Part shown: positions 1 to 48,027 of the stretch, one piece after another
How positions within the stretch are numbered: the first letter of the stretch is position 1
How the letters are laid out: every line of letters begins with the position of its first letter
DNA from: Campylobacteraceae bacterium
GTDB taxonomy: Bacteria > Campylobacterota > Campylobacteria > Campylobacterales > Sulfurospirillaceae
Reading direction: 5' to 3'
Assembly: GCA_026988975.1 (NCBI GenBank)
Contig: JALSKH010000151.1
Span: 1 to 48,027, forward strand
Length of the DNA: 48,027 nt
Position numbers and translations under genes: made by a program
Notes under the pieces: model-generated
The model's input: the letters and a program-made list of their open reading frames with translations, nothing else
Databases searched by the model: none
Told to the model about the DNA's origin: nothing

Positions 1-2
1 TA

Positions 3-827
3 AAAGAGGATGAGATTCAAGATCTCAAAGCTATGCTTTTTCAAAAAAATACTCAACTTAGCTCATTTAGCAACAAAATAGTAATTTTACAATCAATCAT
101 AAATGATGCCAATGCTTCACTTTTAGAAAAAGAGAAAAGCATAGATGACTACAAAGGAAAAGTTTTAGTTTTGTCAAATGAACTAAATGTGAAAAAAAAT
201 GCGATCAATTTAAAAGATGAACAGATACTAAAACTACTCGATACTTTAGGCAGCAAAGAGACTAGATATGACAGACTCGTAGCTCAAATGCAAAAAACAA
301 AACAGAAGATTAAGAATCTCACAGGAATCCGCATAAAAGTCATAAGCGAACTTAAAAAGATCCTTGGTAAGCAGATAAGCATAGATCCAAAAAACGGTTC
401 TTTGAGATTTTCTTCAAATATCTTGTTTGACAAAGGCAAAGCTGTACTAAAAGAGAATTCTAAGCAACAGCTTAAAAAAGTATTTATAGAGTATGTTGGC
501 GCACTTTTGGGGAACAAGGATATAAAAAATCATATAGATAAAATCATCATAGAGGGTCATACTGATAGTGACGGGGGATTTTTATATAATCTTGAACTAT
601 CTCAAAAGAGAGCTTATGAAGTTATGAATTATCTTTTGACACTGGATTTTGTGAAAAAAAATCATATAAAAAATCTTATGATTGCGAGTGGAAGATCATA
701 TCTTGATCCGATTTACAATAAAGATGGTAAAGAAAATAAAGATGCTTCAAGAAGAATCGAGATAAAATTTTCACTTAAAAATCAAAATGCCATGAAAGAG
801 ATAGAGAAGATATTAGATGAAAAGTGA
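3..827 (+). CDS. OmpA/MotB-domain protein, 5'-truncated by the window edge
   Basis: The frame is open to the left edge, so the N-terminus is missing. The visible part starts with about 110 residues rich in Lys, Glu and Leu, probably coiled coil. It is followed by an OmpA-like C-terminal domain with the landmarks 'FDKGKAVLKENSKQQL', 'IIIEGHTDSDGG', 'LSQKRAYEVMNYL' and 'DASRRIEIKF'. This domain binds peptidoglycan in OmpA, Pal and MotB proteins, so the protein probably anchors a membrane assembly to the wall. A coiled coil before OmpA is also seen in MotB-like partners of MotA/ExbB-type channels; the missing N-terminus would decide. An in-frame ATG at 33 exists, but the coding signal continues upstream of it. 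The stop overlaps the next small gene. Confidence 0.8.
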   Translation, partial: KEDEIQDLKAMLFQKNTQLSSFSNKIVILQSIINDANASLLEKEKSIDDYKGKVLVLSNELNVKKNAINLKDEQILKLLDTLGSKETRYDRLVAQMQKTKQKIKNLTGIRIKVISELKKILGKQISIDPKNGSLRFSSNILFDKGKAVLKENSKQQLKKVFIEYVGALLGNKDIKNHIDKIIIEGHTDSDGGFLYNLELSQKRAYEVMNYLLTLDFVKKNHIKNLMIASGRSYLDPIYNKDGKENKDASRRIEIKFSLKNQNAMKEIEKILDEK

Positions 828-960
828 TTTTGAACCTCTAAACCTACAAGATGCAAGCTTACATGTAGATTGGCTCATAAACAAAACCAAAGAGATATAT
901 AAAATAGAAAAAAAATCTCTTTGGGAGAAGATTGTTGGCATTCTCTTAAAGATTTTTTAG
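817..960 (+). CDS. Small hypothetical protein, 47 aa
   Basis: The ATG at 817 overlaps the end of the OmpA-domain gene by 11 bases, which is typical of translational coupling. The protein begins MKSDFEPLNLQDASLHVDWL and ends with a Lys/Trp-containing amphipathic stretch, 'KSLWEKIVGILLKIF'. No signal peptide or known domain is recognised. The TAG stop at 958-960 is immediately followed by, and shares two bases with, the 34-bp arm of the hairpin at 959-1062. Its four residues LHVD are encoded by a copy of the TACATGTA palindrome. The small size leaves doubt, but the coupling and reasonable codon use favour a real gene. Function unknown. Confidence 0.5.
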   Translation: MKSDFEPLNLQDASLHVDWLINKTKEIYKIEKKSLWEKIVGILLKIF

Positions 961-1062
961 ATAGAATTACAGGGTTTATTTTGAGCTAGTTCGTGAGGCT
1001 CAGACCAACGGGAGGATTTGTCCTCTAAGAACTAGCTCAAAATAAACCCTGTAATTCTATCT
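959..1062 (+). promoter_or_regulatory. Long hairpin leader element, copy 1 (upstream of yggT)
   Basis: Bases 959-992 and 1029-1062 form a perfect 34-bp inverted repeat around a 36-base loop (993-1028). The loop reads GTGAGGCTCAGACCAA, then CG, then GGAGGATTTGTCCTCTAA. It matches the loop of a second hairpin before clpB (minus strand 37606-37571) with a single change at 1009. Inside it, GAGGA (1012-1016) can pair with TCCTC (1021-1025). Alternatively GAGG (995-998) pairs with CCTC (1022-1025) around CTC/GAG and CC/GG pairs. The 3' arm ends directly at the yggT Shine-Dalgarno AAGGAG (1063-1068). I infer a structured leader RNA; I recognise no Rfam family. Confidence 0.7.
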
Positions 1063-1075
1063 AAGGAGATAAAAA

Positions 1076-1366
1076 ATGATTGTTTTCTCAACACTGATCG
1101 AAGCTATCGCACAAATACTTCATATGGTTATCAATATATATATTTGGGTAGTGATTATAGCTGCCTTGATAACATGGGTAAGACCTGACCCTTACAATCC
1201 AATCGTACAGGTTTTGGCTAGACTAACTGAGCCCGTATATGCCTTTGTCAGAAAATACATACCGACTATCATAGGAGGAGTTGATTTAGCTCCTATCATC
1301 ATCATCTTGGGACTCCAGTTTTTGGACCTATTTGCTGTTAAGCTGCTATTTGCACTGGTTGGCTAA
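1076..1366 (+). CDS. YggT family membrane protein
   Basis: This 96-residue protein has the YggT layout: an N-terminal hydrophobic segment (about residues 9-36), the conserved 'WVRPDPYNPIVQVLARLTEP' region (about 34-53), then a second hydrophobic segment at the C-terminus (about 70-95). YggT proteins are inner-membrane proteins of uncertain role, linked in various bacteria to osmotic tolerance or cell-division protein placement. The start is well supported by AAGGAG seven bases upstream. The gene sits just after the large hairpin element and three bases before slt, so both are probably one transcript. I remember a YggT homologue next to slt in C. jejuni as well. Confidence 0.85.
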   Translation: MIVFSTLIEAIAQILHMVINIYIWVVIIAALITWVRPDPYNPIVQVLARLTEPVYAFVRKYIPTIIGGVDLAPIIIILGLQFLDLFAVKLLFALVG

Positions 1367-1369
1367 AAG

Positions 1370-2986
1370 TTGCTTTATAAATTTTTAGCTCTATTTTTAC
1401 TTTTAACAGTAGGATTAAATGCTTCTATCCCAAAAAACATAGAAGCATTTAACAAACTCCCTAGAAGTATCGCAAAAGATTACTACATGTATCGATTTTT
1501 ACGAGAGACAAATGCAAGTAGTGGCGATGCAAAAAAACTCCTTATAGAAGCAAAAAGGATAAATTTAAAACTTTTTCATACCTTTGCTAAAAGATTAGAT
1601 GATGAAGCTTTTACAAAAGTCTCTAAGTGTTTAAAGCTAAAAACAAACAAGCTTTTAAAAGAAGACAACGACTGCATAGACATTGGACTAAGCATCTACG
1701 ATGCATTTTCACTAGATAGAAAAACCCTAAAAGAACTCCACGATAGACTCAAAAACTATAAAGATATAAACGAAACTCTAGAAGTTTTGAGCTCAAAAAG
1801 TATCTTTAAAGCAGCGATTTTAAAACCTAAACTTTTCATCAAAATTTTAAATCATGCCGGAGCAAAAAACAGAAAAAGATACCTTAACAAAGAGTTATCA
1901 AAAAGCGAGATAGATTCTCTTTTAAAATTTAAAAGATTTAACAAAAGTATAGAGATCATAATGACACAAAGAGAGTTGCATAATTTGCAAAAATCTCTCT
2001 TGCAAATAGCTCCTGATTCAAATTTAAGTGCAAAATCACTCTTTTTTCTAGCACTAAATGCAACAGAATTTGATGACAAAAAACTTGCCCTAGAATACTT
2101 AGAAAATTCATATAAAAAGGCTTATTATAGATTTGACAAAGACAAAGTCAATTTTTGGAGATACCTTTTAACGAAAAAGAAAAAATATTTAGAGGAGCTT
2201 GGCAAAAGTTTTGATGTAAATATATATACCATCTACGCACGCGAAAAGCTGGGTAGTAAATTTGAAAATATAAAAGTACCAAAAGTCTCTTCCAAAGAGA
2301 TAAATTATGATATCAAAAACCCATTTTTATGGACAAAGCTTCTGAGAAAACTAAAAGATAAAAACTCTACTACATTGACAAAAATAGCTAATAAATTCAA
2401 ATATAAAAATAGTATAGCACAATACTCTTTTATCAAAGAGAGAGCAAGTGGATACAAAACACACTACTTCCCAATGCCGTTTAGTGATTATCTTAAAAAA
2501 ATCAGCATAGAAAGAAGGTCGCTTATATTTGCCATAGCAAGACAAGAGAGCAGATTTATACCCTCTTCTATATCTACCTCTTATGCACTTGGCATGATGC
2601 AGTTTATGCCTTTTTTAGCAAGTGCAATTGCAAAGCAGCAAAAAAGTAAAAATTTTGATCTAGACAATATGTTTGATCCAAAAACTGCATATAAATTTGC
2701 AAATTTACACTTAAATTATCTGGTTAAAAAACTTCAAAATCCACTTTTTGTTGCATATGCTTACAATGGTGGCATTGGATATGTCAGAAGATTGCTAAAA
2801 TCTGGAAACTTTTTCCAAAAAGGGAAATATGAACCATATCTTAGCATAGAGTTGATAAGCTACCCGCAAACAAGAAAATATGGAAAAAAAGTAGTTGCAA
2901 ATTATATAATATATATGCAACTTTTAGGAAAAAAAGTCTCTTTAAGTGATATAATACAAAAAACCTCAAAAGGAGCGTTAAAATGA
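1370..2986 (+). CDS. slt: Soluble lytic murein transglycosylase, SLT domain
   Basis: This periplasmic enzyme cleaves the MurNAc-GlcNAc bond of peptidoglycan, leaving 1,6-anhydroMurNAc ends. The 538-aa protein starts at a TTG that places a clear signal peptide first (MLYKFLALFLLLTVGLNA). A long helical region with few recognisable motifs follows, as in the superhelical U domain of Slt70. The catalytic SLT domain occupies roughly residues 375-520: 'ARQESRF' with catalytic Glu393, 'SYALGMMQFMP', and 'AYNGGIGYVRR'. No ATG start is available near the signal peptide, and the Shine-Dalgarno is weak, so it is probably coupled to yggT three bases upstream. Its last four bases overlap the fbp start (ATGA). 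Confidence 0.9.
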   Translation: MLYKFLALFLLLTVGLNASIPKNIEAFNKLPRSIAKDYYMYRFLRETNASSGDAKKLLIEAKRINLKLFHTFAKRLDDEAFTKVSKCLKLKTNKLLKEDNDCIDIGLSIYDAFSLDRKTLKELHDRLKNYKDINETLEVLSSKSIFKAAILKPKLFIKILNHAGAKNRKRYLNKELSKSEIDSLLKFKRFNKSIEIIMTQRELHNLQKSLLQIAPDSNLSAKSLFFLALNATEFDDKKLALEYLENSYKKAYYRFDKDKVNFWRYLLTKKKKYLEELGKSFDVNIYTIYAREKLGSKFENIKVPKVSSKEINYDIKNPFLWTKLLRKLKDKNSTTLTKIANKFKYKNSIAQYSFIKERASGYKTHYFPMPFSDYLKKISIERRSLIFAIARQESRFIPSSISTSYALGMMQFMPFLASAIAKQQKSKNFDLDNMFDPKTAYKFANLHLNYLVKKLQNPLFVAYAYNGGIGYVRRLLKSGNFFQKGKYEPYLSIELISYPQTRKYGKKVVANYIIYMQLLGKKVSLSDIIQKTSKGALK

Positions 2987-4017
2987 TAGATAAACCTTTA
3001 GGCGTCACTGTTAGCAGGTACATCATGGATTTACAGCAGATGTTTCCAGAAGCAAAAGGGGATCTCACGGGACTCTTAAATGAGTTGATAGTGGCGGCAA
3101 AAACTATAAATGCCGAGGTCAATAAAGCTGGACTTGCGGACATTTTGGGACAATCAGGGAAGAAAAATGTTCAGGGAGAAGAGGTACAAAATCTGGATGA
3201 ACTCACAAACAATACCATTAAAAAAAGAATGGAAAGCTGCGGCTATGTCTGTGCGATGCTCTCAGAAGAGGATGAGGATATCATTCCTGTAAGAGATGGA
3301 TATAGCGGAAAATACACCCTTGCTTTTGATCCATTGGACGGCTCAAGCAATATAGATGTAAATGTCAGTATAGGAACAATCTTCTCTATCCATAAAAGAG
3401 TTTCATCAAGCACCGAAACTCCATACTGCAATGTTCCAGGAAGCCAAGAGGACTTTTTACAACCGGGAAGAAAACAGGTAGCAGCCGGATACATTTTGTA
3501 TGGCTCTAGTACTATGATGGTTTTTACAACCGGGCACGGGGTAAATGGCTTTACACTTGACCCTAGCGTTGGAGAGTTTTATCTTTCTCACAAAGACATA
3601 AAGATACCAAAACTATGCAAATACCTAAGTGTAAACGAAGGAAATCACCGATACTGGAATGAAAATATGAAAGAGTATGTGGACTACATAAAAGATAAAA
3701 ACATCTCTTCAAGATATATCGGTTCTTTAGTAGCTGATTTTCATAGAAATCTCATCAGCGGTGGTATATTTCTCTATCCTAGAGACAAAAAAGATCCAAC
3801 AAAAAAAGAGGGAAAACTAAGGCTCTTATATGAAGCCGCACCTTTGGCATTTCTGATCGAGCAAGCTGGAGGAGTAGCTATGAATGATGAGGGAGAAAAT
3901 ATCATGGATCTGATACCTACAAAAGTACACCAAAGAACGCCTCTGATCATAGGAAACAAAGCAGAAGTTTTGGAAGCAACAGAGTTTTTAAAAGAGCATT
4001 CGAGCCTCACGAGATAG
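2983..4017 (+). CDS. fbp: Fructose-1,6-bisphosphatase class I (first copy, 344 aa)
   Basis: Hydrolyses fructose 1,6-bisphosphate to fructose 6-phosphate in gluconeogenesis. The metal-binding signature DPLDGSSNIDVNVSIGTIF lies at residues 116-134, and the acidic residues preceding it (SEEDED) fit the class I active site. At 344 aa it has the length of the longer proteobacterial and plastid-like enzymes and is clearly different from the second, 278-aa copy at 5151-5987. The ATG overlaps the slt stop (ATGA), with AAAGGAG seven bases upstream. Two class I FBPases within 3 kb suggest an organism that builds sugars from central metabolites, as expected for an autotroph. Division of labour between the two is unknown. 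Confidence 0.92.
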   Translation: MIDKPLGVTVSRYIMDLQQMFPEAKGDLTGLLNELIVAAKTINAEVNKAGLADILGQSGKKNVQGEEVQNLDELTNNTIKKRMESCGYVCAMLSEEDEDIIPVRDGYSGKYTLAFDPLDGSSNIDVNVSIGTIFSIHKRVSSSTETPYCNVPGSQEDFLQPGRKQVAAGYILYGSSTMMVFTTGHGVNGFTLDPSVGEFYLSHKDIKIPKLCKYLSVNEGNHRYWNENMKEYVDYIKDKNISSRYIGSLVADFHRNLISGGIFLYPRDKKDPTKKEGKLRLLYEAAPLAFLIEQAGGVAMNDEGENIMDLIPTKVHQRTPLIIGNKAEVLEATEFLKEHSSLTR

Positions 4018-4031
4018 CTTTAAAAAGAGAT

Positions 4032-4532
4032 CTAGTAATCTTTCTCAAAATTTAGTGAAATTTTTGGATAATCTTTTAATTTTAGGGAAAATTTTATAAC
4101 ATTTTTATCTATCTTTGGAGTTTGTACTAAGAAGTATTGACTCCAAGGATTTGATGCTGGTATAATTTTTAAGAGGGTGCTATTGATTTTCAATTTTTTC
4201 ACTTTTAAAAGATGACTTTGATTTTCAATTTCAAATTTTATATCCTTAGGACCCAATTTTTGCTCAACAGATTTTGAATCAAAATTTACAAAATGAAATC
4301 CAACTACAAATTGCTCTTTTGTTTTATCTATATCTTTAGTTACTTTTAGAGAATTAAGATAAGTAACTGTTACAAAAATCTTAGCGTTCCCATTTTGCAT
4401 AATTTGAGTTTTTTTGGTATTGGCAACCCCCTGTTCCGTTGTCTTTTTACTACTTACATATAGAGTATCATGCTTATAAGAACAACTAGTTAAAAGTAAA
4501 ACAGTAAAAATAAGAATAAAAACAGACCTCAT
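4032..4532 (-). CDS. Small lipoprotein of unknown function
   Basis: A 166-residue protein with a lipoprotein signal: MRSVFILIFTVLLLTSC, lipobox LTSC, lipidated Cys17. The rest is predicted exported and beta-rich, with 'NGNAKIFVTVTYLNSL' and 'EQFVVGFHFVNFDS'; I recognise no family. A GTG two codons upstream (4538) could extend the frame, but GGAG lies five bases before the ATG at 4532 and would directly abut the GTG, so the ATG is preferred. It converges with fbp, 14 bases apart, and diverges from mobB. C. jejuni has a putative lipoprotein in the equivalent place, as far as I recall. Function unknown. Confidence 0.75.
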   Translation of the reverse strand: MRSVFILIFTVLLLTSCSYKHDTLYVSSKKTTEQGVANTKKTQIMQNGNAKIFVTVTYLNSLKVTKDIDKTKEQFVVGFHFVNFDSKSVEQKLGPKDIKFEIENQSHLLKVKKLKINSTLLKIIPASNPWSQYFLVQTPKIDKNVIKFSLKLKDYPKISLNFEKDY

Positions 4533-4558
4533 AAACACTCCAAAAAAATCTTTGAAGA

Positions 4559-4564
4559 ATTATA
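4559..4564 (-). promoter_or_regulatory. Probable promoter -10 box of the lipoprotein gene
   Basis: TATAAT on the minus strand, about 27 bases before the lipoprotein start at 4532. There is no convincing -35 box, which is common for sigma-70 promoters in this phylum. It diverges from the mobB promoter about 50 bases away. Confidence 0.5.
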
Positions 4565-4610
4565 AACTCTTTTTCCAAATAAACTCATTAAAAGCTAAAC
4601 AAATTTTAGG

Positions 4611-4616
4611 TATAAT
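4611..4616 (+). promoter_or_regulatory. Probable promoter -10 box of the mobB operon
   Basis: TATAAT preceded by a T-rich stretch (AATTTTAGG), 28 bases before the mobB ATG. No clear -35 box. It would drive mobB, the second fbp, the small Cys protein and metG, which are tightly packed. Confidence 0.55.
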
Positions 4617-4644
4617 CAGCCAAAATTATTAATGGACAATATTT

Positions 4645-5142
4645 ATGAAAAATCTTGCAGTTGCTTTTAGTGGACCTTCAAACAGCGGAAAAACTTCGCT
4701 TATAGTAAAAATATCAGAATTTTTAAAAGAGAGTTATCAGATAGCCATCGTAAAACATGACCCAAGCGACAAGGCTACTTTTGATCAAAACGGCAAAGAT
4801 AGTTGGAAATTTGCACAAACTGGTGCCGAGGTCATAGTAGCAAGTCCGACTAGAACTACTTTTTTTTCACAAAAAAGAAAAGATTTGGATGAAATTATCA
4901 GAGTTTTTGGTGAATTTGATTTGATGATAGTTGAGGGTTTAAAAACTCTTCCACTGCCTAGAATTTCTATATTTAGAAACAAGATAGATGAGAGTTATTT
5001 TGCATGTTCTAATGCTATAGCCATAGATGATAGTGTTAACTTGGAAGATTACGATATACCTAAAGAGATAGAAGTACTAGACTTAAACGATACTGACTCC
5101 ATCATCGAGTGGGTACTAAAAAATGCTAAAAAAGTTAGGTAG
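4645..5142 (+). CDS. mobB: Molybdopterin-guanine dinucleotide biosynthesis adaptor MobB
   Basis: A P-loop GTP-binding protein of 165 aa. The Walker A motif GPSNSGKTS is at residues 10-18. Also present are '[20 protein letters not shown]' and '[16 protein letters not shown]', typical of MobB. MobB assists MobA in attaching GMP to molybdopterin, making the bis-MGD cofactor of enzymes such as the polysulfide reductase-type PsrA found at the right edge of this window. The ATG at 4645 has a weak GGA eight bases upstream. It is followed eight bases later by the second fbp. The mobB-fbp-small protein-metG order is, to my memory, kept in C. jejuni. Confidence 0.88.
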
Positions 5143-5150
5143 GTAAAAAA

Positions 5151-5987
5151 ATGGTAGAAATTTTTGATGCTATTAAAAAATCAGCTATAAGAATAAAATG
5201 GCTTATAGAAAATGAAGACACAGGTTACTCTCAAAACATAAATGCCACTGGTGACACACAGCTCAAGCTAGACATCAAAAGTGATTTGGTTATAGAGGAG
5301 GAGTTTAGAAAGATAAGCAGTGTAAAAGAGATCATAAGTGAAGAAAAAGAGGAGAAAACACCAATATATGAGAATGGAAAATACCTAGTAGGGTATGATC
5401 CCCTTGATGGCTCGAGTCTCTTAGATGTAAACTTCAGTGTCGGGTCAATTTTTGGTATATATAAAGGTGAATATGATGGCGCACATATGGTCGCAGCCGT
5501 ATATGTTATATATGGACCTGTAACGCAGATGGTTACAGCTTATGAAGATGTTGGAATGTACAAGTTAAACAGTGATGGAGATTTCGCATTTATAAAAAGT
5601 TTGGAACTAAACCAAAGTGGAGCTATCAATGCAACAGGAGGAACTCACTCTAATTGGAGCAAAAAACATCATGAGATGATAGAGAAGATATACTCAAAAG
5701 GTCACAGACTAAGATACTCTGGTGGAATGGTTCCTGATCTTCACCAGATACTCTTAAAGGGTGGTGGACTATTTTCGTATCCAAGCACGAGCGATCGCCC
5801 AGAAGGAAAACTTAGGATGGTATTTGAAGTGTTTCCATTTGCTTTTATATATGAAAAAGCCGGTGGTGGCGCAACAAATGGAAAAAAGAGAATTCTTGAT
5901 TTAAAACCATCTCATCCACACGACACAACACCTTGCTATTTTGGTTCAAAAGATGAGATAGATTTGGTTTTGAAGCATAATGAATAA
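5151..5987 (+). CDS. fbp: Fructose-1,6-bisphosphatase class I (second copy, 278 aa)
   Basis: The second class I FBPase, with the signature [20 protein letters not shown] (residues 82-101) and a C-terminal '[20 protein letters not shown]' substrate-site region. It is of the short epsilonproteobacterial type and occupies the same position, between mobB and metG, as I recall for fbp of C. jejuni. It is therefore probably the ancestral copy, and the 344-aa copy at 2983-4017 the additional one. The ATG follows mobB by eight bases. The last eight bases overlap the next small gene, so translation is likely coupled. Confidence 0.9.
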
Positions 5988-6174
5988 TGATATAGACAGA
6001 TACAAAGAACGCTTGGCAGAAGCTACTCAAAAACTGAAAAGTTGCCACAGTGAACTAAAAGTGGATAGCTGTCTGAATTGTGAGAAGATTTTTGATTGTG
6101 AAATAAGAAAAGAGTATATTGACGCCGTTTATAAAAGTATGTCCAAAGGGCAAACTGGCGGATTTGAATTTTAA
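5980..6174 (+). CDS. Small Cys-containing conserved hypothetical protein, 64 aa
   Basis: A 64-residue soluble protein with four Cys residues (22, 31, 34, 40); three form a C-x2-C-x5-C pattern inside '[17 protein letters not shown]'. The spacing could bind a metal such as zinc, but no fold is recognised. It starts inside the end of fbp (8-base overlap) and ends nine bases before metG. I recall a hypothetical gene of similar size at the same place, between fbp and the methionyl-tRNA synthetase gene, in C. jejuni, which argues for a conserved real gene. Function unknown. Confidence 0.75.
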
Positions 6175-6183
6175 AGGATAGAG

Positions 6184-8103
6184 ATGAAAAAAGAGAAAGC
6201 ATTTGTTACTACACCGATATATTATGTAAATGATATACCACATATCGGACACGCATATACTACTATCATAGCAGATACTATGGCTAGATACTATAGGTTA
6301 AAAGGATATGACACATTCTTTCTGACAGGAACTGATGAACATGGACAAAAGATAGAAGAAGCTGCGCTTAGCAGAGGTAGAACTCCACAAGAGTACGCAG
6401 ATGAGATAAGTGGAAAATTTAGAGCTCTTTGGGATGAATTTGATATAAGTTATGATAAATTTATAAGAACAACTGATGCGAAACACAAAGCAGGAGTTCA
6501 AAAAGCTTTTAAAAATATGTTTGATAGTGGAGATATTTACAAAGGCGAGTATGAGGGTCACTACTGTGTGAGTTGTGAAACATTTTTCACTGATACTCAA
6601 CTTATAGATGAAAATCTTTGCCCTGATTGTGGAAAAGAGACTAGAATAGTAAAAGAGGAGAGTTACTTTTTCAGACTCTCAAACTATCAAGAAAAGCTAC
6701 TTCAATGGTACAATGACGATGAAAAATGTGTACTTCCAAAAGGGAAAAAAAGTGAAGTTATCAGTTTTGTAAAACAGGGATTAAGGGATCTCTCCATAAC
6801 TAGAACTAGCTTTGACTGGGGTATAAAACTTCCGAGCGAGATGAATGACGACAAGCATGTGATGTATGTTTGGCTTGATGCACTTCTGAACTATATAACT
6901 GCACTAGGATATGGCAATGATGAAAAAAATATGAAGTACTGGCCGGCAACTCTACAACTAGTCGGAAAAGATATACTTCGTTTTCATGCCATATATTGGC
7001 CTGCATTCTTGCTAAGTCTTGGCTTGCCACTGCCCAAACATATAGCGGCACATGGATGGTGGACAAGAAATGGCGAAAAGATGAGCAAGTCAAAAGGCAA
7101 TGTAGTAAATCCTAAAGAGGTAGCTGATGCTTACGGGTTGGAAAATTTTAGATATTTTATGCTCAGAGAAGTTCCTTTTGGGCAAGATGGTGATTTTTCA
7201 CAAAAAGCCCTAATAGACAGAATAAACTCTGACTTGAGCAACGAATTGGGAAATCTGTTAAATAGAATCATAGGCATGAGTGGAAAATATAACGACTTTA
7301 AAATTTCATCAACAAATGTTAAAAAATATCACCAAAAAGAGCTAGAACGAGTGATGGAGCATATAAAAACGGCTGAAATCAATCTAAACGATATGCAAAC
7401 AAATAGATTTTTGGAAGAGTTATGGAAAGCATTGACCATAGCAAACCAATCTATCACTCTATATGAACCGTGGGTTAAGATGAAAGAGGGAGAAAGTGAA
7501 TTTGCACTTGCCACTGTTGCCGTAGTTGCAAATATACTAGCTAGAGTCTCCATACTACTTCATCCTGTCATGCCAAAAACAACACAAAAAATCGCGAAAG
7601 CGCTTAACTTTGAAATTTCAAATGATAGCTATAATAACTTTATACAAAATGATAAAATTTTGAATGACTTTATTATCGAAAAAGTTCCGCCTCTCTTTCC
7701 AAAGGTTGAAGCTGAACTTCTTAGCACTCCGCAGCCTAGCCTAAAAGAAGAGAAAACTGAAGACAAAGTTGAAGACTCACTCATAACTATAGATCAATTT
7801 TTTGAAACCAAACTAAAAATAGGTACTATCTTAGAAGCAGTTGAAGTACCAAAGAGTAAAAAACTTTTAAAACTACAAGTTGATTTAGGAGAAGAGAAAC
7901 CTAGACAGATAGTTGCGGGTATAAAAGAGTTTTACACTCCGCAGTCTCTACTTCAAACCCAGATCTGTGTAGTTGCAAACCTAAAACCAGCAAAAATCAT
8001 GGGATTAGTTAGCGAAGGTATGCTTTTAGCAGCAAAAGATGAAAATGGTCTCTCTTTAATGAGACCAGAAAAAACAAAGATAAGCGGTTCTTCGGTTGGA
8101 TGA
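6184..8103 (+). CDS. metG: Methionyl-tRNA synthetase
   Basis: Charges tRNA-Met with methionine. This is a class I synthetase of 639 aa with HIGH at 20-23 (PHIGHAYTT), a zinc knuckle of Cys128, Cys131, Cys146 and Cys149, and KMSKS at 299-303. The anticodon-binding helical domain follows. A C-terminal tRNA-binding OB-fold (about residues 532-639), of the EMAP/Trbp111 type ('KLKIGTILEAVEVPKSKKLL'), mediates dimerisation. Its length is normal for the two-domain bacterial form. GATAGAG before the ATG supplies a weak Shine-Dalgarno. The stop overlaps the next gene (ATGA). Confidence 0.97.
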   Translation: MKKEKAFVTTPIYYVNDIPHIGHAYTTIIADTMARYYRLKGYDTFFLTGTDEHGQKIEEAALSRGRTPQEYADEISGKFRALWDEFDISYDKFIRTTDAKHKAGVQKAFKNMFDSGDIYKGEYEGHYCVSCETFFTDTQLIDENLCPDCGKETRIVKEESYFFRLSNYQEKLLQWYNDDEKCVLPKGKKSEVISFVKQGLRDLSITRTSFDWGIKLPSEMNDDKHVMYVWLDALLNYITALGYGNDEKNMKYWPATLQLVGKDILRFHAIYWPAFLLSLGLPLPKHIAAHGWWTRNGEKMSKSKGNVVNPKEVADAYGLENFRYFMLREVPFGQDGDFSQKALIDRINSDLSNELGNLLNRIIGMSGKYNDFKISSTNVKKYHQKELERVMEHIKTAEINLNDMQTNRFLEELWKALTIANQSITLYEPWVKMKEGESEFALATVAVVANILARVSILLHPVMPKTTQKIAKALNFEISNDSYNNFIQNDKILNDFIIEKVPPLFPKVEAELLSTPQPSLKEEKTEDKVEDSLITIDQFFETKLKIGTILEAVEVPKSKKLLKLQVDLGEEKPRQIVAGIKEFYTPQSLLQTQICVVANLKPAKIMGLVSEGMLLAAKDENGLSLMRPEKTKISGSSVG

Positions 8104-9095
8104 GAATTGAAGATGTAATTCGTATAACTGATGGATTGTTACAAAATTTTCCATCAGTTGAGATGTGCGAATCTATAAAAATCGATCCTCTTAAAATCAA
8201 AAGAGGAGATCTCTATCTTGACATCGAGTGCTCTACACAAAATCAAAAAAAAGCCTTAGATAACGGAGCTTTTGCCATCATATCTGAAAAGGTGTCGGAA
8301 GTTTTTGACAATGAAATAGCATGGATAGAGGTTGATTCTCTTAGACTAGCTTGCGTAAAACTATGTCGGTATGAATTTAGCCGAAAAAATAGTAATATAC
8401 TTTTTTTAGATGATATATCCCACGAAATAATACAAAGCATCACAAAAAACAGAGAGTTCGCTAAACTATCATCAAATGTTTTTGAGAGCCTAATAACTAT
8501 AAAAAAATCTGGAGAAAATATCAAATACAGTTGCAGTGATGAGAGACTAGCTCTTAGTATTGACCCAGAATGTAGCAAAATAGACAATAAATTTGAGGTT
8601 TTAAAATCAAAACCAAGGACTCCTTTTTACTCCTCTTTTTCATGCAATGAAAAATCTCATCAAGATATCAGAATTCCGGATATCTTTGTTGAAAAACTTT
8701 GTCAAATCACTACATACCTACAAGAAAAAAAAATAGATTTCAATATACACAATCTCTGTTTGCAAAAACATTTTTCACCACTTTTTGTAGATCATAAATT
8801 AAATAAAAAAGAGTTTGGACAGAGCGAAAAAGTGATAATATTTGAAAAAAATATGGATATGATTAATTTTGAAATTCAGTTTCTTAACAATTTTACAACC
8901 GAATTCATAACTTGCATACCCAAAAGATACAGAAACTTTTTTTCGAACCATAAAAAGATCTATATGTTTAACAATCAAGATGAGTTAAAAGAGTTGCTTA
9001 ATAAAAACTATAGGCGTATTTTAGTTCTTGGCGAAAGAGAGATTTATGAAGATCTTTTTACCCCTAAAAAAAGAGTTATAGGAACACTATTTTGA
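8100..9095 (+). CDS. Mur-ligase-like hypothetical protein lacking the ATP-binding loop
   Basis: A 331-residue soluble protein. Its first 105 or so residues resemble the N-terminal domain of MurF/MurE: '[16 protein letters not shown]', '[16 protein letters not shown]' and '[16 protein letters not shown]' match the substrate-binding pattern of those ligases. The region that follows should hold a GTNGKT-type P-loop but has none ('[19 protein letters not shown]'), and the rest shows no clear ligase motifs. I infer a degenerate Mur-ligase relative that can no longer use ATP; it might bind UDP-muropeptides. The start overlaps metG (ATGA) and the end overlaps ybeY. I recall a hypothetical gene after the metG equivalent in C. 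jejuni. Resemblance is by eye only. Confidence 0.7.
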
Positions 9096-9514
9096 AATTA
9101 TATATACAAAACGAAACCAAAATAGAGTTTGATGAAAAACTCTTAGAGCAGATAGCTAAAAATTACACAAACAAAGATATAGAGATTTTAATCATCAACG
9201 ATGACAAAATGAGAGAGTTAAATAAAACCACAAGAGGCATAGATAAAAGTACAGATGTGCTTAGTTTTCCACTAGAGGATCTGCCTCACACTCCGCTTGG
9301 AAGCATGGCAATAAATGCAGATATGGTGATAAAAACAGCAGTTGAGTTTGGTCATAGCATTGGCCATGAATTTGCACTGATGTTTATACACTCTTTACTG
9401 CATCTTTTAGGATATGACCACGAAAAAGATAAAGGAGAGATGAGAGAAATGGAAGAAGAGATAATCAAAAATTTTAACCTACCAAAAAGTTTAATACAAA
9501 GAGTAGAAGAGTAG
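9092..9514 (+). CDS. ybeY: Endoribonuclease YbeY (rRNA maturation factor)
   Basis: A single-domain metal-dependent RNase involved in 16S rRNA 3'-end processing and 70S quality control. The 140-aa protein has the signature [11 protein letters not shown], with zinc ligands His100, His104 and His110, and the family motif '[18 protein letters not shown]' near residues 48-65. The start is TTG at 9092, overlapping the upstream stop (TTGA), with AGGAA upstream. The stop codon touches the ATG of the exchanger gene. Confidence 0.95.
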
Positions 9515-10438
9515 ATGGAATACGCTATATTTATCATATCTATGTCTGCACTAGTATATGGTGCTGGGCATATTGTCACACAATCTGAAAAGATCGCGCT
9601 TCATTTTGATATTCCTCAATTTATAATAGGTGCTACAATCATCGCTCTAGGAACAAGCCTTCCCGAAATGGCAGCTTCTATCACAGCTAGTTATCAAGGT
9701 AAAGCTGATATGGCTGTTGCAAATGTACTTGGAAGTGTAACATTTAACATCTCTTTGGTTTTGGGAATTATCTTTTTACTAGCTAAAAACCTAAACCCAA
9801 AGAGGGATATTTTTAAAAATGACAGCATTTGGGTGATAGCTCCTCCGATTCTTTTTGTATTGATGGGTTATGATGGCGAAATCAGTCGATTTGATGGCGT
9901 TCTGTTTTGGTTTTTGATGTTGGCTTATCTTCTATTTTTAAATAGCGACAGAAAAAAGATACTAGAGGCTTTAGACGAAGAGGTTTTAAAAGAAAAATTT
10001 GCATGGGGCAAAACCACTCTCTTTTTGTTGGTAGGATTTGTTTTTGTCATAGCGGGAGCTCAATATACGATCTCCAGTGCATCGCAAATCGCTGCAAATT
10101 TTGGAGTTAGTGAGTGGGTTATAGCACTTATTCTTATAGCATTTGGCACAAGTCTTCCTGAACTAGTTGTAAGCATCATAGCTGTCAGAAAAAACAATGC
10201 AGATATGGCAATCGGAAATATAATTGGAAGCAATGTTGCTAATTTTTCTGTAGTATTAGGCTCAGCTGCTATCACTAACCCTCTACATGTAGAGTTTTTA
10301 AAAAATGGTTTTGATATATTGTCTGTTTTTGCATCATCAATCATGCTTATATATATAAGCGCTACAAAGCTCTACTCAAAACCTTCTGGCATTATGCTTC
10401 TAAGCATAATTGTTTTGATGATAGGACATTCATTTTGA
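9515..10438 (+). CDS. Calcium/sodium antiporter, CaCA (YrbG) family
   Basis: An integral membrane exchanger of 307 aa with about ten hydrophobic segments. It has the two internal alpha repeats of the CaCA superfamily: 'GATIIALGTSLPEMAASI' (about residues 39-56) and 'ALILIAFGTSLPELVVSI' (about 204-221). Each is followed by a 'NVLGS/NIIGSN' motif. The acidic residue in GTSLPE coordinates the transported cation. Such proteins extrude Ca2+ in exchange for Na+ or H+. The ATG directly follows the ybeY stop. The 3' end overlaps the convergent mrdA gene by nine bases, with no terminator visible between them. Confidence 0.92.
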   Translation: MEYAIFIISMSALVYGAGHIVTQSEKIALHFDIPQFIIGATIIALGTSLPEMAASITASYQGKADMAVANVLGSVTFNISLVLGIIFLLAKNLNPKRDIFKNDSIWVIAPPILFVLMGYDGEISRFDGVLFWFLMLAYLLFLNSDRKKILEALDEEVLKEKFAWGKTTLFLLVGFVFVIAGAQYTISSASQIAANFGVSEWVIALILIAFGTSLPELVVSIIAVRKNNADMAIGNIIGSNVANFSVVLGSAAITNPLHVEFLKNGFDILSVFASSIMLIYISATKLYSKPSGIMLLSIIVLMIGHSF

Positions 10439-12220
10439 TATATAGCCTAACTCCAAAAGCTTATCATACACTTTTGAGATAATTTCTCCTGCAGCAGAAC
10501 CCCCATGTCCCCCATGCTCTACTATAGCTGTAATCACATACTTTGGTTTTTTAAAAGGTCCGTATGTCGTTAGCCAAGCGTGTGATCTTTTGAAATACTT
10601 AAGTTCATTCTCTTTCATACGCTTTTTTTCTCCTTGAGGAATCCCAACAACTTGAGCCGTACCTGTTTTGCCGGCGATGTCTACTTTTGTTTTTGTGTGA
10701 TAGGTAGCTGTACCATGAGGGGCATGAGTTACTTCCCTCATATATTTTCTTATGTATCTTAGATATCTCTTATCTCTTTTTGTAAAAACTGTACTACTCT
10801 TTCCAAAATTTACACTTAGTCCATTTACGCTTTTGATAAAATGCGGTGTCACACTATAACCAGTAGCTAAGAGAGCAGTATATCTTGCGACTTGCATCGG
10901 TGTTACCAAAAAATAACCTTGACCGATAGATGTAATGAGCGTCTCACCTTGGTACCACGGCTTACCATATTTACTCATTTTCCATCTTTTCCCCGGCACA
11001 GTCCCTATAAACTCTCCTGGCAGATCTACTCCTGTTTTATGACCAAAACCCAACCTGGAAAGCGTAGGTGATATTTTATCTATCCCGACTCTTAAACTAC
11101 CATCATAAAAGTAAACATCACAACTCTCTCTAATGGCTTTTTCCATATTTACATAACCATGCCCATCTTTTTTCCAGCATCTAAATTTTCTACCTCCAAG
11201 TTCAATGCTACCACTATCAAAGAAAGTTGTTTTTCTACTAATCTCACCTGATTCCAAAAAAGCCAAAGCAACCCCTGGTTTGATTATTGAACCTGGAGGA
11301 TATAATCCTTTGATTAGTTTGTTTGTAAATGGATGATTAAAATCTCCAGATAACACTTTCCACTCTTTTTCGCTAATTCCACTCACAAAACTATTTAAGT
11401 CATACTCAGGAAAACTCCCAGCTGCTAAAACAGAACCATCTCTTGCATTCATCACGATAAGAGCCCCACTTTTGTCTTTAAATAGCTTAGAGATATATTT
11501 TTGAATTCTAATATCTATAGTGAGTTTGATATTTGCACTAGTTGGTAATTTTTTTGATATCAGCTTAAGCTCTTTATTAAAAGCAGTCACTTTTGTCTTT
11601 TTTATCCCTTTTTCACCCTCTAATACGCCATTATAGTACTTTTCTATGCCACTCTTTCCTGTAAATTCTGTCAATTTTGCCAAGTGGTCTTTTTTCATCT
11701 CTTTTAAGTTTGCTTTCCCCACATAGCCTATCACATGAGAAGCTAAATCTCCATTTGGATAGTATCTCTTGGATGATACTCTTATCTGAAAGTCACTATT
11801 TAATGAAATCTTTGTAAACTCTTTAATGATATCATCATATGATATAAAGTCAATAATTTTTACAAATTTATGTGCATACGGAGAGTCTTGTTTTAGATAA
11901 CTTTTTCTTAGCTTTTCTATATCAACAGTAGGTAAAAGAGACTTCAAAAATATCAACTCTTTTTCAAGCTTTTGAATCTTCTTCTTTGAGCTGAGCCCTG
12001 GTTTTAAACCTATAGAAAAACCTAGTCTATTTACTGCTAACGGCATACCAGATGCATCTGATATTGATCCTCTAAGAGGAGATAAATCATCTGTTCTTAT
12101 AGCATTTTGTTTAGCTAATCCCTCATAATAAGCATTTGATTTTATACTCACATAATATACTCTGGCAAGCAAAATAATCCAAATAGTAAAAAACATACTC
12201 AAAGCAATCTTAATTTTCAA
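10430..12220 (-). CDS. mrdA: Penicillin-binding protein 2 (MrdA)
   Basis: A peptidoglycan DD-transpeptidase of the rod elongation complex. The 596-aa protein has an N-terminal membrane anchor (about residues 5-25), a pedestal domain, and a transpeptidase domain with Ser311-x-x-Lys314 (SIIK), SCD at 366-368, and KTG at 518-520. The SCD version of the second motif is typical of PBP2. The start is TTG, overlapping the stop of the upstream membrane-protein gene (TTGA). It is the last gene of the minus-strand envelope run. Confidence 0.95.
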   Translation of the reverse strand: MKIKIALSMFFTIWIILLARVYYVSIKSNAYYEGLAKQNAIRTDDLSPLRGSISDASGMPLAVNRLGFSIGLKPGLSSKKKIQKLEKELIFLKSLLPTVDIEKLRKSYLKQDSPYAHKFVKIIDFISYDDIIKEFTKISLNSDFQIRVSSKRYYPNGDLASHVIGYVGKANLKEMKKDHLAKLTEFTGKSGIEKYYNGVLEGEKGIKKTKVTAFNKELKLISKKLPTSANIKLTIDIRIQKYISKLFKDKSGALIVMNARDGSVLAAGSFPEYDLNSFVSGISEKEWKVLSGDFNHPFTNKLIKGLYPPGSIIKPGVALAFLESGEISRKTTFFDSGSIELGGRKFRCWKKDGHGYVNMEKAIRESCDVYFYDGSLRVGIDKISPTLSRLGFGHKTGVDLPGEFIGTVPGKRWKMSKYGKPWYQGETLITSIGQGYFLVTPMQVARYTALLATGYSVTPHFIKSVNGLSVNFGKSSTVFTKRDKRYLRYIRKYMREVTHAPHGTATYHTKTKVDIAGKTGTAQVVGIPQGEKKRMKENELKYFKRSHAWLTTYGPFKKPKYVITAIVEHGGHGGSAAGEIISKVYDKLLELGYISK

Positions 12221-12687
12221 ACTTTTCCCCTAAAAACAAATAACGCAACAACAAAATCAAATGCTATATAGTAAAAATACTCGAATGAAAATCCAGGAAG
12301 TTTGTTGTTTAATATATATGCTATAAGCATGTTTATAAAAAAATGACCTATATATGCAACCACTACATAAATAAACAATATACAGTTTTTGCACTTAAAA
12401 TAGTTTCTTATCTTCTCATCAAAAAGATAGTAGTAAAGTATAAACAGTATAACATATGAAAAAAGAAAAAAGCCTCTGCTAAGTTCATAAAAACCTAGAT
12501 ATAAAAAACTAAGAATTATATAAAAAAAATTATCTTCATTAGATATATTTAAGACAATATATGTAAAAAACAGACCAGCAAAAGTAGGCATAAAAAGAAA
12601 AGTTGTTGAAATTATCTGAAGAAGCACTAAAAATAGTGCAAAAAATCCAAATCTCAAATATCGATTATCAGGGCTATTTCGTCGCAT
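12217..12687 (-). CDS. MreD-like integral membrane protein (tentative)
   Basis: A 156-residue, very hydrophobic protein with four to five membrane segments rich in Phe and Tyr. No sequence motif is decisive. Its position directly before PBP2, with a four-base overlap, its size, and its membrane profile match MreD of the rod-shape system. I recall an unannotated small membrane protein in this position in C. jejuni. The ATG at 12687 lies inside the end of the acetyltransferase gene (34-base overlap). I call it MreD-like by context rather than by motif. Confidence 0.6.
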   Translation of the reverse strand: MRRNSPDNRYLRFGFFALFLVLLQIISTTFLFMPTFAGLFFTYIVLNISNEDNFFYIILSFLYLGFYELSRGFFLFSYVILFILYYYLFDEKIRNYFKCKNCILFIYVVVAYIGHFFINMLIAYILNNKLPGFSFEYFYYIAFDFVVALFVFRGKV

Positions 12688-13112
12688 ATTGGAAAAAATT
12701 TACACTTTATACAATCAGCCCAAATCTTGTGAGCAGGCAACTCCTCTTTTGGGATTTCTCTGAAACCAAGTGACTCAAAAAACTCTTTTTTATAGGTAAG
12801 TGTAAAAACTCTTTGTGCTAACAGTTTTTTTGCCGAGGCTAGATTTTTCCCTACTATCTCTTTTCCCACACCCTTTCCTCTAACATCAGGTGAGACTATC
12901 AAACTTCTAATTTCACCCAGTAAAGGAGTATGAAAATGTAACGCTCCAAATCCTATCAATTTGCCATCTTTTTTCGCCAATATATATGATCTTATATTTG
13001 TAGCGATTTCATCTATATTTCTAGCTAAGATTACACCACTTTGCACTTCTGGTTCTACAAGTTTTTGCATGGAATCTATATCCTTAAGAGTTGCTCCAAT
13101 ATACTCAATCAT
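12654..13112 (-). CDS. GNAT acetyltransferase, ArgA-like (short N-acetylglutamate synthase type)
   Basis: A 152-aa GNAT-fold enzyme that uses acetyl-CoA. The start is 'MIEYIGATLKDIDSMQKLV', the acetyl-CoA loop is 'VSPDVRGKGVGKEIVG', and the C-terminal 'KIWADCIKCKFFPICDEIAL' strongly resembles the GNAT domain of ArgA. If that is right, it acetylates glutamate as the first step of arginine synthesis. An ATG four codons upstream (13124) has no Shine-Dalgarno. The ATG at 13112 has GGGG six bases before it and gives a typical GNAT N-terminus, so it is preferred. The gene overlaps engB at its start and the MreD-like gene at its end. Substrate is inferred. Confidence 0.8.
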   Translation of the reverse strand: MIEYIGATLKDIDSMQKLVEPEVQSGVILARNIDEIATNIRSYILAKKDGKLIGFGALHFHTPLLGEIRSLIVSPDVRGKGVGKEIVGKNLASAKKLLAQRVFTLTYKKEFFESLGFREIPKEELPAHKIWADCIKCKFFPICDEIALIIDI

Positions 13113-13710
13113 TTGAAACCCCATAAAGAGAGTTAAATATGACCTCTAACACTTCATCTAAACCACTTTTTTTAGTGCTTGAAACCAAGAGTGAGCCAGG
13201 AAATGCCTTTTTAAGGGCACTTTTTTGTTTTTGATTTAACTTATCTGCTTTTGTAAAAACCTGTATAAGTTCTTGATCTGGTCTGATTTGTGATTTGATA
13301 TATTCACTTACGCCACTGTCTATATCGAGTGAAGTGTGTCTAGAATCAACCAAATGTATAAACAATCTTATGGAAGTTCGTCTATTTAAAAAATTAGTAA
13401 GATTTTTTTGCCACTCTTGCTTCATGCTTTTAGATACTTTTGCATACCCAAAGCCTGGAAGATCAACAAATCTCGCTATATACCTCTCTTCGTCTTTCAT
13501 AAATTTGACACTAAAAAAATTTATAAGTCTGGTTTTGCCTGGCGTTGACGAACTCTTTGCCAAACCTTTTTTATTTACCAATGCATTTATAATGGAGCTT
13601 TTACCAACATTGCTTCTTCCTAAAAAAACAACTTCGCTCACCCCTTCTTGCATGGAATCATCAACACCCTGAGCTGATGTAAGAAATTGTGATTCTACTA
13701 CTCTTATCAC
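13105..13710 (-). CDS. engB: Ribosome biogenesis GTPase EngB (YsxC/YihA)
   Basis: A small GTPase for large-subunit ribosome assembly and linked to cell division. The 201-aa protein has G1 GRSNVGKSS (31-39), G3 'DLPGFGYAKVSKSMKQEW', and G4 'TKADKL'. Its length is typical. The start is GTG, overlapping the lptA stop (GTGA). lptA-engB adjacency is, as I recall, conserved in C. jejuni. Confidence 0.96.
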   Translation of the reverse strand: MIRVVESQFLTSAQGVDDSMQEGVSEVVFLGRSNVGKSSIINALVNKKGLAKSSSTPGKTRLINFFSVKFMKDEERYIARFVDLPGFGYAKVSKSMKQEWQKNLTNFLNRRTSIRLFIHLVDSRHTSLDIDSGVSEYIKSQIRPDQELIQVFTKADKLNQKQKSALKKAFPGSLLVSSTKKSGLDEVLEVIFNSLYGVSND

Positions 13711-14165
13711 TTTTTCTTATCTTTTAATTGAAATATAAATTTGACAGGTTTATTTGCCTTTCCGTCAACTTCATACTTTCCTCTCGCTTGATCAACCAAA
13801 ATATTTTCGCCATATACCTTTTTATCTGTATCAAGTTCTTGTAAAAATGCATTTTTTTTGATTATATATTTTAAAGTCATCGGGTTATAGATGAGAGTAT
13901 CACCTTTAGCAAAGTATCTCTTGCCTTTCATTTTTAGTTTTGCCTGAGCATGTCCTGAAGCAGTATATAGTGTTGGTTGCTTATTTTTATCAAAATTTAC
14001 AACAACTTTATCGGCTTTGAGATCATCAAATCCCTTTTCTACATGTACACTACCCGTAAATATCGTTATGCCCTTTGTCTCATCTGCACTGAATTTATCT
14101 GCTGTTATTTGTACCTGTTGTGCGTACAGCAACACCGAAGTTAGCACTATCAATAAATATTTCAC
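13707..14165 (-). CDS. lptA: LPS transport periplasmic protein LptA
   Basis: Forms the periplasmic bridge that carries LPS from LptC to LptDE. The 152-aa protein has a short signal peptide (MKYLLIVLTSVLLYA, GTG start) and an OstA-type beta-jellyroll: 'ITADKFSADETKGITIFTGS', 'LKADKVVVNFDKNKQPTLYT' and 'GDTLIYNPMTLKYII'. It is preceded by lptC (one base apart) and overlaps engB by four bases, as expected for a coupled export operon. Confidence 0.9.
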   Translation of the reverse strand: MKYLLIVLTSVLLYAQQVQITADKFSADETKGITIFTGSVHVEKGFDDLKADKVVVNFDKNKQPTLYTASGHAQAKLKMKGKRYFAKGDTLIYNPMTLKYIIKKNAFLQELDTDKKVYGENILVDQARGKYEVDGKANKPVKFIFQLKDKKK

Positions 14166-14166
14166 T

Positions 14167-14691
14167 TTATTTTTCCACCTTTATCACGGTTTTAATCTTT
14201 TTGGCGTTTATTATACCTTTTTGCATATCATATACAAATGAATTGCCATGAGTTGTTACATTTTTTTTGATAAGATCAAAAGGAAGGCGGCTGCTAAGCA
14301 TCTTCTTTTTTATATCATACTTGATACTGTTTGTATTTAACGCGAGATCATCACTTCTTGTATATTTTACATTGTCATCGAGATAGAGTATATCCTTTGT
14401 ATATAGCCCAGTATCAGCCTTGATTGAATCTATGAGATTTAAGTCTCCCTTGTGAAGCGCTAATATATCAAACATTTTGTCATACTTTTCATATCTGAGT
14501 ACCTTTTTTGCAAATAGAACACTAGATACTCCACTTTTCAAAAGTTCATAATTTTTTACACCATATAGTTCAACTTCTGGTTTACCCACACTATTTGAGT
14601 TGTACTTTAAAGAGTATGGATTTTTAGTTAATAAAAAGATCATAATAAAAACAAAAAAAAGAAGAAAATACTTTAGTAATTTTACAGCCAA
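14167..14691 (-). CDS. lptC: LptC-like LPS export protein
   Basis: A bitopic inner-membrane protein that hands LPS from LptB2FG to LptA. The 174-aa product has an N-terminal anchor (about residues 5-21, 'LLKYFLLFFVFIMIFLL'). A periplasmic jellyroll part follows, with 'ELYGVKNYELLKSGVSSVLF' and 'IDSIKADTGLYTKDILYLDD'. The call rests on the LptC-like strand pattern and its position between kdsC and lptA; overall similarity in this family is low. The start is TTG, overlapping the end of kdsC by ten bases. Confidence 0.82.
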   Translation of the reverse strand: MAVKLLKYFLLFFVFIMIFLLTKNPYSLKYNSNSVGKPEVELYGVKNYELLKSGVSSVLFAKKVLRYEKYDKMFDILALHKGDLNLIDSIKADTGLYTKDILYLDDNVKYTRSDDLALNTNSIKYDIKKKMLSSRLPFDLIKKNVTTHGNSFVYDMQKGIINAKKIKTVIKVEK

Positions 14692-15176
14692 ATCTCTCTA
14701 AACTCCCCTATTTTATTCTCTTTATCTAAGATTATTTCTATCATCTCTCTGATAGCACCCTCTCCACCTTTGGCATTTAAAACTGTATCTACGGCATCTT
14801 TTATAAAATCGTTTCCATTATTTGGCGTAAATGACCACCCAGCATTTTTAAGCATATCATAATCATTTAAATCATCTCCAATTGCAGCTATGTTTTTATA
14901 TGTCAAACTCTCTGATTTTAAAATCTCATCTAGTTTTTCTATCTTTCTTTTAACGCCTTGAAAAAGATAGTTTATACCTAACTCTTTTGCCCTTTTTTCA
15001 ACTATATTTGAGCTTCTTCCTGTGATGATAGCACACTTTAGTCCCATTTTAATCCAAGTTGCAATGGCTAAACCATCTTTTACATTGAAACTCTTATACT
15101 CTCTTCCATCATCACTATATGTAATGGCGCCATTTGTCATGCAGCCATCGACATCAAAAACCAACAGTTTAATCAC
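14682..15176 (-). CDS. kdsC: KDO-8-phosphate phosphatase KdsC
   Basis: A HAD-family phosphatase that removes phosphate from 3-deoxy-D-manno-octulosonate 8-phosphate on the way to CMP-KDO for LPS. The 164-aa protein has the nucleophile motif 'LLVFDVDGCMTNG' (Asp8, Asp10), 'AIITGRSS', Lys77, and 'GDDLNDYDML' (Asp101, Asp102). It has no cap domain, as expected for this C0-type tetrameric enzyme. The start is GTG, overlapping the hisB stop (GTGA). Position before lptC-lptA supports the LPS role. Confidence 0.93.
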   Translation of the reverse strand: MIKLLVFDVDGCMTNGAITYSDDGREYKSFNVKDGLAIATWIKMGLKCAIITGRSSNIVEKRAKELGINYLFQGVKRKIEKLDEILKSESLTYKNIAAIGDDLNDYDMLKNAGWSFTPNNGNDFIKDAVDTVLNAKGGEGAIREMIEIILDKENKIGEFREIWL

Positions 15177-15748
15177 AATATTCCTTTAGTACTAGGAGTT
15201 CCTGCTCTTTGATTGTAAGCCAATGCTCTTCTAAGTGACAAAGCAAAAGATTTAAAAGTAGCTTCTATGATGTGATGCTTGTTTTTACCTCTTTGTTTTA
15301 TAATGTGAATGCTGATTCCTGCATTTACGGCAACTGCTCTGAAAAATTCTTCACATAACTCCACATCAAATTTGCCGATCTTCCCATCACAATCTACTTC
15401 ATACACAAGAAATGCTCGATTACTCAAATCCATATCACACTCAACTGCTGCCTCATCCATCACTGCAACACTATTTGAAAATCTTTCAACAAACTCTATA
15501 GGATAGATAGCCTCTTTTAGTGCTTGACCTAAAACGATCCCTACATCTTCAACGCTATGGTGAAAATCCACATGTAAATCACCTCTACATGTAATCTCCA
15601 AATCGATAAAGGAGTGTTTTGAAAAAGCCTCTAACATATGGTCAAAAAAACCGATGCCAGTCTCTATCTTTGACTTTCCATCCCCTTTTATATCTAATTT
15701 TAACTCAATATCAGTCTCTTTTGTTACTCTTTTTATCTTAGTAGCCAT
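15173..15748 (-). CDS. hisB: Imidazoleglycerol-phosphate dehydratase
   Basis: Catalyses the sixth step of histidine synthesis, dehydrating imidazole glycerol phosphate to imidazole acetol phosphate. The 191-aa monofunctional form has 'GIGFFDHMLEAFSKHSFIDL', 'DLHVDFHHSVEDVGIVLGQA' and 'KHHIIEATFKSFALSLRRAL', all carrying the manganese-binding His and Glu residues. It sits alone among envelope genes, between rlpA (stop and start adjacent) and kdsC (four-base overlap), with no other his genes in the window. Confidence 0.96.
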   Translation of the reverse strand: MATKIKRVTKETDIELKLDIKGDGKSKIETGIGFFDHMLEAFSKHSFIDLEITCRGDLHVDFHHSVEDVGIVLGQALKEAIYPIEFVERFSNSVAVMDEAAVECDMDLSNRAFLVYEVDCDGKIGKFDVELCEEFFRAVAVNAGISIHIIKQRGKNKHHIIEATFKSFALSLRRALAYNQRAGTPSTKGIL

Positions 15749-16549
15749 CTACTCTCCTTGTATGATAAATGCTCCGGCAAACATCCCTTTAGCTATAAAG
15801 TCTCTAGCTTCGCCTTGACTTTTAAATCCACTCAAATAAACCCTGTATATAGGATAACCATCCAACATATATCTTTTGATGATTGAGTTGTATCTTGAAA
15901 GCACAGTTGTATATCTCTTGGCATATCTATTGGCACCATTTTTTCGTCTAAATGCTCCGATCTGGACCAGATAATTACCGATAGTTACACTTTGCACTTT
16001 AGATTTGTTATGATTTATAACACCACCAAAACCGATAACTTCGAGCCGAACCGGCGCTGTTCCACGAGCCACAACACCTAGCCTTGAAGCAGCGGCATAG
16101 GATAGATCGATGATTCTTGTTTTTACAAATGGTCCCCTATCGTTTATCCTTACCACTGCACTTTTTAAATTATTCAAATTTGTCACTTTAAGCATTGTAT
16201 TCATAGGTAGCGTTTTACTAGCAGCGGTCATATCGTACATATTATAGTACTCACCATTTGAAGTTTTTTTACCATGAAAATCTCTACCATACCAACTAGC
16301 AATTCCACTAAAAGTGTCTCCCACGCTTACGGTAGTTGGATAGTATGTAACCCCTCCAACACTATAGGGTCTCATAGTTGCTTTACGCATACCACTGGAG
16401 TTGTTTATCTTAGTTGATTTTCTAGGGTAATAATCCTGCTGATAACTTGGATATGGAGCATAGCTTCTAGAGCTACAACCAAAGAAAAAAAGCCCTATAA
16501 ATAGAGCTGTAAAAATCTTAATTAGCTGACGGAATGACAATTTTTTCAC
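15749..16549 (-). CDS. rlpA: Septal ring lytic transglycosylase RlpA family lipoprotein
   Basis: The 266-aa lipoprotein has a lipobox at FFFGC (Cys25). The double-psi beta-barrel domain (about residues 80-175) includes 'GIASWYGRDFHGKKTSNGE' and 'AVVRINDRGPFVKTRIIDLS'. A C-terminal SPOR domain (about 190-266, 'YLVQIGAFRRKNGANRYAKR') binds denuded glycan strands at septa. RlpA cleaves such strands in Pseudomonas; elsewhere activity varies. The start is GTG at 16549, 32 bases inside the end of mltD. Grouped with mltD as a wall-remodelling pair. Confidence 0.93.
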   Translation of the reverse strand: MKKLSFRQLIKIFTALFIGLFFFGCSSRSYAPYPSYQQDYYPRKSTKINNSSGMRKATMRPYSVGGVTYYPTTVSVGDTFSGIASWYGRDFHGKKTSNGEYYNMYDMTAASKTLPMNTMLKVTNLNNLKSAVVRINDRGPFVKTRIIDLSYAAASRLGVVARGTAPVRLEVIGFGGVINHNKSKVQSVTIGNYLVQIGAFRRKNGANRYAKRYTTVLSRYNSIIKRYMLDGYPIYRVYLSGFKSQGEARDFIAKGMFAGAFIIQGE

Positions 16550-17732
16550 CTACTCTGATCATAGAATTTTTCTTATGATTTAGTTTTACTATATCATTTA
16601 CAGCAACCTTAAATCGCTTGGATATTCTGCTGATAGTATCACCTTTTTTAATTACATAACTTATAACAGCGGGTTTCAATACTGGTATAATGAGCGATTG
16701 CCTCAACCTTAATCTATTTGATTTTAGATGATTAAAATCTTTTATAACTCTGTAGTTGATTCCATATTTTTTACTGATTCTATACAAAGAGTCACCTCTT
16801 TTGACAGAATATATGTAGAATCTTCCCCTTGTTTTAGACGGATTAAAATTCTGTTTAAAAAGTGCTAATTTATTATAGGGTATATAAACTGTATACTTGC
16901 CTCTCTTTGGCGGTACAAAATAGTATCTCAATTGAGGATTATAATATTTCAATTTTTTAAGCGACAATCCTATGCTTGAAGCTATACTACCGAGAGCTGT
17001 TCCTTCTTTTACTTTTACTTTTGAAAATGTCTCCGCCAGTCCTTGATTGAGAAGATAATCAGAATTATTTTCCAGTATAAAATCCGAACTATTTGCCATG
17101 CTTTGCATCATAATTATTTTTCTTATATATAGTCTAGTTTCTCTAGGGAGATATCTTTTTCTAGGAGTTAATAATACTAACAAATCATCAGTTTTAGCTC
17201 TCTTTATAGCCCTCTTTACTCTTCCTTCACCACAGTTATAAGCTAATGCGGCCAGGTACCATTTTCCAAATATGCCATGTAGGTATTTTAGGTATTTTAT
17301 AGCTGCTAGAGTAGATTTTATCGGATCTCTTCTCTCGTCAATATATCTATTTATCTTTAATCCAAATTTCTTTGCAGTATAGGGCATAAACTGCCACATT
17401 CCTGATGCTCTTGCTTTTGAGTATGCATTTGGGGTAAAATTAGACTCTGCCATTGCCATATATAAAAAAGCTTCTGGAATCCCTGACTCATTTATCATTT
17501 TCTTGAGATATGGAACAAATCTATTACCATCTTCGAGAACTTTTAAAAAATGTTTAGTTCTATATCTATCAATACCCTCTTTCATGGCAATAAATTTTTC
17601 ATCTTTTAAAAAACTCGAATCTATATCAAAACTTTTCAGAACTAAAGCTTGCTCTTCGTAATTGTTTTGTGTAATCAAAAATGCATAACTACTTTGAAAA
17701 AATAGTATAAAAATAAATATATATTTTAGCAT
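16518..17732 (-). CDS. mltD: Membrane-bound lytic transglycosylase D-like protein with LysM repeats
   Basis: A 404-aa exported protein with signal peptide 'MLKYIFIFILFFQSSYA'. The SLT catalytic domain (about 80-200) has 'FLYMAMAESNFTPNAYSKA' (catalytic Glu96), 'SGMWQFMPYTAKKFG' and 'ALAYNCGEGRVKRAI'. Two clear C-terminal LysM domains (about 302-345 and 353-402: 'YSVKRGDSLYRISKKYGI' and 'YVIKKGDTISRISKRFKV') bind peptidoglycan. No lipobox is visible, so it may be periplasmic rather than lipid-anchored. Preceded by a 34-base gap after tatD. Confidence 0.93.
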   Translation of the reverse strand: MLKYIFIFILFFQSSYAFLITQNNYEEQALVLKSFDIDSSFLKDEKFIAMKEGIDRYRTKHFLKVLEDGNRFVPYLKKMINESGIPEAFLYMAMAESNFTPNAYSKARASGMWQFMPYTAKKFGLKINRYIDERRDPIKSTLAAIKYLKYLHGIFGKWYLAALAYNCGEGRVKRAIKRAKTDDLLVLLTPRKRYLPRETRLYIRKIIMMQSMANSSDFILENNSDYLLNQGLAETFSKVKVKEGTALGSIASSIGLSLKKLKYYNPQLRYYFVPPKRGKYTVYIPYNKLALFKQNFNPSKTRGRFYIYSVKRGDSLYRISKKYGINYRVIKDFNHLKSNRLRLRQSLIIPVLKPAVISYVIKKGDTISRISKRFKVAVNDIVKLNHKKNSMIRVGEKIVIPSAN

Positions 17733-17766
17733 TAAGCTCCCTTTTACAGTATGAGACTCATTTTAT

Positions 17767-18555
17767 CTAATTTACGCTTTTTAAAGCATTAAACAGAGTT
17801 TTTGCATTAAGAGTGGTAAAATTTTCAACCTCTTCTATGCTTAAATTTAAAATTTCTGCCATCTTTTTAGCTACAAAAGTTGTATAGTATGGCTCATTTC
17901 TTTCGCCTCTATGAGGATGCGGGGTAAGATATGGTGAATCTGTCTCTAAAATTATCCTCTTTTTTGGAATATCTGGTAAAATTTCAACTAGTTTTTTTGC
18001 ATTTTTAAATGTCAAAACACCACCTATTCCAAAATAAAATCCATCGCTACTCAAATCAAGCAAATGCCTTGAAGCATTATAGCAGTGCAGTACTCCGCCA
18101 ACTAAATCGGCTCTATTTTCCCTAAGAACTCTCTTACTATCCTCATTTGCATCACGAATATGCACTATCAACGGCTTTTTAACCTCTATCGCCAACTCTA
18201 TCTGCTTTGCAAAAATCTCCTGTTGGCTCTTCTTAAGTGATTCTATCTGAGATTGTGAATCAGGAAGCCTAAAATAATCAAGCCCACACTCTCCTACTGC
18301 TATGCACTTCTCATCCTTCAAATAACCTCTCAGTATCTTCTCGTCATAGCTATCTATGTTATAGGGATGCACTCCTGCTGCAAAATATACATTTTCATAC
18401 TTATGGGCAATTTCGCAAGCTCTAGGCAAATCATCTATATCAGCTCCTGGGATCAAAAATCCCTCTACTCCACCCTCTACTGCTCGCTCTATAACCTCAT
18501 CCAAATCTTCTATATATCTCTTATCGTCTAAGTGTGTATGCGTATCTATAATCAT
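17767..18555 (-). CDS. tatD: TatD family metal-dependent hydrolase/DNase
   Basis: A TIM-barrel hydrolase of 262 aa with the metal ligands in 'IIDTHTHLDDKRY' (His6, His8), 'VGECGLDYFR', 'KPLIVHIRDA' and 'ILETDSPYLTPHPHRGERNE'. TatD proteins act as 3'-5' exonucleases in DNA repair and D-aminoacyl-tRNA quality control has also been reported. The start overlaps the stop of the regulator gene upstream (ATGA). Confidence 0.95.
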   Translation of the reverse strand: MIIDTHTHLDDKRYIEDLDEVIERAVEGGVEGFLIPGADIDDLPRACEIAHKYENVYFAAGVHPYNIDSYDEKILRGYLKDEKCIAVGECGLDYFRLPDSQSQIESLKKSQQEIFAKQIELAIEVKKPLIVHIRDANEDSKRVLRENRADLVGGVLHCYNASRHLLDLSSDGFYFGIGGVLTFKNAKKLVEILPDIPKKRIILETDSPYLTPHPHRGERNEPYYTTFVAKKMAEILNLSIEEVENFTTLNAKTLFNALKSVN

Positions 18556-19790
18556 TCTATCTCCACCCTATTTCTACCACCATTTTTGGCTCTATAAAGT
18601 GCGCTGTCTGCTCTTTTTATCAACTCCTCTATATCTGAGCCATCACTAAAACTAACGCCGATAGAGACTGTAAATTTTATAGTTTTGCCATTTGTATTTA
18701 TGGTATGATCGGCTATTGTCTTTCTTATCTTCGCAAAAAACCCTATGGCTCTTTTCTTATCTATATCTCTTAAAGCGATACAAAACTCCTCTCCACCAAA
18801 TCTGGAGACTATATCTGCACCTTTTGTGTTTCTTTTTAAGATATTTGCCAATGCAATTATGACCATATCTCCAATATCGTGTCCATATTTGTCATTTACT
18901 TTTTTAAAGTGGTCTATATCTAGCATAGCTATTGCAAATGGGATTTTTTGCTGATAAAAACTTTTAATTTCACTGAAGAAGTATCTTCTATTGTAAGCTT
19001 TTGTTAAAAAATCTCTGTTTACCATACTGTTTAATTTTTCTAACTGCTCTTTTGAATCTAACATATTGTTGATTCTGCAAATCAACTCCTCCTTACTAAA
19101 AGGTTTAGATATAAAATCATTTGCACCAATTTTTAAAAATTTTGCAGATATTAAAGGGTCGTTTTTACCTGTCATTGCGATGATCACCATCTCCTCTTTG
19201 GAGTGCTCCTCTCTTATCCTTTTTGTAAGCTCTACTCCATCAATCACAGGCATATTGTAGTCAGTCAAGACTAACTCAATATCTTTATTTGTCTCCAAAT
19301 AACTAAGAGCCTCTTCGCCATGAGCCGCCACCAAAGTTTTAAACATTTGACTTTTTAGTATCTTTTTTACATCATTTCTTATAACCATTGAGTCATCCAC
19401 TAAGAGAACTTTAATGTCTCTATTTTTTGATAGCCTGTTTATGAGCGAAAAGATATAGTTCACATCTTCAATATTGCCTTTATAAACATAATCGACTATA
19501 CTTTTTTTAAGCATTTCGCTTCTGAGCTCATCATCAATACTTCCAGTAAGTACGATAACAGGCAAACCACAAGATAGTACAAAATCGACTATCTCACCAT
19601 TTGGAGCATCTGGTAGATTTAAGTCACAAAGCGTTATAAAGAAGTCATCATTCTCCTCTATAATCTCTTCTGCCTGGGCATAACTATATGCCTGAATAAC
19701 CTCAAAATCAAGATTTTTCTCCATCTTTTTTGTTATTATTTTAGACAAAGCCTTATTGTCTTCTATGATTAAAATTCTCTCTTTTAACAT
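18552..19790 (-). CDS. cbrR: Response regulator with two receiver domains and GGDEF domain (CbrR-like)
   Basis: A 412-aa cytoplasmic regulator. The first receiver domain spans about residues 4-120 (Asp56 in 'LCDLNLP'). The second spans about 126-245 (phospho-acceptor Asp177 in 'VLTDYNMP', and Lys229 in 'SKPF'). A GGDEF domain (about 255-412) has GGEEF at 332-336, predicting diguanylate cyclase activity. The I-site position reads KGAD rather than RxxD, so product inhibition may be absent. Architecture, length and the recN/tatD neighbours match C. jejuni CbrR (Cj0643), a bile-resistance regulator, as I remember it. No sensor kinase is encoded nearby. Confidence 0.9.
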   Translation of the reverse strand: MLKERILIIEDNKALSKIITKKMEKNLDFEVIQAYSYAQAEEIIEENDDFFITLCDLNLPDAPNGEIVDFVLSCGLPVIVLTGSIDDELRSEMLKKSIVDYVYKGNIEDVNYIFSLINRLSKNRDIKVLLVDDSMVIRNDVKKILKSQMFKTLVAAHGEEALSYLETNKDIELVLTDYNMPVIDGVELTKRIREEHSKEEMVIIAMTGKNDPLISAKFLKIGANDFISKPFSKEELICRINNMLDSKEQLEKLNSMVNRDFLTKAYNRRYFFSEIKSFYQQKIPFAIAMLDIDHFKKVNDKYGHDIGDMVIIALANILKRNTKGADIVSRFGGEEFCIALRDIDKKRAIGFFAKIRKTIADHTINTNGKTIKFTVSIGVSFSDGSDIEELIKRADSALYRAKNGGRNRVEIE

Positions 19791-19791
19791 A

Positions 19792-21330
19792 CTAATTATC
19801 CCCTATATACAATAACGATTTTGCGAACTCTATCGCTTTTTCGTGTATCTCTTCCCCGCTCACCATTCTTGCTAACTCTTCAACTCTTTGCTTCTGATTT
19901 AGAAGTCTTACGCTACTTTTATCACCATCTTTTTCAACCAAAAAGTGCATATTCGCCCGAGAAGATAGTTGTGGTTGATGTGAGATAGCCAAAATTTGAT
20001 ATTTAGTAGAGAGTTTTAAAAGTACATTTGCCACACTCATCGACTCTTTACCGCTCAAATTTGAATCAATCTCATCAAGTATCAAGATACCCCCATCGCC
20101 CTGCAGATATTCACTTCTAGTTGCCAAAAATGCGAGTCGAAGTCTGTTGTACTCACCTGAGCTTATCTTTTTTACATTTACGCTTCCTAAATTTAGCTCA
20201 AACTCATCAATGCCTAGTTCATCCAACTCTTTGGTGTTCAAACGAAACTCTATGTCTTGCATATAAAGCTCTTTTAAGTATCTATTTATCTCTTCATTCA
20301 TCCTTTTAAGATTTTTCTTTCTTGTTTGCGATATTTTAGTTGAAATTTTATCTATTTTTTCTTTAAATTCAAGATATTTTTTTTCTAATTCAGATTTTTC
20401 AAACGAAATATTTTCATACTCTTGCAGATCTTTCATCTTTTGCTTTTTATACTCTATCGTCTGGGCTATACTTCCATATCTCTTCTTCAGAGACGCTATC
20501 TTTTCTATTCTCTCCAATAGTGCTTCTATGTCAACCTCTTCTAACTCATCAAGTCTATCTTGCTGTAGTTCAAATTTTCCTCGCAACTCATTCATGCAAT
20601 CATCGAAAAATGAGTTATCCTCATCCATCAGATTAAGAGCCTCTATGACGCTTGATTCGTGTTGAAAAATCTCCATAGCCTTTTGCAAAGCTGTATCTAT
20701 CTTCTCCTTTTTTGATAGACTCTTTTTTTGTAGTTGCAACTCTTCATCTTCACCAATTTTTGGATCAATTTCACTGATTTTTGCTATCTCAAACTTCGCA
20801 AACTCTTTGAGCTCCTCTATCTTTTGCTCTTTTTGAACTATATCTTTTAGCTGTTCATCTAAACTCTTAAACTCCTTGTATAGTTCATCAAACTCTTTTA
20901 GATTCTCTACATGTAGAGAATATTTTTGAGAGCTTATAGCATCAAGCAACTCTAAAAGTCGCCTGTTTTCAAATTCATCATCATCTTTTACACTAAGATA
21001 ATTGATAAGCTTTTTGGAGATCAAGTTTATATTTTTTCTTGTTATATTTTGCGAATTTATAAAATACCTGGCTGTTTTTGATTTAACCAATCTAAAAACA
21101 TTGATATCTTCACTCTCTACTCCAAACTCATCCATATTTATGGGTTTTGAGACAGTAGCTTCAACCAATGATGCAACCGCATCAACATAACCAAACAGTG
21201 ACAACAATGCTTGCATAAGTACCGATTTTCCAGCGCCGCTTGGTCCCGTAAATGCTATCAAACCCTCTTTTAGTTTCAATTCGCACTCTCCAAAAGAGAA
21301 GTGGTCTTTTAGGTAAAATCTCTCTATCAC
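19792..21330 (-). CDS. recN: DNA repair protein RecN
   Basis: An SMC-like ATPase acting early in double-strand break repair. The Walker A motif (FTGPSGAGKS), a long central coiled coil, the ABC signature 'SSGEYNRLRLAF', and Walker B 'ILILDEIDSNLSG' are all present. The frame could start at TTG 21342 (516 aa), but that codon has no Shine-Dalgarno. GTG at 21330 has GGGGA six bases upstream, gives 'MIERFYLKDHFSFGE' in line with the family, and overlaps the nadK stop by one base (TAGTG), so it is preferred (512 aa). Slightly shorter than E. coli RecN (553 aa), mainly in the coiled coil. Confidence 0.93.
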   Translation of the reverse strand: MIERFYLKDHFSFGECELKLKEGLIAFTGPSGAGKSVLMQALLSLFGYVDAVASLVEATVSKPINMDEFGVESEDINVFRLVKSKTARYFINSQNITRKNINLISKKLINYLSVKDDDEFENRRLLELLDAISSQKYSLHVENLKEFDELYKEFKSLDEQLKDIVQKEQKIEELKEFAKFEIAKISEIDPKIGEDEELQLQKKSLSKKEKIDTALQKAMEIFQHESSVIEALNLMDEDNSFFDDCMNELRGKFELQQDRLDELEEVDIEALLERIEKIASLKKRYGSIAQTIEYKKQKMKDLQEYENISFEKSELEKKYLEFKEKIDKISTKISQTRKKNLKRMNEEINRYLKELYMQDIEFRLNTKELDELGIDEFELNLGSVNVKKISSGEYNRLRLAFLATRSEYLQGDGGILILDEIDSNLSGKESMSVANVLLKLSTKYQILAISHQPQLSSRANMHFLVEKDGDKSSVRLLNQKQRVEELARMVSGEEIHEKAIEFAKSLLYIGDN

Positions 21331-22202
21331 TAATTTCCCCAATTCAGTTTTGTTCTTAATACTTCAAAATAATTTCTATCCAAAGAGTGTATAAGTTTCG
21401 CACTTTTAGCGGCAATTTTTATGACTACCTGCTCATAATCTTTCATCTTATATCTCTCTTGACCATCTACGACTATCAAGATATCATCCTCGCTTTTAAA
21501 CTCTATCTCAAAATCAACCGGCAGGACAAGTGGTCTTTGAGTGAGAGAGTGCGGACAAATGGGAGTCAATATCAAAGCCTGAGTAAGAGGATAGACAACA
21601 GGACCACCAGCTGAAATGTTATAAGCAGTCGAGCCAGTTGGAGTAGAGACTATGAGTCCGTCACCTCTATATGAATTTATCATTTGCCCATCTACAAAGG
21701 CATCTACGCGAGACATCTTTGTTATATTGTCTCTTAAAAAAACCGCGTCATTAAAAGCTACAATTTTTTGAATTTTCTCCTTTACATGTAGAGCTATCTC
21801 CAAAAGCATTCTCTCGTCAATTCTATATCTATTTTCAAACAGATTGTCTAAAAAGAGCTCTATCTCATGTGCTTTTATATCTGTCAAAAAACCCAATCTA
21901 CCAGCATAAATACCCAATATCGGTTTATTGTACTTAAAACTTCTTCGGCTAAGAGATATGAGAGTTCCATCCCCACCCAAAGAGATGAGAAAATCGCTTT
22001 TCTGGCACATCTCATCAAAAGAGATTCCACTACAATTCAAATTTTTGGCACTAGCCTCATCTACCAACAATTTGATCCCACGACTACTTAAGATACTCCT
22101 AATAGTCTCATAATAACCAGCCAAAGAGGTATCATTTGGCTTACTGATAAGTCCAGCACATCGTAAAGTACCTAGTTTCTCATTTTCGTTTGTAATTTTC
22201 AT
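21330..22202 (-). CDS. nadK: NAD kinase
   Basis: Phosphorylates NAD to NADP. The 290-aa protein has GGDGT at 76-80 ('[17 protein letters not shown]'), '[13 protein letters not shown]', and the glycine-rich '[20 protein letters not shown]' with the NAD-binding residues. The ATG is at 22202 with no obvious Shine-Dalgarno. A TATAAT lies only about six bases upstream on the minus strand (22213-22208), and a perfect inverted repeat lies at 22229-22249. nadK-recN adjacency is conserved in the phylum to my knowledge. Confidence 0.95.
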
Positions 22203-22228
22203 ACTATATTATATAATGATTTGAATTT

Positions 22229-22249
22229 ATTTACAATTTATGTGTAAAT
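22229..22249. promoter_or_regulatory. Perfect inverted repeat upstream of nadK (possible operator)
   Basis: ATTTACA, seven bases, TGTAAAT. It sits between the pglB stop (22256) and nadK (22202). AT-rich and without a T-run, so not a normal terminator. A possible operator for the nadK promoter; no factor is implied by the sequence. Confidence 0.3.
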
Positions 22250-22255
22250 TTTCAT

Positions 22256-24424
22256 TCATATTAATAATTTATATATTTTTGCGCTTGGTGTCAATATGAT
22301 GGGTTTAAATAGTTTTTTATCATAATTATCAAAAACAAAAAGCTGTATATAAAGCGAATTTAACATGTTTTGATCTAGTAGTAGAAAAGTTCGATATGAA
22401 CGCATATATATAATAGATATATCCCCTTTTTGATGCAAAAGTTGTTTTTTTCTTATAAGCTTTCCATTTTTTTCATAATATGTGACATAAAAAGATTTTG
22501 CAAGTACTTTTTGATTTCCAATTTTAAGAATTCCTTTTTTTTGATAAAATGCGATACCTGAACCCAGATACAATATATTATTTTTCTCTTTAAATCTATT
22601 TGTTTGGTAAAAAAATGGTCTTCTTATTGTGTTTCCACTCATCAAATCAATATTACTAAATCTAGCGACTGTTGGGAAGATACCCATCATTCTAAATGGA
22701 AGATAAAAATATATATCTCTTGTTTTTTTAGGTAGTTTAATTTTTGTTTTTAAATTCAAGAGAAAATCATTTGTATCGTTAAAACCATAATCTTTTGTCA
22801 TTTGTTCTATATTTGAAAAAATAGTAAAATTTTTATCTTTTATCTCCTTTTTATGACTATCTTTAAATCTAAAATTCTTCTCGGTGTACTCCACATCTAA
22901 TCTTGCCATTTTAGCAGCTTCTTGTTGTGGATTTGTCAAGATATAGCTTAGTGGAAAATCTACACTTCCACTATGTTTACCGCCATCAGCCAATGTCTTG
23001 ACATCTGTGTAGTATCTAATCGGATATCCAAAATCCCACCAAGACACAACATAATCTTCCCTTTGCGCAATATGTTTTAACTTATCCAAAACCATAACTT
23101 CTTGTTTTGAAAATACTGTAGGAACCTTATAGGCATCGATATGTTTATAGTTAGGATATAAAATTGCCAATGTAAGGATTATCATACTTGGATATCTTAT
23201 CTTTAAATTTGATATATTAGATGATAACTCTGAAATTAAAAATCCAATACCCAAAGCTAAAATAGGTACAGCATAAATTGTAAATCTTAATCCTCCTACA
23301 TATGCCAAAAATCCTAATCCAACCAAAGGTAAAGAAAGAAACATAATCCTCTTTTTAAAAAGCAAATATATATATCCTATACATGAAATAAAAAATACAA
23401 TAACGCTACCGCTAATACGATTTGCAAATGTTTCAAAAGGAATTTTCCCAGCTTCCCTCACAGTCTGCATAACTGTAAAAAAATGCAAACCTAATCCCTT
23501 ATTTGTTGCATCTACGCTTTCTCTAAATACATAACCTTTTAGTTGATTCCATATAGGCGCAAAACCGCCTGTTATGAAAAATGCTATAATCGAAACTGAC
23601 AAAATATAATATATATATTTGTCAAATTTTTTCTGCTTAAAAATATAAAAAACAACTAAAACTGAACTTAATCGCACAAGCATATATGTCTGCATCATAG
23701 CGAACATCATGATAGCTAGCAACTTATAGTTGAAGCTATTTTTTCTATCATAGATGAGTGCGTATATTAAAATTAAACCAAAAAATGCAAATTCCAATGA
23801 GTATGATTGTGGATACCACCATCTATAAACCAATATATCAAGTGCACTTAGCAATAGGTATACATCTTTTTGTGTTTGAATAGCCCACATAATTGACCAT
23901 AGCAAAAACATTGGGAGTACGATATTTAACATATCAGTATCATAATATCCTGCCATAGTACGGTTATAATAGCTCCAAGCGATGGAGGCTAATAGTGCGG
24001 CTATAAAACCTGCTTCTAAATTTTTAAATGACTTACTTATCAACACAATAGGAACAACAACTAGCGAGCTTAAAAATGCCGGCATATAAAATATAACACT
24101 CTCAAAAGAAAATGGTAATATTTTTGCAAAAAAGGCGGTCAATTGCGAAGCAGCAGTCCCAACAGGTGATAAATCGTGAAGTTGATGAAATCTATCTAGA
24201 TACTCTTTCGCATCAGGATTTACACCGCTTCCATGAAGTAGATCTCTTGCACCCTCTGCCCAAAGATAGCCATCATTTGTATTTATCATAAATTGATCAT
24301 TAAAATAAAAAGGTGCATATCCATTGAAATGATATACCCAAATCAGTCGCATCAAAACTGAAAAAGTATATGCAAAAAATATATATATTATCGTTATTTT
24401 TGTCTCAGATGGGATTGTATTCAT
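22256..24424 (-). CDS. pglB: Undecaprenyl-diphosphooligosaccharide-protein glycotransferase PglB (STT3 family)
   Basis: A bacterial oligosaccharyltransferase that moves a lipid-linked glycan onto Asn in periplasmic proteins. It has about 13 membrane segments and a C-terminal periplasmic domain. Numbering from the ATG at 24424 (722 aa), the catalytic and metal residues are Asp51 ('NTNDGYLWAEGARD'), Asp162/Asp164 ('GYYDTDML'), Glu324 ('QTVREAGK'), Arg336 ('FANRISGS', matching the Arg that reads the -2 acidic residue), and WWDFG at 462-466. 'FRMMGIFPTVA' fits the MI motif. An ATG 13 codons upstream (24463) lacks a Shine-Dalgarno, while 24424 has AGGA eight bases before it. No other pgl genes are nearby. 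Confidence 0.95.
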   Translation of the reverse strand: MNTIPSETKITIIYIFFAYTFSVLMRLIWVYHFNGYAPFYFNDQFMINTNDGYLWAEGARDLLHGSGVNPDAKEYLDRFHQLHDLSPVGTAASQLTAFFAKILPFSFESVIFYMPAFLSSLVVVPIVLISKSFKNLEAGFIAALLASIAWSYYNRTMAGYYDTDMLNIVLPMFLLWSIMWAIQTQKDVYLLLSALDILVYRWWYPQSYSLEFAFFGLILIYALIYDRKNSFNYKLLAIMMFAMMQTYMLVRLSSVLVVFYIFKQKKFDKYIYYILSVSIIAFFITGGFAPIWNQLKGYVFRESVDATNKGLGLHFFTVMQTVREAGKIPFETFANRISGSVIVFFISCIGYIYLLFKKRIMFLSLPLVGLGFLAYVGGLRFTIYAVPILALGIGFLISELSSNISNLKIRYPSMIILTLAILYPNYKHIDAYKVPTVFSKQEVMVLDKLKHIAQREDYVVSWWDFGYPIRYYTDVKTLADGGKHSGSVDFPLSYILTNPQQEAAKMARLDVEYTEKNFRFKDSHKKEIKDKNFTIFSNIEQMTKDYGFNDTNDFLLNLKTKIKLPKKTRDIYFYLPFRMMGIFPTVARFSNIDLMSGNTIRRPFFYQTNRFKEKNNILYLGSGIAFYQKKGILKIGNQKVLAKSFYVTYYEKNGKLIRKKQLLHQKGDISIIYMRSYRTFLLLDQNMLNSLYIQLFVFDNYDKKLFKPIILTPSAKIYKLLI

Positions 24425-24450
24425 ATTAAATATCCTAATTTTTATTTTTT

Positions 24451-25731
24451 CTAAAGTCTCCATTTTGGTTTTTCGACAATTCCCTTTATATCTATGATAA
24501 CCTCAGGTTTTGTAGTAATTTGATCATAATCACTGGCAGTTAAATTTTTAAATTTATCATGAGCAACTGCTACTATTATAGAATCATATTTTTTACTATT
24601 TTCAAATGGATTAGATATTATATTGTATTTGCCCAAATCATTTATATCCTCTTTTTTAACCCATGGATCGTAAACTTCCACACTGCATCCATATGTATCT
24701 AACTCATCAATTATATCTATGACTCTCGTATTCCTTAAGTCTGGGCAATTTTCTTTAAATGTTAATCCCAAAATTAATATATTTGAATTTCTTATATTTT
24801 TATCATTCAAAATCATCTGTTTTATAGTCTGTTCAGCTATAAACTTTCCCATTCCATTATTTATTTGCCTAGCACCCAAGATAAGATTTGGCTTATAACC
24901 TAACTCTTCTGCCTTAAAAGTTAAATAATATGGATCGATTCCTATGCAGTGACCTCCCACAAGACCAGGCTTTAGTTTGATGAAATTCCACTTGGTAGAG
25001 GCAGCCTCTAACACTTCATTTGTATCTATATTCATAGCATTAAATATGAGTGCTAATTCATTAATTAAAGCAATATTTACATCTCTTTGTGTGTTTTCTA
25101 TTACCTTACTGGCTTCTGCAACTTTTATGGAACTTGCCATAAAAGTACCGACTTCGATAATGCTGTTATAGAGTATATCCACCTTTGTGGCTATCTTTTT
25201 ATTGCTTCCTGAAGTAACTTTTTTGATTTTTGTTACTGTATGTTTTTTATCCCCGGGATTTATCCTCTCCGGCGAATATCCACAAAAAAAATCTACATTG
25301 TATTTGAGATTTGAAAATCTTTCTAGCTCCGGGACACAAACATCTTCAGTAACACCAGGATAAACTGTTGATTCGTAAATTACTATATCATTTTTGCTGA
25401 GTACTTTGCTTATAGTTTGAGATGATTTTATCAAAGGCATTAAGTCTGGGTTATGATTTCTATCTATGGGAGTTGGAACCGTAACTATATAGATATTGCT
25501 AGATTTTATCTCATTTAAATCTGATGTAAAATATAGTCTATCTTTGACTTCCAAGAGCTGAGAATCTTCTAATTCTAAAGTTCTATCATATCCACTGTTA
25601 AGTTCTTCTATTCTATCTTGATTTATATCAAATCCAACTACTCCAAAACCCTTCTTTGCAAAGGCATGAGCCAGGGGTAACCCTACATAGCCCAAACCCA
25701 CTATACATATCTTTTCTTCTGGTTTTTTCAT
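24451..25731 (-). CDS. UDP-sugar 6-dehydrogenase, WbpO/TviB-like
   Basis: NAD-dependent oxidation of a UDP-HexNAc (GlcNAc or GalNAc type) to the uronic acid. The 426-aa protein has an N-terminal Rossmann fold 'ICIVGLGYVGLPLAHAF', 'YESTVYPGVTED', the central 'SSIKVAEASKVIENTQRDVN', and catalytic Cys262 in 'LVGGHCIGIDPYYL'. The 'KVIENTQRDVNIAL' segment favours the WbpO/TviB subgroup over UDP-glucose dehydrogenase. It directly precedes pglB on the same strand and may supply a uronic-acid sugar for the glycan or for a surface polysaccharide. Substrate is inferred. Begins two bases after purL. Confidence 0.88.
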   Translation of the reverse strand: MKKPEEKICIVGLGYVGLPLAHAFAKKGFGVVGFDINQDRIEELNSGYDRTLELEDSQLLEVKDRLYFTSDLNEIKSSNIYIVTVPTPIDRNHNPDLMPLIKSSQTISKVLSKNDIVIYESTVYPGVTEDVCVPELERFSNLKYNVDFFCGYSPERINPGDKKHTVTKIKKVTSGSNKKIATKVDILYNSIIEVGTFMASSIKVAEASKVIENTQRDVNIALINELALIFNAMNIDTNEVLEAASTKWNFIKLKPGLVGGHCIGIDPYYLTFKAEELGYKPNLILGARQINNGMGKFIAEQTIKQMILNDKNIRNSNILILGLTFKENCPDLRNTRVIDIIDELDTYGCSVEVYDPWVKKEDINDLGKYNIISNPFENSKKYDSIIVAVAHDKFKNLTASDYDQITTKPEVIIDIKGIVEKPKWRL

Positions 25732-25732
25732 C

Positions 25733-27937
25733 TTAGATATCTTGCTCTATGATTTGTGCAAATCTGTTGAAGTATATCTCTTTTAACTCATCCAAATCTT
25801 TGGTTATGTCGTTGCATTTAAAGAGTCTCTCTTTGGTTGTTTCTCCTATCTTTGTCACTTTTATACCTATCTTTTGAGCTAGTTTTTTAAACTCTTCTTC
25901 GTTTTTCACTTCCACTATAGCTCTTGAAAAGCTCTCACTGAAGATCTCTCTTTCATCTTTTAAATCAACTCTACATGTAGAGCCTATGTCTCCGACGCAA
26001 CTCATCTTAGCTAGAGCTATCGCGACTCCTCCCACATTTACATCTTTGGCACTTTTTAAGAGATTTTGTTTATTTGCTTCTATGACTAAATCCCAAAGTT
26101 TTAACTCTTGCTCATAGTTTATTTTTGGTAAAATTCCACCAACTTTTTTGTAAATTTTCTTCAGATACAAGCTTCCGCCAAACTCGCTGTTTGTATCTCC
26201 TATCAGGTATATAGGATTGCCAACTTCCATAAATGAACTTGAGAGTGTTTTGTTTGCATCGTCATTCACTCCTACCATAGCGATCGCTGGTGTTGGGTAA
26301 ATCCCTTCGCCGTCAGTTTCATTATATAGTGAAACATTTCCGCTCACAACAGGGGTGTTTAAGGCTTTGCAAGCCTCTTTTATACCATAGCATCCCTGCG
26401 CAAATTGCCACATGATTTCTGGATTTTCTGGATTTCCATAATTTAGACAATCCGTAATGGCTTTTGGTCTTGCTCCACTCATGGCAACATTTCTTCCACT
26501 CTCCATCACTGCTGCCGCCGCTCCGCCAAATGGGTCTATATAGTTATATCTAGGATTGCAGTCACTACTCATTGAGAGTGCTTTTCCGCTCTCTTTTATC
26601 CGGATAGCACTCGCATCTAGGCTTCCTGAGTTTTTTATAGTATTTGTCTGCACCATTGAGTCGTATTGCTCACTTATCCATGATTTATCCAAAACTTCCG
26701 GTCTTGCTATCAGATTATCAAATGCCTCTTGATTGGTTACTCTCTCAAAATCATCTATACTTATATCTTTAATCTCATCTAAATATGTCGGTTTTTGAGT
26801 GGGTCTGTCATATATCGGCGCCTCTTCTGCTACAGGCAGAACCGGAATGTCTGCTACTCTTTCTCCATGCCAAAACAGCTCCATATTTCCACTGTTTGTT
26901 ACCTCACCTATAACTTCAGCATCCAAATCCCATTTTCTAAATATATCTAGCACTTTATCTTCATATCCACTCTTGGCACATATAAGCATCCTCTCTTGAG
27001 ATTCGCTTAACATAAACTCAAATGGTTCCATCCCCTCTTCACGAGCAGGAACAAGGTCAAGATGCATAGTCATACCACTTCCGCTTCGTCCTGCCATCTC
27101 AAAAGAGCTACTTGTGAGCCCTGCTGCACCCATGTCTTGAATGCCCACTATATAGTCGTATTTAAAAAGTTCCAAACAAGCTTCTAGTAAAAGTTTTTCA
27201 GCAAATGGGTCACCAACTTGTACAGTCGGTCTTAGAGATTTATTTTCTTCACTAAAGCTGTCACTTGCCATAACCGCTCCACCCAAACCATCGCGACCAG
27301 TTTTGCTTCCTACATAGATAACAGGATTTCCAACTCCCTCAGCCAAGCCATAGAAAATCTCATCTGTTTTTGCAAGCCCTAAAGTAAAAGCATTTACTAG
27401 TATATTTCCGTTATAGCACTCTTCAAAAGAGCACTCTCCACCGATGGTCGGAACTCCCATGCAGTTTCCATAATCACCGATTCCAGCTACTACACCTCGT
27501 ACAAGGTATCTTTGATGCTTAGAAATTTTATCATTGTTTACCACATTTCCAAAGCGCAAAGAGTTCATGTTTGCCACCGGTCTTGCACCCATTGTGAAAA
27601 CATCTCTTAAAATTCCACCAACTCCTGTTGCTGCTCCTTGATATGGCTCTATAAAGCTTGGGTGATTATGGGATTCCATCTTGAAAACAGCTGCTACTCC
27701 ATCTCCAACATCGATCACTCCCGCATTTTCTCCCGGTCCTTGTATGACCCATGGAGCTTTTGTTGGAAAGCCATTTAGATACTTTTTGCTTGATTTATAA
27801 GAGCAGTGTTCGCTCCACATAGAAGAAAATATCTTAATCTCTAGTAAATTTGGCTCTCGCCCCATGATTTTTAAGATATTTTGATATTCATCATTTGTGA
27901 GTTTGTGAGTTTTTAGCACCTCTTCGAGATTTTGCAT
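25733..27937 (-). CDS. purL: Phosphoribosylformylglycinamidine synthase subunit PurL
   Basis: The large ATP-grasp-like subunit of the three-part FGAM synthase in purine synthesis. The 734-aa protein is the small bacterial PurL type, needing PurS and PurQ (encoded at 39801-40720). Visible family motifs include '[15 protein letters not shown]', '[20 protein letters not shown]', '[20 protein letters not shown]' and '[12 protein letters not shown]'. The ATG is preceded by 'AGGTTGTAAAA' and a probable -10 box at 27967-27972. It lies downstream of mnmE and the DUF302 gene; the mnmE-purL neighbourhood is also found in C. jejuni as I recall. Confidence 0.96.
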
Positions 27938-27966
27938 TTTTACAACCTAATAAGATAATTTGCTTT

Positions 27967-27972
27967 ATTCTA
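27967..27972 (-). promoter_or_regulatory. Probable -10 box of purL
   Basis: TAGAAT on the minus strand, 29 bases before the purL ATG, in an AT-rich spacer. No clear -35 box. Confidence 0.4.
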
Positions 27973-28006
27973 CTAAAAAAGTGCTAAATATGTATTGAAA
28001 TTTGTC

Positions 28007-28471
28007 CTATACGGTAAATTTTGCGAATGCCTTCTCTAACTCTTTTGCAGATGCACCCATGATCTTCTCTATGTTGCCGCCAAACATCTTGCTCATTATG
28101 CCCATATTGGCTCCCGTTATAAAAACATCTCCATTTTTATCCTCATATACACCTGCGCGATATGGCATAAATCCTAGTACAAATTTATCTTTGTCATTTT
28201 TAACAATCTGGTAGGCAAATTTTGCGTGTCCTAACGATACGACTCTCATCTTTTCAACATTTTCGTATCCTGCTTTGGTGAAGGATTGTTGCATATTATA
28301 TACATGTGGAGCATTCCAACCAAGCGCCTTTGCCTCATTTTGAACAGCCTCCACGGTATCTTCAAAGTTTAATTTACTCTTCTTGGTTATACTCATCATA
28401 CCAGGAATAATCTTCCACATACCAAAACCAACAACAATAGCTCCGACTAAAAAACCAAACAAAAATTGCAT
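28007..28471 (-). CDS. DUF302 domain protein with N-terminal membrane anchor
   Basis: A 154-aa protein. A membrane segment occupies residues 2-26 or so ('QFLFGFLVGAIVVGFGMW'). It is followed by a DUF302 domain: 'DTVEAVQNEAKALGWNAPHV', 'LGFMPYRAGVYEDKNGDVFI' and 'GANMGIMSKMFGG'. DUF302 proteins are small periplasmic or membrane-tethered proteins of unknown biochemistry, often found with sulfur or redox genes. AGGAG sits eight bases before the ATG. It has its own candidate promoter and lies between mnmE and purL. Confidence 0.8.
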   Translation of the reverse strand: MQFLFGFLVGAIVVGFGMWKIIPGMMSITKKSKLNFEDTVEAVQNEAKALGWNAPHVYNMQQSFTKAGYENVEKMRVVSLGHAKFAYQIVKNDKDKFVLGFMPYRAGVYEDKNGDVFITGANMGIMSKMFGGNIEKIMGASAKELEKAFAKFTV

Positions 28472-28494
28472 ACTTTATCTCCTATTTTTGAGAA

Positions 28495-28500
28495 AGTATA
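28495..28500 (-). promoter_or_regulatory. Probable -10 box of the DUF302 gene
   Basis: TATACT on the minus strand, 23 bases before the ATG at 28471, with TAGGAG between. No clear -35 box. Confidence 0.35.
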
Positions 28501-28546
28501 TCTTCTTAAGATTAAAATAATAATTAATTATGATTTTTATAGTTTT

Positions 28547-29881
28547 TTATTTACCTAAACAAAAACTTCCAAACATTTTATCAAGTATCTCATCTCTGTC
28601 AAAATTTTTGGTTATCAAAGATATCTCTCGTATCGCTTCATTTAGATGAAAGGCAAAAAGTTCAAGTTCTCCTTCATTTAGGACGGTTTTACTCATCTCT
28701 ATCTCTTTATATGTTTTTTCTACTGAAGTCATCTGCCTTTTTGAAGTGAGCATCAATGAGTCGTCCATATTGTTAGCATCTAATATCTCTTTTAATTTTT
28801 CTATCAATCTGCCACTATCTTTTTTTGCGCTGATCTCCAAATAGTCATCTAGCAAATCCCTATCAAACTTACTATCCAAATCTATCTTATTTAGAAGTTT
28901 TATGATTTTTTTATCTGACTTAGACTCTTCAAGCATTTTAATGATCGCTCTATCTTCACTATCCTCTTCTCTTGAATTGTCAAAAATCGCTATAACTATG
29001 TCGCTAGAGTTTATAGCATCTTTTGATCTTTGTATGCCTATCTTCTCTATAGCATCATCCGACTCTCTGATTCCCGCAGTATCTACTATCTTGATGAGAT
29101 GAGTTCCGATCCTTACCTCTTCTTCTATAGTATCTCTTGTTGTGCCTGCTATATCACTGATTATCGCTCTGTCATAATTTAGCAAAGAGTTAAGAAGTGA
29201 GCTTTTACCAACATTTGGCTTGCCAACTATACAAACTCTAAAACCCTCAATGAGCCCCTCTCTTGCTTTTGAACCGTCATAACTCTTTTTTAGAAGTACT
29301 ATAAGATTTGAGAGTCTTTGTTCTATCTGTTTCATTAAGTCTTTTGGCAAATCCTCTTCGGCATAGTCTATATTTACCTCTACAAAGGCTAAGATTTCAA
29401 CCAAATCATCTCTGACTTGATTGACAAAATCCTGCAACTCTCCTTTTAACTGTCGTGCTAAAATTTTAGCTGCATCCACGCTCTTTGTCTCTATGAGTTT
29501 AGATATCGCTTCGGCTCTACTTAAGTCTATCTTGCCATTTAAAAAAGCTCTTTTTGAAAATTCTCCAGGATTTGCGAGTCTAACGCCATTTTTTAAAACT
29601 TCATTCAAAACCATATCTGCTACAATCAAACCTCCATGGCATTGAAACTCTACTATATCTTCACCTGTAAATGAGTTTGGGGATTTAAAGTATATGACGA
29701 TGGCTTCATCTATGACACTTTTTTCTTCATCATAGAGTGTACACAGATAAGCCCTTCTTGGAGTAAAATCTTTTTTATTTGAGAGTTTTTGCGCTACATG
29801 CAAAGAGTCTTGCCCACTGACTCGGATGATTGAAACCGAGCCAATACCGTGAGCTGTGGCGATTGCGGCTATCGTATCTAT
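28547..29881 (-). CDS. mnmE: tRNA modification GTPase MnmE, apparent ATA start
   Basis: With MnmG, makes the 5-carboxymethylaminomethyl group on U34 of certain tRNAs. The conserved N-terminus reads (I)DTIAAIATAHGIGSVSIIR, but no ATG, GTG or TTG precedes it after the in-frame TAA at 29896-29894. The first ordinary start, TTG at 29803, would delete 26 residues of the folate-binding domain. ATA at 29881 has AGGA seven bases upstream, overlaps the jag stop (ATAG), and gives 444 aa, the family length. The G domain has GKPNVGKS (220-227) and 'DIAGTTRDT'. The C-terminus is CLGK with catalytic Cys441. An unusual start or a base error is likely. Confidence 0.9.
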   Translation of the reverse strand: MDTIAAIATAHGIGSVSIIRVSGQDSLHVAQKLSNKKDFTPRRAYLCTLYDEEKSVIDEAIVIYFKSPNSFTGEDIVEFQCHGGLIVADMVLNEVLKNGVRLANPGEFSKRAFLNGKIDLSRAEAISKLIETKSVDAAKILARQLKGELQDFVNQVRDDLVEILAFVEVNIDYAEEDLPKDLMKQIEQRLSNLIVLLKKSYDGSKAREGLIEGFRVCIVGKPNVGKSSLLNSLLNYDRAIISDIAGTTRDTIEEEVRIGTHLIKIVDTAGIRESDDAIEKIGIQRSKDAINSSDIVIAIFDNSREEDSEDRAIIKMLEESKSDKKIIKLLNKIDLDSKFDRDLLDDYLEISAKKDSGRLIEKLKEILDANNMDDSLMLTSKRQMTSVEKTYKEIEMSKTVLNEGELELFAFHLNEAIREISLITKNFDRDEILDKMFGSFCLGK

Positions 29882-30747
29882 TTTGTTTTCCTGTTAAAGT
29901 CATTTATGACTATGAGTCTGCCTCCGCTTCTAGCTGATTTTATACCGACATACTTTTCAGGAAACTCTTCTCTTAACTTTTCTAGTGCGATTTTTATCAA
30001 AACGCCATCTAGTATCTTTGTTTGACCTCTTCCATTGCTTTGAACTCTTTGGATGACAGAGACTAGATATTTGCCTATCATCTCCTCTTGATTTTTTAGG
30101 AATTCGGCTATTTCGAGACGAACATTTGCACCATATTTTATATTTATCCAATTATATAAAAAGTATGATAAAGCTTTGTATCTATAACCCTCTTTTCCGA
30201 TAAGAAGTGCGGCATCTTCTCCGCTATACTCTATCAAGATGGTATTATCATTGTACTTCTCTACCTTTATCTTATCCATCTCAAAGCAACTCTCATCAAA
30301 CAGTCTGTTTATATCAATTTTTACTTCTTGGACAATTTTTTCCATATCAATTTTGAGCTCTTTTTTTCGTGGCTCTCTTTTTTGTATCTTTGGAGTACTA
30401 TTTACATTTTCTTCTTTTTTTATATTATGTTTTTCAAAACTTTGCTGGTTTGGAGAGGCTTTTTTTGCTTTTGGCTTATGTTTGTTTTGCCTCTTCTCTT
30501 CATTTGCAATATCTTTTTGTGGTTTTGGAGATCTTTTTTCACTCTTTCTCTCTCTGTTTTTTCTTGGTTGTTGTTTTTTAGCACCTTTTTTAGCAACCTC
30601 TATGATCGCAGTTTTTTTAAACATTCCCAAAAAACCTGAAGAGGAGTTTTGTATTATATTTATCTCAAGCTCTGTGATAGAACAGCCCATCTCTTTTGCA
30701 GCACTTAAGTATGCCTCTTGTAGTGTATTTCCTTCTACTCTTTTCAT
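29878..30747 (-). CDS. jag: RNA-binding protein KhpB/Jag (SpoIIIJ-associated)
   Basis: A 289-aa RNA-binding protein. It has an N-terminal Jag_N domain (about 1-52, 'VEGNTLQEAYLSAAKEMGCS'), a basic low-complexity linker (about 52-135, Lys/Arg/Gln/Pro-rich), a KH domain (about 150-225, 'LLIGKEGYRYKALSYFL'), and an R3H domain at the C-terminus ('ALEKLREEFPEKYVGIKSAR'). KhpB with KhpA affects sRNA and mRNA fate and cell elongation in Gram-positives; its role here is unknown. The start overlaps yidC, and the TAG stop overlaps the mnmE ATA. Confidence 0.9.
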   Translation of the reverse strand: MKRVEGNTLQEAYLSAAKEMGCSITELEINIIQNSSSGFLGMFKKTAIIEVAKKGAKKQQPRKNRERKSEKRSPKPQKDIANEEKRQNKHKPKAKKASPNQQSFEKHNIKKEENVNSTPKIQKREPRKKELKIDMEKIVQEVKIDINRLFDESCFEMDKIKVEKYNDNTILIEYSGEDAALLIGKEGYRYKALSYFLYNWINIKYGANVRLEIAEFLKNQEEMIGKYLVSVIQRVQSNGRGQTKILDGVLIKIALEKLREEFPEKYVGIKSARSGGRLIVINDFNRKTK

Positions 30748-32354
30748 TTTTTCACCGCCATCTCTTCTACTTTATGCTTTTTAAATGATTGATTTACAAA
30801 ATACTGCTGTACTATGGAAGCTAAGTTACTAGTGAACCAGTACAGAGTCAAACCTGCTGGGAAAGTTACAAAGAAAAATGTAAATATCAGAGGTAAAAAC
30901 TTCATAATTTTCTCTTGTGTCTTATCTGTAAAGTTATTTGGTGCAAGTTTTTGTTGCAAGAACATTGAACCACCCATCAAAATTGGCAATATAAAGTATG
31001 GGTCCATTACCGCTAAATCATGAATCCAAAGCATCCATGGAGCACCCTTTAGCTCAACCGTGTTTTGCAAAACTCTATAGACACCATAAAATACAGGGAT
31101 CTGAAGTATCATAGGCAGACATCCGCCCATCGGATTTGCTCCGTGTTTTTTGTACAGCTCCATCATGTGCGCATTCAGTTTTTGCTTGTCGCCTTTATAT
31201 TTGGCTTGAAGCTCTTTCATTTTTGGAGATAATGCTTTCATTTTGTTCATAGAGAGCATACCTTTGTATGTCAAAGGAAAAAGAACAAGTCTAACCAAAA
31301 GAGTCAAAGCAACGATAGACCAACCCCAGTTACCAAGAAAAGTGTGGATGTAAGACAATAAGACAAAAAGTGGTTTTGCGATAAAAGTAAAAAATCCATA
31401 CTCTATAACATCAGTCAATCTTGGGTCTATTTTTTTCAGTATCACAAACTCTTTTGGACCAATGTAGCCACCGAGGTTCATGTCAGTTGTACCTTTTATG
31501 AAAAGTGCTGGGTCCTTATCTTTCATAGGTGTCTCTACAACTGTCATCTTTTTATCAAAATTATACAAAACAGTCGCATAATATTTATCCGCATTTGCAG
31601 CAAATTGCACACCTTTAAATGTCGCTTCAACCGCATCGCCATCGTCTATGATTTCCATACTGCCATCGCTCTTTTTAAGAAGTGCGCCATGAAATGTATA
31701 GCTCTCTTTTTCAAGGCTAGGATGGTAACCGGGAGTTATAAAATAGTCTGCTTTTTTTGAGAGTTTTATATTTAAATCATAATGTCCATCGGGATAAATT
31801 TTAATTTTTTTGATAATCGTCAAGTTTGGTAAACTTTGTGTCAGGTTTATAGTAACAGGCTTACCATTTAGTGTATAATTGGATTTATCAATATCATAAG
31901 AAGTTGCAAATGCTTCGGTGTTTATCGCCTCATTACTAAACCTCATCTCTAAAGGCAAAAAACCAAGCTTATGGTCAACTAGTTGCAGTCGCTTTCCATC
32001 TTTTGAAGTATATTTTTTTTCATTTAGATAAAACTTTGTCACTCTTCCTAATCTATCTATCTTTAGTTCAAATTTCTTTGCTTTTACTGTAGCTATAACA
32101 TCATCTTTAATGCTTGGATTTAGAGATTTACTTTTGGTGACTTTCGAAGAGGGAATGCTTTGACTTGAAGTCGTTGCAACAGTTGGAGCTTTTTGTGCAT
32201 TTGTTGCTACACTCTTTTGGATTTTAGAGCTATTTTGCTCATTTGGATTTAGAGTCTGTTTTGGAATAAAAAGATAATCATATGTAGCAAAAAACAGAAA
32301 AGAGAGTACTGTTGCTAGTATGATTCTATTTTGGTTACTGAGTTTATCAATCAC
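30744..32354 (-). CDS. yidC: Membrane protein insertase YidC
   Basis: Inserts proteins into the inner membrane alone or with Sec. The 536-aa protein has an N-terminal membrane segment (about 10-27) and a large periplasmic domain (about 60-330). The conserved C-terminal core contains 'NWGWSIVALTLLVRLVLFPL' with the hydrophilic-groove Arg, 'CLPMILQIPVFYGVYRVLQN', and 'FFFVTFPAGLTLYWFTSNLA'. The start is GTG. It follows yidD after 14 bases and overlaps jag. Confidence 0.97.
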   Translation of the reverse strand: MIDKLSNQNRIILATVLSFLFFATYDYLFIPKQTLNPNEQNSSKIQKSVATNAQKAPTVATTSSQSIPSSKVTKSKSLNPSIKDDVIATVKAKKFELKIDRLGRVTKFYLNEKKYTSKDGKRLQLVDHKLGFLPLEMRFSNEAINTEAFATSYDIDKSNYTLNGKPVTINLTQSLPNLTIIKKIKIYPDGHYDLNIKLSKKADYFITPGYHPSLEKESYTFHGALLKKSDGSMEIIDDGDAVEATFKGVQFAANADKYYATVLYNFDKKMTVVETPMKDKDPALFIKGTTDMNLGGYIGPKEFVILKKIDPRLTDVIEYGFFTFIAKPLFVLLSYIHTFLGNWGWSIVALTLLVRLVLFPLTYKGMLSMNKMKALSPKMKELQAKYKGDKQKLNAHMMELYKKHGANPMGGCLPMILQIPVFYGVYRVLQNTVELKGAPWMLWIHDLAVMDPYFILPILMGGSMFLQQKLAPNNFTDKTQEKIMKFLPLIFTFFFVTFPAGLTLYWFTSNLASIVQQYFVNQSFKKHKVEEMAVKK

Positions 32355-32368
32355 TTAAGAACCTTTGT

Positions 32369-32701
32369 TTAATTTTTAAAAGATTTTACAACAAAAAAAG
32401 TATTTTTATCTTTTGGTATAAACCAAAAAGATATTTTACGAGGAGATTCGTTATATTTCCTCGTAAATGAAATTTTTGTAAATCTTTGCTTTACTACAGG
32501 ATAGTCAATACCGCCACGAAATAGTTGGTTGCATCTAAGTATCCTTAAAATTGAAAAAAATATGGCTTTAAAAAAGTTATTAAACATGATCTGTTCTCTA
32601 GCATACTGCGAACATGTAGGATAATACCTGCAACTGCCATAGCTAAAGAGCGTCAAAAATTTTTGGTAAAAGTCTAGAAAAAGAAGTGCTAATTTTTTCA
32701 T
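32369..32701 (-). CDS. yidD: Membrane protein insertion efficiency factor YidD
   Basis: A small protein helping membrane insertion alongside YidC. The 110-aa product shows the family core 'FLTLFSYGSCRYYPTCSQYA' and 'ILRILRCNQLFRGGIDYPV', with conserved Cys residues. About 30 C-terminal residues beyond the core are poorly conserved and basic. The ATG overlaps the rnpA stop (ATGA). Confidence 0.94.
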   Translation of the reverse strand: MKKLALLFLDFYQKFLTLFSYGSCRYYPTCSQYAREQIMFNNFFKAIFFSILRILRCNQLFRGGIDYPVVKQRFTKISFTRKYNESPRKISFWFIPKDKNTFFVVKSFKN

Positions 32702-33027
32702 TTTTCTAGACAGTTTAACCTTTTAAATGACCAAAGAAGACCTTTTTTTAAAGATTTATAATCCATTTCATCTATCTTTCTTTTAGCCACAAATATATAG
32801 CTTCCGCTTTTTAATTGGTGCTCAATCTCTCTAAATATAGCTTTTAACCTTCTTCTGGCTAAATTTCTCTTTACAGAATTTCCAACTTTTTTACTTGCAG
32901 TAAAACCAACATTTTTTTTCAAACCTGATTTGTAAAAGACCACGGCACCCTCAAAGTGCCATTTTATGCTATCGTTATAAACTAAAGAAAACTCTTCTGT
33001 TTTCTTTAAAATTTCATAGTTTCCTAT
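32698..33027 (-). CDS. rnpA: Ribonuclease P protein component, no canonical start codon
   Basis: The protein subunit of RNase P, which matures tRNA 5' ends. The RnpA fold is clear: '[20 protein letters not shown]', '[20 protein letters not shown]' with the RNR-like basic helix, and a C-terminal helix. The frame is closed upstream by a TAG inside rpmH. Between that stop and the conserved N-terminus there is no ATG, GTG or TTG; the first GTG (32943) would remove 28 residues of the core. Candidates are ATA at 33027, overlapping the rpmH stop (ATAG; 109 aa), or ATT at 33012, with AGGA nine bases upstream (104 aa). The ATA is used here; the exact start is uncertain. Confidence 0.88.
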
Positions 33028-33158
33028 ACAGCCAATCTTTTTCTACCTTTTGCTCTTCTAGCTCTTATCACTTTTCTACCATTTTTGGTCTTCATTCTAG
33101 TTCTAAAACCGTGAGTTCTCTTCTTTGGTGTGTTATGTGGTTGAAATGTTCTTTTCAT
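33024..33158 (-). CDS. rpmH: 50S ribosomal protein L34
   Basis: A 44-aa basic ribosomal protein: [20 protein letters not shown] at the N-terminus, then '[20 protein letters not shown]'. This is a near-consensus L34. AAAGGGA lies before the ATG at 33158, and a strong -10 box lies 30 bases further up. It heads the rpmH-rnpA-yidD-yidC-jag-mnmE run. No dnaA is found next to it; the neighbouring gene is a lipoprotein on the other strand. Confidence 0.98.
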
Positions 33159-33188
33159 TCGTTTCCCTTTATTTAATTTAAGGTTCGG

Positions 33189-33194
33189 ATTATA
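33189..33194 (-). promoter_or_regulatory. -10 box of the rpmH operon
   Basis: GAGTATAATCC on the minus strand contains a perfect TATAAT, 30 bases before the rpmH ATG, within an AT-rich upstream region. Confidence 0.6.
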
Positions 33195-33254
33195 CTCTAA
33201 TTTTACTTAAGTGCATTTAAAAAATATTAATTTTGATTTACTATCATTGCAGAT

Positions 33255-33770
33255 ATGAAACAATATCTCTTTTTAATTTTTATCTTGTTTTTATTTCAAG
33301 GGTGCACAAATTCCCCAAAGCTTCCGCAACAAGATGATATAAAAACAAAAAAATTAGAAATTTTAATAAACTCTCTACATGTAGATAAAAAAGAGGCAAA
33401 AGAGTTAGCCCAAAAAGCCATCATCCACTCTAAAGAGTTGGCAAAAGAGTACAAACTTGTAAAGCCTCCGTTGTTTCAAAATTTTTTAGTAAATATAGGC
33501 TTAAGAAAAAGGGGACTTTGTTGGCAATTTGCATATGATATGCTCTCCTTTGTCAAAGCTCAAAACTACAAAAGTTTTGATTATTATATAGGTGGTGCAA
33601 ATGTGGGTGATTATTGGGATGAGCATAATGTTTTAGTAGTTACATGTAAGGGTTGCAGATTTAAAGATGGCATTTTACTAGACCCTTGGAGAGATTCTGG
33701 AGATCTATACTTTAGTAAACTGAATGATGATAAAAAATACAAATGGAAACAAAGAGGTGGACTTAGATGA
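33255..33770 (+). CDS. Putative lipoprotein with Cys/His/Asp catalytic-like residues
   Basis: A 171-aa lipoprotein with signal 'MKQYLFLIFILFLFQGC' (lipidated Cys17). The C-terminal half has 'RGLCWQFAYDML' (Cys89), 'WDEHNVLVVT' (His124) and 'ILLDPWRDSGDLYF' (Asp143). That order and spacing resemble papain-like or transglutaminase-like enzymes, where Cys sits at the start of a helix and His and Asp on following strands. I infer a possible surface or periplasmic thiol enzyme; the family is not recognised. No Shine-Dalgarno is visible before the ATG. The stop overlaps the next gene. Confidence 0.75.
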   Translation: MKQYLFLIFILFLFQGCTNSPKLPQQDDIKTKKLEILINSLHVDKKEAKELAQKAIIHSKELAKEYKLVKPPLFQNFLVNIGLRKRGLCWQFAYDMLSFVKAQNYKSFDYYIGGANVGDYWDEHNVLVVTCKGCRFKDGILLDPWRDSGDLYFSKLNDDKKYKWKQRGGLR

Positions 33771-34117
33771 CAACAGAAAAATTTGAAAAAGATGCAAGAA
33801 CACTACACAAATTTATACAACTTTACTGCGATCAAAAACACAAAACAGTTGAAAAAAGAAATGATTTTATAAAATTAAAATACCAAAATAAAGAGTTAGG
33901 AAAATTAGAGTACAATCTATGCAAAGATTGTGAAAAAACACTGAAGATTTCCTATGAAAACCTCACAAACTGCCCTCACGAAGAGAAACCAAGCTGCAGA
34001 AAATGTCCCGCACCCTGTTACAATAAAACAGACTGGAAAAAAGTAGCAAAAATCATGAAGTACAGCGGTATGCACATGGGACTTTTAAAAATAAGAAAGT
34101 TATTTAAAAGAGATTAA
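33767..34117 (+). CDS. YgbA family protein (nitrous oxide-stimulated promoter family)
   Basis: A 116-aa cytoplasmic protein with seven Cys (21, 52, 55, 69, 77, 80, 84). The characteristic C-terminal pattern is 'NCPHEEKPSCRKCPAPCYN' followed by 'VAKIMKYSGMHM'. It matches the YgbA_NO family, known in E. coli as an NsrR-controlled protein linked to nitrosative stress; the Cys set probably binds metal or an Fe-S cluster. It overlaps the preceding lipoprotein gene (ATGA), so the two are cotranscribed. Function in this organism unknown. Confidence 0.85.
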   Translation: MTTEKFEKDARTLHKFIQLYCDQKHKTVEKRNDFIKLKYQNKELGKLEYNLCKDCEKTLKISYENLTNCPHEEKPSCRKCPAPCYNKTDWKKVAKIMKYSGMHMGLLKIRKLFKRD

Positions 34118-34121
34118 AATT

Positions 34122-34484
34122 TTATGCCACACTTAACCCAAACTCTACATTAAAATGGGCGGCTTTTACCTCTGGTATAACTGCTCTATTTTGTTTATGA
34201 AGCTCCACTATACCATATCTCTCTAAAGTTTTTAGTGTTCTTGATAAATTTGATTTAGCTCTGCCCGTTAGTTCTACAAGTTGCGTAAGTGATGTTGGTT
34301 TATGTTCTAATATCACTTTTAAAAGTTCTTGATTTTCATTAGATAGTATTTGCGCCATAGATTTGATAGATTCAAACCAAACTTTAGGCTCATCTTCTCT
34401 GGGCTTATAAATGCCCTTGGCTATGTTGATAGTCCTATTTTTATATTCATCTTTTGATATTATACCTACTTTTAATGTTTTCAT
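34122..34484 (-). CDS. HTH antitoxin, TumA-like (HVO_A0114 family)
   Basis: A 120-aa DNA-binding protein. A winged helix-turn-helix lies at about residues 45-100 ('LTQLVELTGRAKSNLSRTLK', 'TLERYGIVEL'), preceded by 'EPKVWFESIKSMAQILSNEN', typical of the HVO_A0114 group. It is paired with the DUF6516 (TumE-like) gene, whose stop its ATG overlaps (ATGA). By family and context it is the antitoxin and autorepressor. Toxin first, antitoxin second is the usual order for this pair. It converges on the YgbA-like gene with four bases between. Confidence 0.85.
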   Translation of the reverse strand: MKTLKVGIISKDEYKNRTINIAKGIYKPREDEPKVWFESIKSMAQILSNENQELLKVILEHKPTSLTQLVELTGRAKSNLSRTLKTLERYGIVELHKQNRAVIPEVKAAHFNVEFGLSVA

Positions 34485-34819
34485 GTATTGTTCTCCATAT
34501 AATAATCTACACTTTTCCAGAAATCCTCTAAAAGTTGCGAAGCTGACTCAAAATCATATGCCACTATATCTGTTTGTTTATGCAAATGGTCGTAACTAGA
34601 TTTTTTAGCTCCATACTTTTTGGACGATTTAAAACTATGTGCATTATCAAATCCTATTACCCTTTTATTGTGCTTATCATGGAGAGTAAGAGAGTATCTA
34701 ATCCCATGAGGAATAGCATCACTTGCTTCAATCTGATAAGCTTCAAATTTTACCCAATAGCCATTATCCATAGGAAAAACTTCACCGTGTAAGTTTAGTA
34801 AATTTTCTAAATCATCCAC
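34481..34819 (-). CDS. Toxin, TumE-like (DUF6516)
   Basis: A 112-aa protein with the DUF6516/TumE landmarks 'GYWVKFEAYQIEASDAIPHG', 'IRYSLTLHDKHNKRVIGFDN', 'YDHLHKQ' and 'ASQLLEDFWKSVDYYMEN'. Family members are toxins of type II toxin-antitoxin modules with an HVO_A0114 partner. The start is GTG at 34819 with AAAGGAA upstream. Two adjoining perfect palindromes upstream (34833-34858) are likely autoregulation sites. The pair is inserted between the ygbA-like gene and clpB. Confidence 0.85.
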   Translation of the reverse strand: MDDLENLLNLHGEVFPMDNGYWVKFEAYQIEASDAIPHGIRYSLTLHDKHNKRVIGFDNAHSFKSSKKYGAKKSSYDHLHKQTDIVAYDFESASQLLEDFWKSVDYYMENNT

Positions 34820-34832
34820 TCTATTCCTTTAC

Positions 34833-34858
34833 TTATCATCTAATGATAATACTATTAT
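34833..34858. promoter_or_regulatory. Two overlapping palindromes, likely TA operator
   Basis: TTATCAT-CTA-ATGATAA (34833-34849) and ATAATA-C-TATTAT (34846-34858), both perfect, lie 14 to 39 bases before the TumE-like start. Their place over the expected promoter fits repression by the TumA-like antitoxin. Confidence 0.5.
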
Positions 34859-34907
34859 CTTTAAATACTCTTTAAAAAAGCAGTCTCCCTTTTAATTCTT
34901 TAATTTT

Positions 34908-34944
34908 AAATGCGTTCCACCTTAGGGCAAGGCGGAACGCATTT
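34908..34944 (-). terminator. Hairpin terminator downstream of clpB
   Basis: AAATGCGTTCC (34908-34918) pairs with GGAACGCATTT (34934-34944), extended inside by one wobble pair and CCTT/AAGG around a five-base loop, giving about 16 bp. It begins six bases after the clpB stop. The tail is AT-rich but not a clean T-run. Confidence 0.55.
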
Positions 34945-34949
34945 GCAAG

Positions 34950-37526
34950 CTAGACAGGATTAACTTCAAAAATCAACTCATCATCGAAAGCTTTTATATT
35001 TACACTTGAGCCATCTTTTAGCTCATCTCTCAAAATCATATCTGCTAGTCTATCTTCTACTAGCTCATAAAGTGCTCTTTTTAGCGGTCTTGCGCCATAT
35101 ACTGGGTCAAATCCTGCTTGCGCTAGAAGTTCAACTGAGCTCTCATCTAACTCTATTTTGATGCCTCTCTCACTTACTCTTTTTTGTAAGTCTTTGAACA
35201 TAATGTGAACTATCTCTTTTATGTTTTCAAAACTTAGCGGGTTGAAAATCACTATATCATCAAGTCTGTTTAAGAACTCTGGCTTAAAGTATCTTTTTAT
35301 CTCGCTCATCACATCATTTTCGCAATTTTGCGGATTTTCCATGATCTTATCGCTTGCTATATTTGATGTTAGGATGATTATCGTGTTTTTAAAGTCGATT
35401 GTTACACCCTTGTTATCGGTAAGTCGCCCATCATCCAACACTTGAAGCAAGATATTAAAGACATCTGGATGAGCTTTTTCCACTTCATCAAAAAGCAAGA
35501 CACTATATGGTTTTCTTCTGACCGCTTCGGTAAGTTGTCCACCCTCATCATACCCTACATATCCTGGAGCAGCACCAATGAGTCGGCTTACTGCATGTTT
35601 TTCCATGTATTCACTCATATCAAATCTGATGAGCGCCTTTTCGCTGTCAAAGAGAAATTTTGCCAACGCTTTTGCGCTTTGGGTTTTTCCGACTCCTGTT
35701 GGTCCTAAGAACATAAAACTTCCTATTGGTTTTGAGTCATTGCTGAGTCCCGCTTTGTTTCTTTTTATGGCTCTTCCTATAGCGTGAAGTGCTCTATCCT
35801 GACCAACTACTTCTGCTCTTAATCTATCTTCTATATCCAACACTTTTTCTTTGTCACTTTGAAGCATCTTGTTTACTGGGATACCTGTCCATTTACTTAC
35901 GATTGTTGCTATCATCTCTGCATCAACACTGTTTTTAAGTAAAGTTCCACTCTCAACCATCTTCTCCCATCTCTCGTTTAACTCTTTCTCTTTTTTATCA
36001 TACTCGGGCAATTTTCCATACTCTATCTCGGCTGCTTTGTTAAAATCACTATCTCTTTTTGCGATTTGAGCCTCTCTTTTTAGAGCTTCTACCTCATTTT
36101 TAAGCTGACCTATCTCTTCAAAAACACTCTTTTCTGTGTCAAATTGCATTTGAAGTTTTTGTTGTTTCTCTTTTGCATCACTCAACTCTTTCTCAATCTC
36201 ATCGAGTCTTTTACTGTTTTTCTTCTTACTCTCCATCAAAAGAGCCTCTTTCTCCACCATTAGTCGCCCTATCACAATCTTCACACGGCTAAGTTCCAAC
36301 GGTTCACTCTCTATCTGCATCTTAAGTTCACTTGCACCCTCATCTATAAGGTCTATCGCTTTATCTGGCAAAAATCTATCTGTTATATATCTATCACTCA
36401 GTTTTGCCGCAGCCACAAGAGCACCATCAGTGATCCTCACACCATGAAATGTCTCCAAAGACTCTTTTATACCTCTTAAAATCTGCAAAGCTTCACTGAT
36501 ACTTGGCTCATTTACATTGACAGGCTGAAATCTCCTTTGAAGCGCAGTATCTTTCTCAAAATATTTTCTGTACTCTTTGAGAGTTGTTGCTCCTATAGTA
36601 TGAAGTTCGCCACGAGCAAGAGCCGGTTTTAGTATATTTGCCGCATCCATACTTCCCTCACTAGCTCCAGCGCCCACGATGGTGTGAATCTCATCTATAA
36701 ATAGTATGATATTTCCATCTTTTTTGACTTCATCTATGACCGCTTTTAGCCTATCTTCAAATTCACCCCTGTACTTCGCACCAGCTATCAATGCACTCAT
36801 ATCAAGTGCTACAACTCTTTTGTTTTGCAAACTAAGAGGAACATCTCCATTTGATATTTTCAGAGCCAACCCCTCTGCTATGGCAGTTTTACCAGTTCCC
36901 GGCTCTCCTATCAAGATAGGGTTATTTTTGGTTTTTCTGATTAAAATCTGCATGATTCTGTGTATCTCTTCATCCCTGCCGATGACCGGGTCAAGCTCAC
37001 CATCTTTTGCTTTTTTTGTCAAATCTATACCAAATTTTTCTAAAGACTCCAGATTTTCATCTGCTGTCTGTTTGTCTATCTTTTTATCTCCTCTTAATGC
37101 TTCTAGATTCTTCTTTATCTCCATTATGTCAACATACTTTGAAAATATCTCCTTGATGACTCTGTCACTTAAATTTTCAAGCAACCAAGTATCTACAGAG
37201 AGATAGCTATCTCCTTGTTTGTTCATCAAACCTTCTGCATTTTGCAAAGACTCCACCAACGCTCTTGAGAGTTTTATATTTTCTTTAGTTACGCTTGTGC
37301 TTGTCGGCAATGAGTCTATCTTGCTTTTTACTTCTAGTTCAATCGCTGCTTTGTCTATATTCATCTTATTTAAAACTTGATTTAAAATTGAAGATGAATT
37401 TGTCAGCAAAGACCACACTACATGTAGAGGCACCACTTCAGAGTTTTTAGCATGAAGTGCCAAACTCAAAGCACTCTCTATAGTTTGGGTCATTTGGTGG
37501 GTTAGTTTTTCAAATATTTTATTCAT
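34950..37526 (-). CDS. clpB: ATP-dependent disaggregase ClpB
   Basis: A Hsp100 chaperone that, with DnaK, pulls apart protein aggregates after heat stress. The 858-aa protein has an N-terminal Clp repeat domain (1-145), a first AAA+ module with GEPGTGKT (about 206-213), the long coiled-coil middle domain (about 400-525) that marks ClpB, and a second AAA+ module with GPTGVGKT (about 606-613) and '[18 protein letters not shown]'. AAGGAG lies six bases before the ATG. The 5' leader is a long hairpin with the conserved core, transcribed from a consensus promoter. No HAIR or CIRCE operator is seen. Confidence 0.97.
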
Positions 37527-37548
37527 AATCTTCTCCTTCTGTAATTTC

Positions 37549-37627
37549 AGTAAATATTCAGGGGGTTCTCTTAGAGGACAAATCCTCCCTTTGGTCTGAG
37601 CCTCACAAGAGCCCCTGAATATTTACT
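37549..37627 (-). promoter_or_regulatory. Long hairpin leader element, copy 2 (clpB 5' UTR)
   Basis: On the minus strand AGTAAATATTCAGGGG (37627-37612) pairs perfectly with 37564-37549. CTCTT (37611-37607) pairs with AAGAG (37572-37568), with three unpaired bases (37567-37565) on the 3' side. The cap, minus strand 37606-37571, is GTGAGGCTCAGACCAA, then AG, then GGAGGATTTGTCCTCTAA. This equals the cap of copy 1 (993-1028) except one base. The transcript is predicted to start at about 37625, so the 5' arm is the very 5' end of the mRNA. The 3' arm ends ten bases before AAGGAG. Confidence 0.75.
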
Positions 37628-37630
37628 AAA

Positions 37631-37659
37631 ATTATACAACTTTAGTCTATCAATGTCAA
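37631..37659 (-). promoter_or_regulatory. Consensus sigma-70 promoter of clpB
   Basis: Minus strand TTGACA (37659-37654), 17-base spacer, TATAAT (37636-37631). Both boxes match consensus exactly, which is unusual in this phylum. The expected transcription start is around 37625, giving a 5' UTR of about 99 bases occupied by the hairpin element. Confidence 0.8.
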
Positions 37660-37752
37660 GTATATTGCATAATTTTACTCATATAATTTTAGCTGGGTAA
37701 TTTTTATACAATTTCATTTATAATTTATATAATATTTTTAGGTAAAATTGGG

Positions 37753-37758
37753 TAGAAT
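37753..37758 (+). promoter_or_regulatory. Probable -10 box of the ctpA-pur operon
   Basis: TAGAAT, 27 bases before the ctpA ATG, in an AT-rich region without a clear -35. It diverges from the clpB promoter. Confidence 0.45.
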
Positions 37759-37785
37759 TTATGAATACTTATTAAGGAAAAATGT

Positions 37786-39084
37786 ATGAAAAGTAAAAAA
37801 CTTGCACTTTTGGGTTTTGTAGCTACTTTAGTAGGCTCTAGCCTATTTGTCAGTACGACTCTATTTGCAAAATCACATGAGAGTGAGTCTAGCAGATTAG
37901 CTGCACTTGCAAAATATACCAGAGTTGTTGGCACAATTGAGAAATATTATGTTGATGATATAAATATCACCACGATTATAAACAAATCCATAGATGGCTT
38001 GATGTCAAACCTAGATGCTCACTCATCTTTTTTAGACAAAAAAGGCTTTAAAAATATGAAAATCCAAACTGATGGTGAGTTTGGAGGATTGGGTATCACA
38101 GTTGGTATGCGTAAAGGCGTACTTACCATCATCTCTCCGATAGAGGGGACACCTGCGGATAAAGCCGGAGTAAAAGCGGGCGATATCATACTTAAAATTG
38201 ATGACTTATCTACGCTAAATATGACAATCGATGAAGCTGTAAGCCACATGAGAGGTAAGCCCAAAACAAAAATTGTTCTAACTATCGTAAGAGAAGGCGT
38301 AAGCAAACCACTAAAGATCAAAATCATCAGAGACATTATCAAAATTGACTCAGTCTATACAAAAATGATAAAAAAAGAGAATATCCTATATCTAAGAGTT
38401 ACAAGTTTTGATAAAAAAGTTGTTCAAAAAGCAAAAGAGGCGATACTGAAACACAAAGGCGTAAAAGGAATCATACTTGATCTTAGAAACAATCCTGGCG
38501 GACTGCTTAATCAAGCAGTTGGATTGGTAAATCTGTTTGTCAAAGATGGTATCATTGTATCCCAAAAGGGAAGAGATAAAAACGAAGATATAAAATACAA
38601 AGCAGACCCATCCAAAACACTCACGAGTGTTCCTATGGCAGTTCTCGTAAATGGCGGAAGTGCTAGTGCGAGTGAGATAGTAAGTGGATCACTTCAAGAT
38701 CACAAAAGAGCTATCATAGTAGGTAAGAAAACTTTTGGAAAAGGAAGTGTGCAGGTTATATTGCCTATCAACAAAGATGAAGCTTTAAGAATCACGATAG
38801 CAAGATACTATCTTCCAAGCGGAAGGACTATACAAGCTGTTGGTGTAGTTCCTGATGTTATCATTAGTGCTGGTAAAGTTCCTCATAAAGCGGATGCTTT
38901 TGGCATAAAAGAGAGAGAGCTTAAAAAACATCTAAAAGCAGAGTTAAACAAAGTAAGCAAAAAGAAAGTCAAGATAGAAAAAGCTGATAAAAACATAATA
39001 ACAAAAGAGGACATCCTAAAAGATATCCAACTCAAAACTGCGATAGATGCTATAAAGATACTATCCATAGCTAAGGAGAAATAG
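37786..39084 (+). CDS. ctpA: C-terminal processing peptidase CtpA (S41 family)
   Basis: A periplasmic serine protease of 432 aa that trims or degrades proteins from their C-terminus. It has an N-terminal signal or anchor segment (about 5-29), a PDZ domain (about 95-170, 'GGLGITVGMRKGVLTIISPI'), and the S41 core: 'LDLRNNPGGLLNQAV', Ser294 in 'VNGGSASASEI', and Lys319 in 'KKTFGKGSVQ'. The Ser-Lys spacing of 25 fits the catalytic dyad. AAGGA lies seven bases before the ATG. It heads the purC-purS-purQ run, an order I also recall from C. jejuni. Confidence 0.96.
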   Translation: MKSKKLALLGFVATLVGSSLFVSTTLFAKSHESESSRLAALAKYTRVVGTIEKYYVDDINITTIINKSIDGLMSNLDAHSSFLDKKGFKNMKIQTDGEFGGLGITVGMRKGVLTIISPIEGTPADKAGVKAGDIILKIDDLSTLNMTIDEAVSHMRGKPKTKIVLTIVREGVSKPLKIKIIRDIIKIDSVYTKMIKKENILYLRVTSFDKKVVQKAKEAILKHKGVKGIILDLRNNPGGLLNQAVGLVNLFVKDGIIVSQKGRDKNEDIKYKADPSKTLTSVPMAVLVNGGSASASEIVSGSLQDHKRAIIVGKKTFGKGSVQVILPINKDEALRITIARYYLPSGRTIQAVGVVPDVIISAGKVPHKADAFGIKERELKKHLKAELNKVSKKKVKIEKADKNIITKEDILKDIQLKTAIDAIKILSIAKEK

Positions 39085-39804
39085 GTGCAAAAGAGAGAAT
39101 TACTATACGAAGGCAAGGGCAAAAGGCTCTTTAAAACAGATGATGAAAATCTACTTGTTTCTGAGTTTAAGGATGATTTAACAGCCTTTAATGCTCAAAA
39201 AAAGGGAAATGAAGCTGGGAAAGGCGCACTAAACTGCAAGATAAGCACACAACTGTTCCATCTACTCGAAAAAGAGGGGATAAAGACACATTTAGTTAAA
39301 ACCATAGATGACTCTTCGCAACTGGTCAAAAAAGTAAATATCATACCTCTTGAAGTAGTTGTCAGAAACATAGCTACTGGCTCACTTACAAAGAGACTTG
39401 GCATCAAGGATGGCACAAAACTTCCATTTGCTATCGTTGAGTTTTATTATAAAGATGATGATTTAAATGACCCTTTAGTCAATGATGAGCACTGCTTGAT
39501 GATGGATTTAGTCAAAAGTGAAAGCGATCTAGAAGAGTTAAAGAGGCTAGGAAGAGAGATAAACTCTACGCTAAAAGCCTTCTTTGAAAAAAGAGGTTTA
39601 AATCTTGTAGATTTTAAAGTAGAGTTCGGTGTAGATATTGAAGGAAATATCCTGCTAGCTGACGAAATAAGCCCCGATAGTTGTAGATTTTGGGATATAA
39701 AAACAAATGAAAAACTAGATAAAGATAGATTTAGACAGGGATTGGGCAATGTAAAAATGGCATACGAAGAGGTGCTAAAAAGAGTCTTGGAGGATGTAAA
39801 ATGA
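39085..39804 (+). CDS. purC: SAICAR synthetase
   Basis: Phosphoribosylaminoimidazole-succinocarboxamide synthase, joining CAIR and aspartate in purine synthesis. The 239-aa protein has '[20 protein letters not shown]', '[20 protein letters not shown]' and '[15 protein letters not shown]'. The start is GTG directly after the ctpA stop, with AAGGAG just upstream inside ctpA. The end overlaps purS by four bases (ATGA). Confidence 0.97.
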
Positions 39805-40043
39805 AAGTCATAGTAAATATTCAACTCAAAGAGGGTGTTTTGGATCCTCAAGGAAAAGCGGTTTATCATGCTCTTTTGGCATTGCAATTCGATGAAGTAG
39901 AAGATGTGAGGATTGGCAAACAGATAATTCTACATGTAGAGAATGAGAACAGAGAAAAGACATTGAAGCGAGTAGAAGAGATGTGTGAAGAGTTACTGGC
40001 AAACACTGTTATAGAGACTTACTCTATCGAGATGGGGGATTAG
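39801..40043 (+). CDS. purS: FGAM synthase subunit PurS
   Basis: The small structural subunit of 80 aa that bridges PurL and PurQ. '[20 protein letters not shown]' and '[15 protein letters not shown]' are typical. It overlaps purC (ATGA), with GGAGG close upstream, and is followed five bases later by purQ. The residues LHVE are encoded by a CTACATGTAG palindrome. Confidence 0.95.
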
Positions 40044-40048
40044 AAGTC

Positions 40049-40720
40049 ATGAAGGTTGTAGTGGCAGTATTTCCTGGGACAAATTGCGAAACAGATACAA
40101 AGTATGCTTTTGAAAAACTAGGCGCTAGCGTGGAACTGCTGTTTCATAAAAATGAAAAACTTCCGGCTGGTACTGATTTGGTTGTACTGCCTGGTGGTTT
40201 TAGCTATGGAGATTATCTAAGAAGTGCTGCTATAGCAAAATTTTCTCCTGTTATGAGTGCTGTGATAGAGTTTGCAAACAGGGGCGGAAGCGTTCTTGGC
40301 ATCTGCAATGGTTTTCAAATGTTGCTTGAATCAAGACTACTTCCCGGAGCCATGAAGAGAAACCAAAATACTCATTTTATATCAAAATACCAGCACTTAA
40401 AAGTGATCAACAATAACAATACATTCTTAAAAAAGCTTAGTATTGGAGATATTCTTGACATTCCTATAGCCCATGGTGAAGGAAACTACTATATAGATAA
40501 AGTGTTGGTAAAATCACTATATGAAAATGAGCAAGTTTTGCTAGAGTATTGCGATAAAGATGGAAATGAAGAGAATCCAAATGGATCTGTTAGCAACATT
40601 GCTTGTCTGTGCAACAGAGATAAAAATGTATTTGGTCTCATGCCTCACCCTGAGAGGGCTATCGAAAAGATATTAGGCTCAGATGATGGAGTTAAAATGC
40701 TAGAGGGTTTTTTGAAATAA
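40049..40720 (+). CDS. purQ: FGAM synthase glutaminase subunit PurQ
   Basis: A class I glutamine amidotransferase that supplies ammonia to PurL. The 223-aa protein has the nucleophile Cys86 in 'SVLGICNGFQMLLES' and the partners His200 and Glu202 in 'GLMPHPERA'. 'VVLPGGFSYGDYLR' is the family N-terminal motif. PurL is encoded about 12 kb away on the other strand. Confidence 0.97.
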   Translation: MKVVVAVFPGTNCETDTKYAFEKLGASVELLFHKNEKLPAGTDLVVLPGGFSYGDYLRSAAIAKFSPVMSAVIEFANRGGSVLGICNGFQMLLESRLLPGAMKRNQNTHFISKYQHLKVINNNNTFLKKLSIGDILDIPIAHGEGNYYIDKVLVKSLYENEQVLLEYCDKDGNEENPNGSVSNIACLCNRDKNVFGLMPHPERAIEKILGSDDGVKMLEGFLK

Positions 40721-40724
40721 TCAG

Positions 40725-41930
40725 ATGCGGTTAATCATTGCTCTGTTTTTTTATCTTTGTGTTCAACTTTACGCTGCTACTGAACTAAACAGTAGCAGTA
40801 CATCTTTTGGATACTACGATACAAGCTCGCTAGAGACTAACAAAAGCATAAGTTTAGAAAACAATTTAACCGATATAAACGCCTCTTTAGTACCGATTGA
40901 AGAGAATAATACGCAAAAAGCACCAGAAAAACAGACTATTTTTATATCCTATACAAAAAGTCCTGATCAAGTTTTTTTAGGTGAACAATTTTCTGTAAAA
41001 GTCAAAGCAATTATAACTACAGATAATTTTAATGAGATCAAAAACAGCATAATTCCAAGTCCAAATATCAACATTTTAAACAGAGATGATAATTGGACAA
41101 AAAAGAGTGACTATGAGTACGAAAAGACCTTTTATGCCAGAGCAGAAGATACAAATGTAACTTTTCCTCAGATATACTTTGAACTCTACAAAGATGGAAA
41201 TCTAACCTACTCTCAAATTTTCCCAAATCTTCCTCTAAAAGTGATAAAACTCAACGCAGATGCATACTTTTCTAATGTCATAGCAGATTGGCTAGATATC
41301 ATAAAAATAAAAACAACCAAATTTGATGAATATAACAATATGGTCGTCTTAGAGATAAAAGCAAAAAATGCAAATTTGAAGGATTTTAAACTTTCATGGG
41401 TTATTCGAGATGGTGTAGATTCGTATTTTGACAATTTTCCAATATCTAGGATTTACTACTACGCGATTGTTCCAAAATATAGAGATAAATTTGTATTTAA
41501 ATACTTCAATATCAAACAAAACAGATTTATCAAAAAAAGCATAAATCTAGTCATAGATAATGAAAACATAAGCACTCAAAGCGATCTAAACCCGACACAA
41601 AGCTCATTTAATCTATATAAAAATATAGCTTATGGAACTTTGGCTATCATTTTGCTTTTTATTTTTATAAAGAGAAGAAGAGTCATATATCTTCTGCTCT
41701 TTATCGTTCTTGCTGTTATGTTTTATCTAAATATCAATCCCTTAAGCACCATAAAGATAGCAAAAAATACAAAAGTCTATATACTGCCTACAAAAAATTC
41801 TACACTTTTCTACTCCACTGCAAAAGTTGAGGCAGTACAGAAATTAAATACTAGGGAAGATTACATAAAAGTGATACTTCCTGATAAAAAAATCGGATGG
41901 ATAAAGGAAAAAAATGTTATCAAGAATTAA
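40725..41930 (+). CDS. Exported membrane protein with C-terminal SH3-like domain, unknown function
   Basis: A 401-aa protein with a signal peptide (MRLIIALFFYLCVQLYA). A periplasmic region of about 280 residues has predicted beta-sandwich character ('SPDQVFLGEQFSVKVKAI', 'YARAEDTNVTFPQIYFEL'), resembling the start of BatD-type proteins. Two membrane helices follow (about 300-340). The C-terminal domain of about 55 residues looks SH3-like ('YIKVILPDKKIGWIKEKNVI'). No enzyme motif. I recall a hypothetical gene between purQ and plsC in C. jejuni too, so this family is probably conserved in the phylum. Overlaps plsC by 17 bases. Function unknown. Confidence 0.8.
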   Translation: MRLIIALFFYLCVQLYAATELNSSSTSFGYYDTSSLETNKSISLENNLTDINASLVPIEENNTQKAPEKQTIFISYTKSPDQVFLGEQFSVKVKAIITTDNFNEIKNSIIPSPNINILNRDDNWTKKSDYEYEKTFYARAEDTNVTFPQIYFELYKDGNLTYSQIFPNLPLKVIKLNADAYFSNVIADWLDIIKIKTTKFDEYNNMVVLEIKAKNANLKDFKLSWVIRDGVDSYFDNFPISRIYYYAIVPKYRDKFVFKYFNIKQNRFIKKSINLVIDNENISTQSDLNPTQSSFNLYKNIAYGTLAIILLFIFIKRRRVIYLLLFIVLAVMFYLNINPLSTIKIAKNTKVYILPTKNSTLFYSTAKVEAVQKLNTREDYIKVILPDKKIGWIKEKNVIKN

Positions 41931-42606
41931 AGCTATATTTATAATGGCACAATTTGTTTTTACCGTTTTAGTCACTATAGTATTGATGTATATTTTCAAA
42001 AATAGCACCTATAAAATAAGGCAAATTTGGGCAAAAATGCAAAAGTTTTTGATTGGATTTAATATCATCCAAAATGGCAAACCAGACTTGGAAGCAAAAC
42101 TTATACTAGTAAATCACCAAAGCTTGCTAGACATCACTTCACTTGAGGCGATATATCCAAAAGATTTATGTTGGGTAGCAAAAAAAGAGATAAGAGATAT
42201 ACCTCTCTTTGGTCATATCCTAGAAGCTCCAAAAATGATAATAATAGATAGAAAAAACACCAGATCGCTTGTGAAGTTAGTGAAAGAGGCAAAAGATAGG
42301 ATTTCAAATGGTAGAGTTATCGCTATATTTCCTGAAGGAACAAGAGGACGAGGGGAAAAATTACTGAAATTTCAAAAAGGACCAAAATTTTTAGCTGAAA
42401 AGTTAAAGTTGAAGGTTCAACCTGTTGTCGTGACGAACACTAGAAATATATTTGATTCACAAAATTTCAAAGCAAAAAGCGGTACAGTGACTGTAACTTT
42501 TTTGGATTTGGTTGATCCAAAAAAAGATGAAGGTTGGTACGAAAGAACAAGAGAAAATATGCAAAAAATTCTAACCAAAGAGAATGAAAAGAGGACATTA
42601 ATATGA
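41914..42606 (+). CDS. plsC: 1-acyl-sn-glycerol-3-phosphate acyltransferase
   Basis: Adds the second acyl chain to lysophosphatidic acid to give phosphatidic acid. The 230-aa protein has an N-terminal membrane helix (about 9-28), the H(x4)D motif 'NHQSLLDI' (His68, Asp73), and 'FPEGTRGRGEKLLKFQKG' for substrate phosphate binding. AAAGGA lies before the ATG. The stop overlaps the DUF190 gene (ATGA). Confidence 0.93.
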   Translation: MLSRIKAIFIMAQFVFTVLVTIVLMYIFKNSTYKIRQIWAKMQKFLIGFNIIQNGKPDLEAKLILVNHQSLLDITSLEAIYPKDLCWVAKKEIRDIPLFGHILEAPKMIIIDRKNTRSLVKLVKEAKDRISNGRVIAIFPEGTRGRGEKLLKFQKGPKFLAEKLKLKVQPVVVTNTRNIFDSQNFKAKSGTVTVTFLDLVDPKKDEGWYERTRENMQKILTKENEKRTLI

Positions 42607-42938
42607 AACGATACTTAGGAGCAAAAAAGATACTTCGTATCTATATAGACAATCAAGATAAATATGATGGAAATCCATTATGGGAAGAGCTTTTGAAAAA
42701 AGTAAAAGAGTTGGGGTTGGCTGGAGCAACTGTCTTCAAAGGAGTTGCTGGCATTGGTGCCCATAGTGAACTTAGAAGTTTTAATGTATTTACTATCTCT
42801 CAGGAGATGCCTTTAGTTGTGGAGATAATCGACTCTGAAGAGAAGATTTTGGATTTTATAGATAAGGTTGACTTTATGATAAGTGAGGGAATAACAACAA
42901 TGTGTGATACTCAAGTCATAAAGTACAAGCATAAATAG
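42603..42938 (+). CDS. DUF190 (PII-like) family protein
   Basis: A 111-aa soluble protein with a ferredoxin-like, PII-related fold. 'LRIYIDNQDKYDGNPLWEEL', 'LAGATVFKGVAGIG' and 'LPLVVEIID'-like strands ('MPLVVEIIDSEEKIL') mark DUF190. DUF190 genes are very often next to crcB, as here (seven bases upstream), so it may sense or modulate fluoride export; that is inference from context. Overlaps plsC by four bases. Confidence 0.88.
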   Translation: MKRYLGAKKILRIYIDNQDKYDGNPLWEELLKKVKELGLAGATVFKGVAGIGAHSELRSFNVFTISQEMPLVVEIIDSEEKILDFIDKVDFMISEGITTMCDTQVIKYKHK

Positions 42939-42945
42939 GACAAGT

Positions 42946-43326
42946 ATGAACATTTCACTTCTATTATATATAGGTTTTGGCGGATTTTTGGGTGCAATTT
43001 CAAGATTTTTGATAGCTGGTTTTGTGCAAAAACAGTTTTCCGTACTCTTTCCCATAGGAACACTCAGTGTAAACATCATAGGTAGTTTTATCATAGGTTT
43101 TGCTTTTATGTTTTTTCAAAATGTAATCGAACCTCAATATAAAGCTTTAGTGATGACCGGTTTTTTGGGTGCTTTAACAACATTTTCCACTTTTTCGCTG
43201 GAAAATGTCAGCATGCTTCAAGATGGGGATTATAAAAGAGTCATATTAAATATCTTTCTAAATGTTACCCTTACTTTAGGCTCAACCATATCTGCTATAG
43301 CAATCTTTAAGAAGTTATATATATAA
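42946..43326 (+). CDS. crcB: Fluoride channel CrcB/Fluc
   Basis: Forms a dual-topology dimeric fluoride channel in the inner membrane. The 126-aa protein has four membrane segments with 'GGFLGAISRFLIAGF', 'PIGTLSVNIIGSFIIGFAFM' (channel Asn) and 'TGFLGALTTFSTFSLE' (the Phe/Thr/Ser track). No fluoride riboswitch-like sequence is seen before it; it is probably expressed from the upstream operon. Confidence 0.95.
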   Translation: MNISLLLYIGFGGFLGAISRFLIAGFVQKQFSVLFPIGTLSVNIIGSFIIGFAFMFFQNVIEPQYKALVMTGFLGALTTFSTFSLENVSMLQDGDYKRVILNIFLNVTLTLGSTISAIAIFKKLYI

Positions 43327-43376
43327 ACCTTTATATACTTAGACTAAATATTTATAAATAAGATGACTAAATGTTC

Positions 43377-43405
43377 TTGAATTTTTCTTGATATTTTGGT
43401 ATAAT
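43377..43405 (+). promoter_or_regulatory. Sigma-70 promoter of htpG
   Basis: TTGAAT (43377-43382), 17-base spacer, TATAAT (43400-43405), about 28 bases before the htpG ATG. A direct repeat of TTCTTGA (43374 and 43385) spans the -35 region, spaced one helical turn. Confidence 0.65.
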
Positions 43406-43432
43406 TCCGAGAAAAAAATTTAAGGAGAAATT

Positions 43433-45307
43433 ATGGCTAAACATCAATTTCAAACAGAAGTTACACAACTTTTAGATCTTATGATACACTCTTTATACTC
43501 AAATAAAGAGATATTTTTACGAGAGCTTATATCAAATGCTTCAGATGCTATAGATAAATTGCATTTCTTGACACTCACAGAAGAGAGTTATAAAAATCTA
43601 GAGTATCAACCAAAGATAAAAATTGAGATAGATAAAGAGAAGAAAACTCTAAGCATCACTGATACTGGAATAGGTATGAATGAAGAAGATTTGATAGAGA
43701 ACTTAGGAACTATCGCAAAAAGTGGCACAAAATCATTTCTATCAAATCTAAGTGGAGACAAAAAGAAAGATTCTCAGCTTATCGGTCAATTTGGTGTAGG
43801 TTTCTACTCAGCTTTTATGGTTGCAGACAAGATAGAAGTTCTAAGCAAAAAAGCAGGAGAAGAGCAAGCTTGGAAATGGAGTAGCGAAGCAACTGGCGAG
43901 TATGAAATCAAAAAAGCTAAAAAAGCACAATTTGGTACAAAAATAACTCTACATATAAAAGATGAAGAGAGTGAATTTTTAGAATTTTACAGGATAGAGG
44001 GAATTGTTAAAAAATACTCCAACCACATACCTTTTGGTATCTTTATGGATAAAGAGGAGACAATTGAATCTAAAAAAGAGGGAGGAGAGCCCAAAAAAGA
44101 GATCAAAGAGGTGCAAATAAACAAAGCTTCAGCTCTTTGGACACTCAATAAATCTCAAATAAAACCAGAAGAGTATAAAGACTTTTATAAGCAAATCTCT
44201 CATGACAGTAGTGATCCATTTCTATGGGTACACACAAGAGCAGAGGGAACTTTGGAGTACAAAACACTCTTTTATGTCCCCTCAACTCCTCCTATGGATC
44301 TATATAGAGTTGATTATCAACCGGGAGTCAAACTATATGTCAAAAGAGTATTTATCACTGATGATGAAAAAGAGCTGTTGCCAACTTACTTGAGATTTAT
44401 CCGAGGAATCATCGATGCCGAGGATTTACCTCTAAATATAAGCAGAGAGATTTTACAACAAAACAGAATTTTAGAGAGCATCAAAAGAGCATCAGTTAAG
44501 AAGATTTTAGGTGAATTAAAAAAATTAAAAGAGAAAGATAACGAAAAGTACCTGACATTCTACAAAAACTTTGGAAAAGTCCTAAAAGAGGGTCTGTATG
44601 GTGACTTTGAAAACAAAGATACACTTTTGGATTTGGTTCTGTTTAAATCCAGCAAAAGAGACGGCTTGATCTCTCTAAAAGAGTATAAAGAGAGCATGGG
44701 CGAAGATCAAAAGAGTATCTACTACATAACCGGTGAAAATGAAGCTCTACTTAGAAATTCTCCTCTCATAGAGCAATTTAAAGCAAAAAATATAGAAGTT
44801 TTACTACTAGATGAAGAGGTTGATGCTATCGTCATTCCAATGGTGCACGAGTATGATAAAACCCCTATAAAACCTGTGAATAACTCAGATATCGACGAAG
44901 AGATAAAGGATGAAAAAGAGGACAAAGAGGAGAGCCAAAAAGAGCTAGCAGAAGTTATAGTTAAGATGAAAGAGATACTTAAAGATGAAGTAAAAGATGT
45001 GAAGATATCTTCACGACTTAGTGATTCTGCTTCTGTGCTTATATATGACAAAAATGATCCTGATTTTCAGATGCAAGAGATGTTAAAACAGATGGGTCAA
45101 GACAATCTTCCAAAAGTTAAACCAATCTTGGAGATAAATCCAAAACACGAGATATTTAAAAAGATAGTAGAGAAAAATGAGTTGGCAAGCTTGCAAGATA
45201 TATCTATACTTCTACTAGACCAAGCTAAACTAGCTGAGGGCATGAAGATAGATGATATAGCAAACTTTTCAAAGATACTAAACAAATATATAGCAAAAGC
45301 ACTATAA
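43433..45307 (+). CDS. htpG: Chaperone HtpG (Hsp90)
   Basis: An ATP-dependent chaperone of 624 aa. The GHKL ATPase domain has '[20 protein letters not shown]', '[20 protein letters not shown]' and '[20 protein letters not shown]'. The middle domain has '[16 protein letters not shown]' and '[16 protein letters not shown]' with the conserved Arg-rich catalytic loop. A charged linker (about 480-510, Asp/Glu/Lys-rich) precedes the C-terminal dimerisation region. AAGGAG lies seven bases before the ATG. No CIRCE or HAIR operator is recognised at its promoter. Confidence 0.98.
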
Positions 45308-45312
45308 AAACT

Positions 45313-45340
45313 CTACATGTAGGGAAACCCCTACATGTAG
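45313..45340. terminator. Hairpin between htpG and nrfD built from two CTACATGTAG palindromes
   Basis: CTACATGTAGGG (45313-45324) and CCCTACATGTAG (45329-45340) form a perfect 12-bp stem with a four-base loop, between the convergent htpG and psrC genes. On the minus strand it is followed by AGAGTTTTT, a T-run suited to terminating the psr operon. For htpG the tail is weaker. Confidence 0.65.
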
Positions 45341-45349
45341 ATTCAAACT

Positions 45350-46561
45350 CTAATCCGGATCAGTCTCCAAATATAAAATCTTATCACCTATATAGTATAG
45401 TGTTATAGCGATACCGATAGCACCTAAGGCTATAAATATCTCATTCATACTAGGTGTATATTCTATGAATGATGGTGGAAGCTGATACTCTCTGGTCTTT
45501 AGCATTTGCATAGGAAATAGTTGTGTATCATGAACCAAATCATATCTCATAAAAAATATACCTATCATTCCCGTAAAAGAGGTAAAAACCAAAGTCTTGA
45601 TAGCCTTTCCATTGCTAAAAAGTATAACAAAAAATGGTATCAAGATACCAAGCAAAATCTCTCCAACTAAAAACGGAGCTGATTTTAGGATATGCAAAGC
45701 CGTAGTTGATCTATCATACATACCACCATATATCGCAGTTAGCATTCTCCAAATCTCAAAAAATAGCAAGATTGCAAGTAGTAAACCTAGTATCTTTGCA
45801 GTTGCTACCAAAGTTTTTTGCATTTCAGGTGGAAAGTTGAGCTTATACTTAAAGCCATACATCAAAAAGATAAGATAACACCCCGTAACCATCGCTGAGA
45901 GTATAAAATAGAGTGGATAATAGATACCGTTTGCCACGGGTCTAGCTACCAAAAATCCAAATACCGCTCCAAGGTTTGAGTGAGCCGCAACTCCAACTAC
46001 CAAACCAAATATACCAAATCTTTTTGCCCATTTGTGGTCATGTCTAAGCAAAAAGAAAAACTCGATAACTATAAATATAAGATATAGCGAGTACAAAACA
46101 CCCATTCCCCATATAGCAGAGGTTAGACCTGGGCTTATTGTATTGTAAATCATCATTCTAAAAGGGTGTCCTATCTCTAAAAAGATAACAACAAATCCAC
46201 TAAGAAGAGTGACTAGCGCACCGTGAATCGCCCTTTTCGCAAACGGCTCCAAAACTTTTACTTCAAAAACATGTCCTATAGCAGACATGATACAAAGTCC
46301 GGTGGAGCTTACAACGAAAAATATATACATAGCAATCATCAAACCCCAAGGATGCTCTCTTGTAACACCATAAGCATGATGTCCATGTATAAAATAATTT
46401 GTAGCTCCTATAACAAAAAGTATAAGAAAGACAAATGTAGTAAATGCAACCAAAATATTTAAAGGAGTCTTCTCAAACTTAAACAATTCCCTGATGTCAG
46501 TGTGTCTCATAGGTATAAATTTTTCTACAAATTGCATACCTTTTTGTGCTAATACAAACAT
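45350..46561 (-). CDS. psrC: NrfD/PsrC-type quinol-binding membrane subunit
   Basis: A membrane anchor of a polysulfide or thiosulfate reductase-type complex that exchanges electrons with the quinone pool. The 403-aa protein has about ten hydrophobic segments, e.g. 'LNILVAFTTFVFLILFVIGA', 'IYFPLYFILSAM'-like 'NGIYYPLYFILSAMVTGCYL', and 'FLVGEILLGILIPFFVILFS'. It is longer than the classic eight-helix PsrC of about 317 aa, with extra N-terminal residues before the first helix. It follows the Fe-S subunit by nine bases. Confidence 0.88.
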   Translation of the reverse strand: MFVLAQKGMQFVEKFIPMRHTDIRELFKFEKTPLNILVAFTTFVFLILFVIGATNYFIHGHHAYGVTREHPWGLMIAMYIFFVVSSTGLCIMSAIGHVFEVKVLEPFAKRAIHGALVTLLSGFVVIFLEIGHPFRMMIYNTISPGLTSAIWGMGVLYSLYLIFIVIEFFFLLRHDHKWAKRFGIFGLVVGVAAHSNLGAVFGFLVARPVANGIYYPLYFILSAMVTGCYLIFLMYGFKYKLNFPPEMQKTLVATAKILGLLLAILLFFEIWRMLTAIYGGMYDRSTTALHILKSAPFLVGEILLGILIPFFVILFSNGKAIKTLVFTSFTGMIGIFFMRYDLVHDTQLFPMQMLKTREYQLPPSFIEYTPSMNEIFIALGAIGIAITLYYIGDKILYLETDPD

Positions 46562-46570
46562 GCTATCTCC

Positions 46571-47134
46571 CTATATCAAATAAAATAGTTTTGGCTTTGT
46601 GCCAAGATGGGCTTTGAGAGTTTTATACTCTCTATGCGCTAACAATATACTTATCTCACTATTTGGATCATCCAAATCACCAAAAGTCCTCACTTTAGTA
46701 GGACAAGTCGCTTGACAAGCAGTGGTAGTCTCACCTCTAAGCAATCTTGTGTCACTGCAAAATGTACACTTATCGATCGTCATAGTATCCTCTTTTACAT
46801 ACCTGGCATCGTATGGACAAGCTTCCATGCAGTAACTACACAAGATACATTTATCGGCATCCACCATGACAACGCCATCTTTGGTATAGTGAGTTGCCTG
46901 AGTCGGGCAAACCTCTTGACAAGGTGCATTTTCACACTGCTGACACTGACTAGGCTCAAATGTACTAGAGGATATACTCAAATTTGGCCACAACCCCTCT
47001 ATATCTTTTACTCCTACCCATATACGGTGCTTATCTGCTCCTAATTGAACTCCGTTTTCCTCTTTACAAGCCACTTCGCAAGCTTTGCAGTTTATACAGT
47101 TTTTATAATCTAATGCCATTCCATAATTTGCCAT
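46571..47134 (-). CDS. psrB: 4Fe-4S ferredoxin subunit, PsrB type
   Basis: The electron-transfer subunit between the molybdopterin protein and NrfD/PsrC. The 187-aa protein has four cysteine groups for four [4Fe-4S] clusters: 'CINCKACEVACK', 'CQQCENAPCQEVCP', 'CILCSYCMEACP' and 'CTFCSDTRL...' ending in 'CQATCP'. There is no signal peptide, as usual for partners exported together with a Tat-targeted PsrA. It starts two bases before the end of the psrA gene region and is cotranscribed. Confidence 0.94.
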   Translation of the reverse strand: MANYGMALDYKNCINCKACEVACKEENGVQLGADKHRIWVGVKDIEGLWPNLSISSSTFEPSQCQQCENAPCQEVCPTQATHYTKDGVVMVDADKCILCSYCMEACPYDARYVKEDTMTIDKCTFCSDTRLLRGETTTACQATCPTKVRTFGDLDDPNSEISILLAHREYKTLKAHLGTKPKLFYLI

Positions 47135-47136
47135 GA

Positions 47137-48027
47137 CTACACCTTCCTTACTTCAACATTTGTTTCGTGCATAACAGCAGCACCATAAACTGGCTCAATT
47201 TTATCTTCTATGATAGCAGCATCATTTCCGCCATTGCCGTATGCCATCTCCATATCTTGACTGCTTCCGCCAAAACCGTGAAGCATAAAGATCTGATTTG
47301 GTGCTATCTTCTCAGTCGGATAAGCCTTTAGATGGACCTTTCCAATACTACTTTTGACCTCAACCGTATCGGCAAACTCTATACCCTTCTGCTCGGCTAC
47401 TCTTTTATTTATCCATATATAGTTCGTAGGAATCAAATCTCTTAACATCATATTGTTTGTTGTTCCACTTTGAGTAAACTGAGCATGTCTTCCTGTGACT
47501 AATCTAAACTTGCCCTCAGGCACTTTAAATTCCATATCATCATGCCATGTAGGCATAGGGTCAACACCCTTTTTGGCTAAATTTTTAAAGTTTGCTACGA
47601 CTTTTAGTTTATCGCCTTTTGTGGTGTAGTTTTTCTTGTCTTCTGGATAGTAGCTATACTCATTTGGATTTAACTGTTTGTGATATTTGTCCATATGCGG
47701 ATAGTAAACACCTTTTTCATCCAGTATCTTCCAAGCCTCTTCTCCGTAAGCTTTTACAATTCTCTCTCTATTTTCTTCATGTACTGACTTTTCCCATGCA
47801 TCAGCTAAATCAAAACCATTCTCTTTGTAATATTTCTCAAGCTCGTCTGGCTTCATGCCTTTTGTATCATCTTGAACATCTTCGTCATATTTTAGAGTGT
47901 TTTTCCAAAGTGGTTTAGATAATTTTTCTGCTAACTCTTTATATATCACTTCTGGTGTTTTTGTCTCATACAGTGGCTTTATAGAGGCTTTTCTTTGTAC
48001 GATTGCTGGTTCTAAAAATCCATAACT
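47137..48027 (-). CDS. psrA: Molybdopterin oxidoreductase, PsrA/PhsA type, C-terminal part (cut by window edge)
   Basis: The frame is open to the right edge, so only the last 296 residues are seen. A GTG at 47949 is internal, not the start. The C-terminal molybdopterin-dinucleotide-binding domain is recognisable: 'GKFRLVTGRHAQFTQSGTTN', 'DLIPTNYIWINKRVAEQKGI' and 'NQIFMLHGFGGSSQDMEMAY'. With the PsrB-like and NrfD-like genes behind it, this is a periplasmic polysulfide, thiosulfate or tetrathionate reductase-type catalytic subunit. The substrate cannot be fixed without the N-terminal part. Would require bis-MGD, the pathway MobB serves. Confidence 0.88.
   Translation of the reverse strand, partial: SYGFLEPAIVQRKASIKPLYETKTPEVIYKELAEKLSKPLWKNTLKYDEDVQDDTKGMKPDELEKYYKENGFDLADAWEKSVHEENRERIVKAYGEEAWKILDEKGVYYPHMDKYHKQLNPNEYSYYPEDKKNYTTKGDKLKVVANFKNLAKKGVDPMPTWHDDMEFKVPEGKFRLVTGRHAQFTQSGTTNNMMLRDLIPTNYIWINKRVAEQKGIEFADTVEVKSSIGKVHLKAYPTEKIAPNQIFMLHGFGGSSQDMEMAYGNGGNDAAIIEDKIEPVYGAAVMHETNVEVRKV

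What the first reader, a model, noticed from the sequence alone, without database searches (positions are those of the whole stretch)
37549..37627. Candidate new structured RNA: near-identical 38-nt cap on two long leader hairpins (clpB and yggT)
Minus strand 37606-37569 and plus strand 993-1030 share 38 bases with one difference: GTGAGGCTCAGACCAA, then C or A, then GGGAGGATTTGTCCTCTAAGA. The surrounding arms differ in sequence (AGTAAATATTCAGGGG here, AGATAGAATTACAGGGTT there) yet each pairs with its own partner. Stem pairing is kept while its sequence changes, but the cap is fixed: the signature of a functional RNA. Both sit in the same orientation directly before an AAGGAG and start codon. 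Here a perfect TTGACA-N17-TATAAT promoter places the 5' arm at the mRNA 5' end. Two exclusive folds can be drawn in the cap: GAGGA/TCCTC, or GAGG/CCTC enclosing CTC/GAG and CC/GG. The single difference falls in the triloop of the second fold. I know of no Rfam family like this. It could be a riboswitch, a protein-binding leader or a stability element acting on a heat-shock gene.
Basis: partly seen in the sequence, partly recalled or inferred. Interest (0 to 1): 0.88.

Follow-up and report, generated by a model that had tools for sequence, protein, structure and literature searches.

The report
Mobile-type hairpin repeats with fixed cap
The two hairpins are real and belong to an undescribed family of about 80-base folded DNA repeats scattered (up to 42 copies per genome) through some ocean-type relatives of Campylobacter; they look like mobile repeats recognised by their fixed 22-base tip rather than a gene-control switch for clpB, and what moves or reads them is unknown.

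Summary
Observation confirmed. The clpB and yggT hairpins are 2 of 42 copies in this Campylobacterales genome. I collected 197 copies, found only in some Campylobacterota (11 of 397 phylum genomes; none in viral contigs, plasmids or phages). Each copy has arms of about 23-39 nt, nearly perfectly complementary but free in sequence, around an invariant core CTCAGACC-NNN-GGGAGGATTTG. No Rfam hit.

A gene-leader RNA is not supported. Copies lie in both orientations before unrelated housekeeping genes. The cap is inverted between sister species at the same locus, once with identical arms. Closely related genomes lack the hairpin at both clpB and yggT. Stem covariation is partly explained by palindrome copying: at yggT the outer 15 nt of the arm is native flank, inverted on the other side.

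Yet the cap is not neutral debris. In orthologous copies the core is about 97% identical while arms are 52-60% (with ascertainment bias). Arm mismatches are G.T rather than A.C on the cap strand (84 copies versus 12), whatever the gene orientation. Best reading: a non-autonomous mobile palindrome whose cap strand is recognised folded, as single-stranded DNA or RNA, by an unidentified factor. Neither Y1 (RAYT/IS200) transposases nor reverse transcriptases track it.

The parts
37569..37606 (-). conserved cap of the clpB copy; invariant 22-nt core CTCAGACCAAAGGGAGGATTTG at 37579-37600
   Evidence: core conservation
37607..37627 (-). 5' arm of the clpB copy
37549..37568 (-). 3' arm of the clpB copy
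37631..37659 (-). clpB promoter TTGACA-N17-TATAAT; conserved in sister genomes that lack the hairpin
37533..37538 (-). AAGGAG ribosome-binding site of clpB
34950..37526 (-). clpB (context, not part of the element)
993..1030 (+). conserved cap of the yggT copy; core CTCAGACCAACGGGAGGATTTG at 999-1020
957..992 (+). 5' arm of the yggT copy; outer 15 nt (957-971, TTAGATAGAATTACA) align with native sequence in genomes without the hairpin and include the stop codon of a 47-aa ORF
1029..1064 (+). 3' arm of the yggT copy; 1050-1064 is an inverted copy of native sequence 957-971
1076..1366 (+). yggT (context, not part of the element)

Best explanation
The hairpins are copies of one non-autonomous, mobile-type palindromic repeat (about 80-90 bp, no coding capacity). 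One strand, the cap strand, folds into a long hairpin whose invariant tip (4-bp stem, CUCAGACC-NNN-GGGAGGAUUUG with a CC-NNN-GG triloop) is read, as single-stranded DNA or as RNA, by an unidentified trans-acting factor that spreads or maintains it. In the window's genus, insertions survive mainly between a promoter's -10 box and the ribosome-binding site, in either orientation. After insertion the arms are kept complementary, and sometimes lengthened into native flank, by template switching at the palindrome; the cap can invert. Shown: repeat family, empty sites, flips, arm extension into native sequence, core conservation, cap-strand G.T preference. Inferred: mobility by transposition, recognition of the folded cap, template switching as the agent. 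Not known: the factor.
For: 42 copies in the own genome, 3-12 in eight of nine sister genomes, 0 in the ninth; patchy, 11 of 397 genomes of the phylum. A master arm TAGACTTCTTTTAAAACTATTTCGT occurs identically in two own copies with a star of divergent ones. Empty sites: clpB in G009/G006, yggT in G003/G006; a clean ~93-bp insertion at the L251 site against four empty genomes, without target duplication. Cap inverted with identical 30-nt arms between L279 and L285 (flanks 94%), plus about ten other flips. No common function among downstream genes (recA, ruvC, gap, gatB, rplM, hisD, leuC and others; named from sequence). G.T over A.C on the cap strand in sense, antisense and neither contexts: 24:7, 68:9, 37:5; 84 copies against 12, p = 2e-14. 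In 85 orthologous pairs, those with flanks of 72-79% have core 97%, arms 52-60%, triloop 47%.
Against: No enzyme found: Y1_Tnp is absent from G052 (15 copies) and no cap lies in the Y1 loci; reverse transcriptases do not track; no transposase-like neighbour. No larger autonomous relative, no target duplication, none in viruses or plasmids. Long vertical persistence at orthologous sites is more than passive debris would show. Core conservation is overstated because most loci were collected by core match.
Confidence: 0.55

Rival explanations
1. Host-kept 5'-end hairpins: once inserted at a transcription start, the long stem protects the mRNA 5' end or buffers translation, so the host keeps it whatever way the cap points; the cap is an RNA-binding-protein site.
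For: In the own genome the hairpin edge lies within -10 to +14 nt of a -10 box more often than in shuffles (25 matches against 10.4) and 17 of 36 copies sit within 25 nt of a start codon against 22% expected. Orthologous copies persist at 70-80% flank identity.
Against: If the mRNA stem were selected, antisense copies should favour A.C on the cap strand; they favour G.T 68:9. Sister genomes do without it. In the Sulfurimonas group the copies are mostly antisense, and in G052 not at the -10 box.
Confidence: 0.15
2. A cis-regulatory leader RNA (riboswitch or protein-binding leader) for clpB, yggT and others.
For: Strong covariation (20 of 22 arm pairs with double changes); invariant core; position before the ribosome-binding site in 20 own copies.
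Against: Orientation mixed or antisense; cap flips; unrelated genes; empty orthologues; arm covariation partly made by inverted copying of flank.
Confidence: 0.07
3. A chromosomal DNA site (replication, recombination or nucleoid protein site) read on one strand at the fork.
For: In three Sulfurimonas-group genomes the cap strand runs against the fork in 34 of 42 copies (p = 7e-5; ori fixed by DnaA); flips and gene-independence fit a DNA site.
Against: No such bias in the own genome (cap-strand GC skew negative in 16 of 34); patchy presence; the Sulfurimonas bias cannot be separated from antisense-to-gene placement (only 5 copies lie before head-on genes), and shared orthologous sites make copies non-independent.
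Confidence: 0.1
4. A divergent REP-like family once moved by a RAYT-type HUH enzyme that is now lost from several genomes.
For: Directional TA|G (GTAG/ATAG/TTAG) exactly at the 5' foot of the cap strand in 33 copies against 3 at the other foot; cap-strand folding; no target duplication; REPs are GTAG-tagged hairpins with frequent G-T pairs (PMC3733652).
Against: Tag absent from most copies and inside the paired arm in the own genus; stems mostly 19-30 bp against 5-13 bp in REPs; no head-to-head dimers as a rule; no Y1_Tnp in G052, G042, G004, G005; no cap near any of 30 Y1 loci.
Confidence: 0.08
5. Independent small RNA genes transcribed from the cap strand.
For: Cap-strand G.T preference in all contexts.
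Against: No -10 enrichment on the cap-strand 5' side over the other side (own genus 25 against 30 of 82 within 16 nt).
Confidence: 0.05

Closest known systems
REP elements and REPINs with RAYT (TnpA_REP)
   Same: short dispersed intergenic hairpins, vertically kept and locally amplified, one folded strand favoured with G-T pairs, 5'-foot TAG-type tag in a minority of copies
   Different: stem of mostly 19-30 bp with freely varying sequence and an invariant 22-nt structured tip; mostly single copies; no RAYT association found
MITEs of bacteria (ERIC, Correia, RUP type; from memory)
   Same: small non-coding palindromic repeats in intergenic regions, precise empty sites
   Different: conservation is greatest at the centre, not at the terminal repeats; no target-site duplication; no related transposase known
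PATE and IS200/IS605-derived hairpins (from memory)
   Same: hairpin tip recognised on one strand, no target duplication
   Different: Y1 transposase absent from G052, a two-contig genome assembly with 15 copies
Rickettsia palindromic elements (from memory)
   Same: palindromic repeats with hairpin fold
   Different: those sit inside genes; the repeats here lie mainly between genes; sequence relation not tested
Quasipalindrome correction by replication template switching (PMC7202029)
   Same: makes imperfect inverted repeats perfect; explains near-absence of mismatches and arm growth into flank
   Different: a mutational process, which does not explain the fixed cap or the cap-strand G.T preference

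Membership tests
REP/REPIN with RAYT | GTAG, GTGG or CGTC tag 0-2 nt 5' of the hairpin | tested here: not met
   GTAG/GTGG near the 5' foot in 16 of 195 copies, 2 at the other foot; exact TA|G 33 against 3: a minority trait. CGTC was not scored.
REP/REPIN with RAYT | stem of about 5-13 bp (20-40 bp element) | tested here: not met
   arms 14-39 nt, mostly 19-30
REP/REPIN with RAYT | RAYT/Y1 gene in the genome, flanked by the repeats | tested here: not met
   no PF01797 in G052, G042, G004, G005; no cap in 30 Y1 loci
MITE | target-site duplication | tested here: not met
   filled/empty comparisons show none
MITE | related full-length transposon or transposase | tested here: inconclusive
   none among neighbours within 4 kb; Y1_Tnp and RVT_1 do not track; other families not tested
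MITE | short, non-coding, multi-copy, intergenic, precise empty sites | tested here: met
cis-regulatory leader RNA or riboswitch | fixed sense orientation before the regulated genes | tested here: not met
cis-regulatory leader RNA or riboswitch | genes of related function downstream | tested here: not met
   (identities read from sequence)
cis-regulatory leader RNA or riboswitch | match to a described RNA family | tested here: not met
   Rfam 15: no match at gathering score; at E up to 1 on five loci only miRNA-type hairpin models and other chance-level families
cis-regulatory leader RNA or riboswitch | ligand or protein response | not testable with these tools
   needs experiment

The most novel reading that the evidence does not exclude
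A new class of bacterial mobile hairpin whose identity resides only in a 22-nt folded tip, recognised as single-stranded DNA or RNA by an unknown enzyme, with arms free to take on the sequence of the target site and to be rewritten by palindrome copying. It would be a mobile element defined by a cap rather than by its ends.
Probability: 0.25. Interest if true: 0.85.

Novelty: new variant of a known kind. Interest (0 to 1): 0.6.

Why it matters
It adds a repeat family to a phylum where I found no such family described, and its conservation pattern is the reverse of ordinary mobile palindromes: fixed centre, free ends. It also warns that strong stem covariation can come from palindrome copying and should not be read alone as proof of a functional RNA. 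The patchy distribution, including a sister genome without copies (G009) and one with decaying caps (G007), makes the missing recognising factor findable by gene-content comparison.

Tried and rejected
Y1/RAYT transposase as mover: presence does not follow the repeats and no cap lies near the Y1 genes. Reverse transcriptase: 6 of 18 genomes with the repeat against 6 of 14 without it or with decayed caps, no association. Over-represented neighbour gene: no transposase-like family, mostly orthologous housekeeping clusters. Own promoter on the cap strand: left and right flanks equal. Regulon: genes unrelated. Virus or plasmid origin: no hit. Replication-strand rule: holds in the Sulfurimonas group, not in the own genus. 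Minimum-energy cap fold (CAGA/UUUG with CC/GG lower down): I saw no clear compensatory support, whereas CC-NNN-GG has it. A kink-turn reading of CUCA-GA-CC / GG-GAG-GA-UUUG fits by eye but the bases do not vary, so it is untested. Literature searches for such repeats in this phylum found nothing.

Full report
CHECK. Both hairpins are real and exact. The second-stage surprise is number: an R1 covariance model built from 21 copies finds 42 in the same 2.26-Mb genome (hits on the opposite strand of the same places are the palindrome read backwards).

DISTRIBUTION. Eight of nine sister genomes carry 3-12 copies (best hits of seven at E 1e-21 to 1e-16, G007 at 8e-11), the ninth (G009, complete) none; of the other genera searched few carry them. 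By core pattern 11 of 397 genomes of the phylum are positive, in four families. None in IMG/VR, PLSDB or phages.

ANATOMY. In 197 copies: arms of 14-39 nt, mostly 19-30; an often mismatched junction; a 4-bp stem that covaries (GAGG/CCTC, GAGA/TCTC, GGGG/CCCC); and a core CTCAGACC-NNN-GGGAGGATTTG, unchanged in 167 of 197. Part of that constancy is ascertainment, since most loci were fetched by core match. Rare variants support CC-NNN-GG: C8T with G12A in three loci, C7G with G13C in one. The triloop is GNA, ANC or ANA. A minor core variant CTCGTGAGC-NNN-GGGAGGATTTG exists in G000, G002 and G003 and, with one mismatch, G004, G008, G311 and G355. Among long-armed hairpins with 20-60-nt loops in 516 kb of own sequence, 33 have the core, one the variant and four neither.

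NOT A LEADER RNA. Orientation relative to the nearest start codon is mixed. At orthologous sites the cap is inverted between sister species: L279/L285 with identical arms, L247/L267, L208/L248, L251/L268. Downstream genes are unrelated. G009 and G006 keep the clpB promoter (cttgacattRatagactaaagttgtataat) followed by a short leader with no hairpin; G003 and G006 lack it at yggT.

HOW THE ARMS STAY PAIRED. At yggT the outer 15 nt of the left arm (957-971) align with native sequence in G003 (TTTTAGATAAAATCACA) and contain the stop codon of a small ORF, while their inverted copy (1050-1064) has no native counterpart (aligned by eye). At L101 the outer TATAATTTG is the native -10 box, again copied inverted. 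Own copies are 97% Watson-Crick over 16 inner pairs. One G007 copy has perfect 20-bp arms but a decayed core. This is what replication template switching does to quasipalindromes (PMC7202029), so arm covariation is weak evidence for RNA function.

WHAT POINTS TO A FOLDED STRAND. Residual mismatches are G.T far more than A.C on the cap strand in sense, antisense and neither contexts. So the cap strand, not the mRNA of the next gene, is what pairs. That fits single-stranded DNA or an RNA copy of the element. In orthologous pairs the core is kept at 97% where arms are 52-60% and flanks 72-79% (biased as noted).

PLACEMENT. Own copies cluster at -10 boxes and before ribosome-binding sites. In three Sulfurimonas-group genomes copies run antisense to genes (35 of 42) and against the fork (34 of 42); the two cannot be separated. 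The own genus shows no fork bias. The name Sulfurimonas group rests on shared flanks with titled Sulfurimonas records; G172 also has the chromosome length I recall for S. autotrophica (memory, unverified).

VERDICT. A new family of mobile-type dispersed palindromes with a fixed folded tip. Repeat nature, empty sites, flips and arm copying are shown; transposition and the recognising factor are inferred. ORF calls were mechanical, so gene distances are approximate.

Noticed in passing
L376, L378, L379, L380 (clpB leaders of G003, G004, G001, G007); L243, L257: A different palindromic element (cap like GCCAAAGGCGAAGCTTTAGT between arms like TTCTC/GAGAA) sits in the clpB leader of sister genomes and elsewhere: probably a second dispersed hairpin family.
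   Followed up: partly
L397-L402, L115, L255, L272, L112: Variant core CTCGTGAGC-NNN-GGGAGGATTTG; its 5' half repeats the TCGTGAG of the arm-cap junction, perhaps by template switching.
   Followed up: partly
G052, G172, G355 (L123-L133, L323-L366): Cap strand opposes the replication fork in 34 of 42 copies, and copies lie antisense to the nearest gene start in 35 of 42.
   Followed up: partly
L084 (G000 C229:12421), L324 (G172:2152600), L208, L248, L270, L165: Copies lie near dnaA in more than one genus (about 370 bp from it in G000, about 640 bp in G172).
   Followed up: no
L291:10037 and other G007 copies: G007 has few copies with degenerate caps but at least one with perfect arms, as if the recognising factor was lost there.
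   Followed up: no
L198:212-336, L129:9800-10000, L170:7263-7381: Pairs of copies about 100 bp apart, inverted or tandem; in L198/L145 the arm appears to run into coding sequence.
   Followed up: no
L082:7123 and 7276: A second, unrelated perfect hairpin (18-bp arms, 31-nt loop) repeated identically 153 bp apart.
   Followed up: no
window 817-960 +: A 47-aa ORF before yggT, with a similar ORF visible upstream of yggT in G003 and G006; its stop codon is part of the yggT hairpin arm.
   Followed up: partly
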